From Rheinheimera sp. D18 (GTDB lineage: Bacteria > Pseudomonadota > Gammaproteobacteria > Enterobacterales > Alteromonadaceae): a DNA stretch of 64,000 nt. Where the stretch lies: positions 558,001-622,000 of the forward strand of contig NZ_CP037745.1 of assembly GCF_004345025.1 (NCBI RefSeq). Reading direction: 5' to 3'. Numbering within the stretch: the first letter of the stretch is position 1; each line of letters begins with the position of its first letter. The notes below the pieces were generated by a model, which saw nothing but the letters and a program-made list of their open reading frames with translations, was not told the origin of the DNA and did no database searches. Below, piece after piece: positions 1 through 64,000 of this stretch. The translations under genes and the position numbers were made by a program.

Positions 1-473
1 TGATCCACAATATTAGCTTGCCGGCAGGGCAATTTGCCTCAGTGCCCGAGCAGAGCCATGTTGATGCATTATTTATGGGCACATTAGATACGAATGCTGA
101 TGCCAGCTTCGCCTGTTTGCAAGGTTTAAGGGTGTCGGCACATTGCGTAATTTGGCGTGATGGTCGCATTTTCAATTATGTGCCATTTTCGCATCGGGCT
201 TGGCATGCTGGCGTAAGCCAATTTGCTGGACGCGAGCGTTGCAACGATTTTTCTATTGGTATTGAATTAGAAGGCACCGACAATTTGCCGTATACTGAGC
301 AGCAATATCAAAGCTTGGTTGCGCTCACTTATTTTATTGTGCAGCAACATCCAGCGATTACGCCAGAACGTATAGTTGGGCACTGTGATATTGCGCCGGG
401 GCGGAAAACTGACCCTGGCATCGCGTTTGATTGGATGCGCTACCGAAGTGCGGTAAGGGAGTTTTTTCTATGA
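1..473 (+). CDS. ampD: 1,6-anhydro-N-acetylmuramyl-L-alanine amidase AmpD (5' end missing)
   Basis: Cytoplasmic zinc amidase that removes the peptide from anhydromuropeptides during cell-wall recycling. The reading frame is open from base 3 and already reads IHNISLP, the first zinc-histidine motif of AmpD, so the true start lies left of the window and about 30 residues are missing; the TTG at 18 is internal. RVSAHCVIWRDG, HAGVSQFAGRERCNDFSIG and GHCDIAPGRKTDPG (second zinc His and Asp) are all present and match E. coli AmpD closely by memory. The stop overlaps the ampE start by four bases (ATGA), so the two are translationally coupled. Confidence 0.95.
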   Translation, partial: IHNISLPAGQFASVPEQSHVDALFMGTLDTNADASFACLQGLRVSAHCVIWRDGRIFNYVPFSHRAWHAGVSQFAGRERCNDFSIGIELEGTDNLPYTEQQYQSLVALTYFIVQQHPAITPERIVGHCDIAPGRKTDPGIAFDWMRYRSAVREFFL

Positions 474-1327
474 CATTAATTAGTATGTTGCTAGCGTTAA
501 TTATTGAACGTTTGGCAGTACGCAGCGACACATGGCAAGCTAGTGGCTATTGCCGTGCTTATGTGCGTTTTACGGCAAATTCAGGTTTAGCTAAATTAGC
601 GCACCATCGTTTGGGGCAGTATATTTGGTTATTACTACCGGGCGCCGTAGTAGCGCTGCCGTTATATCTGGCTGGCAGCCATTTATTGTATTTAGTGGTA
701 AACACACTAGTGCTGTTAGTCGGCATTGGTTGTTGGCATTATCGTCAGTTATATAAGCAATATTTAAATGCGATGGACCGTGGTGATGAAGAAGCCGGTT
801 TTATTGCTATGCAGCAAATTCGCACTGATATGGGCAGTAACCGCGAGCAAAGTAGCTATGGCCAAATATTGGTATGGTTAAATTTCCGCTATTACGCTGC
901 AGTGGTGTTTTGGTTTTTAATCTTAGGTGCGTTTGGCGTTATTACCTATGTGCTAGTGCGTCATTTACAAGAAGCGGTAGCTGAAGATGACACCGCAGCG
1001 TACGCCGCTTGCCTGCGTACTGAGCACAATGCTGTACCTTGTATTGCGCACTGGGCTAATTGGTTTCCTACTCGGTTATTTGCCTTAGGCTTTGCTTTGG
1101 TGGGTAATTTTTCTCGTGCCTCGGCAAGTTTGCTGGGTTACTTTTTAGATTTTACCGCCGACAACGAAGAAGTATTGGCTGAAGTGGCAATGGCCGCCGA
1201 GCCTATACCCGCGGAAAGCTTAAATACATTAGAAGATAGCAGCACTATGTTGCAGCTGGCAAAACGTAATATGTTGTTCTTTTTAGCTTTTGCGGCAATT
1301 CTTACCTTAACGGGTTGGTTGGGGTAA
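470..1327 (+). CDS. ampE: Regulatory signalling modulator protein AmpE
   Basis: Inner-membrane protein of 285 residues, the same length class as E. coli AmpE (284). It begins MTLISMLLALIIERL and has hydrophobic segments near residues 55-90, 140-165 and at the C-terminus (LFFLAFAAILTLTGW), the pattern of this CobD/CbiB-like family. The ATG at 470 is chosen because it overlaps the ampD stop and has AAGGGA at 456-460; an upstream in-frame start at 431 would add residues not seen in the family. The family is linked genetically to beta-lactamase induction but its biochemical activity is unclear. It forms an ampDE operon. Confidence 0.93.
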   Translation: MTLISMLLALIIERLAVRSDTWQASGYCRAYVRFTANSGLAKLAHHRLGQYIWLLLPGAVVALPLYLAGSHLLYLVVNTLVLLVGIGCWHYRQLYKQYLNAMDRGDEEAGFIAMQQIRTDMGSNREQSSYGQILVWLNFRYYAAVVFWFLILGAFGVITYVLVRHLQEAVAEDDTAAYAACLRTEHNAVPCIAHWANWFPTRLFALGFALVGNFSRASASLLGYFLDFTADNEEVLAEVAMAAEPIPAESLNTLEDSSTMLQLAKRNMLFFLAFAAILTLTGWLG

Positions 1328-1348
1328 ACTGGTATAGTAGTTTTTTCT

Positions 1349-1444
1349 AACTTGCTTAGTCACGCTAACACGCCGTAAACCCATCCCTGGGGGCTCGTTT
1401 TCGCCCGTCCAGGGCTGCAACGGTTAGCTTAGCCTAAGCAAGTT
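1349..1444 (+). repeat. Dispersed hairpin repeat, family 1, copy A
   Basis: An 11-bp perfect inverted repeat (AACTTGCTTAG at 1349-1359, CTAAGCAAGTT at 1434-1444) encloses a core with further pairing (CCCTGG/CCAGGG). The core GTAAACCCATCC...CTCGTTTTCGCCCGTC...AGGGC recurs in reverse orientation at about 43550-43634, so this is a mobile or REP-like extragenic element and not a unique terminator. No coding potential was seen. Confidence 0.8.
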
Positions 1445-1470
1445 CTCACTTCTTAGAAGTTATTCGCTAT

Positions 1471-1570
1471 CGGTTAGAACCCTTCAGCGCGCAGCGACAG
1501 AGTGTCTGAGCCCTGCCGAAGGCAATAGGGCGAGTTGCTGGCGCGAGCACAGAAGGCGTTGCAACCGGTA
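1471..1570 (+). repeat. Dispersed repeat, family 2, copy A
   Basis: The stretch CGACAGAGTGTCTGAGCC through AATAGGGCGA, and the later GTTGCTGGCGCGAGC ... GTTGCAACCGG, both recur in the same order at 19735-19897, where a longer middle separates them. The shared blocks lie in intergenic DNA in both places and contain no open frame. Role unknown. Confidence 0.75.
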
Positions 1571-1600
1571 ATGAAACTTAGTAATACCTGTTTACTACTA

Positions 1601-1615
1601 TCCGGTCATACCAAT
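1601..1615. promoter_or_regulatory. Degenerate PdhR operator candidate
   Basis: TCCGGTCATACCAAT keeps the GGT-N3-ACCAAT part of the PdhR consensus ATTGGTNNNACCAAT, with three mismatches in the left arm. It lies about 148 bp upstream of the perfect site at 1749 and so could be a secondary site. Weak without binding data. Confidence 0.4.
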
Positions 1616-1748
1616 TTTTACAACTTCAGCTAACTGTCATTAATTTTGAGCTATTGCTCTAACTATATTCCGCTTTTGCTTTCGCCAATATTCTCTGCTT
1701 TATTTACTTACTAAGCAGAAACTGCTACCTTATCGCCACTTAAATATT

Positions 1749-1763
1749 ATTGGTAAGACCAAT
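1749..1763. promoter_or_regulatory. PdhR operator
   Basis: ATTGGTAAGACCAAT is a perfect two-arm match to the known PdhR consensus ATTGGTNNNACCAAT. It lies 46 bases before the pdhR start, the expected place for pyruvate-relieved autorepression of pdhR-aceEF-lpd. Confidence 0.88.
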
Positions 1764-1809
1764 TTACATTGGCAGTTTAAGCCCTACTACAGGAAACGCC
1801 TAAAGCAGC

Positions 1810-2568
1810 ATGGCAGATTTGAAAATTAAACCAGCAAAACTCTCTGATCGCATAGTCGAGCAACTAGAAAATATGTTGCTTGAGGGGAGCTTTACGCCTG
1901 GACAAAAACTGCCGCCAGAACGTGATCTTGCCGAGATGTTTGCGGTGTCGCGGCCATCGCTACGCGAGGCAATTCAAAAGCTGGAAGCTAAAGGCTTAAT
2001 TACGCGACGCCAAGGTGGCGGTACTTATGTTTGCGATAATTTGGCAGTTGGCCTTACTGATCCGTTGTTTGAGCTAATTGCTCGGCATCCTGAATCGCAA
2101 TTTGATTTACTAGAGTTTCGTCATGCGTTAGAAGGCATTTGTGCCTACTACGCGGCACTGCGTGGTACAGAGGCAGATTTTGCGCAAATTACCGCGCAAT
2201 ACAACGCCATTTGCCAAGCGCAACAGTTAAATGATTTAGAAGCCCAAGCCAAAGCCGTGGGCGGTTTTTACTTAACAGTGGCCGAAGCGTCGCACAACGT
2301 GGTGTTATTACACCTAGTGCGCGGTTTAATGCCGCTGGTAGAGCAGAATATTCAATTAAATTTGGAAACGCTGCAGCAAAAAGAAGGCATTGTCAGCCAG
2401 CTGAATTCGCATCGGCAACGGTTGATGCAGGCGGTCATTAATGGTGAGCCCGAGCAGGCACGCCAAGCTAGCAATGGTCATCTGGCCTATATAGAAGAAG
2501 CACTGTTGGAAGTAGGCAAAGAACGTTCACGTATTGAACGAGCGTTGCGTCGCACCCAACAGGGATAA
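1810..2568 (+). CDS. pdhR: Pyruvate dehydrogenase complex transcriptional repressor PdhR
   Basis: GntR-family (FadR subfamily) regulator of 252 residues (E. coli 254). Winged-helix DNA-binding domain at about residues 8-75 with the motif LPPERDLAEMFAVSRPSLRE, then an all-helical FCD ligand domain. In the family pyruvate binding releases the repressor. Position directly before aceE-aceF-lpd and downstream of a perfect PdhR operator supports autoregulation of the whole operon. The gap to aceE is 63 bases with no terminator seen. Confidence 0.96.
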   Translation: MADLKIKPAKLSDRIVEQLENMLLEGSFTPGQKLPPERDLAEMFAVSRPSLREAIQKLEAKGLITRRQGGGTYVCDNLAVGLTDPLFELIARHPESQFDLLEFRHALEGICAYYAALRGTEADFAQITAQYNAICQAQQLNDLEAQAKAVGGFYLTVAEASHNVVLLHLVRGLMPLVEQNIQLNLETLQQKEGIVSQLNSHRQRLMQAVINGEPEQARQASNGHLAYIEEALLEVGKERSRIERALRRTQQG

Positions 2569-2631
2569 TCATCATTTTTAACGCGCATAGGCAGGTGTAG
2601 CACCGGCGCGCATAACCAAAGGAACCTCGAT

Positions 2632-5298
2632 ATGTCTGAAGTCAGTAAAGTTGACATTGACGCTCTAGAAACGAAAGAGTGGCTTGAAGCGCTGGAATCA
2701 GTTGTTCGCACTGAAGGGGTAGAGCGGGCGCAGTTTCTGCTTGAAAAAGTATTAGAAGAAGCCAAGCTAGAAGGCGTAAGCATGCCTACCGGCATTACGA
2801 CTAACTACATTAATACTATTCCGCCGCAGCAAGAACCGGCTTATCCGGGCGATGCTAACCTTGAACGCCGCATTCGTTCGGTGATCCGCTGGAACTCTAT
2901 AATGATAGTGCTGCGCGGCTCGAAAAAAGAGCTAGATTTAGGCGGCCATATGGCGTCTTATCAATCTGCCGCCGCATTTTATGAAACCTGTTTTAACCAC
3001 TTTTTCCGTGCGCCAAACGAGAAAGACGGTGGCGACCTAGTTTACTATCAAGGCCATATTTCTCCGGGTATTTATGCCCGTGCCTTTGTTGAAGGCCGCT
3101 TAACAGAAGAGCAGTTAAACAGTTTCCGCCAAGAAACGGACGGTAACGGTTTGCCTAGCTACCCACATCCGAAATTAATGCCTGAATTTTGGCAGTTTCC
3201 AACAGTGTCGATGGGCTTAGGCCCAATAGCCTCTATTTACCAAGCTCGGTTTTTAAAATATTTACACGGCCGTGGTTTAAAAGACACCAGTGCACAACGC
3301 GTATACGCCTTTTTAGGTGATGGCGAGATGGACGAGCCAGAATCACGCGGCGCTATTTCCTTTGCTGCCCGTGAAAAGCTTGGCAACCTGTGTTTTCTAA
3401 TTAACTGTAACTTGCAGCGCTTAGACGGCCCAGTAATGGGTAACGGTAAAATTATTCAAGAGCTAGAAGGCCTATTCCGTGGCGCTGGCTGGAACGTAAT
3501 TAAAGTTGTGTGGGGTCGTGGTTGGGACAAACTGTTAGCCAAAGACACCACGGGTAAGCTGTTGCAGCTAATGAACGAAACCATTGATGGTGACTATCAG
3601 CGCTATAAAGCCAACGATGGCGCCTATGTGCGGAAAAACTTCTTTGGTCGTTATCCAGAAACTCTGGCTTTAGTAGCCGACATGACCGATGAAGAAGTTT
3701 TTGCCTTAAAACGTGGCGGCCACGAACCATCAAAACTGTATGCGGCGTTTAAAGCGGCGCAAGAGTGTACCGACAAGCCTACTGTTATTTTAGCCAAAAC
3801 CGTAAAAGGCTACGGCATGGGTGATGCGGCTGAAGGTAAAAACATTGCGCACCAAGTGAAAAAAATGGACATGACGCACGTGCTGTTGCTGCGTAAGCGT
3901 TTAGGCCTTGAAGATTACATTACCGAAGAGCAAGTTGCCGACTTACCTTATATTAAGTTGCCAGAAGGCTCGCCAGAGCTGAAGTACTTGCACGACCGTC
4001 GTCAAGCGTTGCATGGTTATACGCCGGTACGTTTGCCGAAATTTACTAAGCCATTAACGCTGCCAGAGTTAAGTGCATTTGATGGCCTATTAGAAGAGCA
4101 AAAACGCGATATTTCTTCAACTATGGCGTTTGTGCGTATGCTAAATATTCTGCTAAAAGACGAGCATATTGGTAAGCAAATAGTGCCTATTGTTGCCGAT
4201 GAAGCGCGTACCTTTGGTATGGAAGGTTTATTCCGCCAAATTGGTATTTATAACCCAGGCGGTCAAAATTATAAGCCAGAAGATCACTCGGTAGTAAGCT
4301 ATTACAAAGAAGACGTGGGTGGCCAAGTACTGCAAGAAGGTATTAACGAGCTAGGCGCCATGTCATCTTGGGTTGCCGCTGCTACCTCGTATAGCACTAG
4401 CGATTTACCGATGATCCCGTTTTATATTTACTACTCGATGTTTGGTTTCCAACGGGTTGGCGATATGGCGTGGTTAGCCGGTGATCAGCAAGCGCGTGGT
4501 TTCCTTTTAGGTGCTACTGCAGGGCGTACTACACTTAACGGTGAAGGCTTACAGCACGAAGATGGTCACAGCCATGTATTAGCTAGCACAGTGCCAAACT
4601 GTGTATCGTACGATCCAACCTATGCGTATGAGCTAGCCGTGATTATACAAGACGGTATCCGTCGGATGTATGGCGAAGCGCAAGAAAACATTTATTACTA
4701 TATTACGGTAATGAACGAGAACTACCATCACCCAGCTATGCCAAAAGGCGCGGAAGAAGGTATTCGTCGAGGTATTTATAAGCTTGAGTCGTTAAATGGC
4801 GATCGCGGTAAAGTACAGCTATTAGGTTCGGGTACCATTTTAAAAGAAGTACGCAAAGCCGCAGAGATATTAAGCAAAGATTACAACGTAGCGTCAGATG
4901 TGTATTCAGTTACCTCGTTTAACGAATTAGCGCGTGACGGCCAAGATGTCGATCGTTTTAACATGCTGCACCCAGATGCAGAAGCGAAAACGCCTTACAT
5001 TGCGACAGTAATGAACAGTGCACCCGCTATTGCCGCTACCGACTATATGAAAAACTATGCTGACCAAGTGCGTGCTTTTGTTCCAGCAGTATCTTACAAG
5101 GTGCTAGGCACTGATGGCTACGGTCGTTCAGATAGCCGTGCTAACTTACGTCGGCACTTTGAAGTAAACGCCAGCTACATTGTGGTTGCAGCACTGAGCG
5201 AGCTAGTTAAGCAAGGCGAGTTGAAAAAAGACGTGGTAATTGATGCGATTAAGAAATTTGGCATCGACACCAATAAAATCAACCCGCTGTACGCATAA
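2632..5298 (+). CDS. aceE: Pyruvate dehydrogenase E1 component (homodimeric)
   Basis: Thiamine-diphosphate-dependent decarboxylase of the pyruvate dehydrogenase complex, 888 residues against 887 in E. coli. The ThDP/Mg binding stretch [13 protein letters not shown]...[16 protein letters not shown] is at about residues 229-262, and the C-terminal transketolase domain ends [21 protein letters not shown] at 2618-2626 is a good ribosome-binding site for the ATG at 2632. Second gene of the pdhR operon, followed 11 bases later by aceF. Confidence 0.98.
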
Positions 5299-5309
5299 GA
5301 GGATTAGCC

Positions 5310-6926
5310 ATGACCATTGAAATTCATGTTCCGGATATTGGTGCTGACGAAGTTGAAGTGACCGAGATTCTGGTTAAGGTTGGCGACAAAGTGGTTGCCG
5401 ATCAGTCACTATTAAGTGTTGAAGGTGACAAAGCCGCAATGGAACTGCCAGCAGCAGAAGCCGGTGTGGTAAAAAGTATTAATGTAAAAGTAGGCGACAA
5501 GGTGAAAACCGGTAGCCTAATGATGACCTTTGAAGGTGAAAGTGCAGCACCCGCTACAGCGGAAAAAGCTGAAGCAAAACCGGAAACGGCAGCTGAAACT
5601 AAGCCTGTAGCCGCCGCGCAAGCGACAACGGCGTTACAACAGGTAAAAGTGCCAGATATTGGCGGTGACGCGGTTGAAGTTACTGAAATAATGGTAAAAG
5701 TGGGTGACACCGTTACTGAAGATCAGTCACTACTTAGTGTTGAAGGCGACAAAGCGGCAATGGAATTACCGGCACCGTTTGCTGGTAAAGTAACAGAAAT
5801 AAAAATTAAGATTGGCGATAAGGTTTCTACCGGCAGCCTAATTATGGTGTTTGAAACTACAGGTGGCGCAGTTGAAGCGACGGTAGAGGCTCCGGTAGCT
5901 AAAGCTGAAGTTAAAACTGAAGCCGCACCAGTTGCCGCTGCAGCTAAAGTAGACACTGCCGTTAGCGTAAGCAATGACAGCTTTGTTGCTAATAGCGCCT
6001 ATGCGCATGCCTCACCAGTAGTGCGCCGCCTAGCCCGCGAGTTTGGCATTGACTTAGCCAAGGTTACAGGTTCAGCGCGTAAAGGCCGTGTAGTTAAAGA
6101 AGACGTACAACAATACGTGAAGCAGCTAGTGCAACAGGTTAGCTCAGGTGCAATAAGTTCGGGCGCTGGCAGCAGCATGGGCTTTGATCTTATTCCTTGG
6201 CCAAAAGTTGATTTTGCTAAGTTTGGCGAGGTTGAAACTAAAGCTTTATCGCGTATTCAAAAGTTATCGGGCGCTAATTTACATCGTAACTGGGTACGCA
6301 TTCCACATGTTACCCAGTTTGATGAAGCCGATATCACCGGTTTAGAAGACTTCCGCAAAGAGCAAAACGCCCTTGCCGAAAAGAAAAAACTGGGTGTTAA
6401 ATACACACCGCTGGTGTTTATTATGAAAGCGGTCGCCAAAGCACTGGAAGATTACCCCACATTTTGCAGCTCGCTGTCAGATGATGGCGCTAGCTTAATC
6501 TTGAAAAAATATGTGCATATAGGTATTGCTGTAGACACACCAAACGGCTTAGTTGTGCCAGTGGTAAAAGATGTAAACAAAAAAGGCATTATTGAGCTAT
6601 CGCGCGAACTGCAAGATATTTCGGTAAAAGCGCGTGATGGCAAGCTTACCGCCAGCGATATGCAAGGTGGCTGTTTTACCATATCTAGCTTAGGCGGTAT
6701 TGGCGGTACAGCGTTTACGCCTATTGTTAACGCACCAGAAGTGGCCATATTAGGTGTGTCTAAGTCGGATATTAAGCCAAAATGGAATGGTAAAGAGTTT
6801 GAACCTAAACTTATGCTGCCGCTAAGTATGTCGTATGATCACCGGGTGATCGACGGTGCATTAGCTGCTCGCTTTACCGCAACGTTGGCAAGCTACTTGG
6901 CCGATATCCGCCAAATTATAATGTAA
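5310..6926 (+). CDS. aceF: Pyruvate dehydrogenase E2, dihydrolipoyllysine acetyltransferase
   Basis: Core acetyltransferase of the complex, 538 residues. Two N-terminal lipoyl domains are visible, each with the GDKAAMEL lipoylation site (lysines near residues 42 and 150), joined by Ala/Pro/Lys-rich linkers; a peripheral subunit-binding domain follows at about 232-268 ([18 protein letters not shown]), then the catalytic domain with DHRVIDG at about 510-516. E. coli AceF has three lipoyl domains; two is common in other gammaproteobacteria. The ribosome-binding site is AGAGGA at 5298-5303. Confidence 0.97.
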
Positions 6927-6938
6927 CTAGGCAAATTG

Positions 6939-6965
6939 TGTCCCGTACAGAAAAGTTACGGGACA
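6939..6965 (+). other. Hairpin between aceF and lpd
   Basis: TGTCCCGTA at 6939-6947 pairs with TACGGGACA at 6957-6965 around a nine-base loop. No T-tract follows, so it is unlikely to be a strong terminator; it could stabilise the aceF transcript end or attenuate reading into lpd. Confidence 0.5.
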
Positions 6966-7066
6966 TCGTTCAGGCAGGGTGTTAAAATTCTGCCACTTTT
7001 TTCGCCTGATGGCTGTAGCTTAAGTTAAGCCGTCAGTAAACCGACCCGATAATGAAAGGTAATAAG

Positions 7067-8479
7067 ATGAGCAACGAAATCAAAACCCAAGTTGTGGTGC
7101 TGGGCGCTGGCCCTGGCGGTTACTCTGCAGCATTTCGCGCAGCAGATTTAGGCTTAGAAGTTACCCTAGTTGAAGCCCGCAGCACCTTAGGTGGTGTGTG
7201 CTTAAACGTAGGCTGTATTCCATCTAAAGCGTTATTACACGTTGCTAAAGTTATTGATGACGCGCGTGATATGGCGGCACACGGTGTTACTTTTAGCGCA
7301 CCGCAAATTGATTTAGACAAAATACGCAGCTGGAAAGACAAAGTTATTAGCCAGTTAACTACTGGTTTATCTGGCATGTCAAAAATGCGTAAAGTTAAGG
7401 TAGTTAACGGTTACGGTAAATTTACCGGTGCTAATACCTTACAAGTAGGCGATACCACTATTACTTTCGAACACGCTATTATTGCTGCGGGTTCAGAGCC
7501 AGTATCACTGCCGTTTATTCCAAAAGATGATGACCGTGTTATCGATTCAACCGGCGCTCTGGAATTAAAAGATATTCCAGGTGAAATGCTAGTATTAGGC
7601 GGCGGTATTATCGGCCTAGAAATGGGTACGGTGTACCGTGCGCTAGGTTCTAACGTATCAGTAGTAGAATTTGCTGATCAGTTAGTACCAGCCGCTGACG
7701 CTGACTTAGTTAAAGCTTATACCAAATACAACAAAGCCAATTACAACATTATGTTGTCAACTAAAGTTGTCGGCGTAGAAGCGAAGAAAGACGGCTTATA
7801 CGTTACTTTTGAAGGTAAAAACGCACCAGAAAAAGCCGTACGTTATGACAAAATTTTAGTTGCTGTTGGCCGTAAGCCAAATGGTAACTTAATGGACGCG
7901 GCTAAAGCCGGTGTTAACGTAGATGAGCGTGGCTTTATTAACGTAGACAAGCAACTACGCACTAACGTGCCGCACATTTATGCCATCGGCGACGTAGTAG
8001 GCCAGCCAATGTTAGCGCACAAAGCGGTACATGAAGGCCACGTAGCTGCCGAAGTTATTGCCGGTATGAAACACTACTTCGACCCACGTTGCATTCCATC
8101 AGTTGCCTATACCGACCCAGAAATGGCGTGGACTGGCATAACTGAAAAAGAAGCCAAAGAGCAGGGTTTAAAAATAGAAACGGCAACCTTCCCATGGGCT
8201 GCATCAGGCCGTGCTATTGCTTCTGCCCGCACAGAAGGCTTCACTAAGTTAATATTCGACAAAGAAACCCACCGTATTTTAGGTGGCGCTATTGTGGGTA
8301 TTAACGCCGGTGAAATGTTAGGTGAAATTTGTTTAGCCGTTGAAATGGGTGCCGACGCAGAAGACATCGCGTTAACCATTCACGCTCACCCAACATTGAA
8401 CGAGTCTATTGGTTTAGCTGCCGAAATGTACGAAGGTTCAATCACTGACTTACCAAACCCGAAAGCGAAGAAAAAGTAA
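7067..8479 (+). CDS. lpdA: Dihydrolipoyl dehydrogenase (E3)
   Basis: FAD flavoprotein that reoxidises lipoamide for pyruvate, 2-oxoglutarate and glycine-cleavage complexes; 470 residues. FAD motif GAGPGG near residue 13, redox-active disulfide GGVCLNVGC (Cys45/Cys50), NAD motif GGGIIGLEMG, and the catalytic HAHPTLNES near residue 441. The family-like start MSNEIKTQ at 7067 is preferred over the ATG at 7052, whose own sequence supplies the AAAGGT ribosome-binding site. C-terminal ITDLPNPKAKKK is identical to E. coli Lpd as recalled. Last gene of the pdh operon. Confidence 0.97.
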   Translation: MSNEIKTQVVVLGAGPGGYSAAFRAADLGLEVTLVEARSTLGGVCLNVGCIPSKALLHVAKVIDDARDMAAHGVTFSAPQIDLDKIRSWKDKVISQLTTGLSGMSKMRKVKVVNGYGKFTGANTLQVGDTTITFEHAIIAAGSEPVSLPFIPKDDDRVIDSTGALELKDIPGEMLVLGGGIIGLEMGTVYRALGSNVSVVEFADQLVPAADADLVKAYTKYNKANYNIMLSTKVVGVEAKKDGLYVTFEGKNAPEKAVRYDKILVAVGRKPNGNLMDAAKAGVNVDERGFINVDKQLRTNVPHIYAIGDVVGQPMLAHKAVHEGHVAAEVIAGMKHYFDPRCIPSVAYTDPEMAWTGITEKEAKEQGLKIETATFPWAASGRAIASARTEGFTKLIFDKETHRILGGAIVGINAGEMLGEICLAVEMGADAEDIALTIHAHPTLNESIGLAAEMYEGSITDLPNPKAKKK

Positions 8480-8510
8480 TTTTTTGCTAGCAATGAATAG
8501 CCAGTAACGA

Positions 8511-8537
8511 AAAAGGCCGCAATAGCGGCTTTTTTTA
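8511..8537 (+). terminator. Rho-independent terminator after lpd
   Basis: GCCGC (8516-8520), loop AATA, GCGGC (8525-8529), flanked by an A-run before and a T7 run after. It ends the pdh operon; the A-run also allows weaker use from the minus-strand SGNH gene. Confidence 0.88.
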
Positions 8538-8554
8538 TTGGTAATAATAAATTG

Positions 8555-9283
8555 TTAATTATGGCGCTTTAGCATTGTTTGGTTAATAAACTCGGCCCAT
8601 TTTTCGTAGCCAGTTAGGTTTAAGTGGATACCGTCATTAGTAAACTCGGTGTTTAATGTGCCACTTGGTGATAACACGGCGTTTATGTCGATATAGCTGA
8701 CGTTTGCCATATTGAGCTGTTGCAATTTTTGGTTAAGCTTAGCAATTTTTATATTGATATCGTGGCAACCAAATGGCGCTTTTTCTGGTGCGCAATACAG
8801 TGTCGATTGCACAATAACCTTGGCGTTGTTGTGTGTTAATTTGCTAATAATGCTTTGGTAATTCGTAAACACGTCATCAACGCTGGCCTCACGAAAAAAG
8901 TCATTAATGCCAAACATCAGCAGATATACCGCATAGTGCTTTTTATAAACGGAGTCAATGCGCTGCAATATTAACGTTGAAGTGTCACCATTAATACCGC
9001 GATTATCTACGTCGCTTCTGTCTAACAGATCAACCCAGTCACCCCGATGTGAGATCGAATCGCCGACGATAGCTATAGTGGCATCGTGTTTTGACTGCTG
9101 ATGTAAATTAACTTGCGTTTGCCATTCGTCGTTATGTTTTTCTTGCGCTGGCGTTTCGGTTACTAATGCTAAGATTTCGCGCAGTTGCGGTTTAGGAAAA
9201 ATATTGTGAGTAATGCTAAGTGCGCCCCAGGTATAACCTAATAGCAGCGTAACGATGAATAAAAACACCAGTTTTTTGCTCAT
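8555..9283 (-). CDS. SGNH/GDSL-family hydrolase, membrane-anchored or secreted
   Basis: A 242-residue protein with an N-terminal hydrophobic segment (KKLVFLFIVTLLLGYTWGAL) serving as signal anchor or signal peptide. SGNH blocks are visible: VGDSISHRG (catalytic Ser), NRGINGD (Gly), FGIND (Asn) and NDGIHLN (catalytic Asp and His). The family includes esterases, lysophospholipases and carbohydrate deacetylases, so the substrate cannot be assigned. It stands alone, convergent with lpd. The start lacks a good ribosome-binding site and could be slightly shifted. Confidence 0.85.
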   Translation of the reverse strand: MSKKLVFLFIVTLLLGYTWGALSITHNIFPKPQLREILALVTETPAQEKHNDEWQTQVNLHQQSKHDATIAIVGDSISHRGDWVDLLDRSDVDNRGINGDTSTLILQRIDSVYKKHYAVYLLMFGINDFFREASVDDVFTNYQSIISKLTHNNAKVIVQSTLYCAPEKAPFGCHDINIKIAKLNQKLQQLNMANVSYIDINAVLSPSGTLNTEFTNDGIHLNLTGYEKWAEFINQTMLKRHN

Positions 9284-9413
9284 GTGCTGAATACCAAATT
9301 TATGTTGGAGCTATTTTATCATTAGTAATGACGGTATTCTTAATATATTAGTTAAATTTTCGTTATGTAAATAATGACACTAGGCTAGAGTGACAAATAT
9401 CGGGTGGAATAAG

Positions 9414-9668
9414 CTATCTGGTTTTATACTGGCTGGGGCAGTATGCGCGGCTAATGTCGGGGTGACGTAGCTTTAAGTGCTTAGTTTTGCGGCCGTGTAC
9501 GCGTGTTCGCCATAAGCGAAATGATGAGGCCTTAAGTTGTTGCCGCATCAATGTAATTAGTGCGCTTTCATTTAAACCGTAAAGCTGTTCTATGGCTTCA
9601 AATGGCGTGCGATCTTCCCACGCCATTTCAATAATTCGCGCTAAACTGGCAGCATCAAATTGTTGCAT
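9414..9668 (-). CDS. TIGR03643/DUF2805 family small protein
   Basis: An 84-residue basic protein. AWEDRTPFEAIEQLYGLNE...VIxLMRxxLKxSSFRLWRxRVxGRxTKH-type sequence matches the DUF2805 (TIGR03643) family as recalled, whose function is unknown and which often sits near cryptochrome/photolyase-type genes. Its ATG lies two bases after the stop of the cupin gene upstream, so the two are probably co-translated. Confidence 0.8.
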   Translation of the reverse strand: MQQFDAASLARIIEMAWEDRTPFEAIEQLYGLNESALITLMRQQLKASSFRLWRTRVHGRKTKHLKLRHPDISRAYCPSQYKTR

Positions 9669-9670
9669 AA

Positions 9671-10375
9671 TTATGTTGTCATCGGTGGCGGGTTAATAAA
9701 GCGATCACCCATTAAACCAGCATCAAGATGGCCAACTTTAACGTAAATTAAAGCGCCCTCTGCTAGCGTAAACGGCGTGTGTTTACTGTATCTAGGGTTT
9801 CTTAACCAGCTACCGGCAGGGTATTGGCCGTACTCATCACAAAACAGCCCCTCTAACACCAGTATTTCTTCACCACCGGCATGAATATGCTGACTAAACT
9901 GCGTATTTGGCGCCCAGCGCACTAATGCCGTGCTTACAGCGTTGTGCTCATGCAGTGGTAACACAGATAAACCGGCAACTAAACCTTGTCGCCAGTTGGC
10001 TTGCTTTGTGTTGAGTACGAGCTGCGTCGTATCTTCAGCAGCAAATTGCCATAACTTAACTAAAAGTGTGCAGCCGTTAATTGAGAACGGTTGATGAGAA
10101 CTCCCCGGTGGGTTGCGTAAATAGCTGCCCGCAGGGTAGTCGCCATGCTCGTCAGAAAATATACCGTCGAGCACTAGGATTTCTTCGCCGCCATTATGAG
10201 TGTGCGCACTGTAGCCACTACCAGGTGCATAACGCACTATACTGGTGGCGCGAGCAACTTCAGCGCCGGCTCGGTCTAACATCATGCGGCTGACGCCAGC
10301 AAGCGGTGAATCAATAAACTGGTAGTGCTCAGGTTGTATCACCACACGCTGGCTAAAGTTGCTGTTAATCTGCAT
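9671..10375 (-). CDS. Double cupin protein, ChrR-like
   Basis: A 234-residue protein made of two repeated cupin domains: HTHNGGEEILVLDGIFSDEHGDYPAGSYLRNPP (about residues 58-92, quoted here by its first and last parts) and a near copy HIHAGGEEILVLEG...YPAGSWLRNPR at about 160-195. The H-x-H-x5-E metal ligands are kept in both. The repeat resembles the C-terminal cupin of the anti-sigma factor ChrR, but the zinc-binding anti-sigma N-terminal domain is absent, so this is a free-standing cupin. It lies between the VOC and DUF2805 genes on one strand. Confidence 0.8.
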   Translation of the reverse strand: MQINSNFSQRVVIQPEHYQFIDSPLAGVSRMMLDRAGAEVARATSIVRYAPGSGYSAHTHNGGEEILVLDGIFSDEHGDYPAGSYLRNPPGSSHQPFSINGCTLLVKLWQFAAEDTTQLVLNTKQANWRQGLVAGLSVLPLHEHNAVSTALVRWAPNTQFSQHIHAGGEEILVLEGLFCDEYGQYPAGSWLRNPRYSKHTPFTLAEGALIYVKVGHLDAGLMGDRFINPPPMTT

Positions 10376-10388
10376 ATTTGGCTACGGC

Positions 10389-10760
10389 CTAGCCAAAATA
10401 GCTAAAACACAGTTTATTGCCGTCGGCGTCTTTAACATAAGCGCCGTAAAAAGTGTTTGCAATGCGCTGGCCCGGTGCGCCGTCGCAGCTGGCGCCAAGA
10501 GCGATAGCTTTATGATATAGCGTGTCTACTGCTGCTTTGCTACCGGGTGCAAACGATACCATATTGCCATTACCCGGCTGTGCGGGTTCCTTATTAAACG
10601 GCACACATATCGCTAACATGGGTTCTTTCATGGTTTTACCAAAAAAACTAATACGGTCCATATCTAGCAATATTTTTGCACCTAACTCCGCAAATAACTC
10701 GCTATAAAATGCTTTTGCTGAGGCTAAATCGCTGACACCTAAGGTTACGTAATTAATCAT
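10389..10760 (-). CDS. VOC family (glyoxalase/bleomycin-resistance fold) protein
   Basis: A 123-residue protein beginning MINYVTLGVSDLASAKAFYSELF, the first beta-alpha-beta half of a vicinal-oxygen-chelate domain, and ending NTFYGAYVKDADGNKLCFSYFG, the typical C-terminal strand with metal-ligand region. GGAGC eight bases before the ATG is a good ribosome-binding site. Heads the same-strand VOC-cupin-DUF2805 run with a 13-base gap to the cupin. Reaction not predictable. Confidence 0.85.
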   Translation of the reverse strand: MINYVTLGVSDLASAKAFYSELFAELGAKILLDMDRISFFGKTMKEPMLAICVPFNKEPAQPGNGNMVSFAPGSKAAVDTLYHKAIALGASCDGAPGQRIANTFYGAYVKDADGNKLCFSYFG

Positions 10761-10873
10761 ATTTAAAGCTCCAAAATTATTCAGTTTAATAAACTACAGG
10801 CGTTATACGCTACGCCGGTCAAAATGGAGCAATGTTTTTATAATTTTATTTTTTTAACGTGGTTAATTCGTAC

Positions 10874-11389
10874 CTAGCTTAGCGAGTAACTTAATCCACC
10901 TTTGCAGGTAAAGCGCTTATCGCCTTTATGTATGCTATTAACTTGGCGCCCGGTAACCATGCTGAACCAAATGTTATCCGGTGCTGCAGTTTGTAATTGA
11001 ATATCATCAATGCAGGCTTGGTCTTGGCAACCGGTTGTACCACTGCGATTTAAAACTAGCTCGATATGGCGGCCGTTGTTTTTTAACACTATGGAGCTGG
11101 GCGCTTCGCGGTGGCCGCTTAAGGCAACAAACTGGGCTGGGTTTTCTAAGCCGCTGGTGCTGCCATCAGCAAAAAACGCAAGTAACTGCTGATAGTACAC
11201 TACGTAACTGCATACCTCTTTATGCGAACCTTGTTGCAGTGGAAAGGTTTTATCTAAAAAACCTTTTGAATAATCCATGACTTGTCGGACATGGCGTTGA
11301 TTAAGCTCGTTAATTACGCTTAGCTCAGTCGCCATCCAAGCGGTCTGGTTTGGCGTGGTCGTGCTGTAATGTTGGGCCAGTGTTGTCAT
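10874..11389 (-). CDS. Stand-alone malate synthase G-like fragment, hypothetical
   Basis: A 171-residue protein whose residues about 44-135 align by eye with the non-catalytic region of malate synthase G (E. coli GlcB about 150-260): FLDKTFPL, GS, DGSTSGL, PAQFVAL, LKNNGRHIEL and D-A-I-D-D/L correspond in order. The catalytic barrel, including the DCEDS stretch and the active-site Arg and Asp, is missing, so malate synthase activity is not expected. The C-terminal 35 residues are unlike GlcB apart from a possible GDKRFT. GAGG before the ATG suggests it is translated. Divergent from the ScfR-type regulator, whose family controls acetate/propionate metabolism. It could be a decayed gene or a repurposed domain. 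Confidence 0.65.
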   Translation of the reverse strand: MTTLAQHYSTTTPNQTAWMATELSVINELNQRHVRQVMDYSKGFLDKTFPLQQGSHKEVCSYVVYYQQLLAFFADGSTSGLENPAQFVALSGHREAPSSIVLKNNGRHIELVLNRSGTTGCQDQACIDDIQLQTAAPDNIWFSMVTGRQVNSIHKGDKRFTCKGGLSYSLS

Positions 11390-11503
11390 GATGAAGTCCT
11401 CGTTATTTTTGCTGTTGTTAACATGTTTAACAAAAGGTACTGCTGTTGCTATCGGTTAAAAACTAGTCTAGTCTAAAATATTGAGTAATTTCACAATAGA
11501 AAT

Positions 11504-11516
11504 TTTACAGTGTAAA
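11504..11516. promoter_or_regulatory. Palindrome in the leader of the ScfR-type regulator
   Basis: TTTACAGTGTAAA is a near-perfect palindrome (TTTACA-N-TGTAAA) ending ten bases before the regulator's ATG and inside the divergent spacer. A plausible autoregulatory operator; no reference motif was available to test it. Confidence 0.4.
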
Positions 11517-11525
11517 TTTTACAAA

Positions 11526-13028
11526 ATGAAAACGAATAAAAGCCTAATTAGAAAGTCGCATTTTCTTGGTACTAAAATCCGCAACTTGAGAAAGCGCAAC
11601 AACTTAACGATGGAAGATTTATCGACGCGCTGTATTCGGATTAACCCGGAACAGGCACCGTCGGTATCTTATCTGTCGATGATTGAGCGCGGTAAGCGCA
11701 CGCCTAGTGTTGGCATGCTGGAAGTCATAGCTACTGTTTTTCAAAAAGACTTGGACTGGTTTTTAGATGGTGACGATGCTGTGCCAGATTTAAGGCCGGA
11801 AAAGGGCAATAAAGGTGGTATTAGCGGTATTGCCTTAGAGCCAGGTTTTTTATTTTCGAACGATATTTTACAAATTGCTATACCAGAAATGCTGTCACAA
11901 ACTGGCACCAGCGGTAAGCAGTTTGCGCAGTTACTGATCCGTGCTCATCAAGAACACAACCAAAACCACTTTCCTGAGTTAGAGCGTGCCGCGGAAGATG
12001 TCGGCCAAAAACGTATGCCATTGAGTGTTGATGATCTAATGCGCATTACTAAACAACTTGGCTTAACCGTGCGTTGGTTTAACGAGGCACCAAAAGAGTT
12101 ATTAGACGAGTTGGGCGTATTATCAAAAAATGTGTCAACTTCTTATTTTACGCCACCTGGTACACTGTATTTAAACAGCTTACTTAAAGCTGTACCAACA
12201 AGGCTTAAATATGAATTGGCGGTACACATTGGCCATGCGGTGCTGCATAACAAGGATGGCGTTAAAAGCAGTATGTCGATAGGTGGCGCGCACGACAACG
12301 AGCCATCACAATCGAGTAGTGTGCAACCACAAGATATTTTGCATGCCTGGCGCGATTTTGAGTCGAGTTTTTTTGCTGGCGCGTTACTTTGCCCTAAACT
12401 ACCGTTTCGCCAATTGCTTGACCGGCAGGGTTATGAAATAAGCTCGCACTTACAAGCTGGCGTGTCAGCTTCTGTCGCCATGCGTCGTATGACAGCCGTA
12501 TCGCCTTATACACATTGGCATTATTTTGATGCCTATACCCCTGGAAAATTAAAAGCAGTATACCGTGGTAATGGTATACCCCTGCCGTGGGGCAATATGC
12601 GCCAAGTGCAAGATCCTTGTCAGCACTGGGCGGTGTTTCGTATGTTTGATGTTGACGATGTAGCCAGCTCGGCGCAATTGTCACTGCTTGACGTTAATGG
12701 TATGCCACGAATTTATTGTTGTGAATCAACTAAGGTAAAAGATCTAGCGGGTAATACGCATGTGCTTTGTGCCGGTATAGATTTAAATCCAGCTTTGTTA
12801 GCGCAAGGTGTAGACGCCGATAGCATGGCCGGTGAGTTAAAACAGTTATGTGTGAGCAGTGCCGGTGGTGCAAAAATTCCAGCAACAATTAAAGCGGCAT
12901 TAAGTAGTGTCGCAAATATTTTAAATATTAATTGGGTAGCGCGCAGTGTACAAAAGCCGGCGCAGCTAATTTGCGCGCGGGGCAATAGTTGCCCACGTAG
13001 CCCAGAGTGTTACCGATGTGCTGGCTAG
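11526..13028 (+). CDS. ScfR/RamB-like short-chain fatty acyl transcriptional regulator
   Basis: A 500-residue XRE-type regulator: helix-turn-helix at about residues 10-70 (LGTKIRNLRKRNNLTMEDLS...YLSMIERGKRTPS), then a long ligand-sensing region typical of the ScfR (DUF2083) family, ending in a cysteine-rich tail ARGNSCPRSPECYRCAG. In Corynebacterium and mycobacteria RamB controls glyoxylate-shunt and acetate genes. The ATG at 11526 is chosen over an earlier frame start at 11481 because the helix-turn-helix begins soon after it and the upstream part is AT-rich leader. Divergent from a malate synthase G-like fragment. Confidence 0.88.
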   Translation: MKTNKSLIRKSHFLGTKIRNLRKRNNLTMEDLSTRCIRINPEQAPSVSYLSMIERGKRTPSVGMLEVIATVFQKDLDWFLDGDDAVPDLRPEKGNKGGISGIALEPGFLFSNDILQIAIPEMLSQTGTSGKQFAQLLIRAHQEHNQNHFPELERAAEDVGQKRMPLSVDDLMRITKQLGLTVRWFNEAPKELLDELGVLSKNVSTSYFTPPGTLYLNSLLKAVPTRLKYELAVHIGHAVLHNKDGVKSSMSIGGAHDNEPSQSSSVQPQDILHAWRDFESSFFAGALLCPKLPFRQLLDRQGYEISSHLQAGVSASVAMRRMTAVSPYTHWHYFDAYTPGKLKAVYRGNGIPLPWGNMRQVQDPCQHWAVFRMFDVDDVASSAQLSLLDVNGMPRIYCCESTKVKDLAGNTHVLCAGIDLNPALLAQGVDADSMAGELKQLCVSSAGGAKIPATIKAALSSVANILNINWVARSVQKPAQLICARGNSCPRSPECYRCAG

Positions 13029-13056
13029 AATATCGTGTGTTTGTTGCTGGAATGGC

Positions 13057-13087
13057 AAAGCGGCAGGTTAAATTAACAAGCCGCTTT
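13057..13087. terminator. Bidirectional terminator between convergent genes
   Basis: AAAGCGGC (13057-13064) pairs with GCCGCTTT (13080-13087); an inner GTTAA/TTAAC extends the stem. It separates the plus-strand regulator from the minus-strand Gre-like gene. T-tracts are short, so efficiency is uncertain. Confidence 0.6.
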
Positions 13088-13100
13088 AGGTTATAACAAT

Positions 13101-13544
13101 TTAAGAAACAATTTGCTTGGTGAATAACGGTGACGCTTCAATATTATTCGCTGCTTGTGTTTTAGTAATTTCAGCAACGACAAAGCGCATGGCGGTGCCT
13201 AAAACCTTTACCTGCACTTCATCGCCTACATCTTTACCTAACAATGCTTGCCCCAGCGGTGACAAAATGGACAACTCGCCTTGTTGCAGATTAGCATCCG
13301 GCGTTGCCACTAAGGTTAGCCAACTGTAGCTATTATCGTATGGCGATTCTAAATATACTGCACAGCCTAAGCTTACTTTTAGTGGCGTGGCACAATTTTG
13401 TTTACGCAGTTTGCGATCTTCTAGTTGCTGCATCGTATTGTGCAACATTAATGGTGTTAGTGGCACCAAAGCAGACATTAATAAACAACGTCGGGTTTTG
13501 GTGCTTAGTGAGCTAAAAAAAGCTGAAATTTGATTTAATAACAT
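13101..13544 (-). CDS. GreA/GreB-family (Rnk-like) elongation factor-like protein
   Basis: A 147-residue protein whose C-terminal half (about 55-140) carries the GreA/GreB FKBP-like domain signature ELSILSPLGQALLGKDVGDEVQV. The N-terminal coiled coil of GreA is absent; instead about 45 residues with a short hydrophobic patch precede it, a size like E. coli Rnk (136). Family members bind RNA polymerase through this domain. GGAGG five bases before ATG is a strong ribosome-binding site. Monocistronic. Confidence 0.82.
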   Translation of the reverse strand: MLLNQISAFFSSLSTKTRRCLLMSALVPLTPLMLHNTMQQLEDRKLRKQNCATPLKVSLGCAVYLESPYDNSYSWLTLVATPDANLQQGELSILSPLGQALLGKDVGDEVQVKVLGTAMRFVVAEITKTQAANNIEASPLFTKQIVS

Positions 13545-13975
13545 ATAGCCTCCAGAGCATGCGTAATTGGAACATGGTTAGATAACAGTGTGGCTAAATA
13601 GGCGCGAATACGGTTTTCACCGTTCGGTATAGTACTGTGAGACATCTAGAGGAGTTAAAGCTAATTCACTATAGGCTGCGTCTCGTTGTGTTGCTACTGA
13701 GTCACTGTTGCTAATACCATAGCTAAACTCGTGTTTAAAAGCAATAAACCAAGCAGTTAACTTGTAATTATATTGTGTTAGGTAGTAAATTAGGTTGAGA
13801 TTGCCGTAAAGTTAAGTTTGGATGCGCGTTTAAGTACAAAAAGTAGCCGCAGCCTACGTTTTTGTTGGATTTCTTATGCTTGTCGCTAATTGTGTGACGG
13901 TAGCTACCTGAATTTAAGCTTAAAATAGTGCATACTGCGCAGCAAATAATGAACCTAAATTTGTTATAGGTGTTT
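13545..13975. other. Intergenic region upstream of glutaminase
   Basis: About 430 bases between divergent genes. Frames here lack ribosome-binding sites and recognisable protein sequence; no repeat, RNA or terminator was recognised. Presumably holds both promoters. Confidence 0.5.
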
Positions 13976-14902
13976 ATGAAACAACCGCATGCCATTACCT
14001 CGATATTGCAGCAATTGTTGCAGCAAAGCCAACCGCTATACCGTGAGGGTAAAGTGGCCAATTATATTCCCGCTTTAGCTAACGTAGCACCTGAGCAGGC
14101 AGCTATCGCGGTAGCGACTATTGATGGTCAACTGCATACAGCAGGTGCAGCTGATACCGCGTTTTCATTGCAAAGTGTGTCTAAAGTATTTGGTTTAGTT
14201 ATGGCGATGAATCGTCTTGGCGATGATTTATGGCATCGGGTGAATATGGAACCATCTGGCTTGCCCTTTAACTCAATTGTGCAATTAGAGTGGGAAAAGG
14301 GTATTCCGCGAAATCCAGTAATTAATGCCGGCGCTATTGTGGTGTCTGATGTTTTGGTTAGTCATTACTCCGCGAGCAAAAATGCGTTTTTAACCTTTAT
14401 TCGTCGCTTAGCCAATAACGAGCATATTTACGCTGATCAAGCTGTGTATTTATCTGAGCTTGAACACGGCAATAGAAACGCCGCGCTAGCTTACTTGATG
14501 AAAAGCTTTGGTAATATTGAAGCTGAAGTGCCGCAAGTGTTAGCGCATTATTTTCACCAGTGCGCTACTTCAATGAATTGTCAGCAACTCGCTACATCAT
14601 TATTGTTTTTAGCTAATCGCGGTGTGCAACCACATAATAATGAACAGGTATGTAGCCGACGTGATGCCCATCGGGTTAATGCCATTTTATCTACCAGTGG
14701 TATGTATGACCAGTCGGGTGAGTTTGCGTTTAAAGTGGGGTTGCCAGCCAAAAGCGGCGTCGGTGGTGCTATTGTTGCCATTGTACCGCAGTTTGGTGTA
14801 ATTACCGCATGGAGCCCCGCACTGAACAAATTTGGCAATTCAGTAGTTGGTATGCAACTAATTAGTTTATTTGCTGAAGAATTAGGTTTGTCGTTATTTT
14901 AA
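13976..14902 (+). CDS. glsA: Glutaminase A
   Basis: Serine-dependent glutaminase (beta-lactamase-like fold), L-glutamine to L-glutamate and ammonia; 308 residues, the length of E. coli YbaS/YneH. Catalytic Ser67-x-x-Lys70 in LQSVSKVFGL, then EPSGLPFNS, NPVINAGAI and GVGGAIVAIVP near residue 260. The ATG at 13976 follows ATAGG; a GTG six bases earlier is less likely. Stand-alone gene, convergent with the GDYXXLXY operon. Confidence 0.94.
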   Translation: MKQPHAITSILQQLLQQSQPLYREGKVANYIPALANVAPEQAAIAVATIDGQLHTAGAADTAFSLQSVSKVFGLVMAMNRLGDDLWHRVNMEPSGLPFNSIVQLEWEKGIPRNPVINAGAIVVSDVLVSHYSASKNAFLTFIRRLANNEHIYADQAVYLSELEHGNRNAALAYLMKSFGNIEAEVPQVLAHYFHQCATSMNCQQLATSLLFLANRGVQPHNNEQVCSRRDAHRVNAILSTSGMYDQSGEFAFKVGLPAKSGVGGAIVAIVPQFGVITAWSPALNKFGNSVVGMQLISLFAEELGLSLF

Positions 14903-14906
14903 TAGT

Positions 14907-14934
14907 ACGGCCATTTAATACGATAAACGGCCGT
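14907..14934. terminator. Bidirectional hairpin between glutaminase and the GDYXXLXY gene
   Basis: ACGGCC at 14907-14912 pairs with GGCCGT at 14929-14934, with an internal AAACGGCCGTTT palindrome at the right arm. Short stem and weak T-runs. Confidence 0.5.
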
Positions 14935-14943
14935 TTACACTAC

Positions 14944-15438
14944 TTAGCGCAGGTTATCACCCAACAGGTTTAATTCAGCGTCTAGCATTACGGTTAGTAG
15001 CGCTTTACCGTTGCCAGCAATACGAAACTGGCCATAGCGCGCTTGCTCATAAACATCAGCTGTACCTTCAGCAAAAAAGAACGCATTGGGTCCTATGCTA
15101 ATGATGTTATCGCGTTGGCGCAGTAATACTGCAACCAGCGCAGGGTCGGTTGGTAAATCGTTGGCGACACTGTGCAGGCTGGCCCGCTGCTGGTTATCTA
15201 GGCTTAGCCAAGCGAATTTATACTGCGCAGCGTCGTCGGGTAGGTCGCGATCAATAGCAAAGGCCAGCGCCATATAATCACCCTGCATTAACGAGCGCGG
15301 ATCAACCGGTGCTAGCTCAATATTAACAATTTGGCCATCGGCTAATGTGCGTTCAAACTGCCAAATGGTATAGCTGGTGACAATAAGTATTAATGCAATT
15401 GCGCTAGCGATGGCGAAGCGTTGCAGGCGTTGCGTCAT
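14944..15438 (-). CDS. GDYXXLXY domain-containing membrane-anchored protein
   Basis: A 164-residue protein with one N-terminal transmembrane helix (FAIASAIALILIVTSYTIW) and the family-defining LMQGDYMALAF at about residue 50. Function of the family is unknown. Last gene of a three-gene operon; its ATG overlaps the DUF4401 stop by four bases. Confidence 0.88.
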   Translation of the reverse strand: MTQRLQRFAIASAIALILIVTSYTIWQFERTLADGQIVNIELAPVDPRSLMQGDYMALAFAIDRDLPDDAAQYKFAWLSLDNQQRASLHSVANDLPTDPALVAVLLRQRDNIISIGPNAFFFAEGTADVYEQARYGQFRIAGNGKALLTVMLDAELNLLGDNLR

Positions 15439-16475
15439 AATAACCTCTTCTGATAGCGCTGTAATAAGGCTAAACCCACTAGCAATACGCCACCGCTTAA
15501 TGCGAGTAGGCCCGATTTATAAAATAAGCTGAGGTGCATGCTGTAATAGAACTGACTAAGGGCTACTAGCACGCTTAGTAGGCTTAATGCGTACCAGCGT
15601 ATGCTGCAGGCATAAAAGCAGGCCAGCATAAAAGCAGCACTAATCAGTAAACCAGATGCAGGATACAGTAGCACGCATAGTGCTGCTGTTACGCTAAGTA
15701 GTAATAAGCGGCTAGGTACTGTGGCAAAGCGGCTAAGCCAAAATACCGTGCTAAGCAGCAAGATCGCACCCAATGCGCTGTATAGCGTGCTTGCCATGTA
15801 TAGATGGTCTGCGGGCCAATAGTAATCATCGACATAAAATATACCTTGGCCATGCAACGCCAGCCAAAGTGTTGCCAGTGTTACAACTTCAAGTACGCTT
15901 TTTATGCGGCTTGCCATGGCCAGTGTTGCCCACTTTGGGCGGCTACACCACAGTACCAAGCAGCCTAATGCCAGTAAATTGCTACCTAGCGCTAACCACA
16001 ATGAAGAGTTAAGCAGTGAAATTAAACACACTAAACCAATGCTTAAACTTACACGTTGATGCAGCTGAGTTAGTGGGCTAAATAACAATACCGCGCTAAT
16101 TAAGGCACAGCCATAACGGGCTAGTTCGTCGTCAGAATTAAATGCGCTGTATATGGCGTAAACTAATAGACCTTGGCCAGCTAACGCCACCGCAGTCGAC
16201 ATTTGCTGTAAAAAATCTTGGCGTTGCATTGCCAGCCAGCACGCCGCGCCCAGCAATAACGCACCGACAACAAAACACACGCTATCGTTTTCTGCTAAAG
16301 CAATAATAGGGCCGATAAAGGCGATAAGAATTAAAATTGAGGCAATCCAAGCGGCAATGCCAAGTATTACTTGTAACCACCAAGGGGTATCGTTTTGCTG
16401 CAGTTTTAGGGCTTGGGCTTGATCAATAATACCGGCCTGCTTTAATGCTGACGCTAAACTTAAATTACGCGGCAT
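15435..16475 (-). CDS. DUF4401 polytopic membrane protein
   Basis: A 346-residue protein with about nine or ten hydrophobic helices (for example WLQVILGIAAWIASILILIAF and GVLLVGLALLQRY). It shows the family order DUF2157-DUF4401-GDYXXLXY. The start overlaps the end of the DUF2157 gene by 11 bases and its end overlaps the next gene by four, implying tightly coupled translation. No enzymatic motif was seen; role unknown. Confidence 0.85.
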   Translation of the reverse strand: MPRNLSLASALKQAGIIDQAQALKLQQNDTPWWLQVILGIAAWIASILILIAFIGPIIALAENDSVCFVVGALLLGAACWLAMQRQDFLQQMSTAVALAGQGLLVYAIYSAFNSDDELARYGCALISAVLLFSPLTQLHQRVSLSIGLVCLISLLNSSLWLALGSNLLALGCLVLWCSRPKWATLAMASRIKSVLEVVTLATLWLALHGQGIFYVDDYYWPADHLYMASTLYSALGAILLLSTVFWLSRFATVPSRLLLLSVTAALCVLLYPASGLLISAAFMLACFYACSIRWYALSLLSVLVALSQFYYSMHLSLFYKSGLLALSGGVLLVGLALLQRYQKRLL

Positions 16476-17433
16476 GGTTTGGCTCCTGCATTAATTTTTT
16501 TAACCAAACGGCGGCGCTAGCGCTACTGCCAATAACAAATACAGCCAGTAAGTTAGCGATAAAAAAGAAGTCATCAGTTTCAAGCAATCTTGCTAAGGCG
16601 GCGGTTGCTAATCCAATAGCACTGAATAACAGCAGGGCAAAAATAAACAAATCGCGTTGCATGCGAAAGTACCAAAATGCGAGTGCGGCTGCGATAAACA
16701 AATAACAGACCAAGTTAGCTTGGTATTGGTTGTCCCAAACACCGACCATAGCACCAAAAGTAAGCGGTATTAGTAGCGCAACTGCGCTAAGCCAGAGTAG
16801 TGGCTTAGTGTTGCTAGGCAACATTTTAGGTAAAGCAAGCAGGCAAAATAAGTGTAATAGTAAATTTGCTAAAGCCATTTGTAGCAGGGGTTCTGCGCGC
16901 TCTAGCAGCCAAAACATTTGATTTGTTTCAACGTATAACCACAAGGCTAATTCAAGTAAACAAAACCATAATAAATAGCTGCCGCGGCTTTTCGACAATA
17001 ATACCAAAGGGGTTATTAACACCGCCCAGCTAGCGAATAATTGCCAAACATCGGCACCAGTTTGATAAGTTTGGCCAATTAATGCCAGCAAGGCTCCAGT
17101 AAATAGGCTGCAGCCGAGTAAAGCCGCGCGTTGCCACTGGCTATGCACCGGACAAAATATCGCCACAGTACCACTAACTACTACTGCTGCTGCGGCTAAA
17201 CTAAGCTTGCTGAAATAGTGCATTAATGGCCAGTTGTAGGCAAAAAAGAAGATAACCGCACTGCTTAGTAGTAATACACTGCCAAAGAGTAAAACTCGGT
17301 TAGCATGGGCTAGCCAATCATCAATAGTCGGCTGTAATGGCACATGTTCAGACGCTTGTTGTAACTGTAAACTGTTAAGTTTTTGTTGCTCTGCCCAGCT
17401 AAATAGCTGGTTGGCGTTCTCTAATCTATCCAT
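16465..17433 (-). CDS. DUF2157 polytopic membrane protein
   Basis: A 322-residue protein. A soluble N-terminal portion (about residues 1-42, ANQLFSWAEQQKLNSLQLQQ) typical of DUF2157 is followed by about nine transmembrane segments. First gene of the membrane operon. Function unknown in the family. Confidence 0.87.
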   Translation of the reverse strand: MDRLENANQLFSWAEQQKLNSLQLQQASEHVPLQPTIDDWLAHANRVLLFGSVLLLSSAVIFFFAYNWPLMHYFSKLSLAAAAVVVSGTVAIFCPVHSQWQRAALLGCSLFTGALLALIGQTYQTGADVWQLFASWAVLITPLVLLSKSRGSYLLWFCLLELALWLYVETNQMFWLLERAEPLLQMALANLLLHLFCLLALPKMLPSNTKPLLWLSAVALLIPLTFGAMVGVWDNQYQANLVCYLFIAAALAFWYFRMQRDLFIFALLLFSAIGLATAALARLLETDDFFFIANLLAVFVIGSSASAAVWLKKLMQEPNHAA

Positions 17434-17584
17434 GTATGCCGTCTTAAGTACGGGTAAGTTATTAGCATCATAGCGTTTTTATAACTTGTTACAACTTCTA
17501 CTAACATTGAATTTGTGCTGGTGCCTAGGCTCAGGTTAGTATGTAGGCGCGTTAAAATTTGTAACCTAATTTAGGAAAACAAGA

Positions 17585-19654
17585 ATGAAAAAGCTTACCT
17601 TAGCCGCCGCCTCAGTTGCGTTAGCACTTGGCCTAACGGCGTGTAGCATTCAAGACAATTCACGTAATAAAATTCAGGTAGTCTCAGAAGTAAAAGCGCC
17701 GCTTGTATCTGGTGTTGATACCCAGTACTTTGATCCGGCCGTAAAATTCTCTGAAGATTTCTTTATGGCGATTAACGGCAAATGGCTGGCAGAAACCGAG
17801 ATCCCAGCCGATAAAGCCTCTTATGGCTCTTTCCATGTGCTGGCCGACAACTCACAAAAAGCCGTTAAAGCCATTATTGATGAGGTCTCTGCCCGTACCG
17901 ATTTAAAACCAGGCTCAGACGAGCAGAAACTGGGCAGCTTCTATAACAGTTTTATGGATGAAGCCACTATTGAAAAGCTGGGCTTAAGCCCGCTGAGCCC
18001 GCAGCTGGATGCGATTAAAGCCGTGACTGATAAAGCTCAGTTGCCAGCGTTATTTGCCCGTTTGCAGCGCGATGGCGTGGCTATTCCATTTGGCTGGTTT
18101 GTAAACAACGACGCGAAAAACTCGACCGAATATGCGGTGTATTTAGGTCAGGGCGGTTTAGGCCTGCCAGACCGTGATTACTACTTTAAAGATGATGAAG
18201 CGTCACAGAAAATTCTTACCGCGTATCAGCAATATTTAACCGACATGTTCAGCCTGGCCGGTTACGCTGATGCCAAAGCGGCGGCACAGCGTGTATTTGC
18301 GCTAGAAAAAGCGCTGGCCGAGCACCACTGGACGCGCCTGGAAAGCCGTAACGCCGATAAAACCTACAACAAAATGTCAGCGGCCGATTTAAACAGCAGC
18401 ATGGGCAGTTTTGACTGGGCAGCATTTGCGCAGGGCGTAAAACTGGATGGCGTAGCGGATATTATTGTGCGTCAGCCAAGTTATTTTGAAGGCTTTGCCA
18501 AAGTGCTCGACGCAACAGACGTGCAAAGCTGGCAGGATTACCTGAGCCTGAAAACCATTCATGGCTACGCTGACAAATTAAGCAGCAACTTTGCTGACCG
18601 CCGCTTTGCTTTCTACGGCACTACACTAAGCGGTATCCAGGAGCAACAACCACGCTGGAAACGTGCGGTTGATGCCTCGGATCAGGTGTTAGGTGAGCTG
18701 ACGGGCAAGCTGTATGTTGAGCGCCACTTTAAACCTGAAGCCAAAGCGCGGATGGAAACCTTAGTAGCTAACCTGATTAAAGCCTATGAGCTGTCCATTA
18801 ACGAACTGGAATGGATGACGGCAGAAACCAAGGTAGCCGCGCAGGAAAAACTGAGCAAATTTACGCCGAAAATTGGTTACCCGGACAAGTGGAAAGATTA
18901 CTCTGCGCTGGAAATCAAAGCCGATGACTTAGTCGGTAACTTCGTGCGCTCCAGTCACTGGGGCTACGACGAAATGGTGGCCAAATTAGGTAAGCCAATC
19001 GACAAGAGCGAATGGTTTATGACGCCACAAACGGTGAATGCCTATTACAACCCGGTGAATAACGAAATCGTGTTCCCGGCCGCTATTTTACAGCCTCCGT
19101 TCTTCAATATGGACGCTGACGACGCGGTAAACTACGGCGGTATTGGTGGTGTTATCGGCCACGAAATTGGCCACGGTTTTGACGATCAAGGCGCGAAATA
19201 CGATGGTGACGGCAACCTGCGTAACTGGTGGACCGAGCAAGACAAAGGCCAGTTCCAGGCCCGCGGCGCTAAGTTAATTGGCCAGTACAACAAGTTTGAA
19301 CCGTTGCCAGGTGTTAACGTTAACGGTGCCGTGGCACTGGGTGAAAACATCGGTGACTTAGGCGGTATGACAGTAGCGCTTAAAGCTTACCAGTTATCAC
19401 TGGATGGCAAAGCAGCGCCGGTAATGGACGGCTTTACCGGCGAGCAACGGTTCTTTATCAGCTGGGCGCAAGTTTGGCGTACTAAGTTCCGTGAAGAAGC
19501 GCTGCGTCGTCAGTTAAGCACTGGCCCGCACTCACCGGCGCATTATCGCGTTATTGGTGTGCTGCCGAATATCCCGCAGTTCTATACCGCTTTTGATATC
19601 AAAGAAGGCGATGCGATGTACTTACCACCAGAGCAGCGCGTTAAGATTTGGTAA
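17585..19654 (+). CDS. M13 family (neprilysin/PepO-like) metallopeptidase, lipoprotein
   Basis: A 689-residue zinc endopeptidase. Lipoprotein signal ALALGLTAC places the lipid-modified Cys at residue 20. Zinc site VIGHEIGHGFDDQG near residue 525 and third ligand in GENIGDLGG near residue 587; NAYYNPVNNEIVFPAAIL is the substrate-binding segment; ends in the family's terminal Trp. AGGAAAACAAGA precedes the ATG. Codon use differs from neighbours: CTG is the main leucine codon here, whereas neighbours prefer TTA, TTG and CTA, suggesting transfer or strong expression selection. Monocistronic with its own terminator. Confidence 0.95.
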   Translation: MKKLTLAAASVALALGLTACSIQDNSRNKIQVVSEVKAPLVSGVDTQYFDPAVKFSEDFFMAINGKWLAETEIPADKASYGSFHVLADNSQKAVKAIIDEVSARTDLKPGSDEQKLGSFYNSFMDEATIEKLGLSPLSPQLDAIKAVTDKAQLPALFARLQRDGVAIPFGWFVNNDAKNSTEYAVYLGQGGLGLPDRDYYFKDDEASQKILTAYQQYLTDMFSLAGYADAKAAAQRVFALEKALAEHHWTRLESRNADKTYNKMSAADLNSSMGSFDWAAFAQGVKLDGVADIIVRQPSYFEGFAKVLDATDVQSWQDYLSLKTIHGYADKLSSNFADRRFAFYGTTLSGIQEQQPRWKRAVDASDQVLGELTGKLYVERHFKPEAKARMETLVANLIKAYELSINELEWMTAETKVAAQEKLSKFTPKIGYPDKWKDYSALEIKADDLVGNFVRSSHWGYDEMVAKLGKPIDKSEWFMTPQTVNAYYNPVNNEIVFPAAILQPPFFNMDADDAVNYGGIGGVIGHEIGHGFDDQGAKYDGDGNLRNWWTEQDKGQFQARGAKLIGQYNKFEPLPGVNVNGAVALGENIGDLGGMTVALKAYQLSLDGKAAPVMDGFTGEQRFFISWAQVWRTKFREEALRRQLSTGPHSPAHYRVIGVLPNIPQFYTAFDIKEGDAMYLPPEQRVKIW

Positions 19655-19675
19655 GTTAATTCTGTTATACTACAC

Positions 19676-19706
19676 AGGCTGAGCACGCAAGTGTTCGGCC
19701 TTTTTT
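19676..19706 (+). terminator. Rho-independent terminator after the M13 peptidase gene
   Basis: AGGCTGAGCAC (19676-19686), loop GCAA, GTGTTCGGCCT (19691-19701) with two G-T pairs, then a T6 run. Confidence 0.9.
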
Positions 19707-19734
19707 ATATTTTATTAAGCTCATCCTAGGTGCA

Positions 19735-19897
19735 GGTTAGAATTCCGCTCTGGTCGACACAGAGTGTTTGAGCCCTGCCGTAGGCATTAGGGCGACAAAT
19801 TCGTCGGGAACGAATTTGAACAGCTTTGCTGGCTTGCGAAGGGCAGGATGCCCGAAGTAGTTGCTGTGGCGAGCCAGGGCGGGGTTGTAACCGGCAG
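19735..19897 (+). repeat. Dispersed repeat, family 2, copy B
   Basis: GACACAGAGTGTTTGAGCCC through ATTAGGGCGA matches 1490-1532, and GTTGCTGTGGCGAGCC...GGTTGTAACCGG at 19860-19893 matches 1534-1567. The middle (19795-19859) is absent from copy A and contains its own small palindrome AAATTCGTCGGGAACGAATTT. Intergenic, no coding frame. Confidence 0.75.
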
Positions 19898-19956
19898 TCT
19901 ACTTAGCTAAGCTGCCCAATTCGGGATTCCAACCTCGTTTCCTCATTTTTAAGTAA

Positions 19957-19971
19957 CGAGGTCTGACCATT
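19957..19971. promoter_or_regulatory. Weak PdhR/GntR-type operator candidate upstream of acnB
   Basis: CGAGGTCTGACCATT retains GGT-N3-ACC and most of the right arm of the PdhR consensus but not the outer left arm. It lies next to an imperfect stem (ACCTCGTT 19932-19939 with AACGAGGT 19955-19962). Position 180 bases before acnB makes a link to pyruvate/TCA control possible, not shown. Confidence 0.3.
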
Positions 19972-20149
19972 ATAACTCGTGGATATGTAGAGTTTGCTCT
20001 TGTATTCACGGTATTTATATCCACTATAAGTGGCGTTGTTAACGGCCCGATGTCAATTTGGCCTGAATTTTCATATAATTGACCCCATTCATTCCGTTGA
20101 ATGACGTTGCAGTGGCAAGACTGCAGCCAACGACCAAGAGGATCATACT

Positions 20150-22747
20150 GTGCTACAACAATATCGCGAACATGTGGCCGAGCGCGCAGCGCAAGGCATT
20201 CCGCCAAAGCCGCTCAATGCCGAGCAGGTAGCAGCATTAGTTGAACTGTTAAAAAATCCGCCAAAGGGCGAAGAAGAAACCCTATTAGATTTATTAATAA
20301 ATCGCGTACCGCCGGGTGTAGACGAAGCGGCTTATGTTAAAGCTGGCTTTTTAGCTGCGCTAACTAAAGGCGAAGTAAGCTGCAGTTTAATTAGCGCCGA
20401 ACGTGCTACTGAACTATTAGGTACTATGATGGGTGGTTACAATATTGAGCCATTGATCAGCCTGTTAGATAACGAAAAATTAGCACCTATTGCTGCTAAA
20501 GCCTTGTCACACACCTTACTTATTTTTGATGCATTTCACGATGTGACAGACAAAGCCGATGCCGGCAACGTGCATGCAAAACAAGTTGTACAAAGCTGGG
20601 CTGATGCCGAGTGGTTTGAAGCTAAACCAGCATTAGCAGAAAAAATTACCGTAACGGTATTTAAAGTATCGGGCGAAACTAACACTGATGATTTATCACC
20701 AGCGCCAGATGCATGGTCACGCCCAGACATTCCTCTGCACGCGTTAGCAATGCTGAAAAACGCCCGTGAAGGTATTAACCCCGATCAAGCTGGCACGGTA
20801 GGCCCAATTAAACAGCTAGACGAGCTGAATAAAAAAGGCTTCCCACTGGCCTATGTTGGCGACGTAGTAGGTACTGGTTCATCACGTAAATCTGCGACTA
20901 ACTCAGTGCTGTGGTTTATGGGTGACGATATTCCCTACGTGCCGAACAAGCGCGGTGGTGGTTTTGTTTTAGGTGGTAAAATTGCGCCTATTTTCTTCAA
21001 CACCATGGAAGACTCAGGTGCACTACCAATTGAAGTTGACGTGAACAAGCTAGAAATGGGCGATGTGATCGACATTCTACCGTTTGCTGGCAAAATTGTG
21101 CGTCACGGTACTGATGAAGTATTAGCTGAGTTTACCTTAGCAACCGACGTATTAATTGACGAAGTGCGCGCCGGTGGCCGTATTCCGTTAATCATTGGTC
21201 GTGGTTTAACTGACCGCGCCCGTGAGTTTTTAGGCTTTGGTCATTCAGATAAATTCCGTCGGCCACAAGCTAAAGTTGACTCAGGCAAAGGTTATACTCT
21301 GGCGCAGAAAATGGTGGGTAAAGCCTGTGGTGTGAAAGGTGTTCGCCCAGGTGTGTACTGTGAACCAAAAATGACCACTGTAGGTTCGCAAGATACTACC
21401 GGCCCAATGACACGTGACGAGTTAAAAGACTTAGCCTGTTTAGGTTTCTCTGCTGACTTAACTATGCAGTCATTCTGCCACACTGCCGCTTATCCAAAAC
21501 CGGTAGACGTTGATACCCACCATACGCTGCCAGATTTTATTATGAACCGTGGCGGTGTATCACTGCGCCCAGGCGACGGTATTATTCACAGCTGGTTAAA
21601 CCGCATGTTACTGCCTGATACCGTAGGTACGGGTGGTGATTCGCATACGCGTTTCCCAATTGGTATTTCATTCCCTGCGGGTTCTGGTTTAGTGGCCTTT
21701 GCCGCGGCAACCGGTGTTATGCCACTGGATATGCCGGAATCGGTATTGGTGCGCTTTAAAGGTGAAATGCAGCCCGGTATTACGCTGCGCGATTTAGTGC
21801 ACGCTATTCCGTACGTAGCTATTCAAAAAGGTTTATTAACCGTGGATAAGAAAGGCAAGAAGAACGTGTTCTCTGGCCGTATCTTAGAAATTGAAGGCTT
21901 ACCTAACTTAACCGTTGAGCAAGCTTTTGAATTGTCAGACGCTTCTGCAGAGCGTTCAGCAGCGGGTTGTACTATTAAGCTGTCAAAAGAATCAATCGCG
22001 GAATACTTAGAATCAAACATTGTTATGTTGAAGTGGATGATTGCTGAAGGTTACGGTGATGTGCGTACTATTGAGCGCCGCGTTCAAGCCATGCAAGCTT
22101 GGTTAAAAGATCCGCAGTTAATGTCTGCTGATGCTGATGCCGAGTATAACGAAATCATTGAAATTGACTTAGCTGACATTAAAGAGCCGGTATTGTGTGC
22201 GCCAAACGATCCGGATGATGCGCGTTTATTATCTGAAGTGGCTGGCGATAAGATTGACGAAGTATTTATCGGTTCATGTATGACCAACATTGGTCACTTC
22301 CGTGCTGCAGGTAAATTACTCGACAAGTTTAAAGGCCAGTTACCAACCCGTTTATGGATAGCACCGCCTACCAAGATGGACCAAGCACAGTTAACTGAAG
22401 AAGGTTACTACAGTATTTTTGGTAAAGTCGGTGCACGTACTGAAATGCCAGGCTGTTCACTGTGTATGGGTAACCAAGCACGGGTTGCTGAAAATTCAAC
22501 CGTAGTATCTACTTCTACGCGTAACTTCCCGAACCGTTTAGGTCAGGGCGCTAATGTGTATTTGGCATCAGCGGAGTTAGCGGCAGTGGCGTCTATTATT
22601 GGTAAATTACCAACAGTAGCCGAATATCTGGAATACGCTAAGCAAATTGATGCTACGGCAGCTGATACTTACCGTTATTTGAATTTCCACCATATGCCGC
22701 AATACACCAAAAAAGCGGATAACGTGATTATTCAACAAGCGGTATAA
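20150..22747 (+). CDS. acnB: Aconitate hydratase B
   Basis: Bifunctional aconitase/2-methylisocitrate dehydratase of the TCA cycle, 865 residues as in E. coli AcnB. HEAT-like N-terminal domain, swivel domain with [18 protein letters not shown] near 242-260, and [4Fe-4S] ligands in [10 protein letters not shown] near 706 and [10 protein letters not shown] near 768-772. The start is GTG at 20150, with AGAGGA at 20137-20142, because [15 protein letters not shown] begins exactly where E. coli AcnB begins. Its 5' gap of 495 bases carries the family 2 repeat. Confidence 0.97.
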
Positions 22748-22762
22748 GCGCTAACGTTAATC

Positions 22763-22790
22763 AAAAGGCCTGTTACGACAGGCCTTTTTT
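22763..22790 (+). terminator. Rho-independent terminator after acnB
   Basis: AAAAGGCCTGT (22763-22773), loop TACG, ACAGGCCTTTTTT (22778-22790). Strong stem with T6. Confidence 0.93.
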
Positions 22791-22872
22791 GTTGCTAAAC
22801 CTACTGAATATTGATCTTTCTACGCTAAGTTGAGACACTGCTGGCCTAAAACGGATATTAAGTGAGACAAAA

Positions 22873-24738
22873 TTGCATGTTATCAGATGTTTAATACTCG
22901 GAAGTATTTTCAGTTTTGTCTTTAGTACAGTATTGGCCAATGAGCTAAGCTTACCTGAATATAGTAAGTTGGCTAAAACCGATCCACAGGTACTAATAGA
23001 ATTATTAACCAACGCCAATACCGTACCTAGCGTGTTAAGTGCCGCTGATAACGCGTTGTTGTTAAGTACTGCGTATTACGCCTTATCGCAAGCTCAACCT
23101 GCTATTGAATACGCTGAAGCAGGCTTAGCTGATAGTGCATTGCAGCAACAAAACCCTATTGTTTTTCATCAGCTTAAGCTAGCACGGGCGGTTGCCTATG
23201 ATCTAGCAGGAACACCGGCAAAAGGCCTAGTTGATGCTAGTAATGCTATTACTTGGGCACAAAATAACCAGCAAACCGGTGTCTTAGTTGGTGCATTATT
23301 TAGCCGCGGTGCGTTGTATATCAGTTTAGTTAATTATCTTGATGCCTTACGCGATCTAAACCTCGCATATCAGTTGGCTGAGCAGCAGCCGGATCTTGAC
23401 ACGCATAAAGCAGAAGTTGCTGGCATGATTGCGTTGGTATATGAATATCGACGTGAAGATGCTTTAGCCATACCGTATTTTACCGAAGCCGTGGCTTATC
23501 AGCGTGCTGAGAAAAATTGGTTAGAGCTAAGTGTCGCTCTATATGGCTTGGGCCGAGCCATCAAAAACACCGGCGATCTCAAACAGGGTTTAGCCCTGCT
23601 AACTGAGTCGGCAACCATAGCGCGCCAAGTTGATGACTTTCAAGGTATTGCTTATGCGGAAAAAGAAATTGCCGGCATTGAATTAATACAAGGGCAAAAC
23701 GCCAACGCAAAACAGCTTTTTCAAAGCGCACTGCAGATATTTAATCAGGGCGACAACCGCTATATGCAGCTTGATACTAATCTTAGTTTGGCCAAAATAG
23801 CCTTGTTAGAACAAGATGCCAAGCAAGCTGCACAGCATTTGCAGCAAGCCGAACACTTTGTTAACCCTGAGACGATGCCAATTCAAGCCTTAGCCATTGA
23901 AAGCACTAAGGCAGAGCTTTTGGCGCTAAATGGCGAATACAAGCAAGCATATCAACTGTTGTCAGCTAACCAGCAGCGCAAACAACGCTTAGACAACCAA
24001 CAAAGTGCAGAGCAGTTGCATCAGTTACGAGTTAAATATGATGTTGAAGCCCAGCAAGCCGAAAATAAGTTGCTGGCGCAACAAAATACGTTACAGCAGA
24101 TCCAAAATGCCGCGCAAAATCAGCAAAAATGGTCACTCATTTTATTATTGGTGTTAAGTTCAGCGTTAATTTTCTTATTGCTTATGTTGTTTCTTCGCGC
24201 GCGAAAAAATAAACGATATCTTGAGTTATTGGCAGAAACCGACGGCCTAACTGGGGTGTATAATAGACGTAAAATTATGGAGCTATTTCAGCAGCAGTTT
24301 GAACTGGCGCAGCGTAGTGACCAAGCATTAAGCATAGCGATATTAGATTTAGATTGGTTTAAACAGATAAATGACCAATTTGGCCATCAAACGGGTGACG
24401 AAGTATTATGGCGTTTTGCCTCATTATGTAAGCAGCAGTTGCGAAAAAGTGATCTGATTGGCCGTATTGGTGGAGAGGAGTTTATCGTTATTTTTCCATG
24501 CACCGATCTTGCTGCGGCAGAGCAACTAGCCAAACGCCTATGTGCGAAAACGCGTGAGTTAGAAACGATGATGCCCAAGCCGGGTTTATCGGTGTCGGTA
24601 TCTATAGGCTTAGCCTGTAATCAGCAGTTACTATCGGGCACTGAATTTATTGCAGCAGCAGATAAAGCGTTATATTTAGCCAAACAGGCGGGTCGAGATC
24701 AGGTTAAGCTGGCCGATTACAGAAAACTTAGTGTTTAA
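22873..24738 (+). CDS. TPR-repeat diguanylate cyclase (GGDEF)
   Basis: A 621-residue sensor enzyme making cyclic-di-GMP. Signal peptide (ILGSIFSFVFSTVLA, cleavage near residue 23), periplasmic TPR-like helical repeats to about residue 390, a coiled coil, one transmembrane helix near 417-440 (WSLILLLVLSSALIFLLL) and a C-terminal GGDEF domain with active-site GGEEF near residue 533. An RKSD product-inhibition I-site lies exactly five residues before GGEEF. The start is inferred as TTG at 22873 (AAGTGAG upstream), since no ATG precedes the signal peptide in frame. Confidence 0.9.
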   Translation: MHVIRCLILGSIFSFVFSTVLANELSLPEYSKLAKTDPQVLIELLTNANTVPSVLSAADNALLLSTAYYALSQAQPAIEYAEAGLADSALQQQNPIVFHQLKLARAVAYDLAGTPAKGLVDASNAITWAQNNQQTGVLVGALFSRGALYISLVNYLDALRDLNLAYQLAEQQPDLDTHKAEVAGMIALVYEYRREDALAIPYFTEAVAYQRAEKNWLELSVALYGLGRAIKNTGDLKQGLALLTESATIARQVDDFQGIAYAEKEIAGIELIQGQNANAKQLFQSALQIFNQGDNRYMQLDTNLSLAKIALLEQDAKQAAQHLQQAEHFVNPETMPIQALAIESTKAELLALNGEYKQAYQLLSANQQRKQRLDNQQSAEQLHQLRVKYDVEAQQAENKLLAQQNTLQQIQNAAQNQQKWSLILLLVLSSALIFLLLMLFLRARKNKRYLELLAETDGLTGVYNRRKIMELFQQQFELAQRSDQALSIAILDLDWFKQINDQFGHQTGDEVLWRFASLCKQQLRKSDLIGRIGGEEFIVIFPCTDLAAAEQLAKRLCAKTRELETMMPKPGLSVSVSIGLACNQQLLSGTEFIAAADKALYLAKQAGRDQVKLADYRKLSV

Positions 24739-24778
24739 GCGCTGTTTTAATTCTGCATTTTAAGCTTGGAGTAGTTAA

Positions 24779-25165
24779 GTGGAATACGATTTTATTTATG
24801 ACCGTAATAGCCGCAATTATAGTATGCGGCTGGGTACTGAGCATGAAGTGTTAGGCCGGTTTTTATTAGATGAGTTTGGCCAGCAAGTTGAAGCTTATTT
24901 GCCGCTGCTGCAACAGCTTAATGCGCTGAAACCGCAGCAGAGCATGCAATATCAGGGGCGGGAGTTTCTGTTAGAAGTTGAGCGCAGTGAAGTGACAGTG
25001 CGCCATAATACGTTGCTAGGTAGTGCCCACACCACGCTAGCTGAGCAGCAACAATTAGCCTATGATGATTTGCAGCTAGATGAGCAGGGTATGATTAGCC
25101 AGTGTGGCTTAGAAGATTTACTGCAATTGCTGCAGGCATGGCAGCAGTTTTTAGCCGGTAAATAA
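24779..25165 (+). CDS. yacL: UPF0231 family protein YacL
   Basis: A 128-residue acidic protein. MEYDFIYDRN...MRLGTEHEVLGRFLLDEF and GLEDLLQLLQAWQQFL align with E. coli YacL, which also follows acnB. GTG start at 24779 with TTGGAG ten bases upstream. Function unknown. It converges on zapE with only one base between the stop codons and no terminator. Confidence 0.88.
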   Translation: MEYDFIYDRNSRNYSMRLGTEHEVLGRFLLDEFGQQVEAYLPLLQQLNALKPQQSMQYQGREFLLEVERSEVTVRHNTLLGSAHTTLAEQQQLAYDDLQLDEQGMISQCGLEDLLQLLQAWQQFLAGK

Positions 25166-25166
25166 G

Positions 25167-26243
25167 TTAAGGCTGCCAGCTTTGCATTTCAAATAGCCGT
25201 GAGCTGCAACGCTCAAAGGCAAAGCTTAGTTGCTTGGCTTGGTATAGCTGTAAAATATCCACTTCGGCACTAATCAGTAGTAAGCACTTTTGCTCATAAC
25301 ATTCATCTACTAAAGCAATAAACCGCCTGGCTTCGTCGTCTAATTTGCTAACAAAGTACTCTTTATTTTCGCGCTGATACTGATCTTCAACGCCATGCAC
25401 TATCGCTTTTGCTGCCTGATAACTAAATTGCGGTACTTGATACAGCGCAATAGCCTGATAATCGCTAGCCAGCGCCATATAATCGAGCTGACTGCGTGGG
25501 CCGGAGCACAGTGCCATAAAGTCAAAGCCAATAACCTTATCGTTGCGCCACAACACAGCAATATCTCGGTTCGCGATAGTTATTGCTGAGCAGGGCGTAA
25601 CACTACCAAACGTTTGTTCGGCTAATTTCTGTAATTGCAACATGCTGGCGTGCTGTAAATAATAAGGCTGTGCCGTGGTTATTTGGCGCCGATAGTCGAT
25701 GCCGTTATCCAATGCGATAACCTGACAATATTGTTGTAGCAAGGCAATAGTGGGCAAAAATCGCTGTCGTTGCAAGCCGTTATAGTACAGATCGGTTGGT
25801 GGCGCATTGGATGTGGTTACTAGCACTACGCCTAGTTCAAATAAATAGCGCCAAAGGGTGCCAAGTAGCATGGCGTCGCCAATGTCTGAGACAAAAAACT
25901 CATCAAAACACAGCAGCTTGTACTGTTTGGCCCAATTAGTGGCGATATGCTGTAGTGGTTCGGCGGTGCCACTGATGGCGTGTAGTTCTTTGTGCACCCG
26001 TGCCATAAAGTGATGAAAATGCAGTCTGATTTTGCGCGGTGTTTGCACCTGCTGGTAAAATTGATCCATCAATAAGGTTTTACCCCGGCCAACCGGGCCA
26101 TAAATATATAAGCCGTTAATGCTGGCGTTGATATCAGCATTAAGCTGCTGCGCTAAAGCATGTAATTGCGCCAGCAGTTGGTATTGTTGTTCATCGTAAT
26201 GCAACTGACCTTGTTCAATTAGCTGTTGGTAATGCGTTAGCAC
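25167..26243 (-). CDS. zapE: Cell division protein ZapE (AFG1-like ATPase)
   Basis: A 358-residue P-loop ATPase of the AFG1 family; ZapE modulates the FtsZ ring in E. coli. Walker A GPVGRGKT near residue 50, [11 protein letters not shown] next, Walker [17 protein letters not shown] near 112, and [21 protein letters not shown] near 145-165. The start is GTG at 26243 (MLTHYQQL). It lies 45 bases downstream of cydC on the same strand, and may be read from the cyd operon. Confidence 0.93.
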
Positions 26244-26288
26244 GGCTGCTTATAATCCTTTTAACTTAACACCCTAAATATGGCTAGT

Positions 26289-27920
26289 TTAACACGGTTC
26301 TAACTGTAGGTGTTTAGCATGGGCAATGCTAACCCGCTGATGACTAACAATAATCAGTAGGCCATCGCGTTGGCGTTTCAGCAGTGCGGCTAATACCTGT
26401 TCGGTGCTGGCGGGGTCTAGCCCGGCGAAGGGTTCATCGAGTAATAATATCGGCCTTTCTGCTAATAATAACCGCGCTAGCGCAATGCGCCTGGCTTGCC
26501 CGCCTGACACTGCCGCGCCATATTCGCCCATCACCGTATCTAAGCCAGCGGGCTGTTGCTTAGCCCAATCCGCTAAGGCGACGTCAACAAGCACCTGCCA
26601 CAGTTTGTCATCGCTAGCATCTGGTGCTGCTAAACGCAGGTTTTGTGCTAGCGTGAGATCGAAAATATCTGGTTGCTGAGTGAGGTAACCTAAAGTTTCG
26701 TCTAACTGCCAGTGCGCATAAGCGTGGTTATTTAATTCAAGTGCACCGGTGCAGGATAATTGATTAGCCAGAGTCATTAGTAGTGTGGTTTTGCCACTGC
26801 CAGATGCACCACTAATTAATAGAACATCGCCGCTGCGCAGGCTGAAACTGACGTTATCGGGGCCGTGCAAGGCTTGGCCTTGTCGAGCAGACAGTTTACT
26901 GACATTTAAACTAAAGGGTGCATTAGGTATGGCCTGCTTGACGTCAGCTACAACAGCATAGCCGTCAGCTAACTGATTTAACCGATCTCGTGCTGACATA
27001 CTTAAACCTAGCGCCATAAAGCTCTGGCATAGCGGCAGTAGCGCTTCATTTAATGCCCAAAGTGCCAACAGTGCAGATAGCAATAAGGGTACGCTTAGCG
27101 CAGCATGGTTCACCAAGACACTGCCTTGCCACAATAATGCCAGTAGGCTAAGTGCCAACAAGCTTTGCTGAATTAAGCTAACCCGACTAGCAAGCTGCTG
27201 CTGACGTAATTGTAGGCTCATGTAAGCATGGTCGTGCTGGCTAAAATATCGAGTTTTGTCTTGCCAACGCTGCCAAAGTAATAATGAGGTTAGCATTGCT
27301 AACTGCTCTAATAATACGGTGCGTCGTGTCGCTGCGGCTTGGGTGTCTTGTTTGGCCAGCGCAATGCCTGGGCGTAATGTAAGCAGCGGTATTATCAGTG
27401 CTAATACTAATGGTAGGCCTGCGCTATAAAATAGTGCTGGCGCTAGCAGGTACCAAAATAATAATACCAGTGCGCTAAGGCTGCAGGCCCAAAACCACGG
27501 TGTAACGACTTTGAGTGGCAGCTGGTCAAGTAAATCAATATCAGTAACTAAGCGCTGTAAGGTATCGGCTGAGTGGCGGTTATGCTGCTTGCTGCGCGCC
27601 AACGTAGCAAAGCTCTGTACGCGTAAATCTTTTAGTAAGCCCAACGCAGCATAGTGCGAAGTTAGGCGTTCGGCATAACGCCCAGCAGTGCGGCCAATAG
27701 CGCATAAGCGAATAATGGCGGCGGGGCGAAAGTAATCAAAACTTATTGCACCAATGCTGGCCATGCCGGCTAAGGCTGCGGCGCTAATAAACCAGCCTGA
27801 TAAGGCCAATAAGGTAACGGCAGACAATAGCGTAATAAACCCCAGCAACAGTGCTAATAGCCAAGCTTTGCTGCGGCTATGTAATAAGTTGCGCAACTTA
27901 ATTGGCTGATTAGCTAACAT
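26289..27920 (-). CDS. cydC: Heterodimeric thiol exporter ABC subunit CydC
   Basis: A 543-residue ABC transporter half: six-helix membrane domain, then nucleotide-binding domain with GASGSGKTT (Walker A), VSGGQARR (signature) and ILLLDEPFAGLDP (Walker B). CydDC exports glutathione/cysteine needed for cytochrome bd assembly. The ATG at 27920 (MLANQPIKLRNLL) has CAGGAGC upstream and overlaps the cydD end by 11 bases; a longer frame start at 27962 would overlap by 53. Last cyd gene. Confidence 0.93.
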   Translation of the reverse strand: MLANQPIKLRNLLHSRSKAWLLALLLGFITLLSAVTLLALSGWFISAAALAGMASIGAISFDYFRPAAIIRLCAIGRTAGRYAERLTSHYAALGLLKDLRVQSFATLARSKQHNRHSADTLQRLVTDIDLLDQLPLKVVTPWFWACSLSALVLLFWYLLAPALFYSAGLPLVLALIIPLLTLRPGIALAKQDTQAAATRRTVLLEQLAMLTSLLLWQRWQDKTRYFSQHDHAYMSLQLRQQQLASRVSLIQQSLLALSLLALLWQGSVLVNHAALSVPLLLSALLALWALNEALLPLCQSFMALGLSMSARDRLNQLADGYAVVADVKQAIPNAPFSLNVSKLSARQGQALHGPDNVSFSLRSGDVLLISGASGSGKTTLLMTLANQLSCTGALELNNHAYAHWQLDETLGYLTQQPDIFDLTLAQNLRLAAPDASDDKLWQVLVDVALADWAKQQPAGLDTVMGEYGAAVSGGQARRIALARLLLAERPILLLDEPFAGLDPASTEQVLAALLKRQRDGLLIIVSHQRVSIAHAKHLQLEPC

Positions 27921-29613
27921 GGTTAAACGTTGCTCCTGTGGTCGGCTTAGTGCTATCGGCAAGATTTATTACCTTATCGAGCCAAGCTAAACCGTCAAGC
28001 TGATGGCTAACAATAATCACTGTCTTGCCCACGCTTAACTCGGCAATAAGCTGATGTAGTCGATAAGCTGTGTCGGGGTCTAAATGCGCAGTTGGTTCGT
28101 CTAATAGCCAAAGCTGGCTATCACGCAGCAGCAATTGCGCTAGCGCCAAACGTTGTAATTGCCCGCCTGATAAACCTAACCCGCGTTCACCCAACAAGGT
28201 ATTTAACTGCAGCGGTAACTGCTGAACTAATGGCCAAAGCTCTACTTGTTGCAAGCTTTGGATCAGTTGTTGCTCGCTGGCTTGTGGTGCGGCCAAACGT
28301 AAATTGTCGGCAATGCTGGCGGCGGCAATACTGCTGTGTTGTGCCATATAACCCAGTTGCTGTTGCCAGTGCAGACGCTCAAGTTGCAGCAGCGGTAGTT
28401 GATTAACGGCAATAGCACCTTGATAGGGCAAGAAGCCAAGCAGCGCATGTAATAAACTGGATTTGCCGCAACCACTTGGCCCTTGTAATGCTATACGTTC
28501 GCCAGCTTGAATACTTAGGTTTACCGGCGCTAAGCGTTGTCGGCCATCGCTAGCAAGAATATGTAGCTGCTGAAACTCAATGCTTGGCGCTTGGGTTAAC
28601 TTAAGTTGTTGTGTACCTGGGTGTTGCCAGGCATGGCTTTGCAATATTGGCGTAAGTTCAGCTATAGCTGCTTCGGCTTGCGCTTTGGCATGGTAATCAC
28701 TGCCTAGTTGGCGCAGTGGTGCATAAAATTCAGGCGCGAGTAATAAAATAAACAACGCCCCTTGATAAGGCACCGGTATTTCGCCTTTAGCCCAGGGTAA
28801 AATACCCAGTAAACCTAAGCCCAAATATACAGCTAATAAGGCGATAGCTAGGGCAGAGAAAAACTCCAGCACCGCGCTAGATAAAAAAGCCAGTTTAAGC
28901 ACCGCCATAGTGCTGTCACGGTAGCGCTCAGCAGCGTTTGCCACTGACTGCTCGGCACGCTCGGTTGCTTGTAATTGTTGTAGCGTATTCATACCGCGAA
29001 CTAAGTCTAAAAACCTGCCACTCATCCGGCTAAGTAACTGCATTTGGCGCTGGCTGGCCGCTGCGGCAGCATTGCCTAGCAGCACCATAAATATGGGTAC
29101 TAAGGGTGCGGTAACTAATAAGATAATGCCGGCTAAAGTGCTGTAGCTCAGGATGGCAATGACTAACAATATTGGTGTAATTAACACCAGATAACGCTGC
29201 ACATAGTAACGGCTAATAAAGCCATCTAGTGCATCAACTTGATCCAGCAATTTACTGCTTAAGCTACCATCGCTGCCATACTGGCTTTTGCCCGGGCCGG
29301 CCGCAGCCAGTTTGTCGAGCAAGCTACTGCGTAAATTTTTTCGCACGATTAAACTGGCATTAAGGCTTAATTGCTCACGGCCATATTGCAACAGTGGCCG
29401 ACCAAGCAAACATAACACTAGCCAAGGTAAAACTGAGATTAATAGCGTGTTGGTAAGTGGCTGCTGTTGCTGACTGGTTATTAGCCAATCAGCAAACAGC
29501 ATTGCCAGTAGGTAGCTTTGCAAAATAAACAGCAGGCTACTAGCAACCGCCAACAGTAACGCTAAGTGCAAAGGTTTACGCTGTGGCCGCAATAACTGCT
29601 TTAGCTGCGCCAC
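27910..29613 (-). CDS. cydD: Heterodimeric thiol exporter ABC subunit CydD
   Basis: About 567 residues: N-terminal ABC membrane domain and a nucleotide-binding domain with GPSGCGKSS, LSGGQLQRL and LWLLDEPTAHLDP. Partner of CydC. The start is uncertain: the frame is open back to a TTG at 29694 inside cydX; GTG at 29613 gives a family-like N-terminus (VAQLKQLLRPQRKP) with little overlap and is used here, while a CTG at 29634 has the better-placed GAGG. Directly follows cydX. Confidence 0.92.
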   Translation of the reverse strand: MAQLKQLLRPQRKPLHLALLLAVASSLLFILQSYLLAMLFADWLITSQQQQPLTNTLLISVLPWLVLCLLGRPLLQYGREQLSLNASLIVRKNLRSSLLDKLAAAGPGKSQYGSDGSLSSKLLDQVDALDGFISRYYVQRYLVLITPILLVIAILSYSTLAGIILLVTAPLVPIFMVLLGNAAAAASQRQMQLLSRMSGRFLDLVRGMNTLQQLQATERAEQSVANAAERYRDSTMAVLKLAFLSSAVLEFFSALAIALLAVYLGLGLLGILPWAKGEIPVPYQGALFILLLAPEFYAPLRQLGSDYHAKAQAEAAIAELTPILQSHAWQHPGTQQLKLTQAPSIEFQQLHILASDGRQRLAPVNLSIQAGERIALQGPSGCGKSSLLHALLGFLPYQGAIAVNQLPLLQLERLHWQQQLGYMAQHSSIAAASIADNLRLAAPQASEQQLIQSLQQVELWPLVQQLPLQLNTLLGERGLGLSGGQLQRLALAQLLLRDSQLWLLDEPTAHLDPDTAYRLHQLIAELSVGKTVIIVSHQLDGLAWLDKVINLADSTKPTTGATFNHVS

Positions 29614-29626
29614 CGCGGTAACCGAA

Positions 29627-29740
29627 CTAGTCAGCTTGAGTTTCCTCGTCTTCGTAACCGTTAAATTCCAGCCACATTGCGTTGATAATGCCAAACGAGC
29701 AGGCCATTAATACGCCTAAAATCCAGGCAAAATACCACAT
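29627..29740 (-). CDS. cydX: Cytochrome bd-I oxidase small subunit CydX
   Basis: A 37-residue single-helix membrane protein beginning MWYFAWILGVLMACSFG, nearly the same as the start of E. coli CydX (MWYFAWILGTLLACSFG), with an acidic tail ending EDEETQAD. AAGGAGA at 29746-29752 (minus sense) is a strong ribosome-binding site. It sits 17 bases after cydB and before cydD. CydX is needed for stable active cytochrome bd in E. coli. Easily missed because of its length. Confidence 0.95.
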   Translation of the reverse strand: MWYFAWILGVLMACSFGIINAMWLEFNGYEDEETQAD

Positions 29741-29757
29741 GATTTATTCTCCTTGGT

Positions 29758-30894
29758 TTAGTACAGCGAATTACTGTTATCGCGAATATGCTGCTCAGTA
29801 ACCCGGCCACGCATCACAAAATAGCTCCACGCCGTGTACATTAATATTAACGGCACAAAGATACAGGCGACGACAAACATAATCATCAGCGAGGTTTCAC
29901 TTGCGGTAGCGTCCCACATAGTTAAGCTATGCGCAGGCGTACTGCTGGAGGGCATAACAAACGGGAACATACTAATGCCAGCAGTAAGAATAACCATCGC
30001 TATTGCTGTAGCCGAGCTGACAAAAGCCGTAATATGCCTCTGAGCTTTGCTGGCTAAGGCGCAAACTAAAAAGCCTACCACGCCCAGCACCGGCACTAGC
30101 CATAATAGCGGCCATTTACCATAGTTTGAGAACCATGCACCTGCTGCTATGACTACGCTTTTTTCTGTAGTGCGGTTAGCTCCGTTAGTATCAATAATGC
30201 TAGTAACGCTGTAACCGTCAACGCCAAAATATAGCCACACGCCAGCGAGAACAAAAATAACGGCGCACATTGCTGCAATTGCAGTAGAGAGTTTTTCACT
30301 GCGGGCTTTTAGTACCCCATCGGTTTTTAGTTGCAGGTAAGCCGCACCATGATTAACAAACATCAGCAAGCTAAGCACACCAGCAAGTAGCGCAAAGGGG
30401 TTTAATAGCGCCCAAAAACTACCGGTGTAATGCAAGCGTAGAATGTCATCAAAGTAAAACGGTACACCTTGTAGTAGGTTACCAAAGGCGACACCAAAAA
30501 TAAGCGCTGGAATAGCCGAGCCTGCGGTTAACGCCCAGTCCCAGCGGTTACGCCAAGCATCGTTGTCAATTTTAGAGCGGTATTCAAAACCGATTGGCCG
30601 TAAAAATAAGGCAAATAATGTCAGCATTAGCGCGATATAAAAACCACTGAACGACGCAGCATACACCGTGGGCCAAGCGGCGAATAAGGCACCGCCGGCA
30701 GACACTAGCCACACCTGATTACCGTCCCAGTGTGGGGCAATGGTGTTAATCATAACGCGGCGTTCGTTATTGGTTTTACCAATAACTTTTAACAAGGCTG
30801 CTACGCCCATATCAAAACCATCGGTAACGGCAAAGCCAATCAGTAATACGCCAATGAGCAACCACCAGATAAATCTTAGTGCTTCGTAATCCAT
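29758..30894 (-). CDS. cydB: Cytochrome bd ubiquinol oxidase subunit II
   Basis: A 378-residue integral membrane subunit, length as in E. coli (379). Begins MDYEALRFIWWLLIGVLLIGFAVTDGFDMGV, with the GFDMG signature, and has about eight to nine helices. The ATG lies one base after the cydA stop, and its GGAGG ribosome-binding site is inside the cydA end, so translation is coupled. Confidence 0.96.
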   Translation of the reverse strand: MDYEALRFIWWLLIGVLLIGFAVTDGFDMGVAALLKVIGKTNNERRVMINTIAPHWDGNQVWLVSAGGALFAAWPTVYAASFSGFYIALMLTLFALFLRPIGFEYRSKIDNDAWRNRWDWALTAGSAIPALIFGVAFGNLLQGVPFYFDDILRLHYTGSFWALLNPFALLAGVLSLLMFVNHGAAYLQLKTDGVLKARSEKLSTAIAAMCAVIFVLAGVWLYFGVDGYSVTSIIDTNGANRTTEKSVVIAAGAWFSNYGKWPLLWLVPVLGVVGFLVCALASKAQRHITAFVSSATAIAMVILTAGISMFPFVMPSSSTPAHSLTMWDATASETSLMIMFVVACIFVPLILMYTAWSYFVMRGRVTEQHIRDNSNSLY

Positions 30895-30895
30895 G

Positions 30896-32455
30896 TTATG
30901 CCTCCTTCGTTACAGCAGGGCTTTCTAAATCATATTTACCGGTATGTAAGGTAGATGGGCCAATTTTGGTGTATTTAATCATTAGCCACATTTCGATAAT
31001 AACGAAGATGGTATACAGCACCACTATGCTACCCAAGCTAAACCAAATGTCGCTAACGCTAAGTTGTGATACCGCCATATGGGTTGGCAAAATTTCACCA
31101 ATTGCCCATGGCTGACGGCCATATTCAGCAACAAACCAGCCGGTTTCACACGCTAACCAAGGTAAAGGTAAGCTAATGACGGCAAACCTAAGCAGCCATT
31201 TGGGTTTGTTTACCGTGCGTTTGGCGCTGTGCCAAAATGACAACGCAAATAGCAGTAGCATTAACATGCCGCAGGCGACCATGACACGAAACGCCCAAAA
31301 TAACGGCCACACTTTAGGAATTGAGCCTTCTACCGCAGCGGCTATTTGCTCGGGGCTGGCATTAGCCACATCGTCGGTGTAGCCGCTTAATAACATACCG
31401 TAACCTAAATCGGCGCTAACTTCGTTGAAACGGTTTACGGTAACGGCAGATTTATCGCCAGCGCGGTATTGCTGCATTAACACATAGGCTTCTTGACCAC
31501 GAATTATACGTTCTAAATGTTGCTGTTTTAGCTCGTGCAAACCCGGCACTTCTTTATCCAGCGAACGTGTGGCAATAAGCCCTAATACCGCTGGAATTTT
31601 TAACGCGTAGTCGGTAGTTTGTGTTTCACTATTGGGTAAACCAAATAAGGTAAAGGGTGCTGGTGCAGGGTGGGTGTGCCATTCGGCCTCTACTGCGGCC
31701 AGTTTCACTTTTTGCACGTCACCTAGTTCATAACCTGATTCATCACCCAGTACAATAACGGATAATGCGCTGGCTAAACCAAAGGCTGACGCGATAGCAA
31801 AGCTGCGCCTTGCAAAGGCGAGGTCGCGGCCTTTAAGTAAATACCAGCTAGAAATTGCTAACACGAAAATGGCACCAGTGACATAACCGGCTGATACGGT
31901 ATGCACAAATTTGACCTGAGCGACGGGGTTAAAAATAACCTCGCTAAAGCTGGTTAGCTCCATGCGCATGGTATCAATATTAAATACTGAGCCAACCGGA
32001 TGCTGCATCCAGCCATTGGCAACTAAGATCCACAGTGCGGATAAGTTGGTCGCTATGGCCATTAACCAAGTAACTAATAGGTGTTTTTCTTTACTGAGTC
32101 GATCCCAGCCAAAGAAAAACAAACCAAATAATGTTGATTCAAGGAAGAAAGCCATTAAGGCTTCAATAGCCAGTGGCGCGCCAAAAACATCACCCACATA
32201 GTGCGAATAGTAGGACCAGTTTGTACCAAACTGAAATTCCATCGCGATACCGGTAGTTACGCCGATTGCAAAGTTAATACCGAATAACTTACCCCAGAAT
32301 TTGGTCATATCACGATAAATGGTTTTGCCGGTCATCACATAAACCGATTCCATAATTGCCAGTAAAAATGCCAAACCGATAGTAAGAGGAACAAACAGGA
32401 AGTGGATCATTGCCGTAAAGGCGAACTGAAGCCGTGATAGGTCTACAATATCCAT
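30896..32455 (-). CDS. cydA: Cytochrome bd ubiquinol oxidase subunit I
   Basis: A 519-residue haem-bearing subunit of the high-affinity terminal oxidase. Haem b595 ligand His18 in [23 protein letters not shown], the long Q-loop form between helices 6 and 7, and the conserved GRQPWAIGE near the C-terminus. The ATG at 32455 ([11 protein letters not shown]) has GGAG seven bases before it and matches E. coli; another ATG six bases upstream and an upstream frame extension are less likely. First gene of cydABXDC. Upstream DNA has a TTGAT half-site like FNR, not a full box. Confidence 0.97.
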
Positions 32456-32593
32456 CTGCATACTCCGCGTGCGCAGGTTAAAAGGAGCTGTACTCACAAA
32501 GTGGTACAGTTTTGACACTATACAAGCATAGGCAGCTAACACCTATGTGTTAGATCAAGTTTTCAAAACTTTATATTAGCGAAATTGAATATT

Positions 32594-33454
32594 TTACCGT
32601 TTGCGCGCTAAAAAGGTATCGACAGCTTTATTTGATGCTGCAAGTTTTTTTCGACCTTGGGGGCAGGTTTGGGTTAACAAAATAAATAAGGTATCTATAA
32701 CTAACTCTTGGGCGTTGCGCGCCAGTATTGATGATAACCGTGCTGAACCTTCGTCTGCCACCGTGTACAAGTTTACCCCAGCTAGCTTAGCCACGCTATT
32801 ATTGCCATAAGAGGTAATAGTGATTATCTGTACACTATTGGCTGCGGCTTGTTCGGTTATTTTTACACTATCAGGTGTTTCGCCAGATTCACTTAACACC
32901 ACCAATACGTCTTCTAAGGTGTAATTAGCAATATTAGCGAGCTGAACGTGGGTATCGGTTTCGGCTAATGCGGCAATACCTAATTTTTGTAGCTTAAAAG
33001 AGAAATCTTTTGCTACTAATGCCGAGCCGCCTTTGCCACATAACAATACTCGTTTAGCATTACGTAACCATAATGCCGCCTGTTCAAAATGAGTTTGCGA
33101 GTTAATAGCATGGGTTTTTTGCAGCACATTAATTTTGCTCGCAAGTAATTTTTGCGTCATGGCGCTAAACGTATCGTCTAACGAAATTTCACCATGCAAT
33201 TTATCAGTGCTTAGTATCGGAGCTTGACGATGTAGGCTGTCGTTAATGGCAAATTTGAAATCAGGGTAACCTTTATAGCCTAGTTTTTGGGTAAAACGCA
33301 CCACGCTTGCTTGGCTTATGCCGACTGCTTTAGCCAGCAGTTGTGAGGGCATATCACGAATATGATCAGGGTTAGCTAAAATGTAGTCTGCCAGTTGCTG
33401 TTCAGCGCGAGGAAGCTTTTCACGTAGGGCATTAATTTTATCGAGTACAGACAT
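32594..33454 (-). CDS. MurR/RpiR-family transcriptional regulator
   Basis: A 286-residue regulator: N-terminal RpiR helix-turn-helix (residues 1-77, LLAKAVGISQASVVRFTQKLGYKG) and a C-terminal SIS sugar-phosphate-binding domain at about 125-260 (RVLLCGKGGSALVAKDF, VVLSESGETPDS). AGGACCACC precedes the ATG. Between the cyd operon and a TonB-dependent receptor; with anmK nearby, a MurNAc-6-phosphate-type ligand is plausible but inferred. Confidence 0.9.
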   Translation of the reverse strand: MSVLDKINALREKLPRAEQQLADYILANPDHIRDMPSQLLAKAVGISQASVVRFTQKLGYKGYPDFKFAINDSLHRQAPILSTDKLHGEISLDDTFSAMTQKLLASKINVLQKTHAINSQTHFEQAALWLRNAKRVLLCGKGGSALVAKDFSFKLQKLGIAALAETDTHVQLANIANYTLEDVLVVLSESGETPDSVKITEQAAANSVQIITITSYGNNSVAKLAGVNLYTVADEGSARLSSILARNAQELVIDTLFILLTQTCPQGRKKLAASNKAVDTFLARKR

Positions 33455-33535
33455 CTGGTGGTCCTGTTTACTTGGCAGCTAGGCACAGTAGGGTAAAACG
33501 GCTTTAACCAGCAGCTTATTACGATAGAAACCAAT

Positions 33536-33566
33536 TGAAAAGCCCAGCCTGTAATACAGGCTGGGA
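33536..33566 (-). terminator. Rho-independent terminator after the TonB-dependent receptor gene
   Basis: CCCAGCCTGT (33543-33552) and ACAGGCTGGG (33556-33565) form a perfect 10-bp stem with a three-base loop; in minus sense it is followed by CTTTTCAATT. Confidence 0.85.
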
Positions 33567-33582
33567 AACACCGAGTCTTAGC

Positions 33583-36339
33583 TTAAAACGCGGGTGTGTA
33601 ACGCAGTGAAACGCCTAAAGTACGACCTAAAACTGAGTAATCGCTAACAGTATTAAAATGGTTAGCGCCAGATAGGGGTAACGGTGGTGCTTTATCTAAC
33701 AAGTTATCAACACCGGCTGTAACGCGCACCTCATCAGTTGCTTGCCATGATGCTGATAAGTCAATATAGTTTTGCGCGGCAATACTGATACTGCGGTTAG
33801 CATCATTTTCAACCGAGCCAATACGGCGCCAGCCCAGTTGTACGCCTACTGTGTCAATATTCCAGTCTAGTGTCATGCGGTGTTTGTAGTCGGCTTGTAA
33901 CACGCTAGCAAAGTCGCCTGAACACGCACTGCCAAAGGTACCTTTACAATCTATTGCGGCAACTGTGGCATTATTTTGCCGAGTTTGTTTAGTAATAATT
34001 GTACCTTGGTATCCCGCTTTCATGCTGCCGCCCATAAAGGCAGGTGCTGCAAAGCGGTAATTTAATGCTAAATCAAAGCCACTTTGTTTCATTGCCGCTA
34101 AGTTAAAGTCGTTCACTATGGCGGTGCTAATTAACCCCGTTTGTGGGTTACGTGGTACTGCATCACATAATGGGTTGCCGGCGACAGGGTTGTCGATATA
34201 GCAGTTTTTCAGAGCGGCAGCGGGCTGTATTTGGCTTACCGCGTCCGTAATTTCAATATTGTAGTAATCCAAAGTTGCATCGAAGCCGTCGATATAAGAC
34301 GGTGTGAACACCAAGCCTAGGGTCGATGATTCGGCTTGCTCTGGTTTAATATTGGGGTTACCACCATAGGTATAGCTTGCCGTTGATGCATCAAACGGCG
34401 TGCCAACAGCTGCTGCGCCATAGCGCGCACACTGCTCAGCATTACCCGTGCCTAATAAACACGGATCACCGTTAAAACGACCAGCAAAGCGCGGTACAAA
34501 TTGGGCGTCGGTTTGATCAAACAACGCCAGTGATAGCGCGGTAATAGGGCTAGCAAATTCGCCTAGGTTAGGCGCACGAAACGCGGTTTGGTGGCTAGCG
34601 CGAATACGGACATCGCTATTAATCGCCCAGTTTAAACCTAACTTATAAGTGTTTTTAGCATCGGTATTAGAGTACTCCGAAATACGATAAGCGCCTTCAA
34701 AATCTAATTGATCAAAAAACGGCATATCAAATAACAACGGAACTAAAACTTCGGCATAAACTTCTTTACTATCAAAGCCAGCGTTCATATCAAATACGCT
34801 AACAGCCGCATAACTGGTGCCATTACGAAAAGCATCGCCAGGTATTTGTTTGCCAGACTCTTTACGATATTCATAACCTAACGCATAGCTTACTGCGCCG
34901 GCTGGTAGTTCAAATAGGGGAGTTGAGTCGCCAGAAAGTGTTGCGGCAAGCACGTTTTGCGTACGCTCACGGTTTGAATAGAGTAATGGTGTGCTAAAGG
35001 AGCTTAGGTCTAAATTAGGGTCAAATAAGTCGACGCTATTGGCAATTGCAGCAAACCTGCTGCCACCTGTATTGTTGATCTTATAGGCATTGTTATAAAT
35101 AGTTGAGGTTTCGTCGGTACGGCCAAACTGCGCGTACATGTCATAGCGTAAGCTATCGGTGATATCGCCTTTTAAGCCAAACTGATACTGACTAGACTCA
35201 CGCACGGCATCGGTATGCTGTAAACCTAAACCTAAATTCCGTGCCACGTTAACTACGGCTTGTCCATTGCTATCAAAACTAATTAAATTTCGTGCTTCAG
35301 CTGGAATAAACGGATTATCGATGGTTAATGTTACCTTCTCGTTAACGCTAACCGGAGTTTGACCACTAGCGCCAGCACCGTTTACCTTAACTTTGGCATA
35401 CATAACCCGGCCATATAGCTGAGCATAATCGCTAAATTCTGTATCAAAAAATAAGCCCGCTGATAAACGGTCCATAGGCTGAATTAAGTTACGCTCACCA
35501 TTGATGTTAGTGTTATTGGCAGTAGCCGTAACTGCGCCACTATCACTAATACCAAAGCTATTACCGCTGGCTACATCAGTATAAAAACCACCGGTGTTAA
35601 TCATGCTGTTACTGTTTTGCATGGCCCAACTACGATCACCCGCCAGCAACGCTTTACGCTCAGAATAACCAACATAACCGGTAAGATGACCACGACCATT
35701 AGCAATATCACCACCAAACACAGCTTCAGTGTTTAGCTTTTCTGCACCATCTTGCGCGGTTTCATAGCTCGCTGATAGCTCAACGCCGTCGAACTGGTCG
35801 TCCATAATAAAGTTCACCACACCAGCAACGGCATCGGCACCATAAACAGCAGCAGCGCCGCCAGTTAATACGTCAACCCGCTTAATTAAACCAGCAGGGA
35901 TAATATTAACGTCAACCGAGTTACGAAAACTAAAAGGCACCGCCCGAGTGCCATTAATTAATACCAGTGTACGGTTTTGGCCAAGGCTGCGCAGGTCAAT
36001 GGTTGAAGAACCTAAAGAGTCACCTACTGTAGCGCCGGTCGCATTTGCACCAGCGGCTGCTTGTGGCAGTTTTGCGGTAATATCTTCTACGTTTACCGCG
36101 CGGTCTAGCTGAATTTGCACTTCATCTACTGAGGCAACAGGGCTTGATGCAACTAACTCAGTACGCGCAATACGCGAACCGGTAATAGTAATAACTTCCG
36201 GCTTTTCAGCACTGTTAGTACTGTCTTGTTGCTGAGCTAATGCTAGATGGCTAAACAGTGCTAAATTAACTGCTAGCGCCAGTTTGGATGCGTTGCGTAG
36301 ATTAAAGCTGTTATGTTTATTGCTGAGATAGGTTGTCAT
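33583..36339 (-). CDS. TonB-dependent outer-membrane receptor
   Basis: A 918-residue receptor of the large Cir/OMR type common in Alteromonadales. Signal peptide with cleavage near ALA-QQQ (about residue 35), plug domain from EVITITGSRIARTEL (about 48) through GGAAAVYGADAVAGVVNFIM (about 158-178), then a beta barrel ending GVSLRYTPAF with the C-terminal Phe used in barrel assembly. Substrate not readable from sequence; lying between an RpiR-type regulator and anmK suggests muropeptides, chitin or other amino-sugar oligomers. GGGAG precedes the ATG. Confidence 0.93.
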   Translation of the reverse strand: MTTYLSNKHNSFNLRNASKLALAVNLALFSHLALAQQQDSTNSAEKPEVITITGSRIARTELVASSPVASVDEVQIQLDRAVNVEDITAKLPQAAAGANATGATVGDSLGSSTIDLRSLGQNRTLVLINGTRAVPFSFRNSVDVNIIPAGLIKRVDVLTGGAAAVYGADAVAGVVNFIMDDQFDGVELSASYETAQDGAEKLNTEAVFGGDIANGRGHLTGYVGYSERKALLAGDRSWAMQNSNSMINTGGFYTDVASGNSFGISDSGAVTATANNTNINGERNLIQPMDRLSAGLFFDTEFSDYAQLYGRVMYAKVKVNGAGASGQTPVSVNEKVTLTIDNPFIPAEARNLISFDSNGQAVVNVARNLGLGLQHTDAVRESSQYQFGLKGDITDSLRYDMYAQFGRTDETSTIYNNAYKINNTGGSRFAAIANSVDLFDPNLDLSSFSTPLLYSNRERTQNVLAATLSGDSTPLFELPAGAVSYALGYEYRKESGKQIPGDAFRNGTSYAAVSVFDMNAGFDSKEVYAEVLVPLLFDMPFFDQLDFEGAYRISEYSNTDAKNTYKLGLNWAINSDVRIRASHQTAFRAPNLGEFASPITALSLALFDQTDAQFVPRFAGRFNGDPCLLGTGNAEQCARYGAAAVGTPFDASTASYTYGGNPNIKPEQAESSTLGLVFTPSYIDGFDATLDYYNIEITDAVSQIQPAAALKNCYIDNPVAGNPLCDAVPRNPQTGLISTAIVNDFNLAAMKQSGFDLALNYRFAAPAFMGGSMKAGYQGTIITKQTRQNNATVAAIDCKGTFGSACSGDFASVLQADYKHRMTLDWNIDTVGVQLGWRRIGSVENDANRSISIAAQNYIDLSASWQATDEVRVTAGVDNLLDKAPPLPLSGANHFNTVSDYSVLGRTLGVSLRYTPAF

Positions 36340-36542
36340 CTTTATATACTCCCTGTTGCTAGCGCAATGATATTCGTTCAGATTAATGGATTTTTTATAC
36401 GTTGTTCGCTATTTATGCTGAATTTATACGCCAGCTGTTTTGCTTTTGCAATTTTATTTAGTGAGAATACATATATTGTTGGATAAATTATTCATGGTAA
36501 AGTTAAGCTTCGTGCCCGAACGTCATGCTCAAGGAAATAATA

Positions 36543-37745
36543 ATGCACAGCCATATACAGCAGCTATTTGATATTGCCGCTAAACCCAGTCGTAAAATAA
36601 TTGGCCTAATGAGCGGCACCTCGCTTGATGGTTTAGATGTGGCATTGTGTGAGCTGAGTGGCGACGGTTTAGACACTAACATTAGCGTATTGCAGTTTAT
36701 GACCGTTGATTATGACGCTGACTATAAGCAGCGGGTAAAAGCGGTGTTTGCTAAGCGCGAGGTTGATTTACAAAGTGTCACCTTACTTAACCCGTGGATT
36801 GGCCTAGAGCATGGCAAAATGATTAACCAGTGTTTAGCCAAATGGCAGTTAACTGCGGCGGATGTTGATGTGATAGCCAGCCACGGCCAAACTATTTTTC
36901 ATTGCCCTAAACGCAAACATAACCTTGCCGAATATGGAAATGCGACGCTGCAAATTGGCGATGGCGACCATCTTGCAGTAACAACTGGCATAACTACGAT
37001 TAGCGATTTTCGCCAAAAGCATATTGCTGCGGGTGGCGAGGGTGCGCCTTTAGCGGTGTATGGTGATTATCTATTGTTTAGTAGCCGTGACGAAAATCGC
37101 ATAATGCTGAACATTGGCGGTATCGCTAATTTTACTTGGCTGCCACAAACTCTTGATGCTAATGCGGTGTTTAGTAGTGATATTGGCCCCGGCAATACCA
37201 TGATGGATGCGTTTATCCAGCGGCATTATCCCGCTCAATACTTTGATGCCGATGCTAAGCTAGCAAGGGCCGGTAAGGTAAGTGAGCCTTTACTGGGGGC
37301 CTTGATGCAAGATGAATTTTTTACCCTTAACTTTCCTAAAACGACGGGGCCAGAGGTATTTAATTTAGCCTATTTAGCTAACGCCCAACAGCAGTCTGGC
37401 ACGCAAAGTTTAAGCCATGCCGATATTATGGCAACGTTAAACTGTTTTTCCGCACAGATGATTATTGCGGCTATTAAGCAAACCACCGCGCAGCTAGATA
37501 ACTTTGTTATTTATGCCAGTGGTGGTGGCATTCATAACCCCGTATTAATGAGCCAAATTCAACACGCATTACCTGAAGTAGCTATAAAAACTACTGCCGA
37601 TTTAGGTATAAACCCAGATGCTAAAGAAGCGGTGTTATTTGCCGTACTGGCAAATGAATGTTTAGTTGGTGGTAAACAGCAGTTTAGTAATGCGCGTGAA
37701 GGCATACCTGGCGTAACTATGGGTAAAATTAGCTTTGCTGATTAG
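36543..37745 (+). CDS. anmK: Anhydro-N-acetylmuramic acid kinase
   Basis: A 400-residue sugar kinase converting 1,6-anhydroMurNAc to MurNAc-6-phosphate in peptidoglycan recycling. Phosphate-binding GLMSGTSLDGLDVAL near residue 22, SHGQT, NIGGIANF, GPGNTMMDAF and ASGGGIHNP are the family blocks. The ATG at 36543 follows AAGGA at 36531-36535; the in-frame ATG at 36525 overlaps that ribosome-binding site. Its last 80 bases are duplicated in the broken copy at 42165. Confidence 0.95.
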   Translation: MHSHIQQLFDIAAKPSRKIIGLMSGTSLDGLDVALCELSGDGLDTNISVLQFMTVDYDADYKQRVKAVFAKREVDLQSVTLLNPWIGLEHGKMINQCLAKWQLTAADVDVIASHGQTIFHCPKRKHNLAEYGNATLQIGDGDHLAVTTGITTISDFRQKHIAAGGEGAPLAVYGDYLLFSSRDENRIMLNIGGIANFTWLPQTLDANAVFSSDIGPGNTMMDAFIQRHYPAQYFDADAKLARAGKVSEPLLGALMQDEFFTLNFPKTTGPEVFNLAYLANAQQQSGTQSLSHADIMATLNCFSAQMIIAAIKQTTAQLDNFVIYASGGGIHNPVLMSQIQHALPEVAIKTTADLGINPDAKEAVLFAVLANECLVGGKQQFSNAREGIPGVTMGKISFAD

Positions 37746-37759
37746 TACATGCGTTCGCT

Positions 37760-38803
37760 CTACAATATAGCTTGCTGGCGCAACGTTTCCAGCTGTGCCA
37801 GCCGTGCATGGTAGCTAACATAGTTTACAGTCATGCTGTTCAGTACCTTTCCTACCGGATTGTATAGCCAGCTGTACCAAGTTGGTTCAGTTGCCGCATG
37901 GCCATTAACCTGAGCTAACAACATGCCAGCGAGCTGATTACGACTTGCTTGACTTTGAAACAGCGGCTTTAGTATCAGCCATTCTAATTTATCAACTGCG
38001 CTCAGATCATTTGTTGCTGTATCACTTAGTAGCAATGTTTCTGTTACGTTGTTGCTAAAAGCCCATTCGCCAGACATTGCTTGAAGCAGGCTTAGCTCTT
38101 GCTCAGTAAAAGGGCTTAGCCAGCTTTGCGGTCGTATAGCAGCGTACTGCTGTGCACTGAGTTGCTGCCTAATAGCCTGGGCAAAATTAAAATGCCGTTT
38201 TATAGCCTCAGCGCCTATTAACTTAGTTAACAGCATATTGTGCTTAGGCTGTAGTGAGCGCCAAAACTGCATATCTTGCTGCAACAGTAGCTGTACCTTT
38301 TCGGTGTCTTGTTGTTGTGCTGCCAGCCAGGCTTGAACCAGAAGCAGCCGTTGGCCGTTTAACAGGCTGCGAAAAGACGGCAAGGTTGCAGCGGCATCGG
38401 CAGGAATAAGTTCATACCAGGCAGTAAAGCTGCGCACCTGCTGATAAAAATCGATTGTATCTTGATGCTGTGCTATCCATAGCGCCAGCTCTGGTTGGGC
38501 CATTAATACCGCGTTGCACTCGGTTATATTGCACTGGCGCAACAACTGAGCAAGGGGTTCTGACAACTGATATTCACCCTGCAGCTCATATTGCTGCAAA
38601 AACAAGTAGCCATTATTGTCAGCGCTTTGTTCAACGTCTGGCGCTACGCTTTGTTGCAGTTGCTGCAGCGTGATTGCGGCCTCTGATGGCGCTTCGTCTT
38701 GCCAGTTAATCAGCACCAGTAGCAAATACAATATGACAAACAGCGACACCAATGCTGCTAAAAATTTACCCAACCCTTTAACCAGTTTTAATAACAGCGC
38801 CAT
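37760..38803 (-). CDS. Hypothetical single-pass membrane protein
   Basis: A 347-residue protein not recognised as a known family. One N-terminal transmembrane helix (LGKFLAALVSLFVILYLLLVLINW, residues about 10-34) is followed by a Gln- and Leu-rich helical periplasmic region with one CNITEC cysteine pair. The ATG at 38803 has AAGG nine bases upstream and is preferred over a TTG at 38842. It converges with anmK, 14 bases between. A decayed, internally deleted duplicate of its 3' part lies at 42180-42587. Confidence 0.7.
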   Translation of the reverse strand: MALLLKLVKGLGKFLAALVSLFVILYLLLVLINWQDEAPSEAAITLQQLQQSVAPDVEQSADNNGYLFLQQYELQGEYQLSEPLAQLLRQCNITECNAVLMAQPELALWIAQHQDTIDFYQQVRSFTAWYELIPADAAATLPSFRSLLNGQRLLLVQAWLAAQQQDTEKVQLLLQQDMQFWRSLQPKHNMLLTKLIGAEAIKRHFNFAQAIRQQLSAQQYAAIRPQSWLSPFTEQELSLLQAMSGEWAFSNNVTETLLLSDTATNDLSAVDKLEWLILKPLFQSQASRNQLAGMLLAQVNGHAATEPTWYSWLYNPVGKVLNSMTVNYVSYHARLAQLETLRQQAIL

Positions 38804-38847
38804 TCCGTTAGCCTTATAAAATAATTCAACTGTATACTTCAAATCTA

Positions 38848-39330
38848 TTACCCAAAAAACCGGTTAATGATACACCACGAATGTTCATTACCCAAATAAG
38901 CATACCAGTTCATGGCGTCTTGGTAGCTAATGGGGTCGGTTTGCATAAAGCGGCCTAGCTTTGGATGATATACCCGAGCTTTGTAATGGTAAAGCTCGGT
39001 GCCGGGTATCAGGATTTGGCCGGTGTATCTAAAGCGTGAAGCGCTTTGGTTAATCGGCTCGCCATAGGGGCCGTAGCGGTGGGTAGTTACTACACCGCCT
39101 GTGGCGTTGGTTTCACTGACAATAGAGCCGCGCTCATCAGCTAGCAGGTAACGCTTATTGCTGGTGCCAGTGCCGGTGTACCACACTAGCGGGTCGTCGG
39201 TGCCGGCGCCATGTATGTAGCGGTTTAGCAAAGCGCCGCTGGCGTTGTATTCGGCCACCAGCTCGTCGCCGTCGTATAAAAAGGTGGTTTTACTGCCGTT
39301 TAACGTACTGCTGTTCAGCCGGCCTATGGC
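38848..39330 (-). pseudogene. Truncated Rhs core fragment 1
   Basis: An open frame of 160 codons with no proper start (TAA at 39331-39333 directly upstream) reading the Rhs core: [71 protein letters not shown]. After MNWYAY it leaves the core and ends in 15 unrelated residues. The full-length Rhs N-terminus and YD repeats are absent from the window, so it is a displaced, promoterless remnant lying directly upstream of the 347-residue membrane protein gene. Confidence 0.85.
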
Positions 39331-39798
39331 TTAAGGTAGTGCCGGCTAGGCGCCGCCTGGGATCAAATCTTGGCTTTGCTATTCAGCAGAGGCAAAAGTC
39401 AAGACCCGACCCCAAGGCTCCACGACCCCAAGGCTCCACAGCAGAGGCAAAAGTCAAGACCCGACCCCAAGGCTCCGACCCCAAGGCTCCATGAAACTGA
39501 TTCAACTCGGTTACCAACATGCTCTGCGAGAGGTCCCGGAGCTTTAGAATCAATGGGGTGATTCAATGAACCTGACCCTTTTGATTGTTAAGCCATACTT
39601 GGGATCAAATCTTGGCTTTTGCTACTCAGCAGAGGCAAAAGTCAAGACGCGACCCTGAGGTTTCCTGCGCTACATAACATGCTGTGTGCTACCCGGCAAA
39701 TAAAGGCGGGGCAATCGGGCCATCAGGTTTCCTCCTTGAAGTACCTGAAAAAACTAGCCCGCTAATGGCGTAGATTCAATGACCCTATTGATTCTTGC
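39331..39798. repeat. Intergenic REP-like hairpins and short tandem repeats
   Basis: Two imperfect hairpins of the same sequence family: TCTTGGCTTTGC/GCAAAAGTCAAGA (39368-39403) and TCTTGGCTTTTGC/GCAAAAGTCAAGA (39610-39647). The right arm and its tail CAGCAGAGGCAAAAGTCAAG followed by ACCCGACCCCAAGGCTCC occur again at 39439-39476, giving a partial tandem array of CGACCCCAAGGCTCC units (39405-39490). The organisation recalls REP/BIME elements mobilised by Y1 transposases. No credible gene. Confidence 0.7.
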
Positions 39799-40089
39799 TC
39801 ACATATACTTAAGCAGTATCCCAACATAAGCAAAGATATAGACGATGAAAGCTGTTGTACGTATAGGCAAATTCTCTTTTCCTGCATCTACCTTGTCGCC
39901 CAAGGCAACATAAACCTCTCCGCCTCCTAAAAAGTAAATAATATTTCTCAACAGAAAAATTATTGCGACAAACAAGACTAAATCAGTGACGAGCTCACCC
40001 GAGTAATCAACTAAGAACAACAAAAAGACAAAATGAACAAGCACAACAATTAACCATGCAAACGCTAAGGTTTTTTTATTTTCCTTCAT
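39799..40089 (-). CDS. Small membrane protein, probable immunity protein of Rhs tip 1
   Basis: A 96-residue protein with three predicted helices ([42 protein letters not shown] and [15 protein letters not shown]). Its ATG lies inside the end of the Rhs tip 1 frame (14-base overlap), with CAGGT upstream. Position immediately after an Rhs toxin tip is the standard place for the cognate immunity gene, and a membrane location would suit a membrane-acting toxin. AT-rich, unlike neighbours. No family recognised; role inferred from position. Confidence 0.7.
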
Positions 40090-41035
40090 ACGAAGATACC
40101 TGATCAGCTACTAAATTACCTATTGCGCCTCTTACAGGCTGAGGGACTGTAATGCGATAAAGTTGGAATGTTACTAAGGCACCTACAGTGAATCCCGTTA
40201 ACGGGCCGTATTCTCCACGGTAGGTAAGGAAGCCAGTAGCACTCACACCTGCAATGAACATTACTCTGTTAGTTGGTGCCATGATTGCAACTTTACCTAC
40301 AACATTGCCAATATCAGAAACTACATTAATAGCTTTAGCTTCAGCATAGGCGTGGTTTTCTTCATTTTGTAAACCACGCATCAAACATTGTGGCTGATTG
40401 CAAGCACGCATTTTGGTTGGGTATACTTTACCATTAGCTTGCCGCGACGAATACCTGTCACGCATGCGTCCTGAATCGTTAAGATCAGACACATCTCCGT
40501 CAATTTTATACCCACCACAGCCTCTGTCGGTTTTATACTTTCCGCATAAACCACTTGGGTCAACCTTATTAACCGGATCATTCCCGCCATAGGCATACCA
40601 GTTCATGCCATCCTGGTAGCCTATCGGGTCGGTTTGCATAAAGCGGCCGAGCTTTGGATGATATACCCGCGCTTTGTAGTGGTAAAGCTCGGTGCCGGGG
40701 ATAAGAATTTGCCCGGTGTACCTAAAACGTGAAGCACTTTGGTTTATCGGCTCGCCATAGGGGCCGTAGCGGTGGGTGGTTACTACACCGCCTGTGGCGT
40801 TGGTTTCACTGACAATAGAGCCGCGCTCGTCGGCTAATAGGTAGCGCTTATTGCCAGTGCCAGCGCCGATATACCACACCAGCGGGTCGTCGTTGCCAGC
40901 ACCATGAATATAGCGGTTGAGCAAGGTGCCACTGGCGTTGTATTCGGCTACTAGCTCGTCACCGTCGTATAAAAAGCTGGTTTTACTGCCATTTAGGGTA
41001 CTGCTATTAAGCCGGCCTATGGCGTCGTAAGCCAA
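40076..41035 (-). CDS. Rhs C-terminal core fragment 2 with toxin-like tip 1
   Basis: A 319-residue frame. Residues about 1-165 are the Rhs core, ending [19 protein letters not shown] with the usual VNKVDPSGL boundary; the variable tip follows ([22 protein letters not shown], quoted only to its end, then a divergent part). The tip has two hydrophobic stretches near its C-terminus ([32 protein letters not shown]), consistent with a pore-forming or membrane-acting domain, though not proven. The only available start is a TTG without ribosome-binding site and an in-frame stop lies just upstream, so it is an orphan tip that may need recombination to be expressed. Confidence 0.78.
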
Positions 41036-41073
41036 ATTCGTGGCAGGACCTGACCCTATTTATAAGTAGTTCG

Positions 41074-41385
41074 TTATAACAATAAGGCTCGATCTACCAC
41101 GGGTAATATCTCAGCAGACTTTAAAAGCATATTTCCAACATCTTTAATTAAGATACCTTTAATATATTTAGAATCATGCTGTGCCGAGTGGCAAAATAAA
41201 TCCAGCATACTTACTATTTCCCCATATGTTGGATTAGAATAAAGCTCTTTTACAGCGTCATAACCGATGACTTCTTCTAGCATAATCCAAGGTTCTGCAT
41301 CATAAGACCTGTTTTCATTCACAGCAGTAACACATAATTTGATGATTTCAGCAAGGAGAACCAATCGCTCACAATTTGTATCCAT
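41074..41385 (-). CDS. Probable immunity protein of Rhs tip 2
   Basis: A 103-residue acidic, helical, soluble protein ([17 protein letters not shown]...). The ATG at 41385 shares one base with the TAA of the toxin-tip frame (TAATG) and has GGGAGAG upstream, so it would be translated by termination-reinitiation. An upstream frame extension overlapping the toxin is unlikely. No family recognised; the immunity role is inferred from position and overlap. Confidence 0.7.
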   Translation of the reverse strand: MDTNCERLVLLAEIIKLCVTAVNENRSYDAEPWIMLEEVIGYDAVKELYSNPTYGEIVSMLDLFCHSAQHDSKYIKGILIKDVGNMLLKSAEILPVVDRALLL

Positions 41386-42170
41386 TAAAGTCTCTCCCAA
41401 AATTCCCACTTCGGTACGCCTGGCGTTTCTTGCCAAGGTCTGTGCCGCCCAATCCCTCCTGGACCCCTTCTATGATAGTGAGGCAATACTTTACCTCTTG
41501 CCCATTTAGGTAAGCGGCTCGCAGCTTTACCTTGATTAGGAAGACGGCCTACATCTAGGCGAGCATTATTTTGTCCAATACCTATTGAAAATCCACCATA
41601 TTTATCATGATGGCCGAACTTAAGCCAACCTGTCTTAGTTAATCTAGCGCCAAGAGCACCAACACCAGCAGTTCCAAGCGTAAGAGATGTATTAACAGCT
41701 GTTTCGGATGTCCATAAAACAGCTAAAAACAAACCAGCTCTTGCAGTAGGATCTTCGTGCCAATCTGAACTTACAACTCGTTCAGCCCAATATTGAGCTG
41801 CATTGTCACCCGCTTCGGTACCCGGTAAATAGCTTCCTAACGTCCGCTTCTTTTGTGAAAATCCCCCTGTCAGATCAGACACATCTCCATCAAATTGATA
41901 CTCACCGCAGCCTCTGCTGCCCTTAAATCGGCCACATAAACCATTTGGGTCAGTCATATTAACCGGATCATTGCCCACATAAGCATACCAGTTCATGCCG
42001 TCTTCGTAGCCAATAGGGTCAGTCTGTAAGAAGCGGCCTAGCTTTGGATGATATACCCGAGCTTTGTAATGGTAAAGCTCGGTGCCCGGTAGCAGGATCT
42101 GGCCGGTGTATCTAAAGCGAGAAACGCTTTGGTTAATCGGCTCGCCATAAGGGCCGTAACGGTGGGTGGT
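41385..42170 (-). CDS. Rhs C-terminal core fragment 3 with toxin-like tip 2
   Basis: The core reads from [16 protein letters not shown] (42167) through [34 protein letters not shown], then a linker [17 protein letters not shown] similar to that of tip 1, then an unrelated tip. The tip ends with the His/Arg-rich [16 protein letters not shown], a plausible catalytic nuclease-type motif, not assigned to a family. The first ATG is at 41996; the 5' end breaks abruptly at 42165-42170 where anmK-derived sequence begins. Without its N-terminus it cannot be exported as such. Confidence 0.75.
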
Positions 42171-42587
42171 AAACAGCCGTTTAGTAATGCGCGTGAAGGC
42201 ATACCCGGCGTTACTATGGGTAAAATTAGCTTTGCTGATTAGCGCATGCGTTCGCTCTACAATATAGCTTGCTGGCGCAACGTTTCCAGCTGTGCCAGCC
42301 GTGCATGGTAGCTAACATAGTTTACAGTCATGCTGTTCAGTACCTTTCCTACCGGATTGTATAGCCAGCTGTACCAAGTTGGTTCAGCTGCCGCATGGCC
42401 ATTAACCTGAGCTAACAACATGCCAGTGTGCTGATTACGACTTGCTTGCCTTTGAAACAGCGGCTTTAGTATCAGTCATTCTAATTTTTCAACTGTGCTC
42501 AGCGCCTATTAACTTAGTTAACAGCATATTGTGTTTAGGTTGTAATGAGCGCCAAAACTGAAAACTGGCTGCAGCAGTAGCTGTACC
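42165..42587 (+). pseudogene. Broken direct duplicate of the anmK 3' end and the adjacent membrane-protein gene
   Basis: 42165-42505 is highly similar to 37665-38006 in the same orientation, spanning the last codons of anmK, its stop and the antisense 3' part of the membrane-protein gene. It then jumps to the counterpart of 38212-38296. The missing 205 bases are bounded by CTCAG in the original, pointing to a short-direct-repeat deletion. Single-base changes are scattered throughout. Non-coding remnant. Confidence 0.9.
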
Positions 42588-42693
42588 TACATCAAAAGAA
42601 CTATGTTTTCGACATGACGTAGTTGCCTTGTTAAAGTTTCCGTGCTAGTTTTTTTGCTTAAATGTTTCTTTAATTAAACAGGGAGTGTTTACA

Positions 42694-43398
42694 GTGAATC
42701 TAAGAAAATTTTCTGTTTTTGCTTTATACCTCGGCATGGTGTTTACATTGCAAGCTCAGACACTAACAGTAAAGGAAAAGCCTTTTGCCTCGTATGAACC
42801 TTATGCGAATTTTTTTGGTTTTTCTGATACTGAAGCATATATGAAATTTGCTCAATCAATGGAGAAACTAAGAAGTCAACAATTAAGGTCTGAAGTAGAT
42901 ATTTGGGCTTTACCTCAAGTTAAAAAGGCGTTAAATGATAATTATCAAACGCTTGGCTCAGAAGAAAAATCAGAATTAAGTGTAGTCGTCAATCAAAGGC
43001 AACGAGAGTTAGCAGATTTGCTTGGTGTGACAGTTAAAGATTTACTTCCGCTGATGAATAAATATTTGGATTTCGCTGAACTGCAGGAGTCGTTGCATCA
43101 GATAGAACAATCTAAAAATAAAGACTTATACTCATCCGCGGAAGATGATGAGGAAATTGAACGTATAACGGTTAATGGACAATTATTATTCTCTTGGGGA
43201 GGATATGGCTCAATAATGATGGGAATTGGTTTAGCTGAGTTAGCCGGAACTAGAGGAATAAGCCAATATCAAGAATTTGAGGTGGTTTTTATTGAGCGGC
43301 AAACAGTCCAAACATTTATGTACAATAATTTTTCTGGGGCGTGGGCTCGGTCTTCAGAGCGGGAGCTATTGCCCAATGAGCACATTGGAATTGAGTAA
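42694..43398 (+). CDS. Hypothetical secreted protein
   Basis: A 234-residue protein with a signal peptide (FSVFALYLGMVFTLQAQT, cleavage near residue 21). The mature part is highly charged and helical, with RSQQLRSEVDIWALPQVKKAL and a Gly-rich hydrophobic segment GGYGSIMMGIGLAEL near 175. No family recognised. GTG at 42694 is preferred, since GGGAG at 42681-42685 is eight bases upstream; an earlier GTG overlaps it. AT-rich codon use (AAA, GAA, TTA dominate) contrasts with the surroundings and suggests it arrived with the neighbouring Rhs array. Confidence 0.65.
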   Translation: MNLRKFSVFALYLGMVFTLQAQTLTVKEKPFASYEPYANFFGFSDTEAYMKFAQSMEKLRSQQLRSEVDIWALPQVKKALNDNYQTLGSEEKSELSVVVNQRQRELADLLGVTVKDLLPLMNKYLDFAELQESLHQIEQSKNKDLYSSAEDDEEIERITVNGQLLFSWGGYGSIMMGIGLAELAGTRGISQYQEFEVVFIERQTVQTFMYNNFSGAWARSSERELLPNEHIGIE

Positions 43399-43549
43399 TG
43401 ATGGACTAGCTCTTCATAGAGCTGACAGGGAACAATTTTGTGATAGCACATGTCAGATTCTTTTGCGTGTAGTCGTCTCTCTATAAGCCTCATGATCTGA
43501 TTCTGAGGTATTTCAAGGTATTAGCGCGTAATGTGCAGCTGAAACAGGA

Positions 43550-43634
43550 TTACCCTAACAAACCAACCGTTGAAGCCCTAGACGGGCGAAAACGAGTCCC
43601 CATGGATGGGTTTACGACGTGTTGGCGTGGGTAA
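43550..43634 (-). repeat. Dispersed hairpin repeat, family 1, copy B
   Basis: In reverse complement it contains GTCGTAAACCCATCCATGGG, CTCGTTTTCGCCCGTC and AGGGCTTCAACGGTT, matching copy A at 1349-1444. The outer arms TTACCC/GGGTAA differ from those of copy A, so only the core is conserved. It lies between the secreted protein gene and ctlX; the rest of this 267-base gap shows nothing else. Confidence 0.8.
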
Positions 43635-43665
43635 GCATGTTGAAAATAGCAGCTAACTAAGAACG

Positions 43666-44589
43666 CTACGCTTTTTGCACTGTTGGATGCACACCCGCAA
43701 TCATACAGCGCACTGAACCGCCGGCGGCTTCTATTGTTGGCACTGCTAGCGGCAGTAGGCGGGTATATTGGCCAAGCGTGGTTTTTTGTGCTTCGCTTAG
43801 CGCGTTAAATGCCGTTTCAGATAATGCTAACACTGAGCCGTCTGCAGCTTGCAATTCTAAAGCATTGCCGCAAAACTGATGAATTTGCTGGTTGCTTAGC
43901 TCAATTACACTAAGGCCACTTTGTTTAAATAAGTTATATAAACGCGGCTTATCGGCTGTGGCCACCATGTTCATGCCAATCATGACAAACTGTGTTGCCA
44001 CGCACATTAAAACATTGGTGTGATAAATGGGCATATTATGCTCATCAGCCGCATTAAATAGCACGTCTTGATAACCAAGCAGCTGACATACTTGGCGCAA
44101 TAGTTCAGCATCAGTGCGTTTAGATTCTACGGCGTAGGCCAGTTTATGCTGGTGATCAAATACAATAGAGCCCGTGCCTTCTAAAAACGTATCTTCGTTG
44201 GCAAAGTGGCGAAAATCAACGTATTGCTGGTACTGATAGTTGGCTTGTAAAAAATCGATAATATCTTGGCGATATTCTAAGCGCCGGTTGTCGGCATACA
44301 TGGGGTAGCTAATAACTAAGCCATTGTGATGAGTGGAAAACCAGTTGTTTGGGAATACCGAGTCGGGTGTGCTGGTGCCTGTATCTTCAAAAACATGCAC
44401 TTGTATGCCGTTATTTTGCAATGTTGCTATAGCATTAGTCACTTCAGCATAAGCTGCCTGTGCTGATTGCTTCGCATCAAGTGGCCGTTGAAAGGCGTTA
44501 TCGGCCATGGTTTGCGGGTTAGACACAAACTGATGTGGGCGCACCATAACAATAGCGTTAGGTGCTTGTATATTTACTGTTGTATTCAA
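43666..44589 (-). CDS. ctlX: Citrulline utilization hydrolase CtlX
   Basis: A 307-residue member of the amidinotransferase/arginine deiminase fold. Family blocks: DSVFPNNWFSTHH near residue 76, EGTGSIVFDH near 137, the catalytic His in IYHTNVLMCV near 190, and the catalytic Cys in GGSVRCMIAGVHP near 296. CtlX hydrolyses citrulline to ornithine (known from Francisella). The start is TTG at 44589, three bases after the ornithine cyclodeaminase stop, with GAGAG upstream, so it is coupled to that gene. Confidence 0.88.
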   Translation of the reverse strand: MNTTVNIQAPNAIVMVRPHQFVSNPQTMADNAFQRPLDAKQSAQAAYAEVTNAIATLQNNGIQVHVFEDTGTSTPDSVFPNNWFSTHHNGLVISYPMYADNRRLEYRQDIIDFLQANYQYQQYVDFRHFANEDTFLEGTGSIVFDHQHKLAYAVESKRTDAELLRQVCQLLGYQDVLFNAADEHNMPIYHTNVLMCVATQFVMIGMNMVATADKPRLYNLFKQSGLSVIELSNQQIHQFCGNALELQAADGSVLALSETAFNALSEAQKTTLGQYTRLLPLAVPTIEAAGGSVRCMIAGVHPTVQKA

Positions 44590-44592
44590 GGT

Positions 44593-45642
44593 TTAGCTCT
44601 CACGAATGACCGAAAATAAATTACGCGGATCGGCTTGCTGGGTAATTAAATCTAAAATTTGATATTCCGGCTGTTGCAGCAATAAATCACGGATAAACAC
44701 CAGCGCAGAAAAATCTTCACTGGCAAAACCCACGCCATCAAACACAATTAATTGCTGATCATTATCGCGCGCTGTTACCTGCTGGTTTACCACCTGATGA
44801 AACTCGGTAACGGCAAAGTTAGCTGGTAAGTGTTGAATTTCACCCTCAATACGCGTTTGTGGCTCAAACTCGACAAATACTTTATCGGCACGTTGTAAAA
44901 TTTTACTGTCCAGCTCGGTTTTACCCGGGCAGTCGCCGCCAATAGCATTAATAAATACGCCGTTTGTTATCATATCATTGTGCAATACGATGGCGTTTTT
45001 CTTATCAGCAGTGCAGGTAGTAATAATGTGTGCACCAGTAACGGCTTCAGCGGCAGATGAGCATATAACCACGTCAATATTAAAACCCTGCAAGTTGTTG
45101 TAGGTTTTTTCGCTGGCGCTGCGGTCAATGTCATACAGCCTAAATTGGCGAATACCTAACACGGTTTTCATTGCTAAAGCTTGGAATTCAGATTGGGCAC
45201 CATTACCTATTAAAGCTAAGGTGGTCGCATTAGTTGGTGCGCAGTATTTGGCCACCATAGCTGAAGTAGCAGCCGTTCTTAATGCGGTTAACACACACAT
45301 TTCAGATAATAGGATAGGGTAACCGGTAGCCACGTCGGCTAATAAACCAAACGCAGCCACGGTTTGTAAGTCTTGCTTGGTATTAATCGGGTGGCCATTT
45401 ACGTACTTACAGGCAAACATATTGCCATCACTTACTGGCATTAACTCAATAACACCATCTTTAGAATGGCTGGCGTAGCGGGCTGATTTTTCAAATAAGT
45501 GCCAGCGCTTATAGTCGGCTTCCACACACTTAACTAACGCGCTAATGCAGGCCTCTATACCAAGCGTATTAATGAGCTTTTTCATGTTTGCCACGCTAAC
45601 AAAGGGCACTCCTTGCTTGGGCGCGATTATAAAATTATCCAT
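44593..45642 (-). CDS. Ornithine cyclodeaminase
   Basis: A 349-residue NAD-dependent enzyme of the OCD/mu-crystallin family, converting ornithine to proline and ammonia. ATSAMVAKYCAPTNATTLALIGNGAQSEFQ, quoted by position at about residues 115-145, holds the NAD-binding GNGAQ motif; DIITTCTADK and FINAIGGDCPGKTELD follow, the last with the catalytic Asp. AAGGT five bases before the ATG. Head of a two-gene operon with ctlX, divergent from an Lrp-type regulator. Confidence 0.92.
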   Translation of the reverse strand: MDNFIIAPKQGVPFVSVANMKKLINTLGIEACISALVKCVEADYKRWHLFEKSARYASHSKDGVIELMPVSDGNMFACKYVNGHPINTKQDLQTVAAFGLLADVATGYPILLSEMCVLTALRTAATSAMVAKYCAPTNATTLALIGNGAQSEFQALAMKTVLGIRQFRLYDIDRSASEKTYNNLQGFNIDVVICSSAAEAVTGAHIITTCTADKKNAIVLHNDMITNGVFINAIGGDCPGKTELDSKILQRADKVFVEFEPQTRIEGEIQHLPANFAVTEFHQVVNQQVTARDNDQQLIVFDGVGFASEDFSALVFIRDLLLQQPEYQILDLITQQADPRNLFSVIRES

Positions 45643-45816
45643 GTTTTACCTTGTTACGTCGTTGTGTTGTGAATCGTTTATCTGTGTCGCTAATGTTAGA
45701 AGATGTCGCTGTTATTTAAAATGTCAAAAATATATACTAAGTGAGTTGTTTTTAGGCAAATTGCTAATTGTTAACTTGCACTTTGCTATGTCTGGCCGTT
45801 AACTGAAGTAAAACCA

Positions 45817-46248
45817 ATGAAAGCTTATATATATGACTCATTAGATAGCGCGCTAATTGGCGAATTGCGTAAAGATGGGCGGGCGTCTATTTCTTATTTG
45901 GCTCAAGCACTAAAGGTGTCGCGGGCGACAGTACAAAACCGCTTAGATCGACTGGTGTCATCCGGCGCTATTTTAGGTTTTACCGTGCGAGTGCGGGCCG
46001 AGGTAGAGCAGCAGGTAGTGCGCGCCATTATGATGATTGAGGTGACGGGTAAATCGACGTCTCAGGTCGTGCAAAAAATACGTGGCATACCAGAGCTGGT
46101 TAAATTGCACACCACGAATGGCGCGTGGGATCTCGTTGCAGAAATACAAACCACCAGTTTAGCTGAGTTTGACCGAGTATTGCGCCAGGTAAGGGAAGTA
46201 GACGGCATTCTTAATAGTGAAACCAGTTTGTTACTATCCAGTATGTAG
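45817..46248 (+). CDS. Lrp/AsnC-family transcriptional regulator
   Basis: A 143-residue regulator: winged helix at about residues 5-60 (ISYLAQALKVSRATVQNRLDRL) and a C-terminal RAM ligand-binding domain (VRAIMMIEVTGKSTSQVVQ...WDLVAEI). Divergent from ocd-ctlX across a 174-base spacer, so it probably controls that pair in response to an amino acid such as arginine or ornithine; ligand inferred. Confidence 0.92.
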   Translation: MKAYIYDSLDSALIGELRKDGRASISYLAQALKVSRATVQNRLDRLVSSGAILGFTVRVRAEVEQQVVRAIMMIEVTGKSTSQVVQKIRGIPELVKLHTTNGAWDLVAEIQTTSLAEFDRVLRQVREVDGILNSETSLLLSSM

Positions 46249-46267
46249 TTCATGCGCTTGCAGGTAA

Positions 46268-46304
46268 GAAAAAGCGACGCCTGATTGATAAGCGTCGCTT
46301 TATC
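46268..46304. terminator. Bidirectional terminator
   Basis: AAAGCGACGC (46271-46280) pairs perfectly with GCGTCGCTTT (46292-46301) over an 11-base loop, between the convergent Lrp-type regulator and M4 peptidase genes, with A-run and T-run flanks. Confidence 0.85.
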
Positions 46305-46310
46305 AGAAGC

Positions 46311-48140
<1,830 letters not shown>

Positions 48141-48331
48141 TTATTTGTTTAATTCTTTAGCTTTGCATTCACAGCAACTGTAGCGGAATGCCAAACAAAT
48201 AACTGAGATGAGAAATAAAAATCAGCAATATATCAGCTGAATATCAAAACGCTGTTTCAGCGCTGGGTAAAGTCGTAAATGAATAAAAAATGTCGCGTCT
48301 ATTGATAAAAAAATAATGGCTTAACTTACTT

Positions 48332-49360
48332 TTAGCTACCAAAACGAGTTGCAGCAAAACGATTTAATAAGCGGTGTACGATGTAACACATTAATAATGT
48401 TGCGATAATGGCAACAGCTATGCTGCTAAAACGGTATAGCGCACTGTAAATAAGATCATTGGTTGGCGTTAAGTATTGGCCAAATAAAATACCTAAGGTT
48501 GTCATAGCACCAAACCCGACCCCCGAGCCACTGGCTTCTTTTACATGCACCTGAGCAAACAGTAATACGCCCAACCAAAACAAGGGTGCGATCAGTATTA
48601 ACAAGCCATACCAATTATATAAAACCACTTGTATTAGCACGCCAAAGGTTACCCCTAATAAGGTGCCAATGGCCCGTTTACGCGCGTAGCCTAGTGCACC
48701 ATTCCAGTGCATTGGGAACAGCAACAGTAGGGTGGTGGCCTGCGCTGACATCGAATCCCGTAAATCAAAAACTTGGAAGAAAATGAAAGACGCCGTGGCA
48801 ATTAGAGTACCTAATAGCGCTTCATGGCGCATACGATTAGCGGATTTGTCGACTTTTTCTGGCGATTGCCGTGGTGCGACATCAGGCCAAATTGCGGTCA
48901 TTACATAGGCGATAACGCCTGCTAGTATCGTAGCCCAGAAGTTACTAAAAATAAGCGCATTGATATCCGAGCCAGGGTAGCTAGCAAAGTGCAGCATAAT
49001 ACTTAGGCTGATTACGCCATTGGCGCCAAATAAAAATAAGCTACCTTTAGACATAGCGATAAAGCGGTATAAGAATAGGCCAAACACTATCGGTAGCATT
49101 AATGCCGGGTGGCCACCAAATAGCCCACCGATAATGCCAACCTCAACTCCGGTCATCGCGGCTGATGCTAATAATTGCCGCATAGCATGGCCGTTCATTA
49201 CGGGTACTAAGCCAAGGAGTAACATGGGTGTTACGGTGAAAAATACACCATAGGGTAAATTTAATAATTTACAAATCATAAAACCAATACTGGCGCCGGT
49301 AGCAATGCGCAAGCATTGGCGTAAGTCGTTGGCGCTTAATGGGCTATGGCGTAATAACAT
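48332..49360 (-). CDS. DUF2955 (FUSC-like) membrane transport protein
   Basis: A 342-residue protein with about ten hydrophobic helices in two repeats, separated by a short hydrophilic part near residues 167-182, as in FUSC/aromatic-acid exporter proteins. DUF2955 members are found with HlyD-type periplasmic adaptors, as here (35 bases downstream of the adaptor gene). Probable inner-membrane component of an efflux pair controlled by the MarR regulator. Substrate unknown. Confidence 0.85.
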   Translation of the reverse strand: MLLRHSPLSANDLRQCLRIATGASIGFMICKLLNLPYGVFFTVTPMLLLGLVPVMNGHAMRQLLASAAMTGVEVGIIGGLFGGHPALMLPIVFGLFLYRFIAMSKGSLFLFGANGVISLSIMLHFASYPGSDINALIFSNFWATILAGVIAYVMTAIWPDVAPRQSPEKVDKSANRMRHEALLGTLIATASFIFFQVFDLRDSMSAQATTLLLLFPMHWNGALGYARKRAIGTLLGVTFGVLIQVVLYNWYGLLILIAPLFWLGVLLFAQVHVKEASGSGVGFGAMTTLGILFGQYLTPTNDLIYSALYRFSSIAVAIIATLLMCYIVHRLLNRFAATRFGS

Positions 49361-49394
49361 CTAACTTGGCCTATGCATAAAGGGGGGCTATGGT

Positions 49395-50465
49395 TTAATA
49401 AATATAATGTAAAATGCTAATGGCTTTAATTTGTAGCTTGGCAAAAAAGCCTAGTACCGGGTTATCTGGCACTAGCTGCACGGTGGCGCGAGCACCGGCG
49501 GCTAAGGTGTCACTGGGCGTGTGTTGCAGCTGCAGATGTAAGCGCAGGCGTTGAGCATCGCGCACCCAGCGCTCTGACTCTTGTGGTGCGGCCAAACGTG
49601 CGTTAGCATCAAATTGCCCCGCACTTACACCGGCGTCAATAGAGGTAACGGTTGCAGCATATAGTTTGCCGGGTTCGGCATCAAAGCTAATCATTGCCTG
49701 ATAGCCTGGGTTAATGCCGCGTAAACTTTTCTCTCTAAAGTCAGCAATAATATCAATCTCATCGGATACTAAAGCTAATAATGGCTGGCCTGTAGCAGCA
49801 AAACTACCGGCGTCTAGCTGTAAGTTGGTGACAATACCCTGGTGATCGGCACTAATGCGGGTATAAGCAAGATTCAGCTCAGCCTGCTGCAAATGATTTT
49901 GTGCTTGGCGTAGTTTTAAATTGTCATCACCTAAGGTGCCGCGATTAACCTTAAGTTTCTCTAAACGCGCTTTAGCTGCCAGTAAATTTGCCTCAGCGGC
50001 TAAGGCATCACTATTCGCTTGGTCAGTTAGTTGCTGTGACACTCCGCGGGTTAGATATAAAGTATTTAGGCGTTTAGCAATAATCTGTTGTTGCTCAGCC
50101 ATGGCACTACTGGCCTCAACTTCTGCGGCGGCGGCATGTAAAGCGGCATCAAGTTCGGTGTTATCTTGTTTTGCTTGTTCTAGCGCTAATTTGGCTTGAG
50201 CAACGGCAAGTTGATAAGGCGCAGCATCAATAACAAATAGCAGCTCTCCTTGCTGTACCCTTTGGTTGTTTTTTACCGCGACAAGGCTAACTTTACCGCT
50301 GATCTGAGGCGTTACCTTGGTAACCGTTCTGGTAACCATAGCTTGCGGTGTTAGTGGAATAGTGGCATCGGCAAACATAAAGTAACCAAATAGCAGCACA
50401 AATAACAGGCTAGATAATTTCACTAATCTGGCAAATTGTTGATCGGGAGTTCTAGCGTTTTTCAT
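49395..50465 (-). CDS. HlyD/EmrA-family periplasmic adaptor protein
   Basis: A 356-residue membrane-fusion protein: one N-terminal helix (LVKLSSLLFVLLFGYFMFAD), a biotinyl-lipoyl-like part (VSLVAVKNNQRVQQGELLFVID, residues about 57-78), a long alpha-helical hairpin rich in Ala, Gln and Glu (about 85-185), then LNLAYTRISADHQGIV and a beta-barrel. Its ATG overlaps the marR stop by 14 bases. It works with the DUF2955 protein as an exporter. Confidence 0.92.
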   Translation of the reverse strand: MKNARTPDQQFARLVKLSSLLFVLLFGYFMFADATIPLTPQAMVTRTVTKVTPQISGKVSLVAVKNNQRVQQGELLFVIDAAPYQLAVAQAKLALEQAKQDNTELDAALHAAAAEVEASSAMAEQQQIIAKRLNTLYLTRGVSQQLTDQANSDALAAEANLLAAKARLEKLKVNRGTLGDDNLKLRQAQNHLQQAELNLAYTRISADHQGIVTNLQLDAGSFAATGQPLLALVSDEIDIIADFREKSLRGINPGYQAMISFDAEPGKLYAATVTSIDAGVSAGQFDANARLAAPQESERWVRDAQRLRLHLQLQHTPSDTLAAGARATVQLVPDNPVLGFFAKLQIKAISILHYIY

Positions 50466-50925
50466 TACAGCGTACCGTGTTGTTGGCGAGTTTAGTTAAT
50501 GCGTTGTCGGTAATAACCGCGAGTACGCGGCTAAATTCTGTTAGTTCCTGCTCGTTAACGCTGGCTAATAATTCGCCGCGTACCCTGACTATATGAGTTT
50601 CCATTTGTTTTAATATCTCTACGCCGGCATCGGTTAGGCTAACTACCCGCGCGCGTTTGTCGTTAGTACAGCTGCGGCGAATAATAAACTGCTGCTGTTC
50701 TAACTGGTTTAAAGTACGCATTAACGAAGCTAGCTCAATTTCTAGCGCATCAGCTAATACCTTTTGGCTTACGCCATCGCCTAGTTGGCTAATTTTCCAC
50801 AGCGCTGTCCAGCGCGGATGGGTTAAACCCAGCGGAATTAATTCGGCGTCGGCCACTGTGCGCCATAGGCGATGTAAACGCCCTAAGCGTTCGGCAAGTG
50901 ATAATTCAGTAGTGAGGTGGGCCAT
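50452..50925 (-). CDS. MarR-family transcriptional regulator
   Basis: A 157-residue winged-helix regulator; LTHPRWTALWKISQLGDGVSQ and LADALEIELASLMRTLNQLE form the recognition region, followed by the wing RARVVSLTDAGVEIL. The ATG at 50925 is preferred because an earlier in-frame ATG at 50949 lies inside the palindromic operator; neither has a good ribosome-binding site. First gene of marR-hlyD-DUF2955, presumably autorepressed. Confidence 0.9.
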   Translation of the reverse strand: MAHLTTELSLAERLGRLHRLWRTVADAELIPLGLTHPRWTALWKISQLGDGVSQKVLADALEIELASLMRTLNQLEQQQFIIRRSCTNDKRARVVSLTDAGVEILKQMETHIVRVRGELLASVNEQELTEFSRVLAVITDNALTKLANNTVRCNEKR

Positions 50926-50942
50926 ACAATTAACTATTTTAC

Positions 50943-50979
50943 TTAGCATGCTAACAATTGTAATTGATTAGCACGCTAA
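50943..50979. promoter_or_regulatory. Paired MarR-type operator palindromes
   Basis: TTAGCATGCTAA (50943-50954, perfect palindrome) and TTAGCACGCTAA (50968-50979, one central mismatch) have centres 25 bp apart and together form a larger inverted repeat. They lie directly upstream of marR and near the pntB 3' end, the expected place for MarR autorepression. Confidence 0.7.
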
Positions 50980-51003
50980 GTAAATATTTTTTTGTTAGAA
51001 AGT

Positions 51004-52422
51004 TTAGTGAGACTCGCCTAACGATTTAATGGCTTGCACCATGGCAACCATTACTTTTTGCGCATCGCCATACACCATCTGGGTGTTGTCGGCATAAAAC
51101 AGTGCGTTTTCTACGCCAGAATAGCCTTTACCTTGGCCGCGTTTAACCACGTAAACTTGCTTTGCTTGATCTACGTTTAAAATGGGCATGCCGTAAATAG
51201 GCGAGCTTTTATTACTGCGCGCGGCTGGGTTTACGGTGTCGTTAGCGCCAATAACAATAGCGACATCGGCTTCTTTAAACTCGGCGTTAATGTCTTCCAT
51301 GTCAAAAATAATATCGTAAGGCACGCCGGCTTCAGCCAATAATACGTTCATATGGCCCGGCATACGGCCAGCTACCGGGTGAATAGCAAATTTTACGTCT
51401 ACGCCCGCGTCTTGCAGCAGCTTTACCAGTTCATAAAGTTTATGTTGGGCTTGTGCTACCGCCAAACCGTAACCCGGCGCAATAATTACCTTGCTGGCAT
51501 AGCGCATATTGATACCCGCATCTGCGGCATCAACGGGTTTTTGGCTACCCGCTATTTCGCCTTGTTCCTCATCACCGTTGGCGCCAAAGTTAGAAAACAA
51601 CACATTGGCAACCGAGCGGTTCATGGCTTTTGCCATTAATAAGGTTAATAGCGAACCGGCGGAGCCAACGACCATACCGGCGATCATCAGTGCGGGGTTG
51701 TTAAGCACATAGCCTTCAAAGCCCACCGCCAAACCAGTAAAGGCATTGTATAACGAAATTACCACCGGCATATCAGCGCCGCCAATGGGCATGGTCATCA
51801 TTACGCCATAAATAAGTGCGACGACAAAAAAAGCAATAAATACCGTCATTGCCACTGCGCCACCTTGCGATACCATATATGCGCCTAGCGCTAATAATAT
51901 AAGCAATAGGCTGCCGTTAACCGCTTGTAAGCCAGAAAAACGCAGGGTTTTACTAATGCGCCCATCTAGTTTTGCCCAAGCGATTAGCGAACCTGATAAC
52001 GACACTGCACCAATAACGCCACCCAGTATGGCCAAAGTTAAGGAAATGCTGCCGTGAGTTTTGTAGCCAATAAGTTCGATGGCAGCAATGGCCGCTGCCG
52101 CGCCGCCACCCATTCCGTTATATAATGCCACCATTTGAGGCATTTCGGTCATAGCCACTTTTTTACCGCTGCGCCAAGCCCAACCTAAGCCTAATACTAG
52201 GGCGATAACAGCAAGGCTAATATTGGTAGTTAAATGGGGTTGTGCCGCTGGATTAACATCTAGGGTATAAAGAAAACTTGCCAGCACAGCTAACACCATG
52301 CCGCTACCGGCAACCACAATGCCTGAACGAGCCGTAACCGGTGATGACATGCGTTTTAGGCCGTAAATAAATAGAAATGCGGCAATAAAGTAACTTGCAT
52401 CAATTAACAACGCTGCATTCAT
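51004..52422 (-). CDS. pntB: NAD(P) transhydrogenase subunit beta
   Basis: A 472-residue subunit (E. coli 462). About nine transmembrane helices (dII part), then a Rossmann NADP(H)-binding dIII domain: APGYGLAVAQAQH near 318 (GxGxxV-like), HPVAGRMPGHMNVLLAEA near 345 and IVIGANDTVNPAA near 390. The complex couples hydride transfer from NADH to NADP+ with proton movement. Last gene of a three-gene pnt operon. Confidence 0.96.
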   Translation of the reverse strand: MNAALLIDASYFIAAFLFIYGLKRMSSPVTARSGIVVAGSGMVLAVLASFLYTLDVNPAAQPHLTTNISLAVIALVLGLGWAWRSGKKVAMTEMPQMVALYNGMGGGAAAAIAAIELIGYKTHGSISLTLAILGGVIGAVSLSGSLIAWAKLDGRISKTLRFSGLQAVNGSLLLILLALGAYMVSQGGAVAMTVFIAFFVVALIYGVMMTMPIGGADMPVVISLYNAFTGLAVGFEGYVLNNPALMIAGMVVGSAGSLLTLLMAKAMNRSVANVLFSNFGANGDEEQGEIAGSQKPVDAADAGINMRYASKVIIAPGYGLAVAQAQHKLYELVKLLQDAGVDVKFAIHPVAGRMPGHMNVLLAEAGVPYDIIFDMEDINAEFKEADVAIVIGANDTVNPAARSNKSSPIYGMPILNVDQAKQVYVVKRGQGKGYSGVENALFYADNTQMVYGDAQKVMVAMVQAIKSLGESH

Positions 52423-52425
52423 TGC

Positions 52426-52740
52426 TTACTCCTTCACCTTTTTGCCAGATGGCTTAAACATTTGTAGCATGCGCTCTGTTACCACATAGCCGCCAGCAGC
52501 ATTGCCAGCGCCCAACAATACGCCAACAAAACCAATTATTTGTTCGGGTAAGCTGGTAGCATTAAGCAGCGCCCATAGTGCGCCGACTACGACAATGCCG
52601 TGAATAAAGTTAGAACCCGACATTAGCGGGGTGTGTAAGATAGCTGGCACACGGCCGATAATCTCAAAACCAGCAAAAGCAGCGAGCATAAAAATATACA
52701 GCGCGACAAAGCCGGATAAAACCGTAGTGGTGTAATCCAT
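52426..52740 (-). CDS. pntAB: NAD(P) transhydrogenase subunit alpha, membrane part (PntAB type)
   Basis: A 104-residue protein with three or four helices (LSGFVALYIFMLAAFAGFEIIGRVP start, then IVVVGALWALL and IGFVGVLLGAGNAAGGYVVTERML). Equivalent to the C-terminal membrane part of the single-chain E. coli PntA. Three bases separate it from pntB. Confidence 0.93.
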   Translation of the reverse strand: MDYTTTVLSGFVALYIFMLAAFAGFEIIGRVPAILHTPLMSGSNFIHGIVVVGALWALLNATSLPEQIIGFVGVLLGAGNAAGGYVVTERMLQMFKPSGKKVKE

Positions 52741-52765
52741 GATTATTTCCTAAATAGCTGGTGCA

Positions 52766-53893
52766 TTACTGTTGTTCTAAAGCGGTTTTTACCGCTGCAG
52801 GTTTAATCTCGCCGTTATGGGTAAGTACGGTTTTTGCTAAAACTTCATCGTCCCAATTTAAATTAATGGCGTTATTGATAATCATCAGTTGTAGTAAGTT
52901 AAGCAGGTTTTTGGCGTAGAGTTCTGAAGCATGCTCGGCCAGCATTGACGGCACGTTAAACGGTGCAGCTATAGTTATTTGGCCTTGCTCAATAGTTTTG
53001 CCAGGTTGGCTGTATTCACAATTTCCACCGCCTTCGGCGGCAAGATCAATAATTACGGCACCGAGTTTCATGCCGTCTACCTGTGCTTTACTAATTAGCT
53101 TGGGCGATGGCCGACCAGGAATAGCTGCAGTGGTAATAACAATATCGGCCTGTTGAATATGCCGAGTTACCACGCTGGCAATTTTTTCTTTTTCGTCAGC
53201 AGTTAGCTCGCGAGCATAACCGCCTTCGCCACGAGCATCGACGCCGGTATCAACAAATTTTGCCCCAAGTGATTCGGCTTGTTCTTTAGTTTCAGGGCGT
53301 ACGTCGTACCCTTCTGTGATAGCGCCTAAGCGTCTAGCGGTAGCTAGAGCTTGTAAGCCAGCGACACCTAGCCCCATAACTAAACAGCGTGCCGGACGAA
53401 TAGAGCCGACTGCTGTGGTCATCATGGGTAAAATACGCGCGAGCTTAGTGGCGCCGAGTAATGCAGCATAATAGCCGGCTAATGCCGCTTGAGAAGACAG
53501 GGCGTCCATGGCTTGGGCTCGGCTAATGCGAGGTACCTGCTCCATGGCAAAGCAGGTGATGTTTTTATCGCGCAGTAAACGGGTGAGTTCAGGCTCTTTA
53601 TGGGCATAAATAAAACTGAGTAAAATGGTGCCGGGTTGCAGTAAGTTAACTTGTTCTAGCGTAGGTGGCTGCACGGCAAGCACAATGGCGGCATCGCTGA
53701 GTAGTTCGCTGTCGCTGTGGGCAAAGCTAACTGTGCTATAAGCGCTGTCTGGTAATTTACTATTAAGACCTGCGCCACTAAAAATACAAATATCACAGCC
53801 AAGCTTGCTGAGCTTTTCTGCTACAGCCGGCACCATGGCAACGCGTTTCTCGTCTGGCCTGCGCTCCAATAGCACGGCGACCTTAATGGGCAT
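52766..53893 (-). CDS. pntAA: NAD(P) transhydrogenase subunit alpha, NAD-binding part (PntAA type)
   Basis: A 375-residue soluble dI subunit resembling alanine dehydrogenase: LLERRPDEKRVAMVP at the N-terminus, VMGLGVAGLQALATARRLGA near 170 (NAD-binding GxGxxG), and VITTAAIPGRPSPKLI near 230. Separate from the membrane part, as in the three-subunit Rhodospirillum form. AAGGAGT precedes the ATG. Heads pntAA-pntAB-pntB. Confidence 0.95.
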   Translation of the reverse strand: MPIKVAVLLERRPDEKRVAMVPAVAEKLSKLGCDICIFSGAGLNSKLPDSAYSTVSFAHSDSELLSDAAIVLAVQPPTLEQVNLLQPGTILLSFIYAHKEPELTRLLRDKNITCFAMEQVPRISRAQAMDALSSQAALAGYYAALLGATKLARILPMMTTAVGSIRPARCLVMGLGVAGLQALATARRLGAITEGYDVRPETKEQAESLGAKFVDTGVDARGEGGYARELTADEKEKIASVVTRHIQQADIVITTAAIPGRPSPKLISKAQVDGMKLGAVIIDLAAEGGGNCEYSQPGKTIEQGQITIAAPFNVPSMLAEHASELYAKNLLNLLQLMIINNAINLNWDDEVLAKTVLTHNGEIKPAAVKTALEQQ

Positions 53894-54021
53894 ATTTTAT
53901 ACTCCTTAATATAACTGTTTGAGGAGTATAGTCTTTATTGACAGACTTGTTACTGTAGCGAAAATGATATCAACTATTTTTGTCGCTGATATGGCAAAGT
54001 TTCGTGACAAAAAATAGCGGG

Positions 54022-54975
54022 TTAATGCGGACTGGTAAGGTTGTCTAAAGCGTGTTGTAGCGCGGCTAAAATATCCGAGCTTTTACGCAGCACCCGTAAT
54101 TGCCAAAATAACTCTGCTGCTGCCGGATACTGCAGTTTTAAATAACTAAACCATTGTTTAATGCGATTGGCATAGTATTGGCCTTTATCGCCAGCAATTT
54201 CAAATTCAGAATATTGCATCAACAGGGTTAATACTTGCGGCCAAGGCATAGCGGCAGTGTTATTGCGGATCGTTTGCGCTAAATTCGGCATCGCTAAGGC
54301 GCCACGGCCGAGCATAATATCTTGGCAATTAGATTGTTGCTGGCACAACTTGGCATCGCTGGCGGTCCAAATTTCACCGTTGGCAATTAGCGGGATAGCA
54401 ACCTGTTGTTTTATTTTCGCGATCCAAGGCCAGTAGGCCGGCGGCCGATAGCCATCGCTTTTAGTTCTGGCGTGTACGGTCAGCATGCTGGCGCCCGCAG
54501 CGGCTATCGCTGATGCGTTATCTAAGGTTAGGCTTGTATCATCATAGCCAAGGCGAATTTTGGCGCTAACTGGAAATTGTGCTGGCACGGCATCACGTAC
54601 GGCTTTAACAATCTGGTATAACTGCTCGGTTTCCTTTAATAATACGGCGCCGCCGCGGCTTTTATTGACGGCTTTGGCGGGGCAGCCAAAATTTAAATCG
54701 ACACCGGGCGAGCCTAATTCCACTGCCCGCACCGCATTTTCTGCTAGCCAGTGTGGTTCTTGGCCAAGTAACTGAATACGCACGGGTGTGCCAGCAGCGG
54801 TTTTGCCAGCAGTTAATAACTCTGGACATATTCGTGTAAATACCCGCGCAGGCAACTTTTGATCGACGATACGAATAAATTCGGTAATACATAAATCGTA
54901 TCCACCAATCCGCGTTAGCATGTCACGCATTAGGTGATCGACCACACCTTCCATTGGCGCTAGAATAATATTCAT
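54022..54975 (-). CDS. dusC: tRNA-dihydrouridine(16) synthase DusC
   Basis: A 317-residue FMN enzyme reducing uridine 16 in tRNA D-loops. LAPMEGVVDHLMRDML (FMN-binding start), CITEFIRIVDQKLP, the catalytic Cys in DLNFGCPAKAVNKSRGGAVLL near residue 98 and VIANGEIW/GRGALAMPN follow the DusC pattern rather than DusA or DusB. Stand-alone minus-strand gene, 47 bases downstream of the HDOD gene. Confidence 0.94.
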   Translation of the reverse strand: MNIILAPMEGVVDHLMRDMLTRIGGYDLCITEFIRIVDQKLPARVFTRICPELLTAGKTAAGTPVRIQLLGQEPHWLAENAVRAVELGSPGVDLNFGCPAKAVNKSRGGAVLLKETEQLYQIVKAVRDAVPAQFPVSAKIRLGYDDTSLTLDNASAIAAAGASMLTVHARTKSDGYRPPAYWPWIAKIKQQVAIPLIANGEIWTASDAKLCQQQSNCQDIMLGRGALAMPNLAQTIRNNTAAMPWPQVLTLLMQYSEFEIAGDKGQYYANRIKQWFSYLKLQYPAAAELFWQLRVLRKSSDILAALQHALDNLTSPH

Positions 54976-55022
54976 CGACGACGGGTAATATAATGGATGC
55001 GAGCTAACTGAACAGGCAAGGC

Positions 55023-55895
55023 TTAAACTTTATAAATGGTATTGATTTGCTGCCGATGCAGTAACTCAGCAAGCTCGGGCAACTGCAGCAGTTCAATTTC
55101 TAACACCTCAAGTATGGTGCTGTTGTGCTGCTCCCATTCAGGGTCTAAGTTTAAATTAAATAGTTGTCGGCTTTCGCCAGTAAAGTGTTCTGCCAGCTTT
55201 AACAAAGCAAATAATTGTCGTTCGATCAGACTGTCTGATTCAAGGATTAACGCTGGGCTATGATGGTAGGCAATCACATTGCATAGCTCTGTGGTTAAGC
55301 CCCAAGACTCTGCAATTAAATAGCCGAGTACTTCATGGCAGGTGTGAAAATGCTGTTCTTCTATTTCGCTGTAACCATACTGGGCAACTAAGCCCTGCTG
55401 CATCAGTTGCTCATAATTAGCAGCCTGTTGCTGAATTAGTGCAATACCGGCATTGTGGAATAACCCTAAGCTATAACAATCGTCCTGTATAGCCTGCGAG
55501 AAGTTGAAATGCTTTGCCAGCGTCATGGCAGTATTACCGGTTTGCAATGCTGTTGCCCAGAGCTTTAGGCTAAATTTATCGTCTTTACCGTCGGATAACG
55601 TAAAGCGTATCAGTACACTGCGCACCAACTTTAACACGCGGCTGACACCTAAAAATTTACAGGCGTGCTCAACCGATGTGATTTTTTGACGTAAGCCAAA
55701 AAACGCGGAATTTACCACTTTTAACGTAAAGCCAGCGATGCCGATATCTAGATTAATTAGTGTAGCAATACGCTTAATGTTGGGTTCTGGAGCGTCGAGT
55801 TGCTGCTGAATATGCAGCAATATTTCTGGCTGTGGCGGTATGGTAAAACCATTTAGCGCCTGTTCAATTGCTGACATGTCAATGGCCTGTGCCAT
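55023..55895 (-). CDS. HDOD domain-containing protein
   Basis: A 290-residue protein with a HDOD domain over about residues 20-215 (LLHIQQQLDAPEPNIKRIATLINLD, NSAFFGL, HACKFLG, SLGLFHNAGIAL, HHSPAL). HDOD domains are HD-fold relatives that lack the full metal site and act in signalling in other bacteria; no output domain is present. The ATG at 55895 has GGAG six bases upstream, better than the frame start at 55919. Confidence 0.9.
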   Translation of the reverse strand: MAQAIDMSAIEQALNGFTIPPQPEILLHIQQQLDAPEPNIKRIATLINLDIGIAGFTLKVVNSAFFGLRQKITSVEHACKFLGVSRVLKLVRSVLIRFTLSDGKDDKFSLKLWATALQTGNTAMTLAKHFNFSQAIQDDCYSLGLFHNAGIALIQQQAANYEQLMQQGLVAQYGYSEIEEQHFHTCHEVLGYLIAESWGLTTELCNVIAYHHSPALILESDSLIERQLFALLKLAEHFTGESRQLFNLNLDPEWEQHNSTILEVLEIELLQLPELAELLHRQQINTIYKV

Positions 55896-55981
55896 GAAGC
55901 TCTCCGTAATAAACCGCATAACAACACGCTAGCAAAAGCCGGCATGGTAAATAATTCTGCGTCATTATGACGGCTATGTGC

Positions 55982-56446
55982 TTAAGAGTCGAGGTAGGGG
56001 CGACCTGACATGAGCTGTTGCGCAAATTGTTGCTCACTTTGCTGCTCGTTTAATTGTAAGTCATTAAACTGCACATCAAACTGGATCAGTTCTTCATCAT
56101 CTAAATGCTGGGCAACTAAACGATCAGGTACATGGCCAACTTGACGATAAGCATTAATTGCAACTTGAGCGGCTTGTTCCATGAGCAATAAAAAGTGGCC
56201 AAGCGGAAATTCTTGAAAAATTTCTGCATCTAAATGTGCCCAGCCTAATAAGTCACCGCTAATGCTGCCATCTGAATGATCGGTAAACAGCATAGATACC
56301 GCAGCGCAAGCTGGGTTTTCGCCCATCTGATATTGTTCAACATCTTCGCTGCTAAACAGTAACACATAGCCAAAACCAGGGCTGCCCTCAGCGTCCATGT
56401 CGTCGAATGAGGTATCGTACAACAAAAAAAAGCGATCTTCGGTCAT
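55982..56446 (-). CDS. Hypothetical acidic protein
   Basis: A 154-residue soluble acidic protein (many Asp, Glu and Gln), not recognised. The N-terminal half is probably beta-rich (RFFLLYDTSFDD, GFGYVLLFSSEDVEQY), the C-terminal end is Gln-rich (NDLQLNEQQSEQQFAQQL). CAGGAGC ahead of the ATG is a good ribosome-binding site, so it is likely to be expressed. It lies between the M48 peptidase and HDOD genes on the same strand. Confidence 0.7.
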   Translation of the reverse strand: MTEDRFFLLYDTSFDDMDAEGSPGFGYVLLFSSEDVEQYQMGENPACAAVSMLFTDHSDGSISGDLLGWAHLDAEIFQEFPLGHFLLLMEQAAQVAINAYRQVGHVPDRLVAQHLDDEELIQFDVQFNDLQLNEQQSEQQFAQQLMSGRPYLDS

Positions 56447-56562
56447 GACTGGCTCCTGCTGAAAAAGTGGCCGCTAATTCTACCTGAATTTGCGCCAATG
56501 CTAAAGCTGCAACGGTAAATGCTACTAAGTTGTTGGTAAATGGGCGCTATTAGTGCTTAAAG

Positions 56563-58419
56563 TTAGGTTTGTGCTTGATAGGGTATTTCTAGCAATAAAG
56601 CCAAAGCCAATAATAAAGCTTGTTCTTGCATTTCTAACAAGCCATCGGCACGGACGCAGGCATCAATGGCTTGCCATAATTGTTGCTTTTGCTGTGGTGC
56701 TAATGCCAATAGTGCTGGCAGCTGTGTGTTTAAGCAGGCAAATATGTCGGTTGGGCGTGACGCTGTAACGCTAAAAGGTAAGCTGGCAATCGCGGCTTGC
56801 CAAGCTTGTTGTTGTTTGTCGGTATCACCGGCGGTACTACTAACTAAGCTTAGTAAGGCTAATACGCTGTCACTGTGTTGCGCTAAATCTTGGTTAGAAT
56901 AACGACGAGCTATTTTTTCGTTGTCAAAGTACACCGCAACACTGTGTTTTATAAACTGGCTGCTCAGCCACGCCGCTAAGGTTGGTTGGCTGCTAGCTGT
57001 TAAAAGCGCCTCTAACAAAGCATTAAATTGGCTAAACTGGGTTTTTGACAACATTTTAAGTGCGGGGATCACGCGTTGCAGCAGTTGAACTTGTTGTAAG
57101 GTGTCTAAGGCATCAACGCTGTCGCACAGTTGGTCGACCTGTTGTAATAATTCAATAGAACCGAGTTGTTTAATCTGCTGTAACTGTGTCGCACGGACAG
57201 TATCGTCGTTGTGCAGTATTAGGCAGCAAACGAGCGCTTGAGCTGGTTCGGGTTGCCGACTGCTATGCAGCAATAACAACGGCAAGGCTTGCTGTAACCG
57301 TTCGGCATTACTCTTTTTCTGACCACTATTGTCGGTTGTTTGCTCGTCAACTAAATTAGGTTCAGTGCCTGTTTGTGCCGGGCGCGGTGTCGGAAACTTA
57401 CCATTCCATTGTGGTTCTAAGCGTTTAATCCGGGTAGCTAATGGCGGGTGGGTCGCAAATAGTGATAGCCAGTGGCTAACCGCATTACCAAAAAATAAGT
57501 GGCTGTTTTCATCAGCATTTTGATTGGTAATTTTACTACCATTACTAGAGCTGCCAATAATTTTTAGCGCGCCAGCAATGCCGCGCGGGTTGCGAGTAAA
57601 TTGCACTGCGCTAGCGTCAGCTAAATACTCGCGTTGTCGGCTGACGGCTGCTTTAATTAGATTGCCAAAAAATGAGCCAAGGTAGCCAACGGCCACCAAG
57701 CCAACGGCTAAAAGTACGATACCACCCGCGCCATTTTTATTGTTACCAGAACGGCTACTGCTGCGCATTACCCGGTTATGGCTGCTGCCACGTAAAATGT
57801 AATAGCCAATATGACCAACAAATAAAATGCCATTTAAAATAGCGATAAGGCGAATGTTCATCCGCATATCGCCATTTAAAATATGGCTGAATTCATGGGC
57901 AATTACCCCCTGTAATTCATCGCGATTTAGCTGTTGCAAACAACCTTGAGTAACGCCAATTACCGCATCGGCAGGGCTATAGCCTGCGGCAAACGCATTT
58001 ATGCCTTGCTCCGGTAATACATACACTAGTGGCACGGGCGTGTTCGCGGCTAGTGCAACTTCTTCAACAATATTTAATAAACGTCGCTGCAAGGGATCTT
58101 GGCTGTCGGGGGCTAACCTAACGCCACCTAAGGATTCGGCAACGACCTTGCCGCCGGCTTTTAGCTGTAGCCACTTCACTAGCACCGCCACGCTGACACC
58201 AGCAATGACCACAGTGGTTATTAGCAGGAATAAGTCCCAAGGTAAATGCTGCCAATTACGGCTGTCGGAAAAGTGTTCTGTATCAACAAAGCCTAGCGCT
58301 ATCACAGCAATAACATTAGTTAGCAGTATCAGCAGCAATACAGCTAGCGAAAACAGCGCAATAAGAATGCGCGTATTGCGCCGCGCTAAGTCTTGTTGGG
58401 CAAAAAAGTTACTGCTCAT
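56563..58419 (-). CDS. M48 family metallopeptidase (HtpX-like) with C-terminal extension
   Basis: A 618-residue membrane protease. Two N-terminal helices (near 17-42 and 57-80), zinc site VIAHEFSHILNGD near residue 170, two more helices, and the third-ligand region REYLADASAVQFTRNP near 265. After about residue 340 comes a long Gln- and Leu-rich cytoplasmic extension absent from E. coli HtpX (293 residues). It follows lemA by 20 bases; LemA-M48 pairs are common and are linked to membrane protein quality control. Confidence 0.92.
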   Translation of the reverse strand: MSSNFFAQQDLARRNTRILIALFSLAVLLLILLTNVIAVIALGFVDTEHFSDSRNWQHLPWDLFLLITTVVIAGVSVAVLVKWLQLKAGGKVVAESLGGVRLAPDSQDPLQRRLLNIVEEVALAANTPVPLVYVLPEQGINAFAAGYSPADAVIGVTQGCLQQLNRDELQGVIAHEFSHILNGDMRMNIRLIAILNGILFVGHIGYYILRGSSHNRVMRSSSRSGNNKNGAGGIVLLAVGLVAVGYLGSFFGNLIKAAVSRQREYLADASAVQFTRNPRGIAGALKIIGSSSNGSKITNQNADENSHLFFGNAVSHWLSLFATHPPLATRIKRLEPQWNGKFPTPRPAQTGTEPNLVDEQTTDNSGQKKSNAERLQQALPLLLLHSSRQPEPAQALVCCLILHNDDTVRATQLQQIKQLGSIELLQQVDQLCDSVDALDTLQQVQLLQRVIPALKMLSKTQFSQFNALLEALLTASSQPTLAAWLSSQFIKHSVAVYFDNEKIARRYSNQDLAQHSDSVLALLSLVSSTAGDTDKQQQAWQAAIASLPFSVTASRPTDIFACLNTQLPALLALAPQQKQQLWQAIDACVRADGLLEMQEQALLLALALLLEIPYQAQT

Positions 58420-58439
58420 TTATTAACCGGCGTTAGCGA

Positions 58440-59030
58440 TTAAAAGCTAACTTTTGGCGCAGCTTGAATAGCGGCGCTGTCAGCAAACTCAAGTAATTTC
58501 GCATCGGCGGCATGGCCAAAGCTGGCGGCAAAAATAACCGGCGGAAAACTCTGTTTGTAGCTATTGTATTCGGTAACCGCATCGTTAAAGGCTTGGCGTG
58601 CAAAAGCCACGCGGTTTTCTGTGCTGGTTAACTCTTCCGATAGCTGCATCATATTTTGATTAGCTTTTAAATCTGGATAGGCTTCCATTACCACGTTTAA
58701 GCGGCTCATTGCGCCTTGTAATGCTCCTTCGGCACTGGCTAACTGCGATATAGCACCTGCATCACCAGGGTTATTTGCGGCAACTTTCAAGCCGGCTAAT
58801 GCCGCATTACGTGCATTAATTACCGCTTCTAACGTGTCGCGCTCATGTGCCATATAGGCTTTGGCAGTTTCAACTAAATTAGGGATCAGGTCATAGCGGC
58901 GCTTAAGTTGTACTTCAATTTGCGCAAAGGCATTTTGAAAACGATTTTTTAATTTTACTAATGCGTTAAAAATGCTAATAACCCAGAACACTAGTGCAAC
59001 GAGGATAACGAGGATAATTAAGCCGGTCAT
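58440..59030 (-). CDS. LemA family protein
   Basis: A 196-residue protein: N-terminal helix (LIILVILVALVFWVISIFNAL), then a helical-bundle domain with NRFQNAFAQIEVQLKRRYDLIPNLVETAKAY (residues about 27-57; only key parts named) and a YNSYKQSFPPVIFA C-terminal motif typical of LemA. The ATG at 59030 has CGGAG upstream; an earlier frame start at 59075 is disfavoured. Operon with the M48 peptidase. Confidence 0.92.
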   Translation of the reverse strand: MTGLIILVILVALVFWVISIFNALVKLKNRFQNAFAQIEVQLKRRYDLIPNLVETAKAYMAHERDTLEAVINARNAALAGLKVAANNPGDAGAISQLASAEGALQGAMSRLNVVMEAYPDLKANQNMMQLSEELTSTENRVAFARQAFNDAVTEYNSYKQSFPPVIFAASFGHAADAKLLEFADSAAIQAAPKVSF

Positions 59031-59204
59031 GATGACTCCGATAAATGGGGTAATATTGCTAATCATTGTTAACAATAGTTTAAACTCTGTCTAGTCTTTA
59101 TTCGGTGAAACAGCACTAAAGTATGATAATTAGTGTTTGCTGTCCTAGCGTTGGTAATTCAGGTTGGCTGCGGTATTATAAAGGCAATGAATTAAGGGGT
59201 TTAT

Positions 59205-59531
59205 ATGAGCGAGTTTCAACATATTTCGGTAATGCAAACAGCAGAGTTATTGGCTGCAGGTAAGGTAGTGGTTGCCGATATTCGTGATGAACAAAGTTAT
59301 AACACAGGCCATATCGAGGGGGCTTATCATCTTACTAATGGCAGCCTTAATAGCTTTATGCAGCAGTTTGAGTTTGACCAACCTGTGGTCGTGGTATGTT
59401 ATCACGGTAACTCTAGCCAAGGGGCGGCGCAGTATTTAGTGCAGCAAGGCTTTGAGCAGGTATTTAGCCTAGACGGGGGCTTTGAAAGTTGGCGCACACA
59501 GCAACCTTTTGTGAGTGATGACCGTGCATAA
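59205..59531 (+). CDS. glpE: Thiosulfate sulfurtransferase GlpE
   Basis: A 108-residue single-domain rhodanese, same size as E. coli GlpE. Catalytic Cys65 in [15 protein letters not shown], plus [16 protein letters not shown] and the terminal [16 protein letters not shown] precedes the ATG. It overlaps glpG by 14 bases, as in the glpEG arrangement of other gammaproteobacteria. Confidence 0.94.
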
Positions 59532-60345
59532 ATTTGCTGAGTTAAATTCTGCGCAGGCCGCACAATTGTTTGCTGATTATTGCAACGCCAATGGGCTAGA
59601 TGTGAGTGCGGTTGTAAAGCAGCCTAATTTTGCCGAGCTTTATGTCGCACCCGAACAGCTTGCTCAGGTTGAAATAGAGTTTCAACGTTTTATAGCGCAG
59701 CCTTCCGATGCGCGCTATCAAGCAGCCGCTTGGCAATTAAGCCAGCCTAAAGTGGTGCAGGGCAAGGCGCTGCCAGCGTTTAATTTACTTAACGTTTGGC
59801 AACAAGCGCCAATAACCTTGTTCGTGATAGCGCTATGTGTACTGGTTTATATCTGGCAACAGATAGACTGGCCTAGTGTTAGTGCGTTATTGCAATTAGA
59901 CAAACCCAGCCAGCTATGGCGTTGGTTTACACCAATGTTATTGCATTTTGATCCTACCCATTTAGTGTTTAATTTAGCCTGGTGGTTATATTTAGGCCGG
60001 CAATTAGAGTCACGCTTAGGCGGTCTGATGTTGTTGAACATCGCTCTATCGGTTGCGCTGGTGTCAAACGCGGCACAGTATTTTATGGTGGGTCCGCATT
60101 TTGGTGGTCTGTCGGGAGTGGTATACGGGCTATTTGGTTACTTTTGGCTGACAGGGCGGCTTAACCCTGCGCAGGGCATTAATATTAGTTCAGGCTTAGC
60201 CGGCTTTATGCTGTTGTGGTTAGTGCTAGGCTTTTTCGACATACTTTGGGTTAGCATGGCAAACTGGGCACATTTAGGTGGCTTACTTGCAGGCGTGGCT
60301 TGGGCCTGGCTATTGCGCAATCAGCCAGGGCGTAAAGTGATATAA
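59518..60345 (+). CDS. glpG: Rhomboid intramembrane serine protease GlpG
   Basis: A 275-residue protease: cytoplasmic N-terminal domain (about 1-85), then six transmembrane helices. Catalytic Ser in [13 protein letters not shown] near 199 and catalytic His in [12 protein letters not shown] near 252; the [13 protein letters not shown] segment gives the oxyanion His/Asn. ATG at 59518 (MTVHKFAEL) is preferred over GTG three bases earlier. Confidence 0.94.
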
Positions 60346-60359
60346 GTTGTCAGGCTGAA

Positions 60360-60770
60360 TTATTGATAGAGGTATTTAGTAAATAAAATATCTCTGATCA
60401 TGGGTTCACCCGCTTCTTTTTTCATGGTTTCTTGCAGCTTTTGTAGCATAGCCATGCGTATTTCTTCACGGCCGGTAAGTGATTTAATTTTATCCTCCGG
60501 CTGTTTGGTGAACATGCCAATAATAATATCTAAGATTAGTGGTTCATGATGTTCTATCGCTGGTAAAAACGCTTTGTCTTCAAGCATTAATTCTACCGTA
60601 ACGCGAATATAACCCAAGCTGCGACGATTACCCGATATATAGTTAGTAACGATGTCTGGGTCGAAGCCGTAATAAACAATTTCTTTGGGCGTTTCTTGCC
60701 CAGCTGACGGCAAAGACACCAGTAATAACGGCGCTGATAACAGCAGTGAAAGCAGCAAACGTTTTATCAT
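60360..60770 (-). CDS. FliL-family protein, non-flagellar context
   Basis: A 136-residue protein with a signal peptide (LLLSLLLSAPLLLVSLPSAG) and a FliL-like domain: YIRVTVELMLEDKAFLPAIEHHEPLILDIIIGMF and the C-terminal TGREEIRMAMLQKLQE...RDILFTKYLYQ. FliL interacts with stators at the flagellar base, but no motility gene is near and the membrane anchor looks cleavable. The ATG at 60770 is preferred over an earlier frame start at 60818. Convergent with glpG. Confidence 0.82.
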   Translation of the reverse strand: MIKRLLLSLLLSAPLLLVSLPSAGQETPKEIVYYGFDPDIVTNYISGNRRSLGYIRVTVELMLEDKAFLPAIEHHEPLILDIIIGMFTKQPEDKIKSLTGREEIRMAMLQKLQETMKKEAGEPMIRDILFTKYLYQ

Positions 60771-60929
60771 AAGTATCACTTTTAGTTGGTAAAAAAGGGT
60801 AGGCAGCACGCTAACCATAGCGCTAAGCCAAGTATTTTACCAGTTAAGCTTGGCTGCGGTAAGGGGTTTTTCTGCGTTTGCTATAGCTGAAAAAACTTGC
60901 TGAAGTTGTTATGATGGCGCTAGATTTTT

Positions 60930-61478
60930 TTGCACAGAATTATTGTTGTGAGCATACCCTTTATTTCACTTGATAGTAGTTGGCAGGACGCTAACAAAGC
61001 TGTGTTACCAGCAACCTTAGCGGCTTGGGTTTTAGAACCGGCCTCGTTGACCGCACGGTTAAAGCAGCATTGTAGCGAGTTTCGTGTGCAGGTATTGCAA
61101 GAGCGGCCGGTAGCGTTGCCTAATTTTTTACAGCCGCTGTTACCTAATACCAAGCAAGCACAGGTACGTGAGGTTATTTTGTGGTGCGATAACCAGCCTT
61201 GTGTCTACGCTCAAAGTTGGCTACCTGAGCAAACTATTAATACACTGCGGCCACTAGCCAGTTTAGGTGAACGGCCGTTGGGTGAATATATTTTCCAACA
61301 TCAAAGCCTCCGTCGTGGGCCAATAGAAGCAACCACATTAGCGATTGAATTCGCACAATTAAATTTAGCAAGTACCTGTTATGTAAGACGTTCGGTGTTT
61401 CAGTTAGAAAATCAGCCCTTACTAGTAGCAGAAGCCTTTTTGCCGGCAATGGCGAATTTGGCTAGGTTAGTACGATGA
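60930..61478 (+). CDS. ubiC: Chorismate lyase UbiC
   Basis: A 182-residue (or 176 from the GTG at 60948) enzyme that makes 4-hydroxybenzoate and pyruvate from chorismate, first step of ubiquinone synthesis. The family's substrate-binding Arg is in VREVILWCDNQP, then LGERPLGEYIF and the conserved Glu in VAEAFLPAM. No clear ribosome-binding site supports either start. Its end overlaps ubiA by four bases (ATGA). Confidence 0.92.
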   Translation: MHRIIVVSIPFISLDSSWQDANKAVLPATLAAWVLEPASLTARLKQHCSEFRVQVLQERPVALPNFLQPLLPNTKQAQVREVILWCDNQPCVYAQSWLPEQTINTLRPLASLGERPLGEYIFQHQSLRRGPIEATTLAIEFAQLNLASTCYVRRSVFQLENQPLLVAEAFLPAMANLARLVR

Positions 61479-62347
61479 AATTAGCACTAACTGCGTCACA
61501 CTGGCGTTACTATTTGCAGCTAATGCGCTTAGAAAAACCGATTGGCACTTATTTATTATTGTGGCCAACCTGGTGGGCCTTGTGGTTTGCGTCAGAAGGC
61601 GCACCACAGTTACATTTCTTATTAGTGTTTACACTAGGCGTAGTGCTAATGCGCGCTGCCGGCTGTGTGATTAATGATTATGCTGATCGACATTGGGATG
61701 GTGCCGTAGAGCGTACCCAGCATCGACCGTTAGCCAGCGGTGTGGTAAGTACAACTGAAGCCTTGCAGCTATTCACCTTACTACTGTTATTAAGTGCCAG
61801 TTTGTTGGTGTTTCTTAACTGGCAAACGGTACTGTTATCTTTGGTCGCGGTGCTGCTTGCTGCAGCGTACCCTTTTATGAAACGTTATACCCAGTTACCG
61901 CAAGTAGTGCTAGGAGCAGCTTTTAGCTGGGGGATGCCCATGGCCTTTATGGCGATTCAGTTACACTTGCCTCCTGTGTTATGGTTGCTTTATTTCGCCA
62001 ACTTACTGTGGACAGTGGCGTATGATACCTATTACGCGTTAGTTGACCTGCCGGACGATGTTAAAGTAGGTATTAAATCTACGGCCATTTTATTTGGCCG
62101 TTATGTGTTACCTATTATTGCGTTACTGCAATTCAGTAGTTTGTTGTTATTGCTTGCTGCAGGTTATTTGGCACAGTTGCATTGGCTATATTATTTAAGC
62201 CTAGTTGCGGCGCTGGGCTGTTTTGTTTATCAGCATCGCTTAGCCAAAAAAAGCCGGCAGGGCGCCTTTGCTGCCTTTTTACATAACCACTATGTGGGTA
62301 TGCTAATTTTTGCTGGCATAGCGCTAAGCTATCTCGTTCAAGGATAA
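61475..62347 (+). CDS. ubiA: 4-hydroxybenzoate octaprenyltransferase UbiA
   Basis: A 290-residue integral membrane prenyltransferase with about nine helices. The two aspartate-rich motifs are NDYADRHWDGAVERTQHRP near residue 66 and YDTYYALVDLPDDVKVG near 185. Joins a polyprenyl tail to 4-hydroxybenzoate, next step after UbiC and co-transcribed with it. Confidence 0.96.
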   Translation: MKLALTASHWRYYLQLMRLEKPIGTYLLLWPTWWALWFASEGAPQLHFLLVFTLGVVLMRAAGCVINDYADRHWDGAVERTQHRPLASGVVSTTEALQLFTLLLLLSASLLVFLNWQTVLLSLVAVLLAAAYPFMKRYTQLPQVVLGAAFSWGMPMAFMAIQLHLPPVLWLLYFANLLWTVAYDTYYALVDLPDDVKVGIKSTAILFGRYVLPIIALLQFSSLLLLLAAGYLAQLHWLYYLSLVAALGCFVYQHRLAKKSRQGAFAAFLHNHYVGMLIFAGIALSYLVQG

Positions 62348-62353
62348 GTAAAG

Positions 62354-62794
62354 ATGACGCGATTTTTAACCAGTTTAGTTTTATTGCTGCCATTGTTTGC
62401 CTGTGCCGTAAGTGAACAGCAATTAGCCGAATTTAGCGTAGTGCCGCTACAAATAGGCACACAACATATACAGGTACAGCTGGCCGATACTGATGAAAAA
62501 CGTGCTCAAGGCCTTATGTTTCAACAAACTGCTGAACCGGGCATGTTTTTGTTATATCCAAAGCCAAGAGCTATTTCGTTGTGGATGGCTAATACGGCGC
62601 TAGCACTAGATGTAGCTTACATTGGCCCAGACTGGAGTATTGTGCAGCTCGTGCAACTGGACCCCTATGATGAAACACCAGTGCCATCGCCTGGCGCCAT
62701 TATTGCTGCATTAGAAATGCCGCGTGGCTGGTTTGCCAAACACGGGGTAATGCTGGGACACAAAGTACGTTTTAATCCTAATCCTAATCCTTAG
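62354..62794 (+). CDS. DUF192 lipoprotein
   Basis: A 146-residue protein with lipobox LPLFAC (lipid Cys near residue 17) and a DUF192 domain (IQVQLADTDEKRAQGLMFQQ, ISLWMANTALALDVAYIG, LEMPRGWFAKHGVMLGHKV). The function of DUF192 is unknown. AAGGA precedes the ATG, six bases after ubiA, so it may belong to the ubi operon. The C-terminal FNPNPNP comes from a short AATCCT tandem repeat (62774-62790). Confidence 0.88.
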   Translation: MTRFLTSLVLLLPLFACAVSEQQLAEFSVVPLQIGTQHIQVQLADTDEKRAQGLMFQQTAEPGMFLLYPKPRAISLWMANTALALDVAYIGPDWSIVQLVQLDPYDETPVPSPGAIIAALEMPRGWFAKHGVMLGHKVRFNPNPNP

Positions 62795-62812
62795 CGTGGC
62801 GTTTTACGCTTA

Positions 62813-62860
62813 AGCCTTGACCCGAGTTACAATTCTAGCTCGGGTCAAGGCTATAATTTT
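62813..62860. terminator. Bidirectional terminator
   Basis: AGCCTTGACCCGAG (62813-62826) and CTCGGGTCAAGGCT (62839-62852) form a perfect 14-bp stem, with ATAATTTT following, between the convergent DUF192 and RND pump genes. Confidence 0.9.
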
Positions 62861-64000
62861 ACTTTGTTAATTTGCGTTGTAACAGCAGATAATACAACAC
62901 CGGCATTAATAACATTGAGACTAAAGGTGCGGCTAACATCCCGCCGAGCATAGGCGCGGCAATTCGCTGCATAACCTCATTACCGGCGCCACTACCAAAC
63001 ATGATGGGTAATAGGCTGACTATTATCGTTAATACGGTCATGGCTTTTGGCCTTACCCGCTGCACGGCTCCTTGCATAATCGCCTGCCAGAGTTGCTGCC
63101 TATTTTGTGGCTTAAGCTCTTCTACCGCGCGTTTTAAGTACAGTAGCATAACGACGGCAAATTCAGCAGCCACGCCGCCTAGAGCAATTAACCCTACCGC
63201 TACCGCTACCGAGAGTTGATAATCGAGCAAATAGAGTAACCATAGGCTGCCACTTAGCGCGAAGGGTAGTGAAATAAGCACCAGTATCACGTCGCTAAAA
63301 CGGCGAAAGGTGAGGTAAAGCAAAAATACGATAAGGAGTAAGGCAAATGGCACTAAATGTTGCAAACGCGCTGTAACTCGCTGCATGTATTCATATTGAC
63401 CACCTAAGCTAACACTGACTTGGGTTGGAAACTGCTGTTGTGCCAACAGAGTTTCAAGTTCGTTAAGGTAGTGGCCAAGTTCGGTATCAGGCAGTAAATC
63501 AATATATAGCCAAGTGGTTAAACGTGCATTTTCAGAGCGGATCATTACTGGGCCAGTTTCCACTTTAACCGTAGCAACCTGCTCGAGTAAGATATAGGCC
63601 CCATCAGAGGTTTGCAGCGGCAACTTTGCGATGTCATCCGGATGGCTGCGGCTATCACGAGGAAAGCGCAGGCTAATGTCATAACGTTCACGGCCTTGAA
63701 TACTTTGCGCAACGGGTGCGCCACCAATAGCAAAGGCAACATATTGTTGTAGCTCGGTTAGGGTTAAATTATAGCGCCCTAGCTGATCGAGTTTTGGTGT
63801 GATGGTTAAATACAAACCAGCATCAGGGCGTTCGGCAAACACTGAACGGCTGCCTGCAAGAGGCTTTATTGCGGCTTCTAACTGTTGAGCAACAGCAGAA
63901 ATTGTCGTTAAATCTGGGCCACTAACTCTTACCCCCACGGGTGTACGAATGCCGGTAGATAGCATATCAATACGGGTTTTTATCGGCGGAAGCCAAGCGT
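62859..64000 (-). CDS. CusA/CzcA-family heavy-metal RND efflux pump (C-terminal part)
   Basis: Minus-strand frame open to the window edge, reading LPPIKTRIDMLSTGIRTPVGVRVSG, then a periplasmic porter domain and the second membrane half: LVPFALLLIVFLLYLTFRRF, GGVAAEFAVVMLLYL and RPKAMTVLTIIVSLLPIMFGSGAG. This corresponds to roughly the last 380 of about 1040 residues. The proton-relay Asp motif and metal-site methionines lie mostly outside the window, so copper/silver versus cobalt/zinc/cadmium cannot be decided. Confidence 0.93.
   Translation of the reverse strand, partial: AWLPPIKTRIDMLSTGIRTPVGVRVSGPDLTTISAVAQQLEAAIKPLAGSRSVFAERPDAGLYLTITPKLDQLGRYNLTLTELQQYVAFAIGGAPVAQSIQGRERYDISLRFPRDSRSHPDDIAKLPLQTSDGAYILLEQVATVKVETGPVMIRSENARLTTWLYIDLLPDTELGHYLNELETLLAQQQFPTQVSVSLGGQYEYMQRVTARLQHLVPFALLLIVFLLYLTFRRFSDVILVLISLPFALSGSLWLLYLLDYQLSVAVAVGLIALGGVAAEFAVVMLLYLKRAVEELKPQNRQQLWQAIMQGAVQRVRPKAMTVLTIIVSLLPIMFGSGAGNEVMQRIAAPMLGGMLAAPLVSMLLMPVLYYLLLQRKLTK

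Follow-up and report, generated by a model that had tools for sequence, protein, structure and literature searches.

Why would a bacterium keep a piece of malate synthase G (MSG, GlcB) too short to hold the catalytic barrel, and keep it divergent from a regulator gene? The question is raised by a 64,000-nucleotide stretch of Rheinheimera sp. D18 DNA (the window), in which an open reading frame at 10874..11389 on the minus strand encodes a protein of 171 aa. The first-pass annotation had reported an intact frame with a ribosome-binding site, which we confirmed (ATG start; GAGGA 7 nt upstream, at 11397..11401 on the minus strand), and had offered two alternatives: a glyoxylate-shunt gene decayed beside its regulator, or a domain kept as a separate binding or regulatory protein. 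MSG contains a sizeable inserted domain that has had no assigned function since the first structure, and we know of no account of its role in the enzyme.

The sole Pfam domain in the short protein is MSG_insertion (PF20658; residues 30-104, E 2e-22), which scores 79.6 bits against a curated cut-off of 24.8 and so places the protein in that family. NCBIfam malate synthase G models cover residues 27-135 only (E 1e-22 to 1e-23), and the E value against PDB MSG chains is 3e-17. The 190-position model NF006511/PRK08951, named 'malate synthase', spans residues 7-170 (E 5e-52) with 176.5 bits, above its subfamily cut-off of 173, making the protein a member of this subfamily. An AF2 model of the short protein (pLDDT 80) superposed on MSG crystal structures over 128-133 residues (Z about 17-18.6), with its residues 23..171 lying on E. 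coli MSG about 152..330 in both segments of the insertion domain. Together, the Pfam, NCBIfam and PDB matches and the superposition rule out chance similarity to MSG.

The first segment of the domain (residues 23-135, E. coli GlcB about 152-262; 10985..11323, minus strand) was delimited by PF20658, superposition and alignment with full-length proteins, and the second (residues 136-171, GlcB about 296-330; 10877..10984, minus strand) by alignment and superposition. Alignment with full-length relatives showed that the two segments are fused directly, the intervening barrel segment (GlcB about 263-295), with the strand ...TTIxDFEDSVxxVDxEDK..., having been excised, and that the C-terminus falls just before GRSLxxVRNVGHLM, where the GlcB barrel resumes. 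Judged by the model, the short protein is cut at the structural borders of the insertion domain. The earlier view that an MSG domain without the catalytic barrel is encoded here was thus borne out, with a better domain match than had been stated. The protein does follow the non-catalytic region of GlcB but does not, as had been thought, leave the family at residue 135; and its predicted structure does superpose on GlcB, but on the insertion domain instead of the clasp, an identity that superposition and alignment both reject.

As to structural and evolutionary identity, the short protein is therefore almost certainly the complete MSG alpha/beta insertion domain, freed as a stand-alone protein. 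It shares with GlcB (PF20658; PDB 1D8C, 5C9W) the sequence and fold of the whole domain, both segments included, but has no clasp, barrel, C-terminal domain or catalytic residues, and is encoded by a 171-aa gene of its own. The attributes of the enzyme, a TIM barrel with catalytic Arg/Glu/Asp and a C-terminal catalytic base, were absent from the short protein, PF20658 being all that was found. The family itself is already known, being present in databases under an enzyme name (PRK08951). That name implies an activity that the protein cannot have, and because the genes so labelled do not encode enzymes, metabolic models are misled; the NF006511/PRK08951 entry is silent on the regulator, operator and displaced operon described below.

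If the gene were simply what is left of a glcB decaying next to the regulator it once had, the deletion of the catalytic parts would fit, and one genus does have intermediates of 334-403 aa whose barrel has decayed. The selection data refute this reading and leave it practically no probability. Median dN/dS of the short gene in five clades was 0.046, 0.084, 0.064, 0.121 and 0.040; at 0.04-0.12, the gene is no pseudogene. The range for the regulator was 0.01-0.04, and within the short gene the first segment was the most constrained (pN/pS 0.14 vs 0.30 for the second). The gene is intact at 42 named loci in Rheinheimera, Arsukibacterium, Alishewanella, Shewanella and other gammaproteobacterial assemblies, and the regulator, always divergent, lies in the stretch read at 41 of these, the remaining neighbours varying. 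The short form, with exact domain boundaries, stands beside the regulator in 66 of 95 regulator-bearing genomes, and there are 18 extra copies. A full-length glcB does occupy the exact place in 25 of the 95, as expected of a pseudogene's relatives, but the short forms are conserved rather than frameshifted. The 'decayed gene' alternative was accordingly rejected; selection and conservation support instead a domain kept as a separate protein, for which a binding or regulatory role would be an inference.

The divergent gene (11526..13028, plus strand) encodes a 500-aa protein with HTH_3 and DUF3612 domains by Pfam and, in an AF2 model (mean pLDDT 70), a PrpR/RamB (ScfR/IsaR)-like fold. Z scores of the model were 19.4-19.6 against M. 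tuberculosis PrpR, covering 245-268 residues (about 132-498), and 11-12 against IrrE/CapP. Searched by sequence against solved structures, the regulator matched in the HTH alone, with no link to ScfR structures, so that its ScfR/PrpR connection rests on the AF2 model. The RamB-type HTH match was weak (E 0.0014), and the NCBIfam RamB equivalog NF038139 gave 17.4 bits, in the HTH only, against a cut-off of 700. The combination of an HTH with a PrpR-like CoA-binding fold, which characterizes ScfR/IsaR proteins, was nevertheless found (HTH_3 and the AF2 fold, respectively).

PrpR binds CoA or short acyl-CoA together with a [4Fe-4S] cluster, and proteins of its group carry a C-terminal C-X2-C-X4-C motif (PMC6765138). 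The DUF3612 regulator does not have this motif. Its invariant cysteines are C365, C483, C489 and C495, the last three forming C-X5-C-X5-C; like PrpR, it thus combines a GAF-region cysteine with a C-terminal cysteine trio, and the four residues are possibly a variant [4Fe-4S] site, with a spacing that differs from the published one. The proteins share a fold over regulator residues 132-498 (PDB 6CZ6, 6CYJ, 6CYY, 6D2S; Z 19.6) but differ in domain (DUF3612, not DUF2083) and are only about 15% identical.

A similar arrangement is found in Paracoccus denitrificans, whose RamB/ScfR gene is likewise divergent from malate synthase-isocitrate lyase genes and whose product binds the shared ramB-ms intergenic region, from which it controls glyoxylate-cycle genes (PMC10370305). 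The RamB/ScfR family senses CoA thioesters (PMC10370305), and the DUF3612 regulator is predicted to do the same. There are differences: RamB boxes number two with an 18-bp spacer, whereas here there are three 9-bp boxes at a 14-bp period, and RamB targets enzymes, whereas the regulator's target in the window is a non-enzymatic domain. The original description of a divergent ScfR/RamB-type regulator holds, by fold and by context, since glcB-aceA or aceB-aceA lies beside the regulator in other genomes; on the strength of the model, the neighbour is probably an acyl-CoA-sensing regulator.

Cross-family conservation revealed a putative operator at 11487..11523 (plus strand) that consists of three direct repeats of AATTTYACA with 5-bp spacers and a 14-bp period; in the window it reads AATTTCACA-N5-AATTTTACA-N5-AATTTTACA and ends 2 bp from the regulator ATG. 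No such triple repeat is expected by chance in the window. It was present, with 0-2 mismatches, at all regulator loci read in the order, whether the MSG gene was short, intermediate or full-length, and 26 columns were invariant in 43 operators from many families. A scan for a perfect even-length palindrome showed nothing shared, and a promoter scan of the locus gave scores at shuffle level.

A profile of the operator, run over 16 genomes, found 1-3 strong sites in each (E at most 1e-8), matching in number the MSG-domain genes of the subfamily, dispersed and tandem copies included; the next-best site had E 0.0175. The scores of sites that went into building the model are not independent of it, but the absence of further sites is, as are the dispersed sites G744:C78 and G464:C1, neither of which went into the model. 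It is very likely that the short gene is regulated by the neighbouring DUF3612 protein.

Conservation of the operator exceeds that of the DNA on either side, as it would if the open reading frame were kept only for the regulator's intergenic region or promoter and the protein did nothing. This is very improbable, because selection acts on the amino acids: synonymous divergence is high while the protein stays conserved. Moreover, dispersed copies keep both protein and operator at sites that have no regulator gene in need of protection.

The history of the locus can be read from a survey of 394 genomes of the order, 95 of which have a DUF3612 protein above cut-off. In all 95, an MSG-domain gene is adjacent to and divergent from the regulator; it is short in 66, intermediate in 4 and full-length in 25, one of the intermediates (G602) probably being a full-length gene broken in its assembly. 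Conversely, none of the 394 genomes has a high-scoring gene of the short-MSG subfamily without the regulator. The full-length genes keep the catalytic residues: 14 of 15 examined match all four catalytic-motif patterns, and aceA lies 3' in 13 of 15 loci. Sequence comparisons thus support an ancestral locus in which a PrpR/RamB-like regulator was divergent from a glcB-aceA glyoxylate-shunt operon.

A separate malate synthase barrel is encoded in each of the 66 genomes with a short form, whereas the regulator-linked enzyme is the sole malate synthase in 19 of the 25 full-length carriers (Fisher test on 69/0 vs 6/19, p 5e-15, shared descent ignored). This contrast points to displacement of the glcB-aceA operon with the domain kept, and the comparison supports a non-orthologous displacement in which catalysis passed to a different malate synthase and the original glcB was trimmed to one domain. 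The first-pass annotation had suggested looking for a full-length malate synthase elsewhere in the window's genome; there is a malate synthase A (534 aa) near isocitrate lyase (558 aa), both far from the window, but no full-length GlcB, the genome's single MS_TIM-barrel (PF01274) match, at C1:736524, being that of malate synthase A. The aceB and aceA genes there (G000:C1:736-741 kb; L002, L003) are separated by an opposite-strand LysR-type gene. No operator was found 5' of either gene within 4 mismatches, nor was there a second strong site in this genome; with the local operator as the only one, there is no visible link from the circuit to aceB or aceA.

The insertion domain appears to have become specialized before the truncation, because it is the part of the regulator-linked full-length proteins that departs most from ordinary GlcB. 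Within-group minus between-group identity was 0.180 (0.147-0.216) for the insertion domain, compared with 0.129 (0.108-0.152) for the barrel and 0.112 (0.094-0.133) for the C-terminal domain, the intervals coming from a column bootstrap and ordinary GlcB serving as the comparison group. Residues such as F49, Y65, F73, Q86, A89 and Y168 are common to the short and regulator-linked full-length proteins and mostly absent from ordinary GlcB. Such specialization while the domain was still part of an enzyme favors a signalling role.

Judging from sequence, the domain is kept alone in at least two independent cases. In a rooted tree of the regulator, full-length forms are basal and at least two changes are forced, so a single origin of the truncation is unsupported across orders. 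In another order (G258, L213), a 137-aa version whose chain stops once the first segment is complete is divergent from the regulator and stands 26 bp before aceA, occupying the place of glcB. A third lineage (G167) has an aceA-like gene and a full-length glcB together in an operon opposite the regulator, and a dispersed 188-aa domain protein with a perfect operator adjoins an acyl-CoA synthetase gene. The pairing has an exception in G017 (L225), where aceB and an aceA-like gene are divergent from a distant DUF3612 regulator (46% identical) and the 11-kb stretch read contains no MSG-domain gene. The MSG domain is therefore not obligatory for a DUF3612 regulator. A degenerate triple-repeat operator with 5 mismatches is present at this locus.

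Two kinds of variant loci were also seen. The regulator-adjacent intermediates of L174, L175 and L177, all from one genus (g275), have a shortened clasp and a decayed barrel stretch that has lost acidic residues; in two of these three genomes a short copy is present as well. Extra short copies, dispersed or in tandem, occur in other genomes (L153, L157, L158, L176, L178, L215-L218), each with its own operator; their neighbors include a 2-oxoacid dehydrogenase E1/E2 operon and genes for acyl-CoA synthetase, betaine (BCCT) and TRAP transporters, and an amidohydrolase.

The best explanation of the locus as a whole, to which we give somewhat less than an even chance, is a freed insertion domain that is regulated by its neighbor and serves as a non-enzymatic regulatory partner. 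The comparisons support a history in which catalysis was taken over by AceB or by an ordinary GlcB and the regulator-linked glcB was cut to its insertion domain. Purifying selection has held the domain since then, and relocated or duplicated copies, too, have stayed behind this operator. The regulator, sensing acyl-CoA as the PrpR fold suggests, would bind the triple AATTTYACA operator, turn on the short gene and, because the operator sits just upstream of its own start codon, presumably repress itself. In the least certain step, the domain would act without catalysis to adjust the glyoxylate-shunt or acyl-CoA response, its target being either the regulator itself or an enzyme that the regulator serves. 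We propose the partner mechanism tentatively, since the G017 exception and the lack of a visible circuit link to aceB/aceA in the window's genome count against it; action on the regulator itself seems unlikely. A broader and speculative version, which we doubt, would make the insertion domain a signalling module throughout: the regulator-linked GlcB would be a trigger enzyme talking to its own PrpR-like regulator, and the domain would have been freed repeatedly as a dedicated non-enzymatic co-regulator and carried along with its operator, as a cassette, to further acyl-CoA genes.

The free domain could instead be an enzyme-modulating subunit that leaves the regulator untouched and tunes the activity or assembly of the enzyme it binds, be it isocitrate lyase, the malate synthase that took over or an acyl-CoA enzyme. 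The position of the short gene directly 5' of aceA in L213, of a dispersed copy just 3' of an ordinary full-length glcB in L218, and of further copies beside acyl-CoA synthetase or 2-oxoacid dehydrogenase genes would all suit such a subunit, but some of the dispersed copies have unrelated neighbors (BCCT/TRAP transporter, amidohydrolase), and we consider this role a minority possibility. Less probable still is a small-molecule binder that buffers or reports a pathway metabolite, e.g., glyoxylate, acyl-CoA or a related acid. The domain is compact and conserved (25 sequences share 38 invariant positions) and its regulator has an acyl-CoA-sensor fold, which would suit such a binder; on the other hand, we know of no ligand for the insertion domain of classical GlcB in MSG structures.

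What the regulatory-partner reading shares with these two is a domain with work to do outside catalysis. More than once the enzyme has been removed and the domain alone kept, as it is in many marine bacteria, under a regulator of its own and with an operator confined to these genes, which is strong evidence for a job other than catalysis and suggests that the insertion domain has a regulatory job of its own. What appears to be new is that exactly the insertion domain survived, on more than one occasion, when the enzyme was displaced, and that it is paired one-to-one with an operator and a PrpR-like regulator; no papers on DUF3612, PRK08951 or the gene pair were found in a literature search that had most subscription journals outside its scope, and PrpQ yielded nothing pertinent there. 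The small stand-alone protein offers a handle for testing the function of the insertion domain, and the analysis names a likely glyoxylate-shunt regulator and its operator for several gammaproteobacterial families. Elsewhere in the window, a double cupin with two ChrR-type Cupin_7 repeats (9671-10375) adjoins VOC-fold and TIGR03643 proteins, and parts of this block recur close to the short gene in related genomes, in positions that vary.
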